A stretch of DNA of 64,000 nucleotides, from positions 40,724,514 through 40,788,513 of the forward strand of contig CM037864.1 of assembly GCA_021292105.1 (NCBI GenBank), given 5' to 3'. The notes under the pieces are model-generated. The model did no database searches, was not told where the DNA came from, and saw nothing but the letters and a program-made list of their open reading frames with translations. Origin of the DNA: Anadara kagoshimensis (taxonomy: Eukaryota; Mollusca; Bivalvia; Arcoida; Arcidae). The position numbers were made by a program, and so were the translations under genes. Positions 1 to 64,000 of this stretch are shown one piece after another (within the stretch, counting starts at the first letter, position 1; the number at the start of each line of letters is the position of its first letter).

Positions 1-96
1 ATAGTTTTATCAAAAATTTACATATGACTACATATAATTATGTATATTACTTTGTATCTAAATGTTAAATGTGTCTGAACACTTTTTGTACCCAAA

Positions 97-98
97 AA

Positions 99-153
<55 letters not shown>

Positions 154-154
154 A
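97..154. repeat. (AAAT)n microsatellite
   Basis: About 14 tandem AAAT units with a run-on of A. Seen directly in the sequence. Confidence 0.97.
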
Positions 155-1049
155 AAACAAAATAACTTTCAAACTTACCCAGGACAGATATCATTGCAGT
201 GGTTCATAATAAACATCATACAAGTATCATCCAAATGTAAAAATCAAAATAACGTTTATAATTTAGTTACACAGAAGTAACTTCCATCATATTAAGTGTA
301 ATCATGTTATCGGAGGATTCACAATTCAACGGGATAAGTATTGACGTCTGACCAACATGCAGACCAAGATATTTTAACAGGCACTGACCGATAATCTTCT
401 TATATCTACGAATACAGGATTTCCAATCAAATTACAACAACAAAATTATGAGAGAACAAACCACTGGGTCCACTAAATTATTTGACATTGACTCACGAAT
501 CAATTCCCTTGGCAACAGATTTACATTCATATCCGAGATATCTCACATATCTGAGATGTTCTGATGCCTTTATGATGCACAGTTAATTTACCAAAAATAT
601 GGCTACAGGTTTGAGGAATAATCACAATTACTGTTACATCAAGCATTTAAAACCATTTCCACGGTAACCATCAGGTACTGATAAATCATAAGCCTGTTGT
701 TGTTGTTGATTATAAAAGGAAAACAGTTTTTAATTTGTTATTAAATGCACTCTTGTGTAATACCGTCGCTAAAGTAATGAAGAAAATTCAATATTGCCAT
801 GGTTTTAAACAAAACAATTTTCAGTATTTGCACAGATATTTTACATTTAAGCCGTTAGAGTAATTATCTAACTTGAAAACTGATTATTTTTTCTGCAATC
901 AGAATGCATTGCTTGATGCAATACTAAGATTACATCCTGTTAATAAGCATTACAAAAAGGAAACTAAAAAAAACTCAGAAAAAACTTTATCTCAGGTACC
1001 ATGCATTATATTGACTACCAGTATTGTAAAAAAAGGAAAGAAAGAAAAA
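155..1049. other. AT-rich stretch without recognised feature
   Basis: No supported exon or repeat family is seen. A donor-like GTAAGT (minus strand, near 175) has no usable acceptor behind it. The 81-codon open frame near 873-1118 has no recognisable content. Confidence 0.5.
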
Positions 1050-1330
1050 ACTAGATCAGTAGCTGGAGAGACAAATACCCCCTTCCACAAAAACTGCAAC
1101 GTTACTTGTAAGATTTGACCTTTTGACCTTGACCTTCTACTTGTACACCTAAATTTGGTATGCAAAACATCGTCTCATATTGGTTTACATTTGTTTTATC
1201 AAAATCCATCCATAGACATGACGGATGTAGTGGACATGATATTAAAACAAGCAGCAAGATGGATAGACAGATGGATAAATCTGGTGATAAATCCTAATGA
1301 TATACCCCCTTGATTAGTTATAGATTTTGA
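1050..1330 (+). mobile_element. Family P dispersed element, copy P1 (diverged)
   Basis: Shares, in order, a GAGAGACAAATACCCC-like start, a TGACCTTGACCTT block, a TTTGGTATGCAAAACATC segment, ATCAAAATCCATCCATAGAC, a run of ATGGATAGACAGATGG and a final TATACCCCCT with the copies at 28288, 42679 and 54661. All four lie in the same orientation. No terminal inverted repeat or coding sequence is seen, so the element is non-autonomous and its class is unassigned. Confidence 0.7.
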
Positions 1331-1915
1331 ACTGGTTATAGTTGACATGTTCTACTTAAGATACCAAGGTTTGTTTTCAAAAGTTGAACCTTGCACAATC
1401 TGTTAGAATGAATGGTGCTTTGGAATGAAATTCATTCGATGAACTTTTCCTATAAAACTACTGACATGCACAAGAGTTTAGAAAACCTGCATCTTAATAT
1501 TGGGAATACATGTACATGGCACCAATTTTGAACAACTATGTTAGATAAGATGTGTTTCATCCTGTATGTTTATTTGACAGACAGATGAACAGGTGTAATT
1601 ACAGATAAATTTCAGACATTTAAATATGATCTGTTTGTACCAAATGTTTCAGACATTCATATTATTATCTGTTTGTACCAAATGTTAGCATGCGTTTAGA
1701 TAATATGTGTATGGCATGTACATCATGTTTTTTTTGTTTACTTCTGTACTCATTTACAAATCTATCATAAACAGATTTTTTATTTTGATTGTTACTAATT
1801 ATCAGTATTCTGTTCTCCATACATTACATTTGTATGTGTGTCTGTTTGTACTAAGTACTAAGACAAAACAATGAATGTATGCCAAGTAAATATTGGTTAA
1901 GTACATGTTTTCCTG
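1331..1915. other. AT-rich stretch with a short tandem duplication
   Basis: A segment of about 50 bp ending ATCTGTTTGTACCAAATGTT is repeated in tandem with drift at 1608-1686. Nothing else is recognised. Confidence 0.5.
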
Positions 1916-1916
1916 T

Positions 1917-2133
1917 ATAGGCAAACAACATTGACCTGTCCGATTGACCTTTCATTGGAAATAATCTTATAAAAGGACCCACCCAATAAATGGGTAGTAC
2001 TAGGATTCACTGTTAATAATATACATGTACTCAAGGTACATGGTTAGTGTTCGTATTATGTAGACAAATGCACTTGTCCACAATAAAAATTTAAATTAAA
2101 GGTCAAGCTGACAGGTCAAAGTTGTTTGCCTAT
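1917..2133 (+). mobile_element. MITE family A, copy A1
   Basis: Long terminal inverted repeats start TATAGGCAAACAACATTGAC on the left and end GTTGTTTGCCTAT on the right; each continues inward through a TGACCTTT / AAAGGTCA segment for about 40 bp. The interior contains CCACCCAATAAATGGGTAGT, shared with copies at 36403 and 62607. It is about 217 bp with no coding capacity, as expected of a non-autonomous DNA transposon. Confidence 0.85.
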
Positions 2134-2299
2134 GACCTGTACTGTATATAAACAACAACAAAAACAATGTTTACGTTGGATATAACTCGGAAAAGAAAAG
2201 AACAAAAATATGAGGAAGTACTGATAAAATAATAAATACAGATGTACGAATGATAACATACAGCATACAGTGAATATTGATAACTAATGTAGTGCATCA

Positions 2300-3060
2300 T
2301 GTGGTGGTGAGGGACGATTAAAATCCGCTTTAGAACCTGGATAACTGTGCATAATGGACCCTTAAGGTGTACTAGACCCTGATAACTTATGTGCATAATG
2401 GAAAGTGTACCGAACTCTGATAACCCATGTGCAAAATGTCCTTTTAAAGTGTACCGGACACTGATAACTCATGTGCATAATGGACCCTTAAAGTGTACCC
2501 GACCCTGATAACTCATGTGCACAATGGTCCCTTAAATGTACTGGACCCTGATATCTTACATACTGCATTGGACCCTGATATCTCAAGCTACATTGGACAA
2601 TTTGTAGTGTATGGCCCCCAATGACTTGAAATGCATCATACCTTGATATCTAATTAAGTGCATTGAATGCTGTAGTGCATGTAACCATAGTGATTCAAAA
2701 TGCATCAGTTCATCTCATCTGGTATCTCATTAGTGCATTGGACCCTGATTTCTCAAACCACATTGGACAATTTGTAGTGTATCGGCCCCCAATGTCTTGA
2801 AATGCATCATACCTTGTTATCTCATTAAGTGCATTGGATGCTGATAACTTGCACAGCACCACTGGTACATCTGAACCTGACAATTTTAGTACATGGAACC
2901 CAATGACTCAAACTGCACTAGACCCATATATTTACTCAAGATGCAATGCCAGGCTCTGATGGTCTGTAGTATGTGGCACCTTAATCACTGAATTAATTGC
3001 AGCATCATTCCAGATAGCTCATTATGTGCCCTCATGAACCCTTGTGACTCAAATTTGTAG
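2300..3060. repeat. Degenerate 40-50 bp minisatellite
   Basis: Successive diverged copies of a unit built around GGACCCTGATAACTCATGTGCATAATGG. Two longer stretches (about 2574-2670 and 2742-2840) match each other better than their neighbours, so a larger block was duplicated inside the array. Units become unrecognisable toward 3060. Confidence 0.85.
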
Positions 3061-3124
3061 ACTTAAAAATCCCTTAATATTCTGAGGCTAGAAAATGATA
3101 CAAAATGTAATAAGATTTAGAAAT

Positions 3125-3690
3125 GGTGATTTCATAAAAAGTTCCACCTGGTCATGAAACAATGTTACCAAAATATACTTAACCCACTCATGCAGGTACC
3201 ACATCAATACCCAATATTCAATTCTCAAAGAGGTTTTACATGGACAGTTGAGCTATATTGAACATTATTGAGAAACAAGTTCTAGTATCCAATGAAGCTC
3301 TGCTTCATAGCTTCATAGCTGCTTCATAGCTAAAACTCATTCCAAACTGTTTACTTAGCCATGAAATAATGTTACCATAATATACCACCCATTCATGTCA
3401 CCTACCACACCAATATCCAATAATACTAAATTATGAAAGATTTTTTTTATATGGACAGGTGAGCTATTTTGAAAAATACTAAAGAACAGCATTTGTAAGA
3501 CCTGTTACATGACAAGCTTGAATTTGTGATTTTCAGGTATTGGATAAATGGTCATGACCAGTTACCTCGTCAAATGACACCACCGAACAATTGAGTCTTT
3601 AAAATATCCATCTATTGATAAACAAGTACTGGTATTCCTCTGATTCTAACTACCATAGCTAGAACTCATTACAACCTGTTTTAAATGATC
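3125..3690. repeat. Tandem duplication of about 205-210 bp, 2-3 copies
   Basis: The block with ATGAAACAATGTTACCA, CCCACTCATGCAGGTACCA and a TGGACAGTTGAGCTAT motif (3150-3300) recurs at 3357-3500. Part of the following sequence (ending TAGCTAAAACTCATTCC) recurs near 3655. The copies are diverged. Confidence 0.75.
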
Positions 3691-4187
3691 AACAGATCAT
3701 TTACCTCGGGTAATGTTAGTTCTCATACTCTGCAGAAATAACCTTAGTACAGCTGATGAGTAAATAGTTTTTATGGTTATATTTTTAATTACTTATTGAC
3801 CTTGTACTAATTGTTTACGATAATTAAGCCCACTCCGAGATAGCTGTCATATCTCATCTTAAATCTACTGTATCCATGGTTTTAAGTACAAATAACTATA
3901 AGTAGTGGTACATTAGTACTGAGTACCACAGCCAACATGTTACTGATTGATAGTAATATACTACATGGTGTTAATTAACAAAACAACAATTTAAACAGAC
4001 ATGTACAAATATCCGTTAAGTGTTCCATCTGTCAAAATAAATAAACAAATTCATCTTAATTGTCTTCTCAAGATCATAGTTCATTCATTCAAGGGCCAAT
4101 GTTCTGGAGCCTGCCTCAAGACCTGTAACTTTTCTGTTGGACCTATATATTTTGTATATTCTAATATATTCTTATATAAAATATTGA

Positions 4188-4192
<5 letters not shown>
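3691..4192. other. No recognised feature
   Basis: AT-rich sequence. An open frame of 65 codons (4001-4198) has no recognisable content. Confidence 0.5.
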
Positions 4193-4238
<46 letters not shown>

Positions 4239-4470
4239 GGTTTTATGCTCTATGTTTTATCTTTGCAGTGTGCTAAGGACAATGTGCAGTGAGGGTTATT
4301 TAGTGTGCCATACTTGCCATGACACTGGGTATTACTTTTAAGGTCTCTTTCAAAGGACTTTCATTTCAATAACAGTCATTACCTATTTTCAAGTCTTGAT
4401 CTGATCCCTTTTGGTTCGAACCCTAAACTCCTGAACTTGTAAAGATAAATCTATCTCAATGTGCTAAAAA
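4193..4470 (-). mobile_element. SINE-1 copy S1 (minus strand)
   Basis: Read on the minus strand it ends in a long (AATC)n tail (about 11 units, 4193-4237). Before the tail lie body segments shared with the other copies (CTTTGCAGTGTGCT, ATGACACTGGG and TATTTTCAAGTCTTG on the plus strand) and a B-box-like GGTTCGAACC. The A-box end of the head is hard to recognise, so the 5' end is diverged or truncated. tRNA-derived SINE by structure. Confidence 0.8.
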
Positions 4471-5165
4471 TTATGCTTGCTGCACCTTATTTCTGTCATA
4501 ATAACAAGACATAAGTTGAAGTGTGAAATACATTGGTAAATCTTTAGCTGTAACCATGGTGATGGATTGATAAATGTTTAAAAAAATTCATATGGTAAAC
4601 CCCTGTACATAAAATCAAATCTGTTTACCTAAAACAGAGGTTAATTTAAATAGTTACCATAATAAATCATGTTAAAACATGCCGTAAACTTAAATTACAA
4701 TATACTTATAACCTTCTTGGTTCAGTTATAAATTCTGCAAGTTTTATAGTGCTAGCATATGGTATAAGTATTACTCTACAGTTCATAATGCTCAGAAAAC
4801 ACCATCTTCAATACCATGAATACAGCTTTGATCAATATGTACAGTTGGTCCTTTTGGATTTCTTGTTTACTGTTAAACTAGGATTATTAAATGGACATTT
4901 TATGGAGCTATTACTTTGTCTAGTTTCAAGAAAACAATTAAAATGAAATAAAATCTGAAACTAGTCAATTTTCTGTTTATGGTACAATAAACATCTAAAA
5001 TAAGGAACTTAAATAAATTGTATAAAAATTACAAAATAAAATTAATTATTTCCTGCATGACTGATTTGGTTGACTAATTACAGATGAATCATTATTGGTA
5101 ATTACATTATGTTACCATAATACACTTTTATTTCAGAACTTATACAGGCACATTTAAGCATTTGG
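4471..5165. other. No recognised feature
   Basis: AT-rich sequence with no repeat family or exon that I can support. Confidence 0.45.
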
Positions 5166-5345
5166 AGGATTGATTGATTGAATAGGGTTTTATATCCCAG
5201 TCAAGAATATTTCACTTATATCAAAATATCACCAGCTGTAGGTGAAGTGGCAGAAATTTTTAATGTTCTATGGACATATGAGCCTCGTATGGAGGGAAGG
5301 CTTTTTAGCATCCAGCACAGGTCTACCATGACAGGAGGCATCAGA
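5166..5345 (-). mobile_element. SINE-1 copy S2, partial and diverged
   Basis: The (GATT) tail is short. The 3' body is clear: TTTTATATCCCAGTCAAGAATA, split by drift, and ATCACCAGCTGTAGGTGAAG. Beyond about 5260 only loose similarity remains (CTACCATGACAGGAGGC against CTGCCATGACAC in other copies). No tRNA head is visible, so the copy is 5'-truncated or decayed. Confidence 0.75.
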
Positions 5346-6185
5346 CCAGTTTTAGTTTGTACACCACATATTCTACTTTCCACTTTCTTAATGTTACATT
5401 TGGAGGGTACCTGACCTTTAAAAATGACAGAGCACAAACATTTTCACTTAAAAACCTTAAATTTTGTAAATTAGAAATCTTAAATATTGGTTTTGACATT
5501 GATCATCAAACTACAGTTTGTGATAAAGTATTCTTCAGTAGAATGCAATAACACCATGCACACTCTATAGTGGGACCAGCAAGTCAACAAGTGCTCTATA
5601 ACATTGTTGATAATTTTAAATGTACCAGAATCATTTGGGATTGTAGGTTACACATTTTGTAATTATGTGATTACTGAGAGTTGTAAAACTTCCAATACTT
5701 TCTATGTTTGGCAAGATGTTTCTATATAAAAACCACTAGTTTTGAATATTTTGGCAACTTTGCATGTAGTTTTAGTTTCTAACAGATTTTGTTGTTAAAC
5801 ACATGTGCATTACTTCATGTCAAAACAGGAGATAGAGAAACAAAAACTTTCAAAACATTTAGCCCATTACAACATGTCAAACAAATGTTTAAAATATTTA
5901 ACCATCATGTATTTTTATTACCATGGTAACTGATAATTTTCTTGAAAAGTTTACACGATTTTCTAAAAATAGCATTCACTAAATAAGTAAGATAGTGTTA
6001 CATTAGGCACTTATAGAAGTCATAACAAACCATTCATTATCATCAACAGGTAAGTGGAGTTTGACAAGTTTGAACTGGTCTGTTGGTCTGAATGGTGATT
6101 TGAAGCATGCCCAGTGAAAATAGTTCCTTTGTAATGTTAGGGGTCTTGGTTGTCTATAAGTCTAAAGCACACACTTACAGTATAA
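5346..6185. other. No recognised feature
   Basis: AT-rich sequence. Overlapping short open frames at 5178-5551 derive partly from the SINE and are not supported as genes. Confidence 0.45.
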
Positions 6186-6218
6186 GTTATACAGGGTTTT
6201 GCCAAAGCCCTGTATAAC
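6186..6218. repeat. Perfect 11-bp hairpin
   Basis: GTTATACAGGG and CCCTGTATAAC are exact inverted copies separated by 11 nt. It abuts the left end of the CpG-rich TIR element that follows. Confidence 0.9.
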
Positions 6219-6221
6219 GTT

Positions 6222-6456
6222 TTTTTCACCCTTCAAAGCGTAACTAGTTGGATCTTTTTAACTTCCATTTCGTATTTTGTGTGACTTGTGTATGTTTGTT
6301 TACTGTAACTAGACGTCAGCGATGTACGAGTTACTTCCCTTTTACCGCTAAACGCCGCGTGCGTTCATGTGCCCCGGCAGATTTCCGAACATAGTTCCAT
6401 GTATCCCGGCAAGTTAACCAATCGCTATGCAAGAAATTTCTTTGAAGGGTGACAAA
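6222..6456. mobile_element. CpG-rich short TIR element
   Basis: TTTTTCACCCTTCAAAG on the left is matched by CTTTGAAGGGTGACAAA on the right (17 bp, one mismatch). The interior is much richer in CpG than its surroundings (for example CTAAACGCCGCGTGCG). No coding frame is seen. A MITE is the simplest reading; no target duplication was identified. Confidence 0.65.
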
Positions 6457-6499
6457 TCACAGTGTCTCTAAATGCCTAGGTTCCAATTACTTGCAAATT

Positions 6500-6655
6500 C
6501 CAGTGTGAGAATCAGTTTGTTTGCCAAAGGTTGTGGTTTACTATTGGTACTCTGGTTTCCTCCATTATCGCAAAACTGATCACCTCAATATAAGTGAAAA
6601 AAAATCTTAACTGGGGAGTAAAACCATAATTCCTTTCCACTCTTCTGGAATGCTG
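6500..6655 (+). mobile_element. SINE-2 3' body, partial
   Basis: Contains GGTTTCCTCCATTATCGC, ATCACCTCAATATAAGTGAA and CTGGGGAGTAAAACCATAAT, matching the 3' body of the copies at 17641, 40483 and 57018. No tRNA-like head is visible. The sequence between this element and the duplication at 6885 shows nothing recognisable. Confidence 0.7.
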
Positions 6656-6884
6656 AAAGAAACTGGTATACCCTAGTGCAAAAGTCATCAATCTTCAAAG
6701 TCTGGCAAGTGAACAAACAAAACTATCCAACACTGTGATAAGTCACATTAAGCGTTATATGAATCCAATGCTGTGAGAAGATCTTTGATTTAGACCACCA
6801 AGTAACCATGGTCAATACACCCAGGCAAGAAGTTACAAGTAGCTTGCATAGCAAAACATGTAATATGCATGTTCCTACTTGAGG

Positions 6885-7062
6885 ATTAATTGTGTTAGGG
6901 GAGGATAAAAACCTTCCTCCCCACCCTCTTCACCCCACCTAATGTCTGCCAGATGCTATGATTAAAGTTCTCCGAAATTGTGTTGGGGGAGGGTAAAAAC
7001 TCTCGTCCCCACCACCCCTTCACCCAACCTACTAATGTCTGCAAGTTGCTATAATTAATGTA
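6885..7062. repeat. Two-copy tandem duplication with C-rich stretches
   Basis: AATTGTGTTAGGGGAGGATAAAAAC followed by C-rich blocks and CCTAATGTCTGCCAGATGC recurs about 90 bp on as AAATTGTGTTGGGGGAGG through ACTAATGTCTGCAAGTTGC. Both copies are diverged. Confidence 0.8.
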
Positions 7063-7430
7063 CTCTGATTTTTTCTCTCTATACTTCAGTTTACCAATCA
7101 GCCTCTACTAAAGCTTGATTAATTAATTGATTGATATTAATTGATTTTATTCAACATACTGGTATCTGACTCTTGCCTCATAAATCAGGATCAGTTAGTA
7201 CTTTAATGAGTTTTTCCTGTAAATATGTAAGTATTATTTTATAATCATCTTATGTCAAGTCCCATAGATCATATCTCATGGTATCAGATCATGTCATAAT
7301 GTCATAAAAATGGTCTAATTTACAAGCATTTTACTTAAAAAACTCACAGCTTATAAATGATAATAGATGGTGAAATGTTAACAGTGAAAATTTACTGTGC
7401 CGTGAAAACAGTCTAAGAAAACAAAACAAC
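7063..7430. other. No supported feature
   Basis: Holds one exon-like minus-strand segment (7348-7412) with fair splice signals but no coding signal; see rejected items. Confidence 0.4.
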
Positions 7431-7592
7431 TACAGCCCAACCTGCCTTAAAGGCCACCTGCTTTTAAAGGTCAGTTGAATTGTTTCCCAGTTGTTCTTTG
7501 TTCATATTATTTGAACCTGTTGAACCTGTATATAAAGGCCACCTCCCAATAAAGTTCACTCTAACTTGTTCCCACAGACAGCTTATGTAGTT
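7431..7592 (-). mobile_element. MITE family E, copy E1
   Basis: Starts TACAGCCCAACCTGCC and runs through TTAAAGGCCACCTGC, GTTGTTCTTTGTTCATATTA and TATATAAAGGCCACC. The right TIR is decayed (ACAGACAGCTTATGTAG). Orientation is as in the copy at 8287 and opposite to those at 13602, 24955 and 63753. Confidence 0.75.
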
Positions 7593-8286
7593 ATAGATTC
7601 AATTTTAATGCATAAAAAAATCTGATTTTTGAGAATGTTAGCTCCAAGTTTCAAAGATGCTGTCATTCATGAAAATGATTATGCTTATGCATGATAACAG
7701 ATGATGATAATGTAACAGTAATTTTTTTAACAGTGAAAATTTTTTGAAGTAAACAAAATCATTAGTACAGATTTTAATTAGAAATTTATATTTGTTTTGA
7801 TAGTTAATCATTGCTCACAATATGTCATAACAGATTAATTTCTATAAGATAGATGTACTGTGCATAATATACTTTAATTAAAACATGTCTAAATGGACCC
7901 TGGTGAACTGCTTTGATTAATAACTACAGCACAACCTGTTTAAAAGGAATCTGATCAGTAAACTGAATATGTGTCTTAGTTGAAATGTTTACTGTGATAT
8001 TGTTAATGGGGGTAAATTAAATTGTATAAACAGAATATCTGGTTTATAGTTCCAAAGGTTTTTGGTTTAAACAGGTTCTACTATATTTGGCAGTATGATA
8101 TACATATTGTACATGATATAACAATGAACCAAAAAACAGTAAGAGTAAAATAATGGTGCACAATTTGTTCCCATTTGGGATGCATTTTGTGTTAAATGAT
8201 TACCTTACACAAAGGCACTATGATTTTATAGATTACTGAAGAGAATAGTAATGTTGTATAAGGCCCCATTCAAGATTCTTTAATTT
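7593..8286. other. No recognised feature
   Basis: AT-rich sequence without supported exon or family. Confidence 0.45.
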
Positions 8287-8470
8287 TACAGTCCAACCTG
8301 CCTTAAACCACACCTCTATATAAGGGTCACCTGCTAATAAAGGTCAGTAGAATTGTATCCCAATTGTTCTTTATTCATATTATTTGAACCTGTATATAAA
8401 GACCACCTGCCCATATAGGTCACTTTTACTGGTACCCTTGGGTGGATTTTGTAGACAGGTTTGACTGTAT
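8287..8470 (-). mobile_element. MITE family E, copy E2
   Basis: TACAGTCCAACCTGCCTTAA on the left and ACAGGTTTGACTGTA on the right are inverted copies bounded by TA, as expected for a Tc1/mariner-type MITE. The interior repeats TATAAAGACCACCTGC and TTGTTCTTTATTCATATTA of the family. About 184 bp. Confidence 0.85.
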
Positions 8471-8485
8471 AAAGAGGCAGTCAGT

Positions 8486-8560
8486 TCATGGATGGTGAAT
8501 ACTGGAGTGCCTGGAGGAAACTACAAACCTTTAGTAAGCGACATGGTTCGGCAGGTTCTA
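8486..8560 (-). mobile_element. Possible SINE-2 remnant
   Basis: ATGGTGAATACTGGAGTGCCTGGAGGAAACTAC resembles, on the minus strand, the GTTTCCTCC...CACCAT part of the SINE-2 body. Short and diverged. Confidence 0.35.
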
Positions 8561-8666
8561 GTTTGATTGTCAGTTGATTAATCGAAAGTCCATAGTTTCC
8601 TTCAAACTTTTCAAACCAGAATCTGCCAGAGCAGGAATTGAGCCTTAAGAGACCATGAGAGGCACT

Positions 8667-8910
8667 GGCTGATTTCACAATAATTTCTTAACTTAAGATT
8701 TTCCTTAACTTAAATCTGGTAAATTAAAAACCTTTATAATTTTTTTGTTAATTGATAAGATATAAGGAAATTTCAAGTGACATTTTAAAGATTATATCAA
8801 GCTTATGACATCTGCATTTAGTTTTTACAAAAATATTTATTCGTAGTTCCAAAAAGAGCTTGCCAAAATTTGCTAAATTGAAGTTAAGGAATGATTGTGA
8901 AACCGGAGCC
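8667..8910 (+). mobile_element. MITE family B, copy B1
   Basis: Left end GCTGATTTCACAATAATTTC and right end GGAATGATTGTGAAACCGGAGCC are decayed inverted copies. The interior CATCTGCATTTAGTTTTTAC and TCGTAGTTCCAAAAAGAG match copies at 28665 and 60538. No coding capacity. Confidence 0.85.
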
Positions 8911-10312
8911 TGTAATTCTTAAGTGAACTTTAGACCACTTGGCAACTGAGGCTCCAAGCAGACTACTGTGTATTGTTTTCCAGCACAAATAACTGATAAC
9001 TGATAAAGTCCCGCCAAAACACAGATCTTTTTCTATATTATCATATGATTCATAACACAATGTACAAGTTTGTTTATTCTATCATTAGTGTATGTTGTTT
9101 ACAAGCAGAAAAAGTATCAACAGAGTTGTTTATGTTTAAAATGTAACTATACTATATAAACTAGGTCAATATACAAACTGAATACACAAATAACCTAAAT
9201 AACCTAGATTATGATTTATACTGTATGTGAGAAAATATTTTTTTAAGTTGAAAAATTTATGTTTTGAATTAAAAATCTGCATGTACCATTCTACAGATTT
9301 TTAGGTTCTAAATATAAATTATAGGTGTATTAATTACCCCCACTCATCTTAACATCTATATTTTGTATTAAAAATCTGCATGTACCATATATTCTACAGG
9401 TTTTTTACTTTCTGCTTCTTAGTATGTATGTTGTAAACCTCTCCCCACACACACGCCCTATCCTCACAACCTCTCCCCACACACACGCCCTATCCTCACA
9501 AATCATTATGTGACTAATATGCTATGAAAAATTAGTTATTAAGTAAAATAAAGAGTCTTAAATTGAAATAAACATTCTGAATGAGGTACCATTCTGCAAA
9601 CCCCTAGCTTCTCTACATATATTAATTACTAGCTATTAGTATGGATATTAATGACCCCCACCCTCTTAAAATCATAATTATTTAATGAATTAATATACAA
9701 AAATTCATTACAAACCTGAACTTATTGTTTTCTTCCTGGTCCATAATTAACTAATTAACTAACTTCAGTTTTAACTCGATATATAATTAATAACGAAGTA
9801 ACAGGTGTAATGATCCAGTCGTGTGTACTTTCTTAATTTTCGTATTTCTTGCACTCTTGTACTCTTTTCACTGTTACCACTTAAATATAAACCTTCAAAT
9901 CTACACTCCAAACTGATTATTTTGGCTATCAGTGTAATAACTCAGTCTCTGTTCAGTATTTTCTTTTGATATAAGATGAAGTTTTATAGTCTCTCCGATT
10001 TTTTCATCTTTTACCAGATAAAATAATTTTAAGTTTTCCTTTGAATCATAACTATATACACATGTGTCTATTTATCTATTAAGTATAGAGTATATTACTC
10101 TATAAAATTAGTTAGATAATTTGAAAAGTAAACACCAAAGTACTGGACCGACCAACCATGCATACTTCAAGGCTAATATATAACTTTATAACATCTGGAT
10201 ATATAGTACATGGGCCTTTATCTCTCAAAATTATCTAAAATTCTACACAGAGAATCAAAATACATAACAAGATTCTAAGTTCTCAATTGCAATGTTGATA
10301 ATAGTGTATAGA
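8911..10312. other. AT-rich stretch, mostly unrecognised
   Basis: A short phrase ending AAAATCTGCATGTACCAT occurs twice (about 9270 and 9367). The only other clear structure is the duplication listed at 9437. No exon is supported. Confidence 0.45.
9437..9500. repeat. Exact 32-bp tandem duplication
   Basis: Two identical adjacent copies of a unit starting ACCTCTCCCCACACACACG. The identity suggests a recent slippage or copying event. Confidence 0.95.
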
Positions 10313-11267
10313 TATGATGGCCCATATCAGACATATCAGTCTGGTAGTTAAAAGAACATGGGTTTTTGTTTACAAACAACCTCAATGATTGTGTGCAATT
10401 CCATTTGATAAAGCCTTCCTTTTCTTTTACCATGAGGACCATTTAATAAGGGTAAATTTTATTATTTGAGTGTATTTTACCATGAGGATATATTTTATGA
10501 TGTGGGTGTATTTTACCATGAGGATTTCCCATGAAGATGTATTTTACCCCAAAGATGTATTTAACCATAAGGGTGTATTTTACCTTAAGGGTGTATTTTA
10601 CCTTGAGGGTGTATTTCACCTTAAGGGTGTATTTTACCTTGAGGGTGTATTTTACCATAACATTTTACCAATTAAGGGTGTAAATTACCATTAGGGTTTA
10701 TCTTACCATAAGGGTGTATTTGACTTTAAGGGCGTATTTTACCTTAAGGGTGTATTTGACCTTGAGGGCATATTTGACCTTGGGGTGTATTTTACCATGA
10801 TGATGTATTTTATCATTAGAGTGTATTTTACCATTAGGGTGTATTTTGCCTTGAGGGTGTATTTTACCATAAGGTTTTACCAATTAAGGATGTATTTTAC
10901 CATGATGATGTATTTTACCATTGGAGTGTATTTTGCCATAAAGGTGTGCTCTTTACCTGATGATAAAGATGTATTTTACCATTAGGGTGGTTTTTTAACA
11001 TAAGGGTGTTTTTTTTACCATAACGGAGCATTTTGCCATTAGGGTGTATTTTACCATGAGGATGTGTATTACAAGATTGAATTTTACTTTGAGAATGTAT
11101 TTTGTAATGCATTTTTTTATTACATTATTTTCAAATTTGTATTTATAAGTATTGTCATGAAAACAGATGACATTTTATTCAAAAGTTAAGTGTGTAATTT
11201 TGACATTATGATAAATAAATCTGAGATGTTTGTCCTATGTGTGTCAGGGGTGATATGGGCCATCATA
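10313..11267. mobile_element. 955-bp TIR element filled with a minisatellite
   Basis: TATGATGGCCCATATCA (10313-10329) and TGATATGGGCCATCATA (11251-11267) are a perfect 17-bp inverted pair. The outermost dinucleotide on each side is TA, which could be the duplicated TA target of a Tc1/mariner-type element with 15-bp TIRs. The interior carries no transposase and is largely the 18-bp array listed separately. Confidence 0.65.
10444..11100. repeat. Degenerate 18-bp minisatellite
   Basis: About 35 copies of a unit near AAGGGTGTATTTTACCAT, with substitutions and small indels. Because the unit length is a multiple of three, short frames encoding repeats such as KVKYTL appear on both strands. Indels break them, so no gene is called. 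Confidence 0.95.
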
Positions 11268-11720
11268 GCTCTTAAGATATTACATTAACCTTATATGTAC
11301 AAAAAAGACTTTTTAAGTAATGTCTTTTCAAGTATTAATTCATCATTTCCTTAATACTCAAATAATATAGAAACTTCCTGAGTGACTGATTCATGTAATT
11401 GAATTTACTTCAGGCTTTTTGTACTTTAAAATGAAAAAATAGGACATTATATTGATAAAATTTTCCAGATTAAAAAATATTTAAAATGTTTTACAAAAAC
11501 TAAACTAGACCTTTGCATGTTTAAAACAGATTAAAATATTTGATTTCTATATCAAATTCAACATCAAAGTTCTTTTATTTACCATGGCAATTAAGAGTGG
11601 TCATTTTAATTCTTTCTTAAGTTTAAAAGTATAAATACTGAGATAGATCATTAATTTTATACTCTTGACTTCTTTTTAATTTTAATGAATAGAAATGATA
11701 ATGATACTGAGTATGTGAAC
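11268..11720. other. No recognised feature
   Basis: AT-rich sequence. Confidence 0.45.
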
Positions 11721-11724
11721 TGAG

Positions 11725-11756
<32 letters not shown>

Positions 11757-11772
11757 AGAGGAGAGAGAGAGT
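11721..11772. repeat. (GA)n microsatellite
   Basis: Nearly pure GA run with two AA interruptions. Confidence 0.97.
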
Positions 11773-12527
11773 GTTTGTGTTTGTGTCAATATCAGCCATA
11801 ATCTGAGTACATCTTACAATGTGAGGACCCTTCTAATAATTTTACAGTTCAAGATGCAGGATGTCTCTAAATAAATACAGCATGAACAACAATAAGTGGT
11901 TGGTTGAGTTTGTTTAATCAACCTCTGATCAGCTTTTTTAACCAAACACAATTTTGTTACTCCCAACATTCATTTGAATGCAAGTTCGTATTGCACATAA
12001 GTTTTTGCAATCTAAGAATGAAACTCTCTACAGAATAACTTGTTGAGATTATTACACTGAAAGCGCAACTGCTTCTATGTTGAAGACCCCTTCCCCAAAA
12101 GATTTTTGAAGATTACTTAAAATTAGGGGCAAATAGAAGTGACATACATTATTTTCATCATTTAAAACATCTTGCATTAACCCCTTCAGGTAGCACATAT
12201 TCATCAAAAGTTGACCTATTCACATGTTTTTGATCAGCTATGACTTTTTATACATGTGTTTCATTTTAAACTTTGTTTTACAGTACAAGCAAAATGTGCT
12301 TGAATATTTATAAGAGACCTCATTAAGTAGAATATGGTGTCAATTGTCAAAGCGTATATATCCGATGGCTCAAAATTGAACTCTTAGAGAACCCGGATGT
12401 CCGGAACAATCAAACACAACTTTATAGATTCAATTATTCCATCTTAGAGTCATATATCCTTGTCTTTATTTCTACAAAGACATCAGAAATATAAAACCCT
12501 CTTCTTTATATTACTTATATATTACTG
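11773..12527. other. No recognised feature
   Basis: AT-rich sequence without supported repeat or exon. Confidence 0.45.

Positions 12528-12554
<27 letters not shown>
12528..12554. repeat. (TA)n microsatellite
   Basis: Uninterrupted TA run. Confidence 0.97.
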
Positions 12555-12558
<4 letters not shown>

Positions 12559-12600
12559 ATTATAAAGAAGCCAAATTAATTAGATATATGCGAAAATCAG

Positions 12601-12790
12601 CAAAACTTTGATTCATTGCCACAATTTATACAAATCTTGGTGTTATAAAGGAGTTTGGTGATAAATAAATCAAGGGGGGGGGGTTTATCTAGGAAAACAT
12701 AGAATAAATGGATTTTGGGATTTCAAATCACTTTGACGATAAGTGAGGTGAAAAATAATGGAAATGCGTCATAATGAGGTTTTACTATAT
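12601..12790 (-). mobile_element. MITE family C, copy C1
   Basis: AACTTTGATTCATTGCCACA and GGTGTTATAAAGGAGTTTGG on the left, and GACGATAAGTGAGG and CATAATGAGGTTTTACT on the right, align with copies at 32725 and (inverted) 49022. The outer left TIR is eroded. A short G9 run interrupts the interior. Confidence 0.8.
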
Positions 12791-13087
12791 ATTTTTATAA
12801 TTAAAATTTCAAAGGGACAAGGCAAATTTCTGAGAAAGAAAAATAAACTCCCTGATTATTTCCTGGCATTTCCTTAATACCTGAAATTCTTTGACTTTTT
12901 TTTTAAAATTCCTGACAATTTAACTTTGAAAAAATAAAAAAAATCCAAGCTTTTTCCCAGAAACATGGAATCTGGGATGTTCTAAACAACAGGTATTTAT
13001 TATGTGCATGTTTTTTAAGCTTATCAAGTTTTAACTAAAAAGTTCTGATGACAACATCACATTTTCTCCCAACACCACAAATTATCA

Positions 13088-13326
13088 GCATAATAGAAAA
13101 TATGTAGTAGACTTTGGACTTGGATTCGGGACCCTGGTCTTGGACTTAATATGCTATATTTAACATTTATAACATTGTCAATCAATGCCTCTATATCACT
13201 TGTGGATATAATACAATTACAATCAATTTACAAAGCTATTCACTAACTGACATTTGATGATTTGTAAAAATCCAGAATCCAAGTCTAAAGCCCAGTTCAG
13301 AATGCAGTCTAGGTTTTCTATTATGC
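13088..13326. mobile_element. Single-copy MITE-like TIR element
   Basis: GCATAATAGAAAA on the left and TTTTCTATTATGC on the right are exact inverted copies. A second inner pair, TTTGGACTTGGATTC and GAATCCAAGTCTAAA, is also inverted. About 239 bp, no coding frame and no second copy in the window. Confidence 0.6.
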
Positions 13327-13601
13327 CCAAATCAAGTATAAACATTATAAAAATAGTTGATAATTAAATTGGATGCAACATTTAAAAATATTTGCTAGAA
13401 AATTAATGACAAATATGAAATGTAACTAAACTTTACCATGGAATTTCAGTAGGAATCCAGGAGTAATATAATCTTAACAAGTGGCTGAAATTAATATCGC
13501 TATGGCGATTTATAAGTTATAAAGCAATAAGTTAGCATAAAAAAGATAAAAAGCAGATGGATGAAAGTTAGTCTTTCAAAGTTTGATGGCTTGTTAAACA
13601 A
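13327..13601. other. No recognised feature
   Basis: AT-rich sequence. Confidence 0.4.
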
Positions 13602-13785
13602 TACAGTCAAATGTGTCTATAAAGGCCACCAAAGAGAATTAACAAAAGTGGCTTTTATGGGCAGGTGGCCTTTATATAAAGTTAAAATAACATTAATAAA
13701 GAACAATTGGAATACAATTCTACTGCCCTTTATAAGCAGGGGACCCCCTTACATAGAGGTTGCTTTTAAGGCAGGTTGGACTGTA
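13602..13785 (+). mobile_element. MITE family E, copy E3
   Basis: TACAGTCAAATGTGTCTATA on the left and AGGCAGGTTGGACTGTA on the right are inverted. The interior has AAAGAACAATTGGAATACAA and repeated GGCCTTTATA blocks. A 99-codon frame lies over it but is only a shadow of the repeat. Confidence 0.85.
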
Positions 13786-14077
13786 ACTAGAAAAACAAAC
13801 TTTAATACCCAGAAAATTAGACAGTACCAGCATTACATAATTATCAGTGTAAGATCATAATTAAATTTGTTAATTAAAACTATAAATTACAGCAGATAAA
13901 TAAATTTTATCCAAAGCATTTTCATGTTCTAATTAAATTTGTGTGGAATAATCTTCTTGATAATAAAATAGTGCCCAAAAAATTCAAAGCAATTTCATTT
14001 TCTAATGAAGTTCTTACTAAGTCGTCAAAATTTTCTCAATAAAATAGTGCCAAAAAAGAAATGGAATGAATTCATTT

Positions 14078-15000
14078 TGAGTTTTCTGAGCATAAATTAG
14101 ATTTACCAATGTCTAAGAAAAAGAAACAAATGTTTTCATTTTGATATCAAGTTTTCTGGACGTAATTTAGGTTTACTGATTTCTAAAAACGTTGAAGAAT
14201 GGTTAAAAAAAATTTTATGGAGTTTTTATGAGCATAAATTAGATTTACCAATATCTAAGAAAAAGAAACAAAATTATTCATTTTGATATCAAGTTTTCTG
14301 GACATAATTTAGATCGCCTGAGTTCTAAGAATGTTAAAGAGTGAATCTAAAAAGAAGCAAAAAGTTTTCATTTTCATGGAGTTTTCTGGACATAATTTAG
14401 ATTGCCTGAGTTCTAAGAATGTTAAAGAGTGATTAAAAAGAATCAAAAAGTTTTTATTTTCATAGAGTTTTCTGGACGTAATTTAGATTTACAGATTTCT
14501 AAGAAAAAGGAAAAAATGTTTTTATTTTAATAGAGTTTTCTGAACATAAATTAGATTTACCAGTTTCTAAGAATGTTAAAGAGTGAATCTAAAAAGAAGC
14601 AAAAAGTTTTCATTTTCAAGGAGTTTTCTGGACATAATTTAGATTGCTCGATTTCTAAGAATGTTAAAGAGTGAATCTAAAAAGAAGCAAAAAGTTTTTA
14701 TTTTCATGGAGTTTTCTGGACATAATTTAGATTGCTCGATTTCTAAGAATGTTAAAGAGTGAATCTAAAAAGAAGCAAAAAGTTTTCATTTTCAAGGAGT
14801 TTTCTGGACATAATTTAGATTTACCAGTTTCTAAGAATGTTAAAGAGTGAATCTAAAAAGAAGCAAAAAGTTTTCATTTTCATGGAGTTTTCTGGACATA
14901 ATTTAGATTGCTCGATTTCTAAGAATGTTAAAGAGTAATTAAAAAAAGAAACAAGATGTTTTCATTTGGATGCAGTTTACTGGACATTAATTAGATTTCC
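14078..15000. repeat. Minisatellite of about 70-88 bp, 12 copies
   Basis: Each copy begins GAGTTTTCTGGACATAATTTAG and contains TTTCTAAGAATGTTAAAGAG. The five or so central-right copies (about 14534-14940) keep a regular 88-bp period and are close to each other. The left copies (14078-14530) are shorter and more diverged, so the array has probably grown from its right half. Confidence 0.93.
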
Positions 15001-15893
15001 TTATTAATTTCTATGAAAGGCTTATTCTAATTAGAATCCTATATCCTCTTGAAAGATGACGTTAAGAAAACCTGTAAATCTCTTGTAATAATCAAGTTAA
15101 AAATCAAAGTATTGTCAATGACGTTTCTAAACACCTACACAGAATGTTATGGTTACAGGGTATTATAGTACAGTTCACATATGGTAATTTCAGATTAAAA
15201 AAAAATGGTTTTGGGTTTGAATGTCTATGAAAAGTAGGCCCAATATATTCCTATGGCCAGTCAATAAAATTAAAACTTGTCCATCTTTTCTATACAACAT
15301 TCGAGACTAAGGCTCATAGTCACAATAATATTACTGCAAGCCCTGTGTTATATTTTCTGTTTATAAAATATATGCCGACACTCTAATTCGTGTGATAGAC
15401 TGTTGGTAATCCGAGGGAGCTTATTATTCTGTCGCCAAATATATACTCTTCCAAATAAACCATTGATTGTATGTTACATGTACTTGCTAGAGAATAATAT
15501 TTTCAGTAGTCTGTGAAAATATAAGTATCTTTAAAATCTGCATTTTCATACTGAATTGTCAAACTGAAGAAATGAGATTCTAGAATAATCAACCATGGGT
15601 TTTACTAGTTTGTCTTAGTAAAGATTTTCCAGTTACACCAAGACATCACCAGTTATAGAAAATTTGAAGAAATATGTACCTTTGCAATGCATTTACAGCA
15701 ATGAGAAGTGAGGGTTCTTTTTTGTTGCCATGTCTACTGAGACAGTGACAGTGGTTTCATCTGACAAACTAATACAATTGAAATAATGACATCAGAAAAA
15801 AATCATAGAACTTCTGAGTTTGATCCCACAGTCATTGATATGGAATAAGCCAGGTAAAATACTACTAGTGTAAATGTTTTTTCCATAAGAAAA
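15001..15893. other. No recognised feature
   Basis: AT-rich sequence. No exon with both splice signals and an open frame was found. Confidence 0.45.
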
Positions 15894-15894
15894 T

Positions 15895-16251
15895 TGATTG
15901 ATTGATTGATTAAATGAAGTTTTATGTCCCAGTCAAGAATATTCACTTATGCGTCATCACCAGCTATAGGTTAAATTGCAGAAAGTCTTACCTTTGCAGT
16001 GCACTTAGGTCAATGTACAGGAAGTGCTCTTTAATGTGCCATGTCTGCCATGATACAGGACATCATGTTTTAATGTCTCTATCAAAGAATCCTGTGAACT
16101 TTGAATTCATTTCTAAATGCCGACAGCATGTCGGAAGAACAGTCACTAAATATACCTTTTCTCAAGTTTTTTGTCCGACAAAGATGACCTTCACACCCTG
16201 ACCTCCCACATATCAAGCCAGTATTCAACCAACTGAGCTACCATAGTGGTT
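15895..16251 (-). mobile_element. SINE-1 copy S3, most complete
   Basis: The minus strand reads a tRNA-like head first: ACCACTATGGTAGCTCAGTT, which contains an A-box-like TAGCTCAGTTGG. The B box is poorly preserved. The common body follows (CCTGTATCATGGCAGAC, ACCTATAGCTGGTGATG, TTCTTGACTGGGACATAAAA), then a short (AATC)n tail at the plus-strand left end. Length about 355 bp. A 95-codon plus-strand frame here is a shadow. Confidence 0.85.
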
Positions 16252-16254
16252 ATT

Positions 16255-16416
16255 TAACCATTGAACTGTCTAGAAATGACGTTTATAGTGCTATAACTTC
16301 CATTGCTATGCAAAGCAAACTCAATAACACATGCTAGAGCATTATGATTAGTTTGCTTTGCACAGCAATGGAAGTTATAGCACTATAAACACCATTTCTA
16401 GACAGTTCAATAGTTA
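16255..16416. repeat. Long hairpin, 66-bp arms, 30-nt loop
   Basis: TGAACTGTCTAGAAATGACG...CTATGCAAAGCAAAC on the left is matched by its inverted copy on the right with about four mismatches over 66 bp. It begins within a few bases of the 5' end of SINE S3. One arm recurs at about 39078-39137. A foldback-type MITE is likely. Confidence 0.85.
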
Positions 16417-17640
16417 TATTTACATTTTGCGATTTTTGAAAATCTTGTATTTGTTTTTGAATCTGAAATAAATTTAAAACACTGTCGTGTATGACATGCA
16501 ATTCCAATTGCTGTAACAGCCATTCAATGACGTCACAGGTATAGGTGTAATCAAGAGACATAACATTAGCAAATGTAATTATAGTCCTATAACTTCATTT
16601 GGTCTCAAACAGAGTTTAATACAATCAAACACCATAAATGTAAATATATAGTTTCAAGAACTGTTGTGGGTATTAATAATGTCATCATAACTGTTTGTCA
16701 CATAGAACATTAGAACATATATTACCATGTTAATAATATGTAATGTCAATTTCCATAAATTCATCAATATTCAGTGGCAATGTTCTGTAAATTCCGGAAG
16801 TTTTATAAACTGTAATAGAATTTAATAAGGGGCATTATGGGTAACATTATGTCTGCTTCATAAACCTAGGTGACCAAATCAGGGAACTATGGGTAATTTT
16901 ATGTCTGCCTCTTTCTATGTGATCCAATTATACTTTTATTATTCACTGCCAATTATCTGTTGGACGGAAATAGGTGACAATTTTCTTGCGTCATCAATTT
17001 AGAATTTTATCAGTGTAAGAAGTACAATGTACTGTATAAAAAGAAATATAAGCAGTAGAAAACTCTTGTGGTTTTAATCTTCTAAACTTCTCGATTTAAA
17101 ATTCTCATGGTTCCGACTGTATGGAAATTGTACCCAAGGGAAATGAGAAATATTTGTGGTACGAGAATATCACTGTGAAAATCACATATAAATTTTCCAG
17201 GGGATTGTTTCTTCTAATACAATACCTCAAGATTGTTTCACTTATATGAAGTTGGGGTGGTGGATGGTGCATTGATGAACACTATAGACTCTCTATAAGG
17301 TTTTGTTGGTGGACATGTCATCATGATGCAGGCTTACAAATTACATTGCCTTGTTTAAATACTCTTGACTTGGACATGAAAGACCTTATCATTATATTCT
17401 CCCTATGGAAACCCTTCAAGATATCAACTATGACATCCAATTTTCTTTTCAGGGTGTTTCATGGACTGCTCCATTGACTCATAAAATTAAAAAGCTAAAA
17501 ATATTTCCAACAAGGAATTCCAAATAGGAAGGATGCACTGACTGTCAAGTCAAATCCATGGCTACAAAGATTTTTTATTTTATTTTATAGATAAAATATA
17601 AAAATGGAAATATTGACTTTGTAACAGTGATTTTTTTATT
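16417..17640. other. Mostly unrecognised; includes a segment shared with 39010-39060
   Basis: GCAAATGTAATTATAGTCCTATAACTTCATTTG (16566-16598) recurs inverted near 39025-39060, next to the single hairpin arm there. The element may therefore extend beyond the hairpin to about 16610. The remainder shows nothing supported. Confidence 0.5.
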
Positions 17641-17865
17641 CAGGGAACCTCAGTGGCCAAATGATCTAATTGTGCACCTCTAACTATCTTTGTACGAAAT
17701 CCCACTCCGGGCAGCCAGTAGTGCACGAAAGGTTTTTTAGTTCAAGAGCTGAAGGTCTTACAATGCTCCAGTTTCCTCCACCATCCATAAACTAATCATC
17801 TCAAACTGAGTGAAAAAATAATGACTGGGGTATGAAACACCATTACTCAACTCTAAAGTTCGAAA
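17641..17865 (+). mobile_element. SINE-2 copy with degenerate tRNA-like head
   Basis: A weak head (CTCAGTGGCCAAATGATCTAA, then CGAAATCCCACTCCGGGC) precedes the body: CCAGTTTCCTCCACCATCC, CTCAAACTGAGTGAAAAA and TGACTGGGGTATGAAACACCA, ending TTACTCAACTC. This order is that of a tRNA-derived SINE. Confidence 0.7.
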
Positions 17866-18059
17866 GGCTTGTTTTTACTAGTTGATCTTGGTTCAAAATG
17901 AAAGAAAGACATTGGCAAATATTGTGAATTTTCAGCTTCTGGAAGCTAAGGTCCATGCAAATTAGATTTACTGAATCTAAATATTTTGCTTACAAAAAAA
18001 GAGTCTCTATTTTAAATTCAACAAATTTCAAGTATTGATTATGTTTATAGTCTACTTAC

Positions 18060-18139
18060 GGATATGAAGATTTGTCACGATCCTTATCAGAATATTCCGT
18101 CACCTCAACATTCGGAATAGTAAATTTCTTCTCTTCCAT
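18060..18139 (-). CDS. First coding exon of an unidentified host gene (partial)
   Basis: On the minus strand an ATG at 18139 opens a frame of 26 full codons plus two bases. It runs MEEKKFTIPNVEVTEY and ends with SSYP, whose last codon is completed after splicing. A consensus donor GTAAGT follows at once (18059-18054). The start is supported by A at -3, G at +4 and an in-frame TAG upstream. The exon is CpG-richer than its surroundings and has ordinary codon use, unlike the AT-rich frames elsewhere. The product is acidic and basic by turns, with no signal peptide. I do not recognise it. The pattern of a short strand followed by a charged linker vaguely recalls the start of a PX domain (compare SGK3), but 27 residues cannot decide that. 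The rest of the gene should lie toward or beyond position 1. Confidence 0.7.
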
Positions 18140-18600
18140 CTTAGCTCTGAATGAGTTCACTAAAGTATTCTACTGAGTTTTTAATCATTATATGTTTTTT
18201 AATAATAGCCCCATTTTACGCTCGTTTTAATGACACTTGACTGACGGAATGAATTACGGTACAAAGTTTCATGTGAACAAAACATTATGTTCAATAAGTA
18301 TTAAGAGGTTTTCTAAATTAAGACTCCATAATTACACATCAGGAAAAAAATCCACATCGGCGTTTTATAGTGACTTCATCCTCTATAAACTAAATACATT
18401 AATTTTTCAACATGGATGCCATTTAAATTAAAATGACGTTTCTTTTTTACAATTTTTTAACAATTCAATTCTGATTGAATTGATCGATTTTCAGAAATCC
18501 CTTAAATACAACGAAATGCACGTACAGTAATATCCCGAAGTTGTTGGATAAATTTAAGATGGAAATACCAAAGATACTGATTGACCGACTCTGAGTAAAT
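18140..18600 (-). promoter_or_regulatory. Presumed 5' UTR and promoter region of the 18139 exon
   Basis: Lies just upstream of the start codon on the minus strand. It contains several CpGs (for example AAACGAGCGTAAAATGG on the minus strand) and a TATAATGATTAAAAAC segment about 45-50 bp before the ATG. No transcription start can be fixed from sequence alone, and a 5' non-coding exon further up is possible. Confidence 0.3.
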
Positions 18601-19493
18601 ATCCTTATTACCATTGGAGAACCCTGTACAGACTGCCTTCTTATTCCAATGAGATGTCACTTAATATGTAACCGGTAATGCGGATACGCAAATTTCTAAT
18701 CAAGACCTGCAGCTTTCTTATATAATTAAACCAAGCTCTACAGAATCCCAAGATTCAAATTTCAATTAATATACAAAAATAGTATGCAATATGTCACTGT
18801 AAATTTTCCCTAACAATTTCGATCTATATATAATTTTGATAACTTATTTGGTGATACAAGCTCATATATCATACATCATTTGACAATCAATGGCTGGATG
18901 TTATAATATGATTCTTTTATGTATTCCAAGACTTAGAACTGAGACCCAAGTTTCATACATAAATGCTGCACAAACAAAATAAAACAAAATATGTAAATAT
19001 GTGATGGTAAATTACAAAATGAAAAATGGATTAGATGTTTATTGTCATGTTTACAAGAGGCTGTTGATTTTTTTTTCAAAAATTGGTTTTTTGAAGGAAA
19101 TCAATAGGACTACTCCTAACTGCCTTCTTATCAATAAATCACAGCGGAAGGTTTTTGTGTAAATGCTTCTTAATATGAACCTAATATAAGCACTAGCAGC
19201 CATTGATGGAGTCTAGTGTTATTAAGATGTGGTTTCTTAAGACCTGGAAGTCATTAATATCCATCAATTTGATGTAAGGTACAGTGGACAACTGACACAC
19301 AATATCCCGGAATGTACTAATATTCAGATTAAATTTTTATTTAATAATTGAAAACTAATTTATCAATCATTTATTTTTAATGAGAAAAGCTGTCACGAAT
19401 TTCAATTTATACCAGTTGAGCATTAAAACAGTCAGTGGTTTACACTATTTAAGCAATGATAAATAATAGAATGCATCAGTTGTACATCTGCCA
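18601..19493. other. No recognised feature
   Basis: AT-rich sequence upstream of the exon. No repeat family is supported. Confidence 0.4.
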
Positions 19494-19537
19494 GGGGGGG
19501 GAGGGAGGAGGAGGTTGGGAGGAGGTTTGGGATGAGG
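19494..19537 (+). repeat. G-rich purine tract, possible G-quadruplex
   Basis: A run of 8 G is followed by GGGAGGAGGAGG, then TTGGGAGGAGGTTTGGG. Several G3 or longer runs lie within about 44 nt on the plus strand. Structure formation is inference. Confidence 0.6.
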
Positions 19538-19599
19538 TTACACCAAGAAGAGTGGTCAAACCTGTTAACCTGAGCTATGGAGTATATAGAAGCTGAAAT

Positions 19600-20260
19600 T
19601 GGGGGAACTATAGCCTATATTCATTAGTGAATTACACTGGTTATGCTTTTGCCCGGAGACAATACATAAAATCAGTATACATTAATTGTACCAGCCAAGC
19701 ATGGATAGTGATCGACACCATGGTTGGTAATTATTTGATAGTGAATTACCCCAGTTGTGCATGTCTTCAGGGTTACACTAGCAATAGTCATAAATACCAG
19801 TTGAGGTTCAGAAGTATCATAACCAAGCTTTAAGGTAGTGGTGATTTGCAACTAATCAAGCAAGGGTGGTGATGAATTGCAAGACAGCCAAACATGTAAT
19901 TTGCACCAAAGCCAAGCCTTCGTGGTAGTAATCAGCACCACAACCAAGCTAAAATGTGGTGACTTGCACCAAGCATGCAGAATAGTGGTGATTTGCACCA
20001 AAGCTAAGCTTAGATGGTGTTGATTTACACCATAGCCAAGATAAAATCATGATGGTGATAAATATCATATTTACAAAATATCCAAACTTTCATGGTGGCC
20101 ATAAGCACCATAATAGCAAAGCATGACTGGTGGTGATTTGAACTGTATCCAAGCTTTGATGGTGGTGATTTCAACCACAGATGACGAAAGTTTTATTTGC
20201 TATCATAGTTAAAGCTTGATGGTGGTGATTTGCACCACAGCCAAGTAGGTAATGCAATAT
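19600..20260. repeat. Highly degenerate minisatellite, unit about 36-45 bp
   Basis: Recurrent phrases GATGGTGGTGATTTGCACCA and ACAGCCAAGC occur at irregular spacing, with many substitutions. It is clearest at 19840-20250. A 68-codon frame at 19627 lies in the poorly conserved left part. Confidence 0.8.
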
Positions 20261-20614
20261 AGCTGTGATAATGCACTTGTCTGAAAGTATCCTGTACTAA
20301 TCTGTTCTAAAAATATGACTCCATAAAAATCACAACATAATACGTCAAGTTATCTACAAGTAAATCAATAACTTATTAATGGTGTCCCCAATGTTTACAC
20401 CGATTACACTCCAGGCGCTGTAACTCATCAAAGTCAATTTTCACATCCAATAAAATATATTAGGCAAACATCCACTAAGCTTCATTTACAGTAACTAAGA
20501 GGAAATAGTTTTTTTTAATTCCATGAGGGTGTACGTTGATTCAGGTAAACAAGAAAATAAAAACCAAGCAGTTTGACACTTGTGACATTCTGAGATTGGA
20601 ATCCGATTGATAAT

Positions 20615-20622
<8 letters not shown>
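20261..20622. other. No recognised feature
   Basis: AT-rich sequence leading into a TA run. Confidence 0.4.

Positions 20623-20655
<33 letters not shown>
20623..20655. repeat. (TA)n microsatellite
   Basis: Pure TA run directly preceded by TACATACA. Confidence 0.97.
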
Positions 20656-20659
<4 letters not shown>

Positions 20660-20703
20660 CCCTTTTAAAATGATGTTTATAAAATTTTAAATTTAGACAT
20701 ACT

Positions 20704-20934
20704 TATAGATAACCAACATTGACCTGTATGCTTGACCTTCAATTTAAATGTTTATTATGGAAAAGTACATTATGACAACACAAGTGTTTGTTTTCATCTA
20801 CATAATGGGGAACAATATTTTCAAAAAGGAGAAATGTGTATTGCATATGTATTAACTGTGAATCCTAACCGTAGCCATGTATCTGATGGATCCTTATGAA
20901 GGGTCAAGAGGACAGGTCAATGTTGTTTTCCTAT
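20704..20934 (-). mobile_element. MITE family A, copy A2 (diverged)
   Basis: ATAGATAACCAACATTGACC on the left and GGTCAATGTTGTTTTCCTAT on the right are inverted. The internal CCTAACCGTAGCCATG block lies on the right, so it is inverted relative to A1. Confidence 0.8.
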
Positions 20935-21199
20935 GCACTTTTACTCAGTTATTGGAGTTTAAATCATGTCAACACTTGACAGTAATAGTGACATATATGC
21001 GATCTTTATATTTTCTGAAAACAATGAAGAGAATTTTTTATTCAGAATAAAGTTTTTGAAAATTTGAACACCAAAAACAAATTTGACATATATTAATCTC
21101 TTGAACAATCTGGCAGCTCACCACTGATTTTTTCAGTTTGCACATTGGGCAACAGGCTACATGTATAGATGTTTAACCATCGTAATCATCATCATCATC

Positions 21200-21231
<32 letters not shown>

Positions 21232-22730
21232 CATTGCACTTAATTAATGGATTTGTAGATGCTTTTAACAACTTTATACACACTTAACCAGATTTATCAG
21301 GAGATGTAGACAGTCTCTTGATTATGTTGAAATAATATAACAATTTGAAAGGTTAAAGATCTTTGCAAATTTTGTACTAAAAAAAACTTCATTAAATTAA
21401 AATATTAAAGCATGTACTCACTCGCCAAAAATTCCAGTAAATATCTTCATTATATTTGTTATATGTAAACACACACACAGTCACATTACAGGCTGATGTT
21501 ATAATAATCCAGATATTTAAACATGACGAGAAGGGGGAAGGAAAATCTCCCTAAATTTAGAATTTTGAAGTGACCACACTTATCTACGTGATGTTGGGCA
21601 GGAAGTAATTTTATTATGATATAATGTACAAGCACTCATTATAAACAAATTTGTAATGTCACTTTTTTCACAAAAACTTAATTGAAACAAGCTAAGGAGT
21701 GTAATTAAGTAATGGAGTTAATTAAATTAATGTTTTAGTTTTTTTTTTGTTGTCTTATAGGAATGTTTACATGTTAGCCCACTAATGTAAGATTTTGCAG
21801 TTACATATTAAAACAAGTCCCATTAGTTTGTTATAAAACTTTTTTTTTATTTACATGGAGATAATTTCACAACAATTTATTCATCATAATTAAATTAAAG
21901 ATTTGACAAAGTGCTTTGAGGATTCATTTCAAACATAATTTTCTGGTTTTAGTAATTTTTATATTTAAAATTCCCTAATCTAGGGCAAGTGAGCATTAAA
22001 TCGCCGGAATATGGTGTTGTTAGTGCTGTCTATGTACTGTAATCAGATGATCAAATTAATGTCAAATTAGTCATTAGTGATCATATGACTCTGTTTTGTT
22101 TTTTTTTTCTTGCATACTCTGTGTCTGCCAAACCTTAAAGTATCTCACTTTCTAGAATATCTAAGATAAAGATTCTTAAGAATAATGCTCTAGACAATAA
22201 TTATAATTTTTTGTAATATTCAACATTTTGAGCATATTTAATAACAGGCTTGAATATTAATTTTAAGTTCAGACAGCTCCTCTCCTAACATATGAGAGAC
22301 GAACGTTTACGTATGTTATATATTCAAACAACAGAGATACAGAGAATGAATTATCCCCAATGTAAATTAATAGCAACAAGATAAGTGCCATCTCTCTCTT
22401 AAAAAATTCAAACAAAATTTTTTTTCAATTTTTTTTGGACCAAGGGGAGACAACACCGAACATATTATTGGCAACTGTGTAATAAAATGTTTACATTGTG
22501 TTGAGATGTATAGTAAGAACACCGAGAGTTATTCCCCTTACAACAGTGGCTTTTCTTATCAGCTATATCTCAGACATTTAACTATTATTTTACACAATAC
22601 TGTCTTGTTAAAGCACAAATCTACATTTTAAGACATTATTATATGGAAACTAATGAAAACTTACAAACGTTGAAACAGATCAAATTGTTATTATACTCTA
22701 TCAGATAATTTTAATAAGCTTTATTTATAT
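20935..22730. other. AT-rich stretch; nothing supported except an ATC run
   Basis: No exon is supported. A minus-strand donor-like GTGAGT near 21420 follows a ten-codon ATG frame; see rejected items. Confidence 0.45.
21185..21234. repeat. (ATC)n microsatellite, interrupted
   Basis: ATC units with two ATAATC interruptions. Confidence 0.95.
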
Positions 22731-23078
22731 ATTGATTAATTGATTGTGGTTTTATATTCCAGCCAAGAAGATTTCATTTATATTGAGATGTCACCATGAA
22801 GGTTTCGGTGAAGTGGCAATTTTTTTTACCTTTGCAGTGCACTCTGGGCAATGTGCAGGGAGGGTAGTTTAACATTCTATGTTTGCTGTGACAGGGGCCT
22901 CTTTTATAGGACCTGTGACTTACATGGCTTGGTGAAACAGTCATTATCTATCTTCAAGTCTTGGTCAGACCCTGGCTGGGGTTCGAACCCTGACCCCCAA
23001 AAATTATTTTGATAGCAATTAATTCGAATGGTCGAGGCTCAATATCAATTCAAACAAACCAGCTATCCAGTTTAAAAT
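22731..23078 (-). mobile_element. SINE-1 copy S4
   Basis: Body segments CCAGCCAAGAAGATTTCA, CCTTTGCAGTGCACTCTGGG, ATGTGCAGGGAGGGTAG and ATCTTCAAGTCTTGGTCAG precede GGTTCGAACCCTGACCCC, the B box read on the minus strand. The A-box end is decayed (AACCAGCTATCCAG). The AATC tail has only two or three units. Confidence 0.85.
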
Positions 23079-23395
23079 GTTACACTATTACAAGATTCCA
23101 ATTTTATGTCCAGTTTTAATTTTATGTAGGTATATTGACAACTCTTTTGAAGGACATTGGAGGTTGGGGGGTTTAATGCATTTGCTTACATTACAGATCA
23201 CAACAGATCTCACCATCTTGGCTAAAATTCTACAAATTCTATGATGTAAGAAAGTCTGATATTTCCTGTGTACTCCAGTTTCTTCCTCCATTTCAGAACT
23301 GGTTACCTCCCTGCTTTGCTTGGGTTGCTTGGTAACCTTCCTGACCAATATATAGCCATATGACCTATGATACCATCTGCTACATAGACTTATTA
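23079..23395. other. No recognised feature
   Basis: An 86-codon minus-strand frame (23348-23088) shows no recognisable content and no supporting splice structure. Confidence 0.4.
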
Positions 23396-23720
23396 TAGGG
23401 GTGATAGAACACTCGCCTATAGTGCAGGTGGCCCTGAGTTCAATCCCAATTCAACCCTGCATTTTTCTCCTTCCTGTTACAGTTTCGTGGCCAATGTGGC
23501 CCTCGGAAGTGGTGGACTGGCAATTTAGGGCCATATAAAATCCATCAGAGAGAATTTGTGCAAGATTTCCTACTTGGGACTGTGGGAAACTTAAAAATAA
23601 CAGGGGAGGAATGTGGTGGTCTGGGTAGCTCAGTAGTTGAGCACTCATCTATAGTGTTGGAGTTACCAGTTTCAACTCCTGCTTCGACCCTGCATTTTTC
23701 TCCTTCCTGTTACAGACTAT
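23396..23720 (+). mobile_element. Two tRNA-like SINE heads in tandem
   Basis: A degraded head (GGTGATAGAACACTCGCCTA, then GAGTTCAATCCCAATTC) and a better one at 23620 (GGGTAGCTCAGTAGTTGAGC with B-box-like GTTTCAACTCCTG) each lead into the same phrase, ACCCTGCATTTTTCTCCTTC then CTGTTACAG. The two copies are about 225 bp apart. These are tRNA-derived and not functional tRNA genes, since no complete cloverleaf is present. Confidence 0.75.
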
Positions 23721-24382
23721 TTATTACCAGCAAATACATGTTACCTTGTTATAGAAATATAACACACTATTACTAGCTATTAACCATTATTAATACTGAT
23801 CAGTGATCACATTTCACTATAATCTTTATGAAGATTATCCATGTAGTTTTAATGAATGGCTTGATCAGAAGTTGTCTTGGGGGCAGGGTCTTCACTATAT
23901 GGAAATGATTATCATGATATATTTTTTATCAAAAAGGAGGAATATTTGGAATGCCTGAAGAATATTTGGATTTGTATTTATGTGACCAATTAAATGTTCT
24001 CTTACAAGACTTTAGTTTTCATGTTGTAAATCCAAATTTAGAATTTTAGCCTTGTTGATTAAAAGGAGTGGAGTTGAGTGAGGGAAATTAATTCCCAGTC
24101 AAGTAGTAGATACATGAGTTCAAGGATAGTGGAGGAAACCTGAATGCCAAAAAATAAAGAAATAAATAAAAGACCACCACCAACTTTTGGAAAACTGACA
24201 AACTTTTTTCAAACTGAATTCATTATACTTGTTCTAGAGAAATTTTAGTTGAAAAAATGGCTATGTTTTTTTTAATTTAAAGTTATTTCTGTTTCTTTTA
24301 AAATCTTTTTTTTCTGATAATTTTAACACAATTTCAACATTTATGACTTCTGTAGCATTTTTAATAAATTACATTAAATCAT
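23721..24382. other. Mostly unrecognised, with a possible SINE-2 remnant
   Basis: Around 24066-24150 (minus strand) GGAGTGGAGTTGAGTGAGGG, ATTCCCAGTCAAGTAG and GTGGAGGAAACCTGAATGCC follow the SINE-2 order loosely. The rest is AT-rich. Confidence 0.45.
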
Positions 24383-24395
24383 ATTATAGAAGAAT

Positions 24396-24689
24396 AAAAG
24401 TTAAAGTCTGTCCCGAGCCATTGGCCCATCAGGCCGGAGCTTATCCCGGTTTCGGTGGCGTTAAGCGACTGAGAGTACAAGACTCTCCCCTGAATGGGAC
24501 GCCAGTCCATCGCAGGGTTAACCCCCAGCATTTTGCTGGTACTCATTTATTTTTCAGCTGAGTGAACTGGAACAACGTGAAATTAAGTGTCTTGCTCAAG
24601 GACACAACACATCGCCCGGTCCAGGGATCGAACCCACGACCTTCGAATCATGAGTCCAACGCCTTAACCACTAGGCTGCGCGCTTCCAC
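24396..24689 (-). mobile_element. V-SINE-type element with 13-bp target duplication
   Basis: ATTATAGAAGAAT flanks it on both sides (24383-24395 and 24690-24702). On the minus strand it starts with a tRNA head: GCCTAGTGGTTAAGGCGTTG (A box) and GTGGGTTCGATCCCTGG (B box). It then runs through CCTTGAGCAAGACACTTAA, then GCGATGGACTGGCGTCCCAT and GGGATAAGCTCCGGCC, and ends in a short tail. The last two segments match the conserved V-domain layout, so it belongs to the V-SINE superfamily known from molluscs (RUDI-like, from memory). It is intact in length at about 294 bp and less eroded than the other SINEs, so insertion is probably comparatively recent. Confidence 0.92.
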
Positions 24690-24954
24690 ATTATAGAAGA
24701 ATGTATGACCTTTATAGATTTGATTTACATTTTATGATATTTGGTTGCTATGGAAACTGATTGAGGCTCAAATTAATCATATAAAGTAGAAAAAAAAATG
24801 TTTCTTCAATTAAAACAGTCAATGATTCCAAAATTTGAAACTGATTTTAACCTTCAGCTATAATAAATAGTGAAAGTATTTTACCATCATAACAGTTTGA
24901 ATGACACCCAGTTCATAATAAATTATTTTAAAAAAGGGTAGAAATAATAATAAA

Positions 24955-25112
24955 ATCAAACCTGTCTATAAAGACCACCCAAGAGAATCAGTAAAAGTGG
25001 CCTTTACAGGCAAGTGACCCTTACAAACAGGTTCAAATAATATGAATGAAGAACAATTTGGATACAATTTTACTGGCCTTTAAGTTGGGGATCCTTATAT
25101 AGAGGTGGGCCA
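24955..25112 (+). mobile_element. MITE family E, copy E4
   Basis: TCAAACCTGTCTATAAAGAC, AAGAATCAGTAAAAGTGGCC-like text and GAAGAACAATTTGGATACAA match the family. The right TIR is eroded (TATAGAGGTGGGCC). Confidence 0.8.
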
Positions 25113-25557
25113 TATACCTTTTAAAAATGTGCATGTATAGAGCTAAATACTTTCGAAAAATAAAAAGCAACCAGAGATAAGCTTGGTCATCTGCACATCA
25201 AGTGCACTGATAAATACTGGAATCTTTTACTGTTCCAAGTACAATGTATTACACAAGCTGTTTGTTAAGTGGAAAGATTATGTTGTCATGCAAACAGAAA
25301 AAATACTGTACCTTTGTAATGGATGCATATTTACAGAATTTATAAATTCTGAAAGTTCCAAAACCATTAAATGCCTTGTTGCCACTGTCCATAACAATAA
25401 AAATAACAAAAGCAAGCCTGCTAGGCCATACTGGTGACTCAAATGGCTTCCATGATGTTGGTAGCTAAATGTCAATTACCGGTACACCACCACTGGTCAA
25501 ATACCACCTGTGATGCTGAAGACCACCAACGGTTTAAGGTACTGGTAACCTGGTATA
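25113..25557. other. No recognised feature
   Basis: Short frames at 25183-25437 (plus) and 25434-25733 (plus, mostly in the next element) have no recognisable content. Confidence 0.4.
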
Positions 25558-25559
25558 TA

Positions 25560-25783
25560 CAGTACAGACCTGTCACAAGTTTAACATTAAGCTTACAAAT
25601 TAGTGCTGAATTGACAGCTAATTTGGTTCCTCATTTTCTATATTTCTGCAGCTTTTTGGCATATGCTATTTACCTCTCAAAAGCTTTTTTGCATGGCCAC
25701 CATCTATCTATCCCTATCTGGGATATTCAGTGACTGTCTTCTTTTCATTAGCTCAGTGTTAAACTTTCAGCAGGTATGTACTG
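25560..25783 (+). mobile_element. MITE family F, copy F1
   Basis: CAGTACAGACCTGTCACAAG on the left, continuing TTTAACATTAAGCT, is inverted on the right as AGCTCAGTGTTAAACTTTCA then GCAGGTATGTACTG. TA lies immediately outside both ends (25558-25559 and 25784-25785). About 224 bp. Confidence 0.85.
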
Positions 25784-25785
25784 TA

Positions 25786-26519
25786 TCTATTTATTGTGAT
25801 TGGCACCAAGTCGCAATAACAAGTTGAAAATATAATATTGTTAATTGTAATAAATATATAAACATCTTCAGTGACATAAAAATGTCCCATATGCATCGTA
25901 AAAATCAGTCCGCCATTTATTTTACAATAAATATCAGTGTTTTACAGACTCTTAGTAAAGTCTCCGGAGAATTTACCCGGCATCGTTTGATAGTAATTCA
26001 TGGATATTTATTATTTTGTGATCAATAAGCAATTGAGATATAATTCCTGAAACAAGGCCAATAAAAAAATCACGAGAAATTCCTCAGGGATAAAATATTA
26101 ACTACTTGATGAAAGTATAATATCTCGATTTAAATCCGGCGAGACCAATATTTTCTGCGGAATACCGATAATTAGCAAATGAAGCACCTTGATTTATTCA
26201 TTCCATCGTAAAATACAAAGAAATTACGGCATATGTGAATTATTTAAAGCTAACGAGACTTCGATCAAACGACGCAGAATTTACCGTATGTAACAAAACA
26301 CTTAAGACTTAGGTAATTATTCATATTCTTTGTGCAAGATGATAATTATGTTCATGATGAAATTGACACCCATTACCTAAGCACACTAACAATGAAACTG
26401 CCAACACTTTCTTAACAAAAACAACACGAGTTACGACTTTTTAACAAGTTCATAATGAAACCGATGTTATTTACAACTAACAGACTCATAAAATAGTTAC
26501 TATTATTTATTATTTACAG
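25786..26519. other. CpG-richer unique segment before the 27-bp array
   Basis: From about 25890 to 26300 CpG is more frequent than in the flanks (AATCCGGCGAGACC, GATCAAACGACGCAG and others). A 10-bp inverted pair, CTTAGGTAAT / ATTACCTAAG, lies at about 26308-26381. No frame is supported. It could be an unmethylated regulatory segment or an old repeat. Confidence 0.4.
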
Positions 26520-26560
26520 TTATCTTGGTTAACAGAAATAAACATGCTCAAGTGCAGGGA

Positions 26561-28099
26561 CGGAAACTTGTGTCTGAATTACAGCTGAGGAAACTTGTGT
26601 CTGAATTACAGCTGAGGAAACTGGTGTCTGAATTACAGCTGAGGAAACTTGTGTCTGAATTACAGCTGAGGAAACTTGTGTCTGAATTACAGCTGAGGAA
26701 ACTGGTGTCTGAATTACAGCTGAGGAAACTGGTGTCTGAATTACAACTGAGGAAACTGGTGTCTGAATTACAGCTGAGGAAACTGGTGTCTGAATTACAG
26801 CTGAGGAAACTGGTGTCTGAATTACAGCTGAGGAAACTGGTGTCTGAATTACAGCTGAGGAAACTGGTGTCTGAATTACAGCTGAGGAAACTGGTGTCTG
26901 AATTACAGCTGAGGAAACTAGTGTTTGAATTACAACTGAGGAAACTAGTGTCTGAATTACAGCTGAGGAAACTGGTGTCTGAATTACAGCTGAGGAAACT
27001 GGTGTTTGAATTACAACTAAGGAAACTGGTGTCTGAATTACAGCTGAGGAAACTGGTGTCTGAATTACAGCTGAGGAAACTGGTGTCTGAATTACAGCTG
27101 AGGAAACTGGTGTCTGAATTACAACTGAGGAAACTGGTGTCTGAATTACAACTGAGGAAACTGGTGTCTGAATTACAGCTGAGGAAACTGGTGTCTGAAT
27201 TACAACTAAGGAAACTGGTGTCTGAATTACAGCTGAGGAAACTGGTGTCTGAATTACAGCTGAGGAAACTGGTGTCTGAATTACAGCTGAGGAAACTGGT
27301 GTCTGAATTACAACTGAGGAAACTGGTGTCTGAATTACAGCTGAGGAAACTGGTGTTTGAATTACAGCTGAGGAAACTGGTGTCTGAATTACAGCTGAGG
27401 AAACTGGTGTCTGAATTACAGCTGAGGAAACTGGTGTCTGAATTACAGCTGAGGAAACTGGTGTCTGAATTACAACTGAGGAAACTGGTGTCTGAATTAC
27501 AGCTGAGGAAACTGGTGTCTGAATTACAGCTGAGGAAACTGGTGTCTGAATTACAGCTGAGGAAACTGGTGTTTGAATTACAGCTGAGGAAACTGGTGTC
27601 TGAATTACAGCTGAGGAAACTAGTGTTTGAATTACAACTGAGGAAACTAGTGTCTGAATTACAGCTGAGGAAACTGGTGTCTGAATTACAGCTGAGGAAA
27701 CTGGTGTTTGAATTACAACTAAGGAAACTGGTGTCTGAATTACAGCTGAGGAAACTGGTGTCTGAATTACAGCTGAGGAAACTGGTGTCTGAATTACAGC
27801 TGAGGAAACTGGTGTCTGAATTACAGCTGAGGAAACTGGTGTCTGAATTACAACTGAGGAAACTGGTGTCTGAATTACAGCTGAGGAAACTGGTGTCTGA
27901 ATTACAACTAAGGAAACTGGTGTCTGAATTACAGCTGAGGAAACTGGTGTCTGAATTACAGCTGAGGAAACTGGTGTCTGAATTACAGCTGAGGAAACTG
28001 GTGTCTGAATTACAACTGAGGAAACTGGTGTCTGAATTACAGCTGAGGAAACTGGTGTTTGAATTACAGCTGAGGAAACTGGTGTTTGAATTACAACTG
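26561..28099 (+). repeat. 57-copy 27-bp minisatellite encoding (RKLVSELQL)n if translated
   Basis: Exactly 57 uninterrupted 27-bp units starting AGGAAACTGGTGTCTG, with no indel. Only four positions vary through the array, plus CGG for AGG in unit 1. In the plus frame these are CTT/CTG/CTA, CAG/CAA and CTG/CTA (all silent) and TCT/TTT (Ser/Phe). The frame stays open from 26520 to the TAA at 28160, about 545 codons, but holds no ATG. It could be translated only through the possible splice acceptor TTATTATTTACAG ending at 26519. Units 14-30 and 40-56 carry almost the same variant pattern, which shows duplication of a 26-unit (702-bp) block. A non-coding VNTR is the default reading. Confidence 0.95.
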
Positions 28100-28287
28100 A
28101 GTGTGGTAATAACAATGAAGTTGATGACACCTTATGTATTCATAATAAAACTTTTTATATAAATCATTGTTATCTGTTGTAAAAGTAAGGAAAAAAAAAT
28201 AAATATGGCATTGTTGATAATTATAAAGGATTAAAAGTTACAGATGAGGAAAAGAACTGTGATGAATTGTTCAGAAAAACAAAAAAC
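28100..28287. other. No recognised feature
   Basis: AT-rich spacer after the array. The frame from the array runs about 20 codons into it before a TAA. Confidence 0.4.
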
Positions 28288-28553
28288 AACTCTAGACCTT
28301 CTCTTGAGAGCCAAATACCCCCCCCCCTTTTTCCATCTATTGACCTTGACCTTTGACTTATGCACATAAATTTGGTATGCGACACATCATCTCATGTTGG
28401 TTTAATTTGTTCCAAGTTTGATCAAAATCCATCCATAGACATGGAAGATGCGGAGCAGACACGATATTGGAATGGACAACCAGAGAGATAGACTGACAGA
28501 CAAACTGGGTGATTCCTATATAGCCCCTAAACTTTGTTTGCAGGGGTTATAAT
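28288..28553 (+). mobile_element. Family P element, copy P2 (uninterrupted)
   Basis: Order: TTCTCTTGAGAGCCAAATAC, a C-rich run, TTGACCTTGACCTTTGAC, TTTGGTATGCGACACATC, ATCAAAATCCATCCATAGAC, GACAGACAAACTGGGTGATT, CCTATATAGCCCCTAAAC, GCAGGGGTTATAAT. This copy shows the empty site for the insertion found in P3. Confidence 0.8.
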
Positions 28554-28664
28554 TAAGTATATATATGTTCTATTCTTACATTTACATAGAAGGAGCACAC
28601 ATTCCTTTAGCTTTATCAACCATGCATGAACTTATATTAACATATAAAACTTATCTTAAGTGCT

Positions 28665-28920
28665 GGCCCCAGTTTCACAATCATTCCTTAACTAAAATTT
28701 TCCTTAATTTGAATCTGGCAAATTTGAAATCTTAATGATTTTAAAAGAATTGTTAAGATATTGGGGAATTTAAGGTGTTGTTTTGAAGATCACTTCAAGT
28801 TTATAACATCTGCATTTAGTTTTCTCAAAAATATGCATCCATAGATCCTACTTATTGCCAATATTTGTGAAATTTAAGTTAAGAAAAATCTTGGTTAAGG
28901 AATGATTGTGAAACTGGGGC
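28665..28920 (+). mobile_element. MITE family B, copy B2
   Basis: GGCCCCAGTTTCACAATCAT (continuing TCCTTAAC) is inverted at the right end as GTTAAGGAATGATTGTGAAA then CTGGGGC. The TIR of about 27 bp is nearly perfect, making it the best-preserved copy of the family. Confidence 0.92.
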
Positions 28921-29007
28921 TTGTTCCAAAATAATGAATTGTATTTTAGAAACCTCAGATCCTGCTTCAGCATTATTTTTTTAGCATCTGGTTAAACTGA
29001 ACTAAAG

Positions 29008-29165
29008 TGAAGTGGGGTGGAGTAATTGTGTTTTATGCCTCAGTCAAGATTATTATACTTATATTGAGGCAGTTAGAAGGATGGGGAAGAACACCATAGT
29101 GCCTAGAGAAAACCGACAATTTTGGCAAGTGAACAGATCACTCCAGAATAACCCAACAACCTTTG
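29008..29165 (-). mobile_element. SINE-2 3' body (minus strand)
   Basis: GGAGTAATTGTGTTTTATGC, CTCAGTCAAGATTATTATAC and TATTGAGGCAGTTAGAAGG precede GTGCCTAGAGAAAACC, which is the family body inverted. No head is seen. Confidence 0.7.
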
Positions 29166-30524
29166 ACAAAATGATTGTGTTATAAGTTCAGTTTAAACAT
29201 ATTGCACTGTATACAACTTTTCTTATGATATCTGTGTGTCATAACTAATCACATTATGTTTTTGGATTAATTAATCAAAAAACCTTCATAAAGTAACTGT
29301 CATCCTTAGATTTATAATTTTCAGCAAGAACAATATTTTCACAGATTAAACCTTGAGATCTAAACACCATAGACAGCTTCTATTGTCAAAACACAATAAT
29401 ACATTGTTTGAAAGAATTAAAAAGAAAAGTTATTAATTTCATTTGGATTTCAAAATAAATGGTTTTAAAAATTTTGCTTGGGCTTTATCATTAATCTTGA
29501 TTCAAAGTTGAGAAAATAGAAATTAATTTGAAAAGGAAAACTTTGACAATTCTGAATTGTTTGTTTCCGATAGAGAAATTTTTCATGTTTTCCTGTGCAA
29601 TTAAATAATAAAAAATTAGTGTGTTACACAATTTATTTCAATTATGCAGCAAAACTGATAATAAATTTTCTTGGATCTTAAATTTAATGACAAATAAATT
29701 ACTGTTTTCATACAATTCAAACTTGTTACTCTTGTCTAAAAACCAGCAAGATACCAAGAATATTAAAGACCCTTTGTTGATAAAACTAAGTGCAATGAAC
29801 TTTGGTATTACATCAAAGAGCCAAAAGCTTCTCTAAATCGTGATATTACTGTGTCAGTTAATTTCCGGAAGAACCGCCATTTCATGATATTTCCATATTT
29901 TTATTTTTGCATCATCTCACAGTACAAATGAAAGTGAATTATATCAAATTAAAATATTCTCAAAAGTTTTGTTTTCACACCTTGTAACTCTCCAAAATTC
30001 AAGTGAAAATAAAATCAATGCGAAAATTTTCCGATTTGCTGTAAATAAATGATGTTACACTGGTGACAGACAGAAGTTAACAATCTGTTCATAAAGATGG
30101 AGGAGTCTATAGAACCAAAACTGGGAATAACAGTGTGTTGTCTTTATATACAATTGCAACATTCTATTCTCTGTCATAATAACCAAAATATTAAAATAGA
30201 CGCTTTAAATACACTGCCATCAAATGTGAATAACCTATTACTTCAAACATTTGTTCATAACTTTGACATTTAGTAACAATGTTTCTTTGATTGACAGCTT
30301 GCAATATCCAGCCAAAGACTGATTGTTTATTAAGCCAAAGACAACAAGTTTATACTGAAATATAAAGAAGAAAATCATACATTTTGCTGCTATTTCTTCA
30401 GGTCATTTTTATTTTACACTGTCTTAATCATAGAATTTATGACAGTGTCATCTATTTTCAGACATTTTAATAATTTCATTCTTAGTTTATCAAATAGATA
30501 TTATAACAACATGTCATATATTGT
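29166..30524. other. No recognised feature
   Basis: AT-rich sequence. A 71-codon plus-strand frame at 29621 is low-complexity and unsupported. Confidence 0.45.
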
Positions 30525-30550
30525 TATATATATATATATATATATATATA
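30525..30550. repeat. (TA)n microsatellite
   Basis: Pure TA run abutting the transposon terminus at 30551. Confidence 0.95.
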
Positions 30551-30725
30551 CAGTCGAAACCACTTAATTGCATATCGGATAATCGCATAAATCGGATAAT
30601 CGCATAGGATTTTGAAATCCAAAACCATTTCTTATTTATTCTATTGAAAATTACCCGCATAATTGCATAGCCAAAAATGCCCAACTCCGGTTAATCGCAT
30701 AGAAAATTTCCCGACCCAATCACCA
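30551..30725 (+). mobile_element. Orphan terminus of a pogo/Tigger-like DNA transposon
   Basis: After a TA the sequence CAGTCGAAACCACTTAATTG begins. It contains ATCGGATAATCGCATA twice and further variants (CGCATAATTGCATAG, GGTTAATCGCATAG). A CAGTCGAA start with repeated subterminal motifs next to TA is typical of pogo-group mariner elements. No matching right end occurs in the window. Confidence 0.6.
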
Positions 30726-32530
30726 AACCCTAGGATTTAAAAAAAAATCATAATTTTTCTTCAAAATACGACGTGCACTTGATTTCATTTCCAGGTTTTG
30801 TGACAAACCCAAGATCGTCATTGTTATCAAGGGAAAGTGTCAAATATGTTTATTATACAGTCATAGAAGAACATGTGTATTTAATGAATAAAATATGTTG
30901 TATAAATTGTGTTTACTTGTTTGTGTTTTGTATTTTTTCCTTCTTTCTGAACATATCACGGTACTCCAGTAAAGCAGCCACCATTTTGAATATTTTATTG
31001 GTTTGTCTCCCTTATCGGAAATTTACTAAAATGTGTATCGCCGATGACACAAAACCTAACAGAACTAACAGGTGTTTAACTTATTTACAATGGGTCATTC
31101 TGATTAGCCATTTAGAGCTGTTTGAAGTTTTGATTGTGTAAATATTCTGATACAAACAGCAGTAACTTCAGTGACATATGTCAGTTATAATTTCAATTGT
31201 TAAAAAAATACAGTGGTAGGTTAAGAAACTGAAACCAATGATAGTAAAGTAAACATCGGGGATTATTCTATGATCACAGGAGACAACACTTTGATTATTA
31301 AAATAACAACGATTGGAATAAAAACTGCTATTATAATTTGAAAAAGTTCTAATGTTGTTAATCACGATCTTTGATGGTGATCCGAAAAAAGAAGGAACTT
31401 ACAAAAAGTTCAGTTAAGTTACTTCACCAATAGACAGAATTTATTTTCATGCAATTTTTCCTAAGTTTCTTATTTTACAACTTAAAAATTATTACAACTT
31501 AATAAAATTATTTAAAAAAAATATCGTTTTAATAACTTGATGTAGATGCAGCGTTTCATTTACACATTATCGAGCACATGTTACACTTCTTAGTAATACT
31601 CTCAAAACGGAAGTTATCAGTTTTTACATTCTATTCAACTCGTGGCTAAAAAACGACAACAACAAACACTTTTTAAATCATTTTATTCTCGGGATTATCA
31701 TCTCTCTTTTTGTTAAACACAAGAAGTGTGGACATGTTACTTATTCTGAAATTTATAATATACAAGTACAATGTACTTGATGACAACTGTAGATGTAGAT
31801 TCCCCCCCCCCCTCCTTTGGAGAACACAGTCATTACAAGGGGAACACACATTTCAAAGGTAAGGAATTCATTTGGACACTTGATCTCTGGAAGACTATCA
31901 GTAGGACATGAAAAACAATGCAAACCGAATTAAATAAGAAATAGAGATATGAGGAACATTTTTTTATAAACTGATTTCCAATAATGAATGTTGAAAAAAA
32001 TATTTCCAGTGGTTTGGTAAAAAAGTTATTTTGTAAGATCAAATGGTGCAATTTGAGCATTGTAATGGACAAATTAATAGTCAAAATATGATGTTTTGAA
32101 GTTCTTTTTATTTTGGATGTTTACTTAAAGAGGTTGTAACAGAGCTTAACAGTCAACCTCCCTGAATACTGACCTGGAGGTTTTGCTGCAACAAAATAAC
32201 ATTTAAATTATAACAGACCAAACTTGTTATCTTGAAATTGAAAAAGTCGAAATTTTGGATATCTCTAACCTTTTTATTTAGTCCAAAAGTAATCATGATA
32301 TATTTAATGCTTAAGTTGATCTTAGGATAAGTATCAGATATGTCAAAGTAAGTTTCTAGGTTGGTCTGTATACTAACTCTTAATGTTAAATTGAAATTTT
32401 CAAAGGATAAATAAACCATTGTTTGTACTTATACATGTTCAGTAAACCATGATTTAACTGTCTATTGATGGGGTTTCTGAAGTCATATACAAGTATTTTT
32501 CAGAAGCTGGGTGATTAAACAATGTTTGAT
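30726..32530. other. Unrecognised; possibly interior of the 30551 element at its left
   Basis: A 122-codon plus frame (30773-31141) with no recognisable domain lies directly behind the terminus and may be decayed element sequence. CpG is somewhat raised near 30770-31040 and 31520-31660. A C12 run occurs at about 31801. Two minus-strand frames (31833-32084 and 32153-32419) are unsupported. Confidence 0.4.
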
Positions 32531-32626
32531 GAATGCCGACTTTAAAGTTCATTAATTAAACTGGGGTAAGGTGTCTTTATGAATGCCGACTTTAAAGTTC
32601 ATTAATTAAACTGGGGTAAGGTGTCT
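32531..32626. repeat. Two-copy 50-bp tandem duplication
   Basis: GAATGCCGACTTTAAAGTTC through GGGTAAGGTGTCT is present twice, head to tail and identical over about 46 bp. Confidence 0.95.
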
Positions 32627-32724
32627 GGTATATCAATGGGTACAGTTGAACCTAAGGAAGGTTTGGGTTATTATAAATTACAGAACATAAAATAACTGAA
32701 AATAAGTTATAAGCTTATTCAAGA

Positions 32725-32914
32725 TACAGTATAACCTTGATTCATCGCCACCATTTGTTCAGTCAAATTTTGATGTTATAAAGGGGGTTGGTGATAAATC
32801 AGGGGAAGTGGATAAAGAAAAACATAAACAAAATGGATTTTGGGACTTCAAAATAGTGTGACGATAAGCGAGGTATCAAAGTTATCGAGGGGCATTATAA
32901 TGAGGTTTTGCTGT
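32725..32914 (-). mobile_element. MITE family C, copy C2
   Basis: TACAGTATAACCTTGATTCA on the left and TATAATGAGGTTTTGCTGT on the right form TIRs. The interior GGTGATAAATCAGGGGAAG and ATGGATTTTGGGACTTCAAA matches C1, and C3 when inverted. Confidence 0.88.
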
Positions 32915-33693
32915 TTTTACTCAAAAAAATTAAAATGATTACAAAATTGATTTTTTTCTGACAACCATGTATTGGAATAAAATGCTGGAACGTCACTTAC
33001 TAAATATTGCAAGTATTTTTCTTCATCCTGTGGATTTGGAGATAAGTTTTGGTTGTACCTTAAGCTTATTGCATACACATGTACCGTAGATACAATTTTT
33101 ATAATATATGTGTTCTATGATATAATGCAATATCTCTAGTTTTACTTAAATGGAGACATGATGGAATACAATGTAACATAAATTTACTTAAAACCACTGA
33201 CAGAAACGAAAAAATAATAATAAAAATAAAAAAAAACAATAGCTGGCTCCACAGAAAAAATAATAAAATAATGAAAAATAAAAAAGCTAGATCCACAGAA
33301 AAAAATGAAAATAAAAACAATACAATAAATAGCTGACTCCAAAAATTATAAAATTATAAAAGACATTTTGATGTATACCAAAAAGATTTTGCATGTGTAA
33401 AAACATCATCTGAAAGTCAAAGATGACCTTTAATATTCCCATGGTGGTACAAGTTCTGTATTTAAAAGCTTTTAAAAGTATAAAACACAAGTATAATTTG
33501 AGGTGATTGATGGCCTCTATGTGGATGCATATCGCTAAACAACATAAACCACCATCATCAAAACAAATAAATCTAACATACAAATGATTTTTGTCAACAA
33601 GGGACTCATTTTTAACATTATTTTATTTTAAAATATATCAAGTAAGTTTTTACCATAAATGGAAAAAAGCTTTTATTATACATCATTATTGTT
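32915..33693. other. AT-rich with an imperfect tandem segment
   Basis: At 33195-33350 about three imperfect units of roughly 55 bp carry GCTGGCTCCACAGAAAAAA or similar within A-rich DNA. Two T-rich minus-strand frames (33099-33583) are composition artefacts. Confidence 0.5.
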
Positions 33694-33738
33694 GATATAT
33701 ACGAAAGCCTATTAAGCTCATGAATAAAAAAAATTAAA

Positions 33739-34036
33739 AGGCGTAATAACGCGAATTGAAAGGCGTTATAACGCGAAATAAAGGCGTAATAACGCGAATT
33801 GAAAGGCGTTATAACGCGAAATAAAGGCGTAATAACGCGAATTGAAGAAGTTATAACGCGAAATAAAGGCGTAATAACGCGAATTGAAGAAGTTATAACG
33901 CGAAATAAAGGCGTAATAACGCGAATTGAAAGGCGTTATAACGCGAAATAAAGGCGTTATAATGCCTTTAGAAAGGCGTAGTAACGCGAATCGAAAGGCA
34001 TTATAACGCCTTTAGAAAGGCGTAATAACGCCTTTT
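33739..34036. repeat. Left arm array of GCGTTATAACGC palindromes
   Basis: AAAGGCGTTATAACGCGAAA and AAAGGCGTAATAACGCGAAT alternate with a basic period of about 21-22 bp. GCGTTATAACGC is a perfect palindrome and GCGTAATAACGC a near one, each with CpG at both ends. The inner end (33950-34036) switches to AACGCCTTT between palindromes. Confidence 0.95.
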
Positions 34037-34466
34037 TGTCTATATATAGAGCAGTCACTTGAGAATGTTAACAACCCTCACCACAAACAGATTGGTTTTA
34101 GTTTGAAAAGCTTAAGGCAACTGTAGATCTATTCATACTAAGATATCACAGGTGTCATTTAATCATTGTTAAAAGTTAGCGATTGACAATTGGACAGGAA
34201 CTTTTTAATAAATAGCCATGTGTACATTGCCAATGTTTATCAATGTTTATATTTCAGATTACTTAAAAGATTTTCGTCCCCATATATAAAATGATACTCT
34301 TTATGAAAAAACAACACTTTAACATTAAAAAAAGAAACCTTTCTTTCTGTTTTACTGAAATAGTATGTTCATTTCAGCGCAGGTTAGGATGATGTGCAAA
34401 TTTTTTTTTAATTTTCATAGAATAAATACATATAAAACAGCTTATTAGATTACATATAGTTGTGCA

Positions 34467-34468
<2 letters not shown>

Positions 34469-34504
<36 letters not shown>
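34469..34504. repeat. (AC)n microsatellite in foldback centre
   Basis: About 18 pure AC units, followed 25 nt on by three G5 runs separated by T (34528-34546). Confidence 0.97.
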
Positions 34505-34507
<3 letters not shown>

Positions 34508-34595
34508 TTTAATATGTATGTAAAGTGTGGGGGTGGGGGTGGGGGTAGAGATTAAACCCCAGGACCTCCACATCATTATGGAAGGCACCTTAACT

Positions 34596-34829
34596 TCGCG
34601 TTATAACGCCTTTCAATTCGCGTTATTACGCCTTTCTAAAGGCGTTATAACGCCTTTATTTCGCGTTATAACGCCTTTCAATTCGCGTTATTACGCCTTT
34701 ATTTCGCTTTATAACGCCTATTAATTCGCGTTATAACGCCTTTCAATTCGCGTTATTACGCCTTTATTTCGCGTTATTACGCCTTTTTTCGCATTATAAC
34801 GCCTTTATTTCGCGTTATTACGCCTTTTA
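34596..34829. repeat. Right arm array of GCGTTATAACGC palindromes
   Basis: The inverted counterpart of the left arm, with units such as TTCGCGTTATAACGCCTTTC and TTCGCGTTATTACGCCTTT. It is shorter than the left array (about 234 against 298 bp), so the arms differ in unit number. Confidence 0.95.
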
Positions 34830-34871
34830 ATTTTTTTTTATTTATGAGCTTAATAGGCTTTCGTAGATATA

Positions 34872-36402
34872 CGATATGTAGGAAATAAAATTTTAATTTT
34901 GACTATTAATGACTAATATATTCTATTACTACTGGTCATATAAAATAGGTAAATCTCAACCCAAGGTCTTATATATTTGGTCCAGAACGAGGTTTGCCGT
35001 TGGTCACAGAAAACAGCTTTTTTCAGGTGTAGGGTGTAGTCTGTCTCGACCCAAGGATGAGATAAGGAAATCCCACATGGGTAAAAACAAGATTTTCATG
35101 TCACAGTTGTGAGAATAAATATGAAAACATCAAATCATTTTAAACATTTCTGTGGAAAAAAAAACTTTTCAAAAATTGTACATAGAATTTAAATTGGAAG
35201 AGAGTACAAAATGATGTCCTACAAATATGTGCTTATATAAACAGATTCAGTCTCAGATATAAAAACTGAGAGAAAATAAAGTTTAAATAATTCAAGTTCT
35301 CAAGTCAGCCAAAACGCATTCAGATCTGGTGCCAAAGTACATGATATGATGGCCAAACTGTAATGGAAGAAGATGGCATGACATGGTTAAAGATACTCCA
35401 CCAAATTCAAAGATATTCTTTTCATGAAGCTCAGTATGTGTTGCCTGCAATATATCCATTATACATATACTCTCCCCTATAATATGTAAGGGTATAAATT
35501 GATTCGTGATAAATGGACTTGCGTGAAAAAAATTTGAGCATGATAATCCCGATTAAGAAGCCAGTTCCTCCGCTGATGTCTTTTTCGTGACACAGTTAAT
35601 AATTGTGGATGAATTCAATGGATAGCAAATTGAATAATCTGACAGTAAGATAGAGGGTATAAACACAAAAATGATGTATCGCAGAAACCAATTTTCTGGA
35701 AGATGATTGGACAATCAATCTTAATGAACGAAATGATTAAATAAATACACTGTAGGCAGAAATAGAGATATTTTCTACTCTGTTACAAAAACGGCTCTAA
35801 ATTCTCTATATAATGTTTTTTAAGTTTTTATTAACAGTTCTAGATTATGTAACAAAAATTTTTTAGTTTCTTTTTTTCTTTTTACAAAATGTCATTACTA
35901 TGAAGAGTTGTAACTACTTATTTAAGATTTAACAAGTTTATGCAACAAGAAAAAAACATTCTTTTCAAAGAATCCTAGAAAAAGGTACATGTTTATTTGC
36001 ATAAAAAAAAATATTTGTTTTATTTTTGCCATATGTATAAGGAATGAAATTAAATTTCGGTTTGGTTTCTTTTCAAGCTCTTATGAAGACAGCCAGGAAT
36101 ACATATTATGCATGAATGGTTTCAATATTTGACCATACTCTAAAATGTCACAAATTTTATAAAATTTATAATATAAGGCATTGTTAAACTGCACCATTTT
36201 GACACTTTATGCCTGGTTCTTCACAAAGGTTGAACAGCAGAATTAAATTAAGCCCTGCAATATCCATAATTGGCACAGCATTATCTTACCAATCACAAAA
36301 TAAATATGTATTTGGTACAAAGTATAAATGGTAAAAATGTTTTAGTACTATCAGGCAATATATCAGTAACTGCTAAAGGCTACTCAATAATAGTACAACA
36401 TG
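34872..36402. other. No recognised feature
   Basis: AT-rich. Around 35490-35600 GATTCGTGATAAATGGAC and GCGTGAAAAAAATTTGAGC loosely recall the repeats at 37110 and 59885. Confidence 0.4.
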
Positions 36403-36633
36403 CAGGCAAACAACAATGATTCCTCCATGTGACCTTTCACTAGAAATATTCATATAGGTTGATCCACCCTATACATGGGTAGTGTTAGGATTCACAAGTA
36501 ATACAACAAAGTGCATGTTTACCATGTTGATGAGAAAATAAACACCTGTGATCCCTATATATTAATGCACTAGACCATGATAATAAATATTCAAATTAAA
36601 GGTCAAGCGGACAGGTCAAAGTTGTTTGCCTAT
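36403..36633 (+). mobile_element. MITE family A, copy A3
   Basis: CAGGCAAACAACAATGATTC on the left and GACAGGTCAAAGTTGTTTGC on the right are inverted. The interior ATCCACCCTATACATGGGTA and AGTGTTAGGATTCACA is as in A1. The left TIR has decayed at the TGACCTGT block. Confidence 0.88.
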
Positions 36634-36939
36634 ATCAAAGCTATACAGAATATATTGATATTGACATTAACAACATCAGATAATTGTCAATCAGCATGAG
36701 GATTTCCCTAAAGGTATGTGAAGCAGATAATTCTTTTTAAAAGTGCAAACATATCCAGACTTCCCTAAAGGTTTAACAACTTCTAATAGATGTGGAATTC
36801 CTCTAGGTGCAAAAAAATGCAGACTCTCATTAGTGACACTATAAAACTGCGGACTGATTTTTTGATATAACATTATGCATGTCATGATGCCTTTAAGGAC
36901 ATTTTAATGGAAAATCTGTCTGGTGTAATGTTAAGAGTA

Positions 36940-37095
36940 CAGTAAAGTAAAGTAATGGTGTTTTATATACCACTCAATATTTTTTTCATATTTACAGAAG
37001 CAGCATATCCTGGGACAGTGGAAGAAACAGAAGTACTCCAAGAAAGCCACCCATCTTGACAGGTAGATCACTTATTCTTCACAAGTAGAAAATTT
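36940..37095 (-). mobile_element. SINE-2 3' body (minus strand), diverged
   Basis: AAGTAATGGTGTTTTATATA, CCACTCAATATTTTTTTCAT and GGGACAGTGGAAGAAACAG then AGTACTCCAAGAAAGCCAC follow the family order inverted. Confidence 0.65.
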
Positions 37096-37678
37096 GGCGT
37101 CAAGACCATCTTGGCCTTATTCGCGAATATTTGAATTTGTGTTTGGAATCTTACCGAATACAACATATGTATGTCAACATAAAAATATCTGTGTGCTGGA
37201 AATATCTGCATGATATTTGAATTTGTGAATGGGGTGAGTTGCTAATTTATGCGAAAATAAATCTCTCGAGAAATAAAAGTGATCTACAGTATATACCGAC
37301 AAACTTTGGCCAACTAGGATCTGCCTGAGGGATCGAAATTCAAACTAAGGTGGTTAAAGCTCATGTTATCATTAAGCTAGCACTTTAAAGATCAAAATGC
37401 TGTTTTTCATATGCAAATTTGTTACGTAGAAAGTGTAAAATTATCAAATTTTTTAAAGACTTCAAGAGATGGACAAAAATCTGCAATATAACTATCATTT
37501 TTCAGTACAAGAGCTTAAATCATGTCACACACTCTATCAATGTGTAAGTTTTTGGTAAGCAATGTTAAGGTTTTGGTCAAATATTTGTGCACAGAGACCA
37601 CCTTCGCTATTCTTATGACAGCTCTTGTTATTGTTTCTGGTAAATTGACATTTATCTTGTATATGACAGTATAGATAA
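37096..37678. other. Mostly unrecognised; partial repeat at 37110-37300
   Basis: Read on the minus strand, TACTGTAGATCACTTTTATT and GAGATTTATTTTCGCATAAA recall the repeat at 59885-60085 (TACTGTAGATTGGGAAATTT). The pairing is loose. Confidence 0.4.
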
Positions 37679-37929
37679 CAGGCAAACAACTTTGACCTGT
37701 CCGCTTGACCTTTCATTTAAATATTTATTGCGGACCAAGTACATCTATGTATAGAGAACACAAGTGTTTGCTTTGTATACATTATAAGATATACTCACCT
37801 CATAGAGTAAACCTGTGCACCGTGTATGCATTAACTTGGATCTTAACACTACCCATTTATTGGGTGGACCCTCCTATATGAATATTCCTAATGAAAGGTT
37901 AAGCAGACAGGTCAAAGTTGTTTACCTAT
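37679..37929 (-). mobile_element. MITE family A, copy A4
   Basis: CAGGCAAACAACTTTGACCT then GTCCGCTTGACCTTTCATTT on the left is inverted on the right as AGACAGGTCAAAGTTGTTTA then CCTAT. The interior ACACTACCCATTTATTGGGT lies at the right, giving the orientation. About 251 bp, with the clearest long TIR of the family. Confidence 0.9.
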
Positions 37930-39009
37930 AACAGGCTAGAAGCTATATTTGGCATCAGAAGCCTCAATCACACTGATGAATAAATGCTTTTGTTCATCTG
38001 TCCTGATCCAATTCAGAAACTGAGATCAAACACACTTATATCAGACAGAACTTCTTAGAACCTGTCATAAGTCAGTGGGGCAATCAGATAGTTAAACATA
38101 TATATGTACACAGCATTGATTACATGACAAAAATGTCACAAACTCAGTCAAGTTTAAACAAAAAGTTGCTAATGCCTGGCAACCCTATGATTTATAAGGA
38201 TTTAAAGCTCAATTCATTGATAAATTAAAGGTGAAATGGCAGATATTGGACTACTGTCTAAAAATATCATCTAAACCAATGAATTTTTTTTTCTGTTGTA
38301 TTGTCTTAAGATCTTCATATTACTTATTAACTTTCCCATAACATATTTCTGATAAATTTAAATATTTTTGAATGAATAGAGAAAGGGGCTAATATTGACA
38401 AAACAGAATCATTCATATGGATAAATTGAACTGAAATATATAGTACCGGTAGTGAAGAACATGAACTCAGCAAAAACCATAGCAACCAAAATGGTACCAC
38501 ACTTGGATAAGATAAAAAAGAGTTGACAGTGTATTACAAGTACATATCAAAATAACTACATAATGACAAAACATCAGAACATAAAAATATGAAGCAAATC
38601 GACCACAAAAAAAAAAAAAAATAATAATAAATAAAAAATTCACAGTTATTTTTTCCATACATACTTTAAGTCATTTAACCTTTGAGAGTATTTAGAGAAA
38701 TATCCTAGTAATGCTAATTAAGGCGATAAGCTAATTATGTAATGTAATTTTGTGTCATTACATCCACCACTCGAGGACATACTCATTAAGATTTGTCAAG
38801 ATAATGGTTGCTGGTAATCCCTACAAGTATCCAGTCATTATAATTGACTGATCAATAAGTACATATACTCCAGCAAAACTACAGTGTTATCTGCAATAAG
38901 CTAATACCAGCTTGTAACACAACACCTTATAATGACCATGTACTTTATTACTAAAATATAAGTTATGTCATCATTGCAATATATTTACCTTTATGATGTT
39001 TGATTGTGT
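37930..39009. other. No recognised feature
   Basis: AT-rich sequence. A 63-codon frame at 38467-38658 (minus) is low-complexity. Confidence 0.45.
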
Positions 39010-39137
39010 TAAACTCTGAGAGCAAATGAAGTTATAAGAGTATAATTACATTTGCGCTAGCACAAGTTATTCAGTTTGCTTTGCACGGCAAAGAAAGTTA
39101 TAGCACTAAAACGTCATTTCTAAACAGTTCAATGGTT
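39010..39137 (-). mobile_element. Solo arm of the 16255 hairpin element plus flank
   Basis: GTTTGCTTTGCACGGCAAAG, GTTATAGCACTAAAACGTCA and TTTCTAAACAGTTCAATGG match the right arm at 16351-16412. GCAAATGAAGTTATAAGAG then TATAATTACATTTGCGCTAG matches 16566-16598 inverted. Only one hairpin arm is present. Confidence 0.75.
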
Positions 39138-39675
39138 AAATGTCATAGCAATGTTTCATCAATACTGATGTAAAAATAATATCAATAAACAAACTTAAAT
39201 ATTTTTAATTATAGGAAATAGCTTTAAATTTGATTTGATAGTGCCATCATAAGACTGACAGACTTTTGATAGAAACAAATATATATAGTGTTTGTATCAT
39301 CAGAAATAACTTTAAATTAGATTATTTATCAAACTTTTATTGTACTATTGTAAGACTGTGATATAAACACATTTTTAAAATTACAATTATATTCCTAATG
39401 TTTGATATAAGTATATTGATAGACCACTTCATGATTTTAAGATGACATTACAAAACACAATTATCTATAATCAATGAACAAGCACTTGTTTCTTACATTA
39501 AAATAACACTCTGGTAATGCTTTAATAATATACCACAAGGTACTCATCTTCAAGCAAAATCTATGATGATTGGTCAAAGGTTTTTATTACTTTCTCATTA
39601 AAACAAGCAAATCAATAATATTTCAAACCTTAACTTATGGCTTATTTATAAAGCCAGGTACATTATTCCTTTTAG
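39138..39675. other. No recognised feature
   Basis: AT-rich sequence. Confidence 0.4.
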
Positions 39676-39689
39676 ATGTCGTTTCTGAA

Positions 39690-40365
39690 CAGTGCAATGG
39701 GACAAAAAGGCCCAATAACCATTGCTGAAACAGTCATGGGACAAAAAGGCCCAACAACCATTGCTGAAACAGTCATGGGTCAAAAAGGTCCAACAACCAT
39801 TGCTAAAGCAGTCATGGGTAAGAAAGGCCCAACAACCATTGCTAAAACAGTCATGGGTCAAAAAGGCCCAACAACCATTGCTAAATCAGTCATGGATCAA
39901 AAGATCCAACAGCCATTGCTAAAACAATCATGGGTCAAAAAGGCCCAACAACCATTGCTAAATCAGTCATGGTCAAAAAGGCCCAACAACCATTGTTGAA
40001 ACAGTCATGGGACAAAAAGGCCCAACAACCATTGCTAAATCAGTCATGGATCAAAAGATCCAACAACCATTGCTAAATCAGTCATGGTCAAAAAGGCCCA
40101 ACAACCATTGTTGAAACAGTCATGGGACAAAAAGGCCCAACAACCATTGCTGAAACAGTCATGGGTCAAAAAGTCCAAACAACCATTGCTAAAACAGTCA
40201 TGGGTCAAAAAGGTCCAACAACCATTGTTGAAACAATCATGGGTCAAAAAGGTCCAACAACCATCGTTGAAACAATCATGGGTCAAAAAGGTCCAACAAC
40301 CATCGTTGAAACAATCATGGGTCAAAATGGTCCAACAACCATTGCTAAATCAGTCATGTCCACAT
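39690..40365 (+). repeat. 39-bp minisatellite, about 17 copies
   Basis: Unit starting ATGGGTCAAAAAGGCCCAAC, equal to 13 codons. An ATG at 39676 opens a 107-codon frame with repeats of MGQKGPTTIAETV. Units at about 39892, 39967, 40047 and 40083 lack one base and shift the frame, so the reading frame is not conserved across the array. A block containing the 38-bp variants has itself been duplicated. Non-coding VNTR is favoured. Confidence 0.95.
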
Positions 40366-40482
40366 TCTATCAAATGGCAATGTTAATCTTGCAGTGAATT
40401 ATAATTAGGGTTCTGATTGCTCAATTCTCTATACCAATTCAAAGTGCAAGTACCGGTACTTTCACAAAGTATTAGGGGCTTT

Positions 40483-40705
40483 GGTGGTTGATTGGTCTAA
40501 AGCTTAATGGCTAATAGATGAATCACAGCGTCTTTAACAGCGTAGGTTTAAATCTCACTATTGGCAAAACCTAGCATGAAAATGTTTTTAAGTTCGCTTG
40601 CAGAAGGTCAGTGGTTACAAATTTCTCCACAATCCCAGAACTGACTGACTCGAAATAGACAGAATCTTGACTGGGACGTAATACACAATAACTCAAATCA
40701 ACTCC
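40483..40705 (+). mobile_element. SINE-2 copy with tRNA-like head
   Basis: The head GGTTGATTGGTCTAAAGCTT carries a B-box-like TAGGTTTAAATCTCAC. The body has ATTTCTCCACAATCCCAGAA, GAATCTTGACTGGGACGTAA and AATAACTCAAATCAACTCC. The order is that of a complete but decayed tRNA-derived SINE. Confidence 0.7.
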
Positions 40706-42288
40706 AAGAGTATTAGATCATGTTTTATCAATACAGAATTTTTGAGTTTGGAATATGTTCTTATGGTAGCGGTAGAAATAACAGAAAAGGATGAGATGGT
40801 AAAATTTTAAATAAAATTCTGAATTATTCATGGTTTCCAGGAAATCCAGTCTGCAATGTGAGGAATTGAATTAAATGGTTAATTCAATAACAATAGAATA
40901 CATTAAAAGGCCTTTGTTCAGTACATTGTAAGCACCATTGTCTCATTCAACTGAGGCATGGAATTTATTCATGCTGCCAGCTTTATTTAATGTTATACAA
41001 ATCACAAATCAAATTCCTAAATATAGGAGCATTCTGTGGTCGTAATGACTAGTATCGTCTCTCTGGATTTCCGTGTCACACTGTACAGAAATCAGCTTTT
41101 ACATTATTAAATTTTGGATGGCATGTTCTAAGACAACTGATTTTATGGAACTCTGTAGGCTTGAAATGCTGTCATCAATTTATGTCCAAAAAAGTGATTT
41201 TGATATCACAATTACAAAATAGATTTTACTCACCCCTAAAGCATTTAAAGTCTGAAGAATACATAGAATGTGTAGGTTTTGAAATGTCATCGGAAATGTG
41301 TCCCAAAAAGCGTTTTTTAATGTCTCTACAATACAATAGGTTTTCTTTATGGCTTATAGATATTTATAAAAATATAAGTAGTTAAAGTGTAACAGACCAT
41401 TAATATTCTCTTCCCCTATCAATAATTCTTACTTTTTAATTTGAATGCCAGACAACATTTAGCGTGATTTATGAGAAACCCAATAGTTTTGTTCAAAGAA
41501 ATGTCAGACAATAAGAATTGAATACCAATTTTCCTTCAAAGCATCAAAATCTGTTAAATGTTAGACTTTAAGGATACATCATCCTGTCAGCAAACATAAT
41601 GAACTTTTGACCTTTATACTAATCAGGCTGTTGATTCCATGTTCTTTACCAGCACATCAAATAATTCAATGGAATAAGCAAATTAATAACTATAAGCCTA
41701 AACTGTTTGATGCTGAATAATGTTTGACCAGTTTTTGCTTTGGGTTAGGTGAAATAATTACTTCAAGCAACCAGAAAGTTGAGAGTGAAATATTTTTCTG
41801 CATGTAAAAGGCTATACATCATGTATTAAAGTTGAGACTTGGTCTAATAGATTTTGAATTATTGAACTGATATTCTATTTTGGCAGACCAAGTCCAAAGA
41901 GGGCAATGATCTAGAAATATGATATGAGGCAGTTTCTAATGAATTAGAAACTTGTCTTTCCTGACATCATCAAAAGAATAAGTGTAGAATATGAATCAAA
42001 ATCCAATACCTCTTTCAAAAGGTACTGAACAAAAAATTTCAGACAGGAAGATTTTTTTTTAAATGCAGACACATAAAAACAAACTGGACTCTTAGCTTTG
42101 TAGCCTCTTCACTGAGGCTCTGATAAAAGAAAAATGTGATTCAGGTGGGGATTCTTTCAAGATTTGTTTAAAGACTTGAGAATACCAATACCAATTTAAT
42201 ATTAATTTACTTTTTTTAAAAACAATCTACCTTAAATGATTCTTCAATTGTACTATAACAACAACACTGTCATTGAGAACAACTGATG
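40706..42288. other. Mostly unrecognised; one imperfect duplication
   Basis: GAAATGCTGTCATCAATTTA...TGTCCAAAAAAGTGATTTT (41164-41235) recurs loosely about 115 bp on (41281-41350), which creates a 74-codon frame with two similar halves. Nothing else is supported. Confidence 0.45.
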
Positions 42289-42289
42289 A

Positions 42290-42655
42290 TTCTGACTGTA
42301 TCAAATGCTTTCTGTAAATCTCACAGCATGAACTGTTTGATAAACTATTAGTTAGACTGACATACTAAGGATTTAGTAACATTGATGAATGACAGTATCA
42401 AATGTTTTCTATAAATCTCACAGCATGAAAAAGATTGATAAAATGCAAACTGCATGAGTTACATCATCATGCTAGGGACTTTTTAGCACTGATAGCATTT
42501 GACTGTATCAAATGCTTCCTGTAAATCACATAGTATGAACAGAATTACAAATTGTATCAGTTATATTGACATGCTATTAATATTGGTGACACTGTCATTT
42601 ATAAAATGATTCTTGACTGTATCAAATGCTTTCTGTAAATCTCACAGCAAAAAAG
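42290..42655 (-). repeat. Four-unit array carrying a reverse-transcriptase-like motif
   Basis: GACTGTATCAAATGCTTTCT then GTAAATCTCACAGC starts near 42294, 42391, 42501 and 42615, at spacings of 97, 110 and 114 bp. On the minus strand the best units read DLQKAFDTV, which matches the motif A region (LDLxKAFDTVxH) of LINE reverse transcriptases. Sequence between units is not recognisably reverse transcriptase and the frames are broken. Either a decayed LINE fragment was amplified in tandem or the match is chance. A fifth unit lies beyond the nested insertion. Confidence 0.6.
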
Positions 42656-42678
42656 GATTAATTTTTCAAATATATTTT

Positions 42679-43425
42679 AAACTAGAACTGTCTCTTGAGA
42701 GCCCAATACCCCAACCCCAACTTTGACCCCCTGACCTTGAATTTTGACTAAAGCGACACATCATCTCATGTTGGTTTACATTTGTTCTAAGTTTGATCAA
42801 AATCCATCGATAGACATGGAAGATATGGAGTGGACACTATATTGGGATGAACAGACAGACAGGGTGATTCCTATACAGGGCTCAAAGTGACTTTTTGATT
42901 CAAGGGGCCATCCTGGCTCCTTATATAAAAATATTAGGTGCCAATTTAAACTTTTAGACACAAATTGAGACTTAGGCACGGTCAATAAAATTAATGTGAA
43001 TTAATCCTGAATATAATCTAAAAACATGTTGTATACTGTATAATATCAAACATTTATTATCAATCAATCATCAGGCAATGGATATATCACCTGCTTTTTG
43101 GGAGCATCACACAATACACATTGACAGCTGCTTCCCAGCCATGATTACAGTTCTATTTGGCACAATTTTGATTTTCTCATATACACACACGAAAATTTGA
43201 CTCTATAAGTCTCGAGGATGGCGGAGGAGTGCCATAAAACACTTTGTCAATAGTAAAACACAAATAGAAAAACAGAACTGGCCATGATCAAGAATGTTAA
43301 ACCCCAAAAAAGCAGTCACCAAATTGGCTACTTATGAGTAAAATTTGGGCGCCAATGCAAATTTAGTCGCAACTTTGAGCCCTGCTATATACCCCATAAA
43401 CTTTGTAGGGGGGGGGGTTATAATA
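42679..43425 (+). mobile_element. Family P element, copy P3, split by a nested MITE
   Basis: AACTGTCTCTTGAGAGCC, GACCCCCTGACCTTGAATT, ACATCATCTCATGTTGGTTT and GACAGACAGGGTGATTCC on the left continue after the insertion as CTATATACCCCATAAACTTT, then a G9 run and TTATAAT. It is inserted in the array with the reverse-transcriptase-like motif. Confidence 0.85.
42876..43384. mobile_element. Nested 509-bp TIR element inside P3
   Basis: CAGGGCTCAAAGT on the left and ACTTTGAGCCCTG on the right are exact inverted copies. CTATA is duplicated on both sides (42871-42875 and 43385-43389). Removing the element and one CTATA leaves a sequence matching copy P2 across the junction. The CAGGG start resembles hAT-group ends, but hAT elements make 8-bp duplications, so the class is left open. 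No transposase frame. Confidence 0.9.
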
Positions 43426-43444
43426 AATTGTGTTGGTTATACAT

Positions 43445-43505
43445 TAAAAGACTAAATATGTCGATGATGATGACAGTGTCAATTGCTTTCTGTAAACTTC
43501 AAAAG
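43445..43505 (-). repeat. Fifth unit of the array after the nested insertion
   Basis: GACAGTGTCAATTGCTTTCT then GTAAACTTC continues the 42290-42655 array on the far side of P3. This shows that P3 landed within it. Confidence 0.65.
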
Positions 43506-43769
43506 ACAAAAATTTATCTTCATTTTGAAATCAATTTTTCAATTTGGTCAACATAATGAAATCAATGCCAGACAGTTTAATTTCCCTTATTTTCCTTTTT
43601 TAGATTGACACTGTTAGTTTTACTTCCCTTATAGCAATCATTAGGCAGACCAAAATAATTACTTATCTTTTTTCAATTAATCTTTCTAAGACATAACTGT
43701 AACTTCAGCTGTTCAATTTAAGAATTTGAGACATACTCGATATGATCAGTAACTCAACAAGATGAAGTG

Positions 43770-44345
43770 ATAAGAGAAATGGAAAGCAATAATGGTGTTT
43801 CATGTCCCAGTCTTTCTTGCATTCTTTCACTTATATTGAGGCAGTTAGTTTTGGGATGTGGCGGAAACTAGAGTACCCAGAAAAAACCTTTGACCTTCAG
43901 CGACCTTCACCAAGATGTGTCAGGAGACTGGAGTGAAGTAATGGTGTTTTGTGCTCCAGTTTTCTTGGAGGATTTTTCACTTATATTGAGGCAGTCAGTT
44001 CTGCGATGTAGAGAAAACCAGAGTACCCAGAGAAAACCTTTGACCTTTAGCAACCTTCACCAAGATGTGTAAGGAGACTGGAGTGAAGTAATGGTGTTTT
44101 GTGCTCCAGTTTTCTTGGAGGATTTTTCACTTATATTGAGGCAGTCAGTTCTGCGATGTAGAGAAAACCAGAGTACTCCAAGAAAACCACAGACCTCTAG
44201 CAAGAACTGTCAGGAGATTGGTGTGGAGTAATGGTGTTTTATGTCCCAGTAAAGATTCTATCACTTATATTGAGATGGTCTGTTCTGAGATGGTAGAGGA
44301 AACTAGAGTACCCAGAAAAAACCACTGACTTTTAGCAAGCCACCT
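43770..44345 (-). repeat. SINE-2 3' body amplified to four tandem copies
   Basis: Copies start near 43790, 43939, 44089 and 44226 (AATGGTGTTTTGTGCTCCAG or similar), with a period close to 150 bp in the middle. Each holds ATTGAGGCAGTCAGTTCTG and AAACCAGAGTACCCAGAG. The two central copies are nearly identical and the outer ones diverged, so the centre was copied most recently. Confidence 0.88.
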
Positions 44346-44993
44346 GCCAAACTTTCTGACACTGGGGTCTACCAAGTGGGATTTGGTCAAAGGTGTTGTT
44401 ATACTGATATAATTAATTAACTAAAATTTTAAAAAATAATAATAAATAAAAAAAAGAAAAAGAAAGAAAAAATGTGTCTTGAAGTGATGGTTTTTATTAT
44501 TATGGCAATTGAATAGAGACATTTGGTATTGTACATGCAAAATGCCATGGAGACATTCAAATTTTCTATTTCAATTTGCGACAGAGAGAAATGATGCAAT
44601 GCGTGTATTTTTCCCAGTAATACCACAAGTGTTATCTATTGTTGTCAGTAAATTCATTTACAGAAATGATATTATATCTCTAGATTTAAGACTCAGGTTT
44701 CCATTTAGAAGTAATTCCCATATGATTCTGTTTCAATTTTACAAATACATGTCTACTATATATATCTAACCTACCGATAGTTGTGTTTTGTGCTTTTGAG
44801 CATTTAGAGCTTGCAATTCAAGTCCAGAATAATAGGTACAAGTACAGCTTCTCATTTCTTATTTATTCCTTTTAGATAATGTTAGATAGATTGATATGTA
44901 TCTGATGAAATAGAATCTACAATTTGATGAATGCTTTAAATATGAGGACAATGAATAGAGTCAGTATTTATAAAAGCTGATGTATCATTGATC
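44346..44993. other. No recognised feature
   Basis: A-rich run near 44430-44470, otherwise AT-rich. Frames at 44429-44769 are unsupported. Confidence 0.4.
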
Positions 44994-45338
44994 AAATGAT
45001 TGAATTGAGTTTTATATCCAATTCTAGAATATTTCTTTTGTATCAAGACATCACCAGCTATGTGTATTTAAGAGGCAGAAATTTTGACTTTCGCAGTTTG
45101 CCGAGGGCAATATATAAGGAGGATTCTTAATTTACACTTATTGTGACATAGGGCATTGATTTTAAAGGTTTCTTCCAAAAGACCCTTTTACTTTCATTTC
45201 TAAATGCTGACTGATTGGTGAAAAAACATTCACTACCTATTTTCAAGCTTTGAACAGGCTCAGGCAGGTTTTGAATCCCTAACTTCTGCACATTAGGATT
45301 GAACACTTTTTAGCATCTGAGTTACCACATTAGTAGAT
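44994..45338 (-). mobile_element. SINE-1 copy S5
   Basis: Tail reduced to GATTGAATTGAG. Body ATCAAGACATCACCAGCTAT, CTTTCGCAGTTTGCCGAGGG, TTCTAAATGCTGACTGATTG and TATTTTCAAGCTTTGAACAG. Head decayed (TTTTGAATCCCTAAC, CTGAGTTACCACATTAGTAG). Confidence 0.8.
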
Positions 45339-46311
45339 AAAGCTGTGTCAATTTAATCATGTTAATTGCAGGAAAGTAAAAAAATAAAAAAAATAAAAAA
45401 TACAACATGGGAGAATATATCAACATAACATTGAAGTGAAATTTAATTTATAACGGTATACAGGCATTTAACTGATTTAAAAACCAGCATTGTCTTAAAC
45501 AAGCTTCAACAGAGAAATGCCAATGCTGGTTAAAAATATTTTTTTCTGAAAATCAAAATGTTTAATTTATTTTTCTAGCATTAGTGTTAAGAAATACGAA
45601 ATGCAGCCAGTAACAGGTATAAGGTGAAAGAACTACTGGTAGTTGAATGTGGTTTACCAGTGCACCAATGGGAATTTTCCAAAATTTTCCGAAGAAATGT
45701 TAACAGGTATTGATCCTTATTCTAATTTTTAATTTAAGAAAGTTCATCTACACCTTCCATACCTTTTAATTTTCTATTTTCTTTTTTTTTAAGGTTTAAC
45801 TTTAAATTTCAAAACTATATGACTAATCATATCATTACAAGCACACGTATGTGTATACATAAAAAAATGTTCCAAAGTCTTGATCATAACAATTAATGCC
45901 TTTTCTTAGATAATGAAAAAAGTCTTGTTTATTAGCATGGAAAAAAGTCATCCATTTCCTTATTCCCAAGATTTACAGACTTAACTATACAGACAAGCCA
46001 GATTTAATTCTCTATATTTCTTCTAAGATTATCAGAAAAAAACGAACATAAATTCTTTTATCTTGGTCTTCATGAATAAGCTCCAATACATTTTTATTCC
46101 ACATTTTGATAATGGTTACTTAGTCGCATGTAAGAAAGCATTGATTTTTCTGGCTCAGAAGCGTCATCTTAAAGGAGCAGATTAATGCCTGTGACACTAT
46201 CAGGCTGAAAACAAACATATAAAATTCTTTAGATTTATCTAGACCTGGGTGAATGCACTGGCGGGTTTTGTTCTACCTTAGAACTATTCCGTTTTTATCT
46301 GGGAAGTAATT
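45339..46311. other. No recognised feature
   Basis: AT-rich sequence with A-rich runs; no exon supported. Confidence 0.45.
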
Positions 46312-46525
46312 TCCTGTGTGTCACTTACATGTCTTTGAATTAAATTTCTGTCTAAAGTAATTAATGAATTGTCTTCTATAGACTTCCCAATACTTGTATA
46401 AAAATATAATGTCTTTTGTGCTCACCTGAGTAAATGGAAATGGTGTGTCACTTACATGTCTTTGAATTAAAATTCTGTGTAAAGTAATTGATGAATTGTC
46501 TTCTATAGACTTCCAAATACATTCA
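46312..46525. repeat. Spaced direct duplication of about 82 bp
   Basis: GTGTCACTTACATGTCTTTG through GTCTTCTATAGACTTCC occurs at 46317-46391 and again 128 bp later. The spacer holds GTGCTCACCTGAGTAAATGG, which contains the 11-base motif GCTCACCTGAG found at the ends of the nearby composite elements. Confidence 0.88.
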
Positions 46526-46670
46526 AATTAAAACTATTTGTTAGTGTCATAACTTTGCCTATGAAGACAACTGAGGTCGTGCACCACCATGATATAAAAT
46601 TAAGGCAGAAAAAAAAGATTACGAGATAGTAGGTTTTATTTTGGGGGCCGAAGTGTAATATAAAAATAAA

Positions 46671-48387
46671 CAAGAGGCCCATGGGCCTTAACGCTCACCT
46701 GAGGACGAGTACATATCTTATGCAGAGGTTCAATGGTCAATGACATTAATAAAAGAGAATATCAAAATTTTCAGCAGTAAGGGCCAATAATATGCAAGTA
46801 TTTTTGCAAATTAATTATAATAATTATTATATAAGGATGCTATATATAACATTAAAAGTCTAGCTAAATATTATTTATAAACAGCTAAAACATCTGTATA
46901 TTAAAATGTGCATTAAGCCAATACCTACAATATTCCATATACAAGAGTTTATAGTTTTTGAGATAATTAACCATTTAAGTATTCGTTAGCATCTATGACC
47001 TTGATCTTTGAACCTATGACCTTCATTCATATATCAAAATGATTGTTGTGCAAATGCCTACAATATTCCAATATACATGCCTATACAAAAAGTTTATAGT
47101 TTTTGAGAAAATTAACCATTTAAGTATTCATTTGCATCTATGACCTTGACCTTTGTACCTATGACCTTCATTCATATATCAAAATGATCGTTAGGCCAAT
47201 ACCTACAATATTCCAATATACATGCCTATACAAAAAGTTAATAGTTTTTGAGATAATTAACCATTTAAGTATTCATTTGCATCTATGACCTTGACCTTTG
47301 AACCTATGACCTTCATTCATATATCAAATTGATCATTAGGCCAATACCTACAATATTCCAATATACATGCCTATACAAAAAGTTTATAGTTTTTGAGATA
47401 ATTAACCATTTAAGTATTTGTTCGCATCTTTGACCTTGACCTTTGAACCTATGACCTTTATTCATATATCAAAATGATCGTTGGGCCAATACCTACAATA
47501 TTCCAATATACATGCCTATACAAAAGTTTATAGTTTTTGAGATAATTAACCATTTCAGTACTTGTTTACATCTGTGACCTTGACCTTTGAACCCATGACC
47601 TTTATTCATATATCAAAATGACCATTGTGCCATTACCTACAATATTCTGATATACATGCCTATACAAAAAATTCATAGTTTTGCAGATAATTAACTATTT
47701 TGGTATTCTTGGACATCTGTGACCTTGACCTTTGAACCCATGACCCTGATCTATGTATCAAAATGATCGTCATGTCAATACCTACAAGTAACTGAAAATC
47801 CTATGCCATTATCACAAGAAATGTTAAAAAAATAAGCATTTTTTATCAAAGGTCAAAAACTGGGACATGACCTTGACCTTCGACCTTGACATCAATTGGA
47901 AGAAAATTGCAAGACAAGATCAACAGTGAAAACTCCATACAATTATCTTCAGCCGTTATGAAGTTATAACAATAAATGTCTCATTTTAAAAATTACATAA
48001 TTTTACGCAAAAAACGCGTAACCCATTTTTCGTCTAATTTTCATGAAAAACACAATTTTAATGTTCCCAGGTATGCTGAATCCAAATATCCAATCAAAAT
48101 TTGCCTGCACCTTTTGGTTTCAGAGAAGAAGATTTTTTTGTCTTTTTGCTATTTTTAGTAACAGCTGCTATCTTGTTGGGCGTGGCCAAACCCCGAACAC
48201 AATTTTGAAAGGCTGTTACCTAGGCATGATAACCACCAAGTTTCATCAAATATGGCCCAGTAGTTTTGGAGGAGAAGATTAAAATGTAAAGTTTACACAC
48301 GACACACGACGCACGACGGACGACGGACGACGGACGGTGATAGATTGCAATAGCTCATCTGAGCTTTTTGCTCAGGTGAGCTAAAAA
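46671..48387 (+). mobile_element. Composite element HINE-like 1
   Basis: Starts CAAGAGGCCCATGGGCC (with the perfect palindrome GGCCCATGGGCC), then CGCTCACCTGAG. A core array of 145-bp units follows (listed separately), then a unique part with AAAACGCGTAACCCATTTTT, a GACGGACGACGGACGACGG run and a terminal hairpin. The hairpin arms are AGCTCATCTGAGC and GCTCAGGTGAGCT around TTTTT, followed by CTAA. Subterminal inverted motif, tandem core, microsatellite and 3' hairpin are the layout of Helentron-associated non-autonomous elements (pearl and DINE-1 types). No protein is encoded. Confidence 0.85.
46880..47790 (+). repeat. 145-bp tandem core of composite element 1, about 6 copies
   Basis: GACCTTGACCTTTGAAC recurs at 46997 (variant), 47142, 47287, 47432, 47576 and 47721, giving a near-constant 145-bp period. 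Each unit also holds ATTCATATATCAAAATGATC, ACCTACAATATTCCAATATA and AGTTTTTGAGATAATTAACC. Each carries three TGACCT half-sites. Confidence 0.95.
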
Positions 48388-49021
48388 TTTGAATCACAGT
48401 TAAATAAAACTTAAGACATTTTTCATCATCTGTAAATTAAGCACACTAGAATTTCTTAAAATTCCTCCATGTTTGTGTTACTATACATTGAAATCATTAT
48501 CATATAAATTGAAAGTAATTCCCATCAAATATAGCAATAATTATAAAACTTCTTGGTCTTGGTAAATTACAAAGAAGTTTTGTACCCTTACTTGAACTAT
48601 GTATAAGGATGGTTTAGGAATGAGGTTTTTTTGAGACTAAGAACTTACTGGTACTTCAAAAGTGTGTGAAAATGAGACGACTACTTAGAAAACACCACTT
48701 TAAATGATACAATTAACTAAAACAGATCAAATTGGGTCACATCTATAATTAATGGGACATAAAAGTTATAGTTGATTAATGTAATTCACTTTCCAGTTTG
48801 CACGCTTCTTTGCTTCTTCAATGAAAATGGTTTTAAAAGGAAGCTGGAACCTTAGCCAATTTCTCAGGACCATCAAGGGATAAAAACAAACAAACTATCA
48901 ACAATGCCAGAGATTTTATAGTAGGAGTAGGTAATAAAAAATAACAATGAACATGAAGTTTTTTAATTTAAGATCGAAAGCAATATGCAGTTAGTAAACT
49001 TTGAAATAACAGAAAATACAA
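48388..49021. other. No recognised feature
   Basis: AT-rich sequence. Confidence 0.4.
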
Positions 49022-49212
49022 TACAGTAAAACCTCGTTATAATACCCCTCGATAACTTTGCCACCTCACTTATTGCCACACTATTTTAAAGTCCCCTAAT
49101 CCATTTTGTTTATGTTTTTCTTTATGAGCCTCCCTCAATTTATCGCCAAACGCCTTTATAACGCCAAAATTTGACTGAACAAATGGTGGCAATGAATTTA
49201 GGTTATACTGTA
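49022..49212 (+). mobile_element. MITE family C, copy C3
   Basis: TACAGTAAAACCTCGTTATA on the left and AATTTAGGTTATACTGTA on the right form TIRs. The interior CTCGATAACTTTGCCACCTC and ATTTTGTTTATGTTTTTC is the inverse of C1 and C2. This is the best-preserved left end of the family. Confidence 0.9.
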
Positions 49213-49554
49213 AATGGTGCATCTTATCACATTGAATGACAACTAAACATTTCATTTTAGAAAATGCATGAAATATCAAATATGGGAGCTGGTTAACTGT
49301 TTCCGATTCCTATTTCTTCCATCTCTCCACCTCTGATACAGCTAAAGACAAAATCATCAGGTGTCAGATGAAAAAACTACTCCACAATAACTAAACAAAC
49401 ACTTGTGATCAATAAAAAATACCTCCATTATGGTATGATACACCAATAAAGTTCTAATTAACTATCTGACGAGTGTGAGTTATCTTAACATGGCTAAAGT
49501 GAGTGTTACTAATCATCCAATGTAAATATGATATCTCATAAGATGATTTGGAAC
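49213..49554. other. No recognised feature
   Basis: AT-rich sequence. Confidence 0.4.
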
Positions 49555-49800
49555 AATTACATGCAAATAGGCAGTGTTGATGGGAAAAAGAAGTGATCAA
49601 ACGATTACATGCAAATAGCCAGTGTAAATTGGAAATTGGAAAAGAAGTGGTCCAACAATTACATGCAAATAGCTAGTGTAAATTGGAAAAGAAGTGGTCC
49701 AACAATTACATGCATATAGGCAGTGTTGATGGGAAAAAGAAGTGATCAAATGATTACATGCAAATAGCCAGTGGAAGTGATGAAATAGCCAGTTGAAATG
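49555..49800. repeat. Minisatellite of about 55-60 bp, 4 copies
   Basis: GATTACATGCAAATAGCCAG or close variants recur four times, with AAAGAAGTGATC or AAAGAAGTGGTCC between them. Outer copies (GTGTTGATGGGAAAAAGAAG) differ from inner copies (GTGTAAATTGG). Confidence 0.88.
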
Positions 49801-50059
49801 GAAAAACTGAAAAGAAAACAGGAAAACTAGTGATATTCACCATAGTAACTAAGTTTAGGGACCACGCTGACTCTAAATATCAACTGACAGTGAGAGCTTT
49901 AACACAATAATAATAATAATCTTCATCAAATATATATACTTGATAACATAGACTCAACAGGGTTATATGGATTTTATAGGGTTATATGGATTTATAAAAT
50001 AACTATGCATAATGTAAATATAATATTTGTGACTAATTAAATACCAAAATGGTGCAATT

Positions 50060-50345
50060 CCTAGTAGATATATCTACAATAATCATACTGATAATGTTTT
50101 TATCTCCCGTGTTTCAAAGAAAGAGGGGGATATTAAATTCGAGTTTTTGTCTGTCCTTCTGTCCAAAATACTTGTCTGAACAAATTCTGCATAATTATGA
50201 AGTACTATCACACCAAACATGGAACAAAGCATCAACATTGATAGGGGATGTGCATATTGTTAACCTGAGTTGGTTTGCTCATTTTCATGGGAGTTATGGC
50301 CCCTTAAACATAAACAAAATCACTAACAAAGAACCAGCAGTGAAT
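50060..50345 (+). mobile_element. Probable dispersed repeat remnant
   Basis: CCCGTGTTTCAAAGAAAGAG, GGGGGATATTAAATTCGAG, TGTCTGTCCTTCTGTCC and GGGAGTTATGGCCCCTTAAA, in that order, resemble a molluscan dispersed repeat known to me only from memory. A 113-codon plus frame spans it but has no domain and is not called a gene. No second copy occurs in the window. Confidence 0.4.
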
Positions 50346-50619
50346 TTGCTTGTTATTTATTCATTGCCAGCCGTAGTGTGGGTGATGTGATGTCTGAGTT
50401 TTCTTGATTCCAAGCTGAATTTAGTCAGTTGTTGTAGAAATTAGAAGTGATGGATAATAATTACATGAAGTATTTATGGCACAAACTGCAAAAATGTTAT
50501 CATTAAAATGTGTTAACATAAAATTTAAACACAAAAAACTGATCATTATTTATATTTTGCCATATTTAAATTATAAAAATACAAACATACCAATCCATGC
50601 CTAAATCACAATCCAGACT

Positions 50620-50705
50620 TTGAAACTTACAAGTTAGGTTAAACACGTGAACTTCCATCAGAGAAGTGATGCCAGGTGCTCCGGAAGGGTAAGCACCTCC
50701 TGTTT
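50620..50705 (+). repeat. Dispersed repeat, copy 1 of 2
   Basis: GTGAACTTCCATCAGAGAAG then TGATGCCAGGTGCTCCGGAA and GGTAAGCACCTCCTG correspond to 58040-58095. The preceding CAAATCACAATCCCAGA-like segment also matches. Confidence 0.7.
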
Positions 50706-50944
50706 ATAAAATTCTACAAACTGAACCACTCATTTATCAACCATTATCAGTACACAAAAAATTAGGGTCATTTCCCATAAACCTATACAACAATATTTTT
50801 TAATCTACTGCAAGATTTTCTATTTGAAATTCAATAAAAATTGTAAGCACTATATAGTGCTTTACTAAATTCTGATATGATAAAATTTGTTCCATTTATA
50901 ATAAATATCATCAATTTTGAAGAAAAAAATAATAAAATTAAAAA

Positions 50945-52634
50945 CAAGAGGCCCATGGGCCTTATACGCTCACCTGATAACTAATGGCTAGCTGATAGAT
51001 TTAAAGTAAACGTAAATACTAAACCCCAATGACTTTTTTCTTGAATACAAAATGATCATTGTATCAATACCTACAACATTCTAATATACATGCCTATACA
51101 AAAAGTTTATAGTTTTCGAGATAATTAACCATTTCGGTATTGTTTTCACATCTGTGACCTTGACCTTTGAACCCATGACCTTTTTCTATACATCAAAATG
51201 ATGGTTGTATCAATACCTACAACATTCTAATACACATGTCTATACAAAAAGTTTATAGTTTTCAAGATAATTAACCATTTCAATATTGTTTTGCATCTGT
51301 GACCTTGACCTTTGAACCCATGACCTTTTTCTATACATCAAAATGATCGTTGTATCAATACCTACAACATTATAATATACATGCCTATACAAAAAGTTTA
51401 TAGTTTTCGAGATAATTAACCATTTCAGTATTGATTCGCATCTGTGACCTTGACCTTTGAACCCATGACCGTTTACTATACATCAAAACGATTGTTGTAT
51501 CAATACCTACAACATTCTAATATAAATGCCTATACAAAAAGTTTATAGTTGTCGAGATAATTAACCATTTTGGTATTGTTTCGCATCTGTGACCTTGACC
51601 TTTGAACCCATGACCTTTTTCTATACATCAAAATAATCGTTGTATCAATATCTACAACATTCCAATATACATGCCTATACAAAAAGTTTATAGTTTTCGA
51701 GATAATTAACGATTTCGGTGTTGTTTCGCATCTGTGACCTTGACCTTTGAACCCATGACCTTTTTCTATACATCAAAATGATCGTTGTATCAATACCTAC
51801 AACATTCTAATATACATGCCTATACAAAAAGTTTATAGTTTTCGAGATAATTAACCATTTTGGTATTGTTTCGCATCTGTGACCTTGACCTTTGAAACCC
51901 ATGACCTTTTTCTATACATCAAAATGATCGTTGTATCAATACCTACAACATTCTAATATACATGACTATACAAAAAGTTTATAGTTTTCAAGATAATTAA
52001 CCATTTCAATATTGTTTTGCATCTGTGACCTTGACCTTTGAACCCATGACCTTTTTCTATACATCAAAATGATCGTTGCATCAATACCTACAACATTCTA
52101 ATATACATGACTATACAAAAAGTTTATAGTTTTCGAGATAATAATTATAATCAGAGGTAAAAAAAATTAGGTCACGACCTTCACAATTGACCTTGACCTC
52201 ATTTTGAAGATACTAACTAGAAGATGTCAAAACTGAAAACCCCATGTCATTATCTGGTCAAGTAGTCAAGTTATAACAATTTGAAGCTATTTTACGATTT
52301 TTTCAAAATTAAATGCAAAAACGCGTAACCCATTTTTCGACCGAATTTCACAAAATGAACAAACTAAAGGCTTAAGACCCTAGAGAAGCCAAATATCTCA
52401 TCAGATTTTTTCTCCAAACAATACTTTCGGAGAAGAAGATTTTTTAAGATTTTTGCACCCCTAGGTCACCTTGACCTAGTTATGGTAGCCATGGCAACGC
52501 CACGAACAAATCTGAATTGCACCGACCCAGACATGCTTCTGACCAAGTCTCATTGAAATCTGCCAAGTACTTTCAGAGGAGAAGTCGAAAATGTGAAAAG
52601 TTTACGACGACAACGACGACGACAGACAACGGAC

Positions 52635-52666
<32 letters not shown>

Positions 52667-52686
52667 TGGCTCAGGTGAGCTAAAAA
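50945..52686 (+). mobile_element. Composite element HINE-like 2
   Basis: Same ends and layout as the element at 46671: CAAGAGGCCCATGGGCC, then CGCTCACCTGA, seven 145-bp core units, AAAACGCGTAACCCATTTTT, a CGACGACAACGACGACGAC run, and a hairpin with arms AGCTCACTTGAGCC and GGCTCAGGTGAGCT around TTT, followed by CTAA. Both elements lie in the same orientation, 2.6 kb apart. The core units of this copy resemble one another more than those of copy 1. Confidence 0.88.
51035..52140 (+). repeat. 145-bp tandem core of composite element 2, 7 copies
   Basis: GACCTTGACCTTTGAACCC recurs at 51156, 51301, 51446, 51591, 51736, 51881 and 52027. The last step is 146 bp because of one inserted A. Units share CATCAAAATGATCGTTGTAT, ACCTACAACATTCTAATATA and AGTTTTCGAGATAATTAACC. 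Confidence 0.97.
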
Positions 52687-53345
52687 GAGTTCTTTTGTAT
52701 CTTCATATTCTATATAAATTTCTACTGATGTTAAATCAAGTAAAAATGGAAACTTCTATATGCCTGTAGACATTCATGGCACTATGGCAGCTTAACAAAG
52801 TTACACATTGGGACTTATGTTAGCCTCCAGGTACTCCAGATATGGAATCTAAATCTGAACGTCATGGCAACAATAGAGGGCAGCTGGTGCAATTAAAACC
52901 AGCAATTTAATTTGTCCATACCCTGGAGTTATATTTTTTTCTCATCATTATTATATTTACTGATTAAATTTAGTGACATCTGTATGGAAAACTTTATCTG
53001 AACTCTGATTTCTCCAAAGGTCTTATTTCAACTATTTCTAGGCCAAAAAATGTTTATTTTTTATGATTTTTTTAATGACATTCTTTAATGATATTGGTTT
53101 TCAGGAGGTAAACTCCTATACACATATCTAAATTATTAAAGTATCTTTTTCCCATCAAACTTTTTGTGCATTCTAATTTGATTATTGAATTCAGAATTTT
53201 CATGAAAATAGGGTTATACCTTAGTTACAAAATACCCAATTCAAATAACAGGAATTTGTAGATTGATTATCTATAGCTATGTTTAACAGAAGCTCCAACA
53301 TTGCTCTTAATAATTTATGGGGACTTCTTGACTGCAATGTCAAGC
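52687..53345. other. No recognised feature
   Basis: AT-rich sequence. Confidence 0.4.
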
Positions 53346-53346
53346 A

Positions 53347-53630
53347 TATTGCTATGGAAGATACCAATTGCCAACATACTGCCAATCAAAATGGCAGATA
53401 CCAGTACCAGTTGCAAAGGTGATGACAAGCAGCATGCAATATATCAGTTGCCAATACACAGCAAAGCAACAAGACAGATACCAGTTGCCAAGGTGATGAC
53501 AAGCAACATGGCAGATACCAGTTGCCAAGGTGACGACAAGCAGCATAGCAGATACCATTGCCAAGACATTGTCAGGTGCTATAGCAATACCAGTTGCCAA
53601 GATACTGTCAAGCAAAGGCGTTCTTGACAA
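53347..53630. repeat. Degenerate minisatellite of about 37-45 bp
   Basis: ATGGCAGATACCAGTTGCCA then AGGTGATGACAAGCAGC and variants recur about six times. Frames of 92-108 codons on both strands follow from the repeat and are not supported as genes. Confidence 0.88.
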
Positions 53631-54192
53631 TTAACTTATTCCCATGGTAAAAATTTAGAGGCTAAACTAAGGACAAAATGAATACATTTTCCCCAATTAA
53701 ATTGCATACATGCTATTTATTTTACCAGTATATAAAACTATGCAAATTTGTGTATATAGACTTTCAGATCACAATTTAATTTCAGTGAAGAAAATTAATT
53801 TTAAATCATGATGGTAATTTTGTGCAAATTTATGTATGCAATAATGAATTACATATCAATCATGTTGTATAAAGTAATTTCCTTTCCATTTCCAATTTGT
53901 GTATTACAAAACTTATCTGTCACTCCCAGAATCCATTTCCCCCAAACGACGTAATTAACATTTACATTAATATATTAAAGACTCTATGTTTTTTTCAGAG
54001 AAGAAACAATGTTACTCCGAGAAACTATTTGCCCAAACCAGTAACATTTCATTAACATATAGAAGACTCAATGTTTTTTAAGTAAAGAAACACAAATAAA
54101 AATTCTAATTTTGAGCAAAGCAGTAAAGACAGAAAATATCTTAATTTCCTTCTGCATATTATTATGGTCACTAATTAACATATAAGTTCGTA
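53631..54192. other. AT-rich with one diverged duplication
   Basis: AACATTTACATTAATATATT then AAAGACTCTATG (53956-53990) recurs near 54044-54072 as AACATTTCATTAACATATAG then AAGACTCAATG. Confidence 0.5.
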
Positions 54193-54485
54193 CATTCATG
54201 AATATCACAGGACAAAAAACCTTCTTGACACTTTAATAATTAAAGATAGCTTTAAGATGGCATAAAGTCATCTTTAACCAAATTACCATATCTTTACACT
54301 GTCTTTAAAAATAGATACACTGTAGTATTTGCATTCATGAATATCACAGGATGAAAAACCTTTTTAACACTTTAATAATTAAAGACAGCTTAAAGATTTC
54401 ATAAAGTCATCAGCTTTAACCAAGTTAAAACATCTTTACACTGTCTTTATGTTGTCTTTACAAATAGATATACTGTAGTATTTGC
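54193..54485. repeat. Two-copy tandem duplication, 139-bp offset
   Basis: CATTCATGAATATCACAGGA, CACTTTAATAATTAAAGA and TTTACACTGTCTTTA, ending ACTGTAGTATTTG, occur in both copies. TTTAAAGATAGCTTTAAGAT-type inverted words within each unit may fold. Confidence 0.9.
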
Positions 54486-54660
54486 TGTATGTAAATGTTC
54501 ACATTTGTCATTAAATCACAAAAATAGATCCACCATGTATCCTATTTTTGATTTCAATTCAAACTTAAAAAAATTCTATGTCCAACAACTCCACCTTTTT
54601 ATCCTTAAAAAGAATGATTGATAGCTGTTACAAATAACCTGACCAAATATACCGGTAATT

Positions 54661-54871
54661 AAAACTGTCTTTTGAGAGCCAAATACCCCTGCCCCCAACG
54701 TTTAATGTTTTCCTGTGACCTTGACCTTTAAGATATGACCTTGGTTCAAGGTCATGACACACCTTTAGACCATGAAGATTATTCATGTGAAGTTTTATTA
54801 CTGTCTTTCAAAGCAGCTATGAGATATGGCCCAAACATGATTTTACACGGATGGACAGACATGGTAATTCA

Positions 54872-54910
<39 letters not shown>

Positions 54911-54922
54911 GGGGGGTAATAA
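54661..54922 (+). mobile_element. Family P element, copy P4 (diverged)
   Basis: AAAACTGTCTTTTGAGAGCC then AAATACCCCTGCCCCC, GACCTTGACCTTTAAGATA, CACGGATGGACAGACATGG and GGTAATTCAT. The position of the usual TATACCCC segment is taken by a (TG)n and G9 run ending GGTAATAATG. Confidence 0.75.
54877..54916. repeat. (TG)n followed by a G run
   Basis: About 16 TG units followed by roughly nine G. It lies inside copy P4. Confidence 0.97.
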
Positions 54923-55011
54923 TGATACAAAATACAAAAATACAAATACTTTATTTGTACAAATACGCCCCATTGGGCAGTGTACAGACTATACAACATA
55001 AAACTTTAAGG
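54923..55011. other. Unassigned segment between P4 and the TIR element
   Basis: ATACAAATACTTTATTTGTA is self-complementary in part. The following CGCCCCATTGGGCAGTG resembles a repeat 3' end, but nothing can be assigned. Confidence 0.3.
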
Positions 55012-55013
55012 TA

Positions 55014-56356
55014 CCGTATATTTCCGTATATACGTCGCCCCAGTAGATACGTCGCACCCCCACCCCAGTCCAGCAAGCCCAGTATTTTCTAAAGGTCGTC
55101 TACATACGTCGCAGCCAAAAATTTGCAAGAGAAAATTCGAGATTTGCTCAGGGAGAGCCATTGATTTTCAATTCCATGAATAAAGAAACAAAAGCTTTTA
55201 CCGGTGTTATTTATTATTTTTCTTCTTAATAAATATTGTTTGAATAGCTTGTGTAAATCAAACATGTATGTAGATACTTTTTTTAACATGTATGGATATA
55301 AATGATGTATATTGCTTGAATAAAACATGTACTTTTTGGCTCCCGATCATGAGATCGGTAAATTCACATGTTGTTGTCACCGACAAAGGAAGTCAAAGTT
55401 TGATCATGCGCAGAGGTTGCGATATGTATTGCATGATTTGTTTAAACAAGGGGGTCGCTTATAGCGTTATTAGACTCATGTTTCAGATTTTATAATACTG
55501 GACTGTCGGTATTATGTTAAAGTTGACGATCTATTGCTTACTCGGGGGTAAATATCGCCATTATATATTATTCAGAATGACATGTGGTTTTGCATTCGAG
55601 AGTATTGGCCAATAACTAGGACGACCTTCTGTTGTTTGAACTTTTGTGAAATAGTAATTTGTATTCATTTTTGTTGCGTTTAAAATCTAAACATGTCGTT
55701 GGAATTGCAAATTAAATTTTAATAAATTTTATGAATATCCCGATTAGCGATTGTCCAATCCCGACATTTTTTACTCAAACCGAAAAATACGAAAGTGCCG
55801 TATGACCTCTGACATAGGAATATATAATTAGTGTTTGTAATGGCGGCGCTTTCTTCTTCAATATATAAACATAGGTACCGGTAAACATGGACGATTATAT
55901 CAATGGACAAGTTATCTGGAATGGCTTCAATCATTAAACAAACGAGACACACGCGAGGTGTTACCAGGAGGACTTGATTATTTAAAGTTAATTACAGGTG
56001 ACCAGGTATTTACTTCTTTGCCGACGGCTATTTTGTTACACGTGACAACTTGAAAATGAGACTCATACTTACCTTAATTAATTAATTATTTGTTTATTTT
56101 AAAGACTTTATTGGTCAAATTTAATAATAAAAAATATATCACATATAATAAAAATAATAACAAAAATACAATAAAGAGCAAAATTTACTTTCAACTAGAA
56201 AATTACCTTGACTTCCGGTTTGTCGATCTTCTAAAATGCCTTGAAAATTCGAGACAGATTATCAAAATATTTTAATGTCGGCTAGTTAAGTCGCATTGCA
56301 TTTTAAAATTTTAAAATTTAATGAAAAAGTTGCGACGTATCTATGGAAATATACGG
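55014..56356. mobile_element. 1343-bp pogo/mariner-like TIR element
   Basis: CCGTATATTTCCGTATATAC then GTCGC on the left is inverted on the right with 23 of 25 positions matching. TA sits directly outside each end (55012-55013 and 56357-56358). TACGTCGCA recurs three times within the left 100 bp. The interior has raised CpG and three short frames (61-77 codons) with no transposase signature, so the element is non-autonomous. Its middle could be transduplicated host sequence or decayed element sequence. Confidence 0.85.
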
Positions 56357-56394
56357 TATGTAATGTTTACAGATGAAATACATGTATAATGGAA

Positions 56395-56802
56395 GGAATT
56401 AACAAAAACAGTACAATATTTATACGCTATTTAAATGTATGAATTATGATTTATGTAAGGGTCATAAGTCTGTTGGCCCTTACTGTAAAACAGTTATATA
56501 TAAACCTTGCAACAGAGGTGGACTCTTACTCATTGTGAAATCTCCATCATTGGGATTCATTAGCACTGAGAAAATACTCTGTAAGTCTAATGAAGTAATT
56601 TCGAAGACTGTTTAACAAGGTTTATAAAAAGTTCCTGTATATAAGGTGCGTACAGCTGGCATGAAAGAAGAAAATGAGCTTCATTTTCTATACCTGAGCT
56701 GCTGCGCAATATTTTGAGCAGAGACTGATATTGTACATTGGGTGGCTTCCTGATAAAATGATACACCAAGAAAAATTGTAAATTATTGTAAAATGTTACC
56801 AA
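56395..56802 (-). mobile_element. LINE ORF2 C-terminal remnant (minus strand)
   Basis: The minus frame contains ENEAHFLLSCQLY, then an EAHF...C arrangement typical of the C-terminal segment of LINE polyproteins (usual form ENxxHFLxxCPxY). Downstream in a continuing minus reading are SIFSVLMNPND and a KS...R-like stretch that fit the following LMS-type segment, interrupted by a stop near 56587. Only the last part of the ORF remains; no reverse transcriptase core is present. Clade cannot be assigned. Confidence 0.7.
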
Positions 56803-57017
56803 AATCTCTTAGTAAAAATGAATATGGTATTTATGAAACCATTACAGATCCACAAAAATACATTACAGCAAAACAAAGCCTAATGCACAGAAACTTTTTT
56901 ATTTGCTAATATATACAGTGCATTGTGATTACAAATGACTTGTCAGGTCATTATAACATTTATATTCCATATTAAAATATTCACATGAATTCTCGCAATC
57001 ATCTCCTTAAATAAAGA

Positions 57018-57258
57018 GGGGACTTCAGTGTCCGAGTGGTCTAGCCTGCATACACATACAGATTACAGTACTTCTCTGTCCTAAGTTTGAATTCTGTTCA
57101 GGACACTTCCTTGTGTGAGAAAGTCTGTAAATTTCCTTCCTGAAGGTCCATGATTTTCTCTGGATAATGCGCTTTCCTCCATTCTCCAAACTGGCCAAAT
57201 TGACATAAGCGAAAGGGTCTTCCGACTAGGGCATAAAAACACCATTACCCCATTGCAC
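57018..57258 (+). mobile_element. SINE-2 copy with the best tRNA head
   Basis: GTGTCCGAGTGGTCTAGCCT is a clear A-box region of tRNA-Leu/Ser type. AAGTTTGAATTCTG stands at the B-box position. The body contains CGCTTTCCTCCATTCTCCAA, CTTCCGACTAGGGCATAAAA and ACACCATTACCCCATTGCAC. About 240 bp. Confidence 0.85.
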
Positions 57259-57954
57259 TTCAAAAACAGAGAGACAAAAAACCAAATAATAAGAAATACG
57301 TAAAAATGAATAACTCCTTTTATCTTTGATTTTAATTAAACATTTATTATAACCCATGTGAGCAATACAAGATTCCAAAGTGCTTTTATATTCTAATAAC
57401 GACATACCACATAACGTTAATGGAGAGAGGCATAATGTAAAATAGTACATTATCTTTTTACTGAAATGCTCAGTAGAAATCCTGGTATAAACCGGAATTC
57501 TATCTTCCGTATTGCTATTATTTTAACTACATCATAGAGTTAATAACGTAACAATATGAAGACCCCTACAAATCTCTCTACCTCATTTAATTTTTTTTTA
57601 AAAAGTTGCGGCACAAAGTATAATGACAAAATTACAATTGGTTAGTTTTAAAATCTCGCTATTCTTTTTATCAGTCATCAGTAATTTGTTGTCATGCTAT
57701 GATTTTTCATTAATATTTTTTTTCATTTTGGTAGGAAAAAGCAATTTAAATTTTTTAGCCTTTTTTTTAATTGATTTTGAACCCGATACTAAATGATGAC
57801 AAAAACTTGCTTTAGGTCTTTATTTTATTAGTGTTGACTTCAATGTACAATGCTGCTTTGTAGAGCAAAAAATTTGTATCCTGTCAATAAAATTATATAC
57901 AACAGCAACATTGCTATGTTTTATAACATTAATTTCGGGCTCAATTCATATTTC
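57259..57954. other. No recognised feature
   Basis: AT-rich sequence; a minus-strand 74-codon frame at 57226-57450 is unsupported. Confidence 0.4.
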
Positions 57955-58095
57955 AAATCAACCATAAACAAACTAATTCATGTACAAATCACAATCCCAG
58001 AATCTAAAATTTAAACTTTCAAATTCAGTTCAGTGCATGAACTTCCACCAGGGAAGTGAGTTCAGATGTCCAGAGTAGTAAGCATTTCCTGTCCA
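57955..58095 (+). repeat. Dispersed repeat, copy 2 of 2
   Basis: ATGAACTTCCACCAGGGAAG then TGAGTTCAGATGTCCAGAG and AGTAAGCATTTCCTGTCC match the copy at 50620-50705. ATGTACAAATCACAATCCCA upstream also matches. Confidence 0.7.
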
Positions 58096-58140
58096 ATCTT
58101 TTCATTCTCAAACTTATTTTTTTCTGCTTTCTATCCTGGG

Positions 58141-58558
58141 TTAATTTTCCTTTTTGAGGTTTCTATTCCTTGTTATGTGTTGTTACACTACTATTAGCCT
58201 TATTGGTCAGAATTTTCCTTTTGAGGTTTCTATTCCTTGTTATGTGTTGTTACACTACTATTAGCCTTATTGGTCAGAATTTTCCTTTTTGAGGTTTCTA
58301 TACATTGTTATGTGTTGTTACACTACTATTAGCCTTATTGGTCAGAATTTTCCTTTTTGAGGTTTCTATACCTTGTTTTGTGTTGTTACACTACTATTAG
58401 CCTTATTGGTCAGAATTTTCCTTTTTGAGGTTTCTATACCTTGTTTTGTGTTGTTACACTACTATTAGCCTTATTGGTCAGAATTTTCCTTTTTGAGGTT
58501 TCTATACCTTGTTTTGTGTTGTTACATTACTATTAGCCTTATTGGTCAGAATTTTCCT
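58141..58558. repeat. 68-bp minisatellite, 6 copies
   Basis: TTTTTGAGGTTTCTATACCT through GCCTTATTGGTCAGAATTTTCC repeats with offsets of 67-68 bp. Copies 1-2 have TATTCCTTGTTATG, copy 3 TATACATTGTTATG and copies 4-6 TATACCTTGTTTTG. The graded change shows stepwise tandem copying. Confidence 0.97.
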
Positions 58559-59498
58559 TGAGTCTTAGTTTTGCTTACTACTAATCATTTAAACAGGGAA
58601 AATCTACAATTGTGAAACCAAGTAAAAAAGCTTTCTTTGGTTTAATCTGTCAATGATCGGTTTCTAATTATAACCAATGAATGACGTCATATTATTGTTG
58701 TCGGAAAAGAGAATTCCCCTAAAAGTAGTTTCGGCTACTATGGTGATACGGAATATTGTATTGCACATGTGCGATACGGACCTTTGTATCACATGGAAAG
58801 AAAATGTAATATATCGCTATAGTAAAATTCAATGGGTATGTGATAAAAGACCATAAGGAATGGGTACCTTCTCTACAAATAACACTGGTTTTTTGGGTCA
58901 CTTCCAGGTCATTATACAGGGTTGAGTAAATGATAATTGTCATAAGTTATAAAAAGTTTCATCTCCGTCAACTTGTAACAAAAACATGGAATTATTGTGT
59001 ATTGAAACTAACTGTGATCAACACCTAAATAGACTTGGCTGATCCCAATTTATATAGATGAACATCAACAGTTTGTCATTAACAAGAGTCGTCACATATG
59101 CCTATATATCTTTACTTAAAACTGCCAGCATTTGGTGTACTAAAGCACTACCATTGGATGCTGTTGTTAATAGAAACACTATTCTTTTGTTCTGTGCTGA
59201 TTACAAAAGCTCCTAGATCCTCTGTTTTATAAAATATTCAAATTCTTCATTTTGAACAACAATGCCAATGTTTTCTAGCCAAACCTCCACAGTAATATAA
59301 TTTTGATATTTCAATATCATATTACCTATCAAGTCTTTTGAGATGATATTTTATTAGATTTTATGATTATCAAAATATGATACAAAACCATAAAATATTC
59401 CATATATTACTGTATTTTACCAAACATCTGTAAAACATTGATGGACATTTTTCTAAAGGCAGTAATACATGTCCATTTATTTCCAATTTCCAATTTAT
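58559..59498. other. No recognised feature
   Basis: AT-rich with a few CpGs near 58690-58800. A 74-codon minus frame at 58719-58943 is unsupported. Confidence 0.4.
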
Positions 59499-59715
59499 GT
59501 ACAGTAAAGATCTGTCAAATAGTTTAACACTGAGCTAATGAAAATGAGTTTATGCTCAGCTGCCGAAATAGCTGAGTTATAGGTATCTAGTGCATGGCCG
59601 AAAACTGCAAAGAGATACATGGCAGTTAGTGAGATATAACTAACAAGAGGCTAAAATGAGCTGCCAATGCAGTGATAATTTGTTGGTGAAGAGTTAAACT
59701 TTCAACAGGTCTGTA
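59499..59715 (+). mobile_element. MITE family F, copy F2
   Basis: GTACAGTAAAGATCTGTCAA then AGTTTAACACTGAGC on the left and GTTAAACTTTCAACAGGTCT then GTACC on the right are inverted. Ends match F1. Confidence 0.75.
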
Positions 59716-59884
59716 CCAATGCTATATAACATTTTTATTTTATCTATCTACTTTGATCATAAAACAAGAGGCTATAAGGTCAGTAACTCCCTATAGTATA
59801 CTCATATTAATCAAGAACAACATCTGATGAATTTACCTAGTACTTTCCAAAAAGTAATTTTACAAATGTAGTTGAACCTTTGTA

Positions 59885-60085
59885 CTGTAGATTGGGAAAT
59901 TTTAGCATCATCTAATTTCCGTGTGAACGCACTTTAATATTTATTCGCATATTTTAATATTCACGTAATCGCGACTCTGTAGTTATAATTTTAGTAACTG
60001 CTTATTTTTTGTGAAACTTATATTTTCCCCGACTTATTTCACTTGCGAATTTACACCTAAATAAAACAATCGCGAAATATCCCAC
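59885..60085 (+). mobile_element. CpG-bearing dispersed repeat, tentative
   Basis: TACTGTAGATTGGGAAATTT, TAATTTCCGTGTGAACGCAC and CTTGCGAATTTACACC, ending AATCGCGAAATATCCC, have the alternating T-rich and CGCG texture of a repeat and loosely match 37110-37300 inverted. Confidence 0.4.
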
Positions 60086-60185
60086 CAGTAATCTGAACAC
60101 CTCTAGAGTGGAACAGATGAAAAACATAAACTGAAAATGTAATGTAAATCAATCCTTGAGATGAAAAATTTGATTATGCCTAATG

Positions 60186-60465
60186 GTTGATTGATTGAAT
60201 GGCGTTGCCCAGTCAAGAATATTTTACTTATATTGAGATGTCACCAGTATCTATAGGTGACATGGCAGAAATTTTTACCTTTACATTGGCTTTTAAGGTT
60301 TCTTCCTAATTACCATGTGGCTTTCATTTTGAAATTCCAAATACTTGGCAAAAGAAGAGTCATTACCTATTTTCAAGTCTTGGTCAGATACCTGCCGAGG
60401 TAAGAAGACACCACCTCCAAAATGCAGAGTGCACATACTACCAACTGAGCTATCATAGTGCAACG
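60186..60465 (-). mobile_element. SINE-1 copy S6
   Basis: GATTGATTGAATGGCGTTGC at the tail, CCCAGTCAAGAATATTTTAC, ATTGAGATGTCACCAGTATC and TATTTTCAAGTCTTGGTCAG in the body, and CCAACTGAGCTATCATAGTG (A box on the minus strand) at the head. Internally deleted around the TGCACT-GGGCAATG block compared with S3 and S4. Confidence 0.85.
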
Positions 60466-60537
60466 AGCTAGTTGTTGTATTTAAGTGGTGTATGAAGTAG
60501 ATATAATAGAGTGATTTACTGCCAGACTTTCTGGTCT

Positions 60538-60796
60538 GGCCCCGGTTTCACAGTCATTTCTTAGCCAAGATATTCCTTAACTTAAATCTTGCAAAATTTC
60601 AAATCTTCATAATTTTCTTGATGTTCAAAATATTCAGGAATTTAAGGTGTTATTTTTAAGATCACCTCAAAATTAAAACATTTGCATTTAGTTTTGACAA
60701 AATTATTCACCAGTAGTTCCAAAAAGAGATTACCAAAATTTGGTAAATTTAAGTTAAGGAAAATCTTAGCTAAGGAATGATTGTGAAACTGGGACC
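60538..60796 (+). mobile_element. MITE family B, copy B3
   Basis: GGCCCCGGTTTCACAGTCAT on the left and GGAATGATTGTGAAACTGGG then ACC on the right are inverted. The interior GCATTTAGTTTTGACAAAAT and CAGTAGTTCCAAAAAGAG matches B1 and B2. All three copies share one orientation. Confidence 0.9.
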
Positions 60797-60824
60797 TGGT
60801 TCTTTTAGCCTTGAGGTACAACAC

Positions 60825-61040
60825 TCACTTTTCACTAGGTAGAGCCTGGTTCCATCCTCAGCCAGGGCACTTGGAGAAAAAGTGGCATTTCACCAGGTCA
60901 TTTGAGTTCGATCCTCACTTGGGGTACTTGGTGAGGAAGTGGATTTTTCACAAGGTCAGTAGAGTTCGATTCTCAGCTGGGGCACTTGGTGAGAAAACAG
61001 ATTTTTTAAGGTGTTTCCTCCCTCCTGTTACAGATGTATC
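60825..61040 (+). repeat. tRNA-like SINE head with B-box segment in three tandem copies
   Basis: CCTGGTTCCATCCTCAGCC, GAGTTCGATCCTCACTTGG and GAGTTCGATTCTCAGCTGG lie about 63 bp apart, each followed by GGCACTTGGTGAGAAA or similar. The last runs into TTTCCTCCCTCCTGTTACAG, the phrase that ends the heads at 23396-23720. A 94-codon frame here reflects the repeat. Confidence 0.8.
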
Positions 61041-61917
61041 ATTTTGTTCTTCCTGGTTTTTGGAAAACTGCCTTGATAAGGGGAACAATATGTAACTGTA
61101 TTCTGTAAATTATTCAGGGTTTTACGTTTTTTTCTGTTCTTTGGAGAAATACCTGAATGTAGTGGCAATTTGTCGCTGTGATATAGTGAATTATTCAGTA
61201 ACTGTTTTATTCTATTATTAAATCAATCAGTTACACTCATTGTAAACATCAAAGCTGATATTCAACATCAAAGTCTACCGTAATCAGTTCATTATCGGAG
61301 TGTGTTTACAACCATTCCCACCAGATTTAGACAGTTAATATATATAAATGACATTAAAACCTTATATCAATCTTCATGTTTGAAAAACAATCTTTAATGA
61401 AAATTCTCTAATGAAAGGTGTGAAGAGATGCAGTATTCCTTTTAGAAGGGCCATGGGGTCATTTTTTCAATGATCCTTTATCCTTTATTTTGCCAAATAA
61501 CCCTATTGTTAAGACCTTAGTGGGTAATTTTTAACATTATATGAATGCAAAAATAATGAGGTATGGTGTGTTAGAGGAAAGGTTTTAAAAATGTCCCCTA
61601 GATTGAACACTGCAGGTGAAATGGTATTTTGCACCAAATTTCAAAATTCTCTTGTTTAAGGAATGGTATTTTAGCACAAAGTCAAATTTCAGTAATTAGT
61701 GTCTGCCAATGATGGGGAAAGATCAAATACCACCATAGTTTTCACTTTAGATAGCGAAACTGCAAATCTGAACAGGATAAATTGTATAAGTGTGGTAAGC
61801 CTAGTTAGTAATTATAAAGCAATGGCTATTTATAGTTTGAAGATCAGATATTTTCCATTATGAATAGACTCAAGTAAATGGACAATAAACCAAATTTCAT
61901 TCATTATTTCATAATTT
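61041..61917. other. No recognised feature
   Basis: AT-rich sequence. Confidence 0.4.
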
Positions 61918-62059
61918 CTATGAAAAGTTTCATAATATACTGTCAGAAACACAGTTACACCAACAGTAGTTGAAGGAAAATATATCATTTGAAACCTTAT
62001 AAAATGATCTATGAAACATTTCCAAAATATGCCGTCAAAAACACACTTACACCAACAGT
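61918..62059. repeat. Diverged two-copy duplication, about 105-bp offset
   Basis: CTATGAAAAGTTTCATAATA then ACACCAACAGTAGTTGAAGG is repeated as CTATGAAACATTTCCAAAAT then ACACCAACAGTAGTTCAAT. The LINE insertion that follows begins just beyond the second copy. Confidence 0.8.
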
Positions 62060-62070
62060 AGTTCAATTAG

Positions 62071-62352
62071 TTGCCATATCCGACCAGATTAAAGAGAAAC
62101 GCTCGACCATGTCCTTAGAATGGAAATATCAGATATACAAAGGGTAGGCTTAAGATAGACTCCACCAGGAAAGAGGAACAGATGAAGACCCAAGGAGACA
62201 TGGCGGAGAACAGTCGAGAAAGAGATGAAGGAGCAGGGATGGACTTGGGGCATAGTACAGCAGATAGCACCCGCCAGACAGAGATGAAGGTCCTCGGTAA
62301 AGGCCTTAAGTGCCCCAGGCACGAAGAGGACTAAGTAAGTAAGTAAGTAAGT
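62071..62352 (+). mobile_element. 5'-truncated LINE with 11-bp target duplication
   Basis: AGTTCAATTAG flanks the insert (62060-62070 and 62350-62360). One plus frame runs from about 62093 to a TAA at 62336. It contains LDHVLRME, TPPGK, RPKETWRRTVEKEM and a KALSAPG end, the C-terminal layout of LINE ORF2 proteins (usual form GHVLRM...W.P.GKR.RGRP..TWRRTVE.E). In-frame stops at 62156, 62183 and 62285 replace a conserved Trp, a residue of the RGRP block and a Trp. The copy ends in a (TAAG)n tail (62332-62352). It is dead and truncated to about 280 bp. Confidence 0.88.
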
Positions 62353-62606
62353 TCAATTAGAATATATCATTGGAAAGAATTAATGGAAAATGCATTTGCA
62401 TAGCATATAAAAAAATTCAACTTAAAAAAAAAGCACATCAGTGAAAAACCAATATCAATCATGACTACAGATGTAATATAAATCATTCTGAATTTCACAG
62501 GTAACTGGTTGTATAAAACTATCTCTACGTGTTCATATGCAAAACTCTCTCAGGTACAAATAAACTCTATCTAGTAAGATGGTTTTCTTGTAATCCAATC
62601 ATTTTT

Positions 62607-62838
62607 ATAGGCAAACAACAATGACCTGTCCGTTTGACCTTTCATTATATTCATTATACAAGGATCCACCCAATACATAGGTAGAGTTAGAATTTAAAGT
62701 TAATACATAAACAATGTTTGTTTTCAATGATAACGACAGAATAGCAATCTTTATTCCCTATACTTAAGTGCACTGGTCCATTATAAATATTTACCGTTAA
62801 CAAAAGGTCAAGTGAACGGGTTAATGTTGTTTGCCTAT
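62607..62838 (+). mobile_element. MITE family A, copy A5
   Basis: TATAGGCAAACAACAATGAC then CTGTCCGTTTGACCTTTCAT on the left; AAAGGTCAAGTGAACGGGTT then AATGTTGTTTGCCTATA on the right. Interior GATCCACCCAATACATAGGT as in A1 and A3. Confidence 0.9.
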
Positions 62839-63752
62839 ACATTCTGATACACTACCATACTATAATGAATAAATGATAACATTATCACATAGACAAGTTA
62901 ACAGGCTTAAAATAAAAAGACGATCATCTTTTAATTAGGTCTGATGTTCTGTAGATGTCAAGCTTTAGAAGCGAGTATTGATGGGAAATCTAGTTTCAAA
63001 ACCTCAAAACACGCAAACTTCATTATATATCGTAAAGCTCTAAATCAAGGTTATTAAAAAATCCAATAAGTGGTATATTATTGAAGTGGGTTTTTTTTTT
63101 TAAAATCCAATGACATTAAAATTAGAGTTTAATATAAAAACATTACCTTAAGTTGTTTAACACAACTGTGCTCGTAAAACCATATTTTTCTATTTATTTT
63201 TAAATTTTATAGTTCTGTTTTTCAGACAACCATTTCCTCTCATATAGTTAGAATATATGTTACAAGAGTATAAAAAGGAATAATGACAAACCGACATGTT
63301 AAAAGACTGTATAACAGCAATATCAGCTAACAGAAATGTTGAAGAAATTTCAGCATCAAGTTTAGGACTTTTGCAAAGAAAAAACACACCTCTCTGCAAA
63401 AAAATTTACATTAAGCACACTAATTGAAAATGTGGCTGCTGTTATTAAAACATCAATAGGGAAAAAGCACATATCTGCACAAACTTTGTCTATGAAATTT
63501 TAATACCTCTTAAAACACATGAGGCATAAGATTGAATTCATTGTTTATGTAAAACTATTCATTCCATGCGATGTGATAACCCATAATTGTGCAGAACCAT
63601 CATTATGGAAGAACATTATTCAACATTCCCCATTATTCCAAGAATTTAAATGTGCACTTTTTTAATAACATCCCACACAAATGAGACATTTATTATGTAA
63701 TATGCTGGTAAAGTCCATTGGCTTTCATTTACAATGAGAAACTTGTGTAAAA
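62839..63752. other. No recognised feature
   Basis: AT-rich sequence. A 69-codon minus frame at 63190-63399 is unsupported. Confidence 0.4.
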
Positions 63753-63876
63753 TACAGTCAAACCTGACTATAAAATCCACCCAAGGGAACAAGTAAAAGT
63801 GGTCTTTATGGGCAGATAGCCTTTATAAGTAGGTGACCCTTATACAGAGGTGGCCTTTTAAGCAGGTTGAACTGTA
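63753..63876 (+). mobile_element. MITE family E, copy E5 (internally deleted)
   Basis: TACAGTCAAACCTGACTATA on the left and AAGCAGGTTGAACTGTA on the right are inverted, enclosing GGGAACAAGTAAAAGTGGTC. The block with GAAGAACAATTGGATACAA found in other copies is absent, making it about 60 bp shorter. Confidence 0.85.
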
Positions 63877-64000
63877 GCAACTTCATGCATGCTTACCTGT
63901 TCATGATGGTAGACAACTATACTACTAGTTCATCATTAAAGTCTACAGCAAAACAAAAATCTGATGTCCCTATCATAAAATTCCATATAGAAGTCCATCA

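Follow-up and report, generated by a model that had tools for sequence, protein, structure and literature searches.

A multi-copy foldback element with arm arrays of near-palindromic sites in the genome of Anadara kagoshimensis

Structure and boundaries of the element

The 64,000-nt stretch of DNA analyzed here (the window) contains an element of 1166 bp at 33700..34865, not assigned to a strand, with ends TACGAAAG..CTTTCGTA and boundaries that are matched by other copies in the source genome. At longer length, the inverted termini read TACGAAAGCC...GGCTTTCGTA; they are of the form TA..TA and open with TACGA. The left outer terminal segment, TACGAAAGCCTATTAAGCTCATGAATAAAAAAAATTAAAAG (33700..33740, plus strand), lies outside the repeat array and is followed by the left arm array (33741..34031, plus strand), a middle segment (34032..34597, no strand assigned), the right arm array (34598..34823, minus strand), and the right outer terminal segment (34824..34865, minus strand), which is the left one inverted. 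These array coordinates correct the arm lengths of about 300 and 234 bp given in the first-pass annotation. Its statement that the inverted outer ends are nearly identical over 55 bp was borne out, a single substitution and a single 1-base indel being all that separates them.

The same annotation had placed a GATATA on both sides of the element, and these two copies of a 6-bp target duplication directly abut its ends (33694..33699 and 34866..34871, unstranded); the complete 6-bp duplication was read at a single insertion, the window copy. A shared 6-mer at the element's spacing occurs in 33 of 62,822 window position pairs (0.05%) and in 0.12% of random local pairs. The boundary could also be read with TA as a 2-bp duplication and CGAAAG..CTTTCG as the ends, but the match between the outside GATATA sequences would then be coincidental.

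We scanned the window for 14-base inverted ends with a 6-bp flanking repeat, removing low-complexity ends before counting. The scan returned eight matches, namely the element, six matches within its arms, and one at 8399-13672. Ten Markov controls under the same filter gave no match in nine cases and one match in the tenth. The 8399-13672 candidate has a low-complexity duplication, TATATA, and is enclosed by a pair of inverted arms at 8305-8389 and 13681-13765 (85 bp, 81% complementary, 5.3 kb apart).

The element at 33700..34865 has a middle segment between long, inverted, tandemly repetitive arms, the architecture by which foldback elements are recognized. When its full length is folded as single-stranded DNA, the predicted structure pairs the arms, at -336.9 kcal/mol (a value unshuffled at that length). 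The left arm alone is predicted to fold at -73.8, largely into small hairpins, with a z of -9.66 and none of 100 shuffles as good. It is by prediction, then, that one strand pairs arm to arm as a foldback does.

The longest stop-free stretch of the middle segment is 50 aa in six frames, and the segment carries an (AC)18 run at 34469-34504. No stop-free stretch in the whole element exceeds 81 aa, and the window copy holds no frame of transposase length. Beside the right arm, still within the middle segment, 34529-34597 contains three GGGGGT repeats and a stretch whose minus strand resembles a decayed tRNA-type T-arm. ARAGORN found no tRNA in the window, and Rfam gave no match at the gathering score in the window as it stands, a search by which a gene split by an insertion could be missed.

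The window holds several other repeats. A 27-bp unit is repeated in tandem at 26562-28101 (57 copies, 96% matches), with an open frame on each strand. Arrays of 145-bp units at 46938-47787 and 51029-52142, about 3 kb from each other, have similar consensus sequences, and a short inverted-repeat element at 28666-28920 has 58 bp arms, 86% complementary and 139 bp apart. The stretch 36404-37927 is perhaps another inverted-repeat element, in which about 1 kb is surrounded by inverted arms in two pairs, one nested in the other (91 nt, 77% and 50 nt, 96% complementarity).

Related copies in the source genome

We searched the source genome (1,115,223,567 bases in 36 contigs), which yielded 1045 first-look candidates, and scored the best 40. 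These 40 best-scored places of the 1.115 Gb gave at least 198 matching pieces, many of which are arm-to-arm cross matches inside single copies. Because only the best 40 were scored, the number of copies can be given only as a minimum, and the places scored are the best matches and not a random sample. The first 40 matches listed, including the window's own, are distributed over 16 contigs.

At the 39 other scored places, the best match has 86-96% identity (median 91). Of these 39 matches, 19 begin at one predicted end (query 6 or 7) and 12 finish at the other (1172 or 1173); we put best matches that stop elsewhere down mostly to arm arrays of differing length. We grouped the 138 matches listed into 40 clusters, counting an edge as terminal when it fell within 8 bases of the terminus of either arm. 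Both outer edges were at predicted termini in 33/40 clusters, the window's own included, and one edge was off the terminus in the other 7/40. The two-ended clusters are 1053-1481 bp long, plus one composite of 2436 bp. The absence of any other genomic copy with the same ends had been set beforehand as a refuting result; such copies were found, to the extent of the two-ended clusters other than the window's own. The element is one copy of a multi-copy transposon family without a gene of its own. Its description as a foldback transposon is supported: its inverted arms are long and built of tandem repeats, a 6-bp repeat flanks it, and copies with its ends recur in the source genome.

At G000:C8:9101947-9104382, one family copy appears to be inserted in another, which offers a natural counterpart of an empty site. 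The outer copy is split into query 1172-490 and 494-8 (83% and 77% identity), with 1190 bases between the two pieces, and the inner stretch has termini at both edges. As query 490-494 is present on both sides of the inner copy, about 5 bases were duplicated, a figure derived from alignment coordinates whose edges may shift by a base or two. Base 9102644, which separates the lower-coordinate piece of the outer copy from the terminus of the inner one, was aligned to query 1173 (G). The outer copy would need query 489 at this base, where the window copy has A, so that the duplication comes to 5 bp, with a sixth to be added should the outer copy have carried a different letter here. For the other refuting result set beforehand, further copies lacking a 6-bp duplication, this nested pair supplies the one observation, 5-6 bp.

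Near-palindromic cores and CpG content of the arms

The left arm array comprises 14 cores of the GCGTTATAACGC / GCGTAATAACGC type at a spacing of 21-22 bp (mean 21.5). The 11 cores of the right arm array are colinear with these in inverted orientation and are spaced at 20-22 bp (mean 21.4). Each of the 25 cores is 12 bp long. The window contains GCGTTATAACGC, with up to 2 mismatches, 26 times where 0.54 is expected, and 25 of these matches fall within the arms. The first-pass annotation had described every unit as a palindrome, which holds for the 7/25 cores that are perfect palindromes (GCGTTATAACGC) and is too strong for the rest; another 11/25 have one mismatched pair (GCGTAATAACGC or its reverse complement), and 7/25 carry other mutations. 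Likewise, the alternation of units that it reported is strict only toward the outer end of the left arm. Tandem Repeats Finder gave its top scores to a 43-bp dimer for the left arm and to a 65-bp trimer for the right.

Aligned to each other in inverted, colinear order, the arms show 13 mismatches in about 270 aligned bases, with small indels and two gaps of 23 and 20 bases, each about one unit. The left arm has one extra unit on its inner side, and its AAGTTATAACGC variant is present twice, 42 bp apart. The earlier proposal that the arms have gained or lost units is supported by the one-unit gaps, the repeated AAGTTATAACGC variant, and the range of cluster lengths. When the unit order of the right arm was shuffled, 9/500 trials reached the observed alignment score, which supports a shared unit order without being overwhelming.

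The first reading had also remarked on the CpG contrast between the arms and their surroundings, and the counts agree. The observed/expected CpG ratio is 3.4 and 3.8 in the arms (36 CpGs in 292 bp and 30 in 233 bp) versus 0.38 in the window (636 in 64 kb), and it is 0.26 in the middle segment. Within the cores, 44/50 CpGs are kept; the six losses are three transitions and three C-to-A changes, two of the latter, in variants 42 bp apart, probably being one event that was duplicated. These counts give no sign of strong methylation decay in the cores, and they do not separate youth, homogenization, and lack of methylation. The methylation target that the first reading suggested as one possible role would thus be a site whose CpGs are mostly intact.

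We also looked for the arm and end sequences elsewhere. The 20-base end and the two-unit array pattern had no matches in viral contigs. The core pattern occurred in 12 stretches of bacterial genome contigs, with a single match in each, and we took these for chance. As judged by titles and the starts of abstracts, no transposon paper was found for GCGTTATAACGC or for shorter or overlapping strings, and a search for literature combining palindrome, foldback, and CpG returned none.

Superfamily assignment

TA..TA termini are reported for every complete IS3EU family, usually together with 6-bp duplications, while GingerRoot elements have 6-bp duplications and mostly TA..TA ends (PMC10045372). The window copy resembles both in its TA..TA termini and 6-bp duplication, and differs in having no transposase. 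Against the duplication size of these superfamilies, we observe 6 bp at the window copy, with 5-6 bp implied at the one nested copy. TET-bearing IS3EU elements of rust fungi are described with terminal inverted repeats of more than 30 bp, TAYGG..CCRTA ends, and a 6-bp duplication (PMC12730594); the element here shares TACG at the end and the 6 bp, but opens TACGA where the fungal ends have TACGG or TATGG. Two oyster satellites are annotated as DNA/IS3EU (PMC8268682). From its TA..TA ends and 6-bp duplication, we file the element as a foldback in architecture and probably IS3EU/GingerRoot by end signature; it is not filed as a proven member because no transposase was seen. Under the spelling 'foldback', the portions of the literature available make no mention of such arms for IS3EU/GingerRoot, and the word co-occurs in a reference title only.

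The described foldbacks that we compared share features of the arms. Tetris of Drosophila virilis is also non-autonomous, with tandem-repeat arms, a variable middle, and no known autonomous partner, but has 8-10 bp duplications, arm repeats of the TIR-220 type, and a suggested Mutator affiliation (PMC4079207). Galileo, a foldback-like member of the P superfamily, has internally repetitive arms of variable length; it differs in its 7-bp duplications, repeats of about 210 bp, known transposase, and longer arms (about 890-1260 bp in F-group copies) (PMC3573991). Tm1, a Mutator/foldback element of root-knot nematodes, has composite arms with a tandem motif and copy-number variation, and differs in that its duplications are commonly 9 bp and transposase-bearing relatives are known (PMC3169594).

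Such likenesses would allow the element to be a foldback of the Mutator or P superfamily with a short duplication, as most described foldbacks belong there, which we regard as unlikely. Tandem repeats in the arms are common to Tetris, Tm1, and Galileo, the majority of foldbacks, though not all, apparently belong to Mutator (PMC4079207), and the 4-10 bp given for MuDR/IS256 duplications (PMC10045372) includes 6 bp. However, the 6 bp observed here and the 5-6 bp of the nested pair fall short of the 7-10 bp reported for Tetris, Tm1, and Galileo, and the TA..TA ends fit IS3EU/GingerRoot.

We consider it quite improbable that the element arose by deletion from a Polinton/Maverick or from a different lineage with 6-bp duplications, such as Dada or hAT6. 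Polinton ends are of the AG..CT type. Duplication size alone would suit these lineages, being 6 bp in Polintons (PMC10045372), 6-7 bp in Dada (PMC3706591), and 6 bp in hAT6 (PMC12730594). Yet Dada-U6 and Dada-U1 reportedly have no terminal inverted repeats, whereas the window element has inverted ends, and Dada targets small-RNA genes, whereas the window has no tRNA or Rfam match (PMC3706591). Both observations speak against membership in Dada, the second with the reservation that a gene split by the insertion could be missed.

Our favored reading, which we hold to be somewhat probable, is that of a non-autonomous foldback mobilized by an IS3EU/GingerRoot-type transposase with a 6-bp stagger, in which the arrays are sites for a dimeric protein and change by unit gain or loss. 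A transposase, most likely an IS3EU/GingerRoot one, would be supplied in trans by a different element, cutting at the TA..TA ends and inserting with the 6-bp stagger. Against this reading, neither a transposase gene nor an autonomous relative was seen. The near-palindrome arrays would offer many binding sites to a symmetric (dimeric) protein, most likely the transposase or a partner, and arm length would shift as units are gained or lost.

Possible roles of the arm arrays

B-DNA has 10.5 bp per turn. The mean spacings of 21.5 and 21.4 bp are close to two such turns, so that successive cores would face almost the same side of the DNA. Galileo is the closest precedent for arm repeats as secondary transposase sites, since its repeats reportedly hold secondary transposase binding sites (PMC3573991). 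By this analogy and from the spacing, a putative binding-site role for the arrays is plausible.

A near-palindrome array may also result simply from repeat slippage. It is possible, though on balance we doubt it, that the arrays are without function. In that case slippage, together with exchange between the arms, would have amplified a fortuitous palindrome, and the outer ~40 bp would suffice for movement. The unequal unit numbers (14 versus 11), the variable cluster lengths, and an arm colinearity that exceeds chance only moderately in the unit-order shuffles would all agree with this. On the other hand, most CpGs of the cores have survived although the region is poor in CpG, the units keep a spacing of 20-22 bp, and the scored copies match across the arrays, observations that count against a lack of role and are each compatible with young age as well.

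It is very unlikely, in our view, that the arrays are a promoter or chromatin module in which CpG-dense sites stand beside the TATA-like stretch at 34041-34048. The arms are indeed CpG-dense and TATATATA lies immediately inside the left arm, but TATATATA has 41 start positions across the window, and the middle segment has no stop-free stretch above 50 aa.

We also offer, as speculation, a bolder hypothesis that we regard as unlikely. An IS3EU-type lineage might independently have become foldback, with helically phased, CpG-flanked 12-bp near-palindromes setting transposition through the binding of a symmetric protein and perhaps through CpG methylation of half-sites.

Significance

The foldbacks compared here, Tetris, Galileo, and Tm1, belong or have been assigned to Mutator or P. 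If the assignment proposed for the present element is true, its IS3EU-type ends would mean that arm arrays have evolved convergently in an integrase-like lineage as well. With its many copies of varied length, the family could show whether the number of sites affects the success of a copy.
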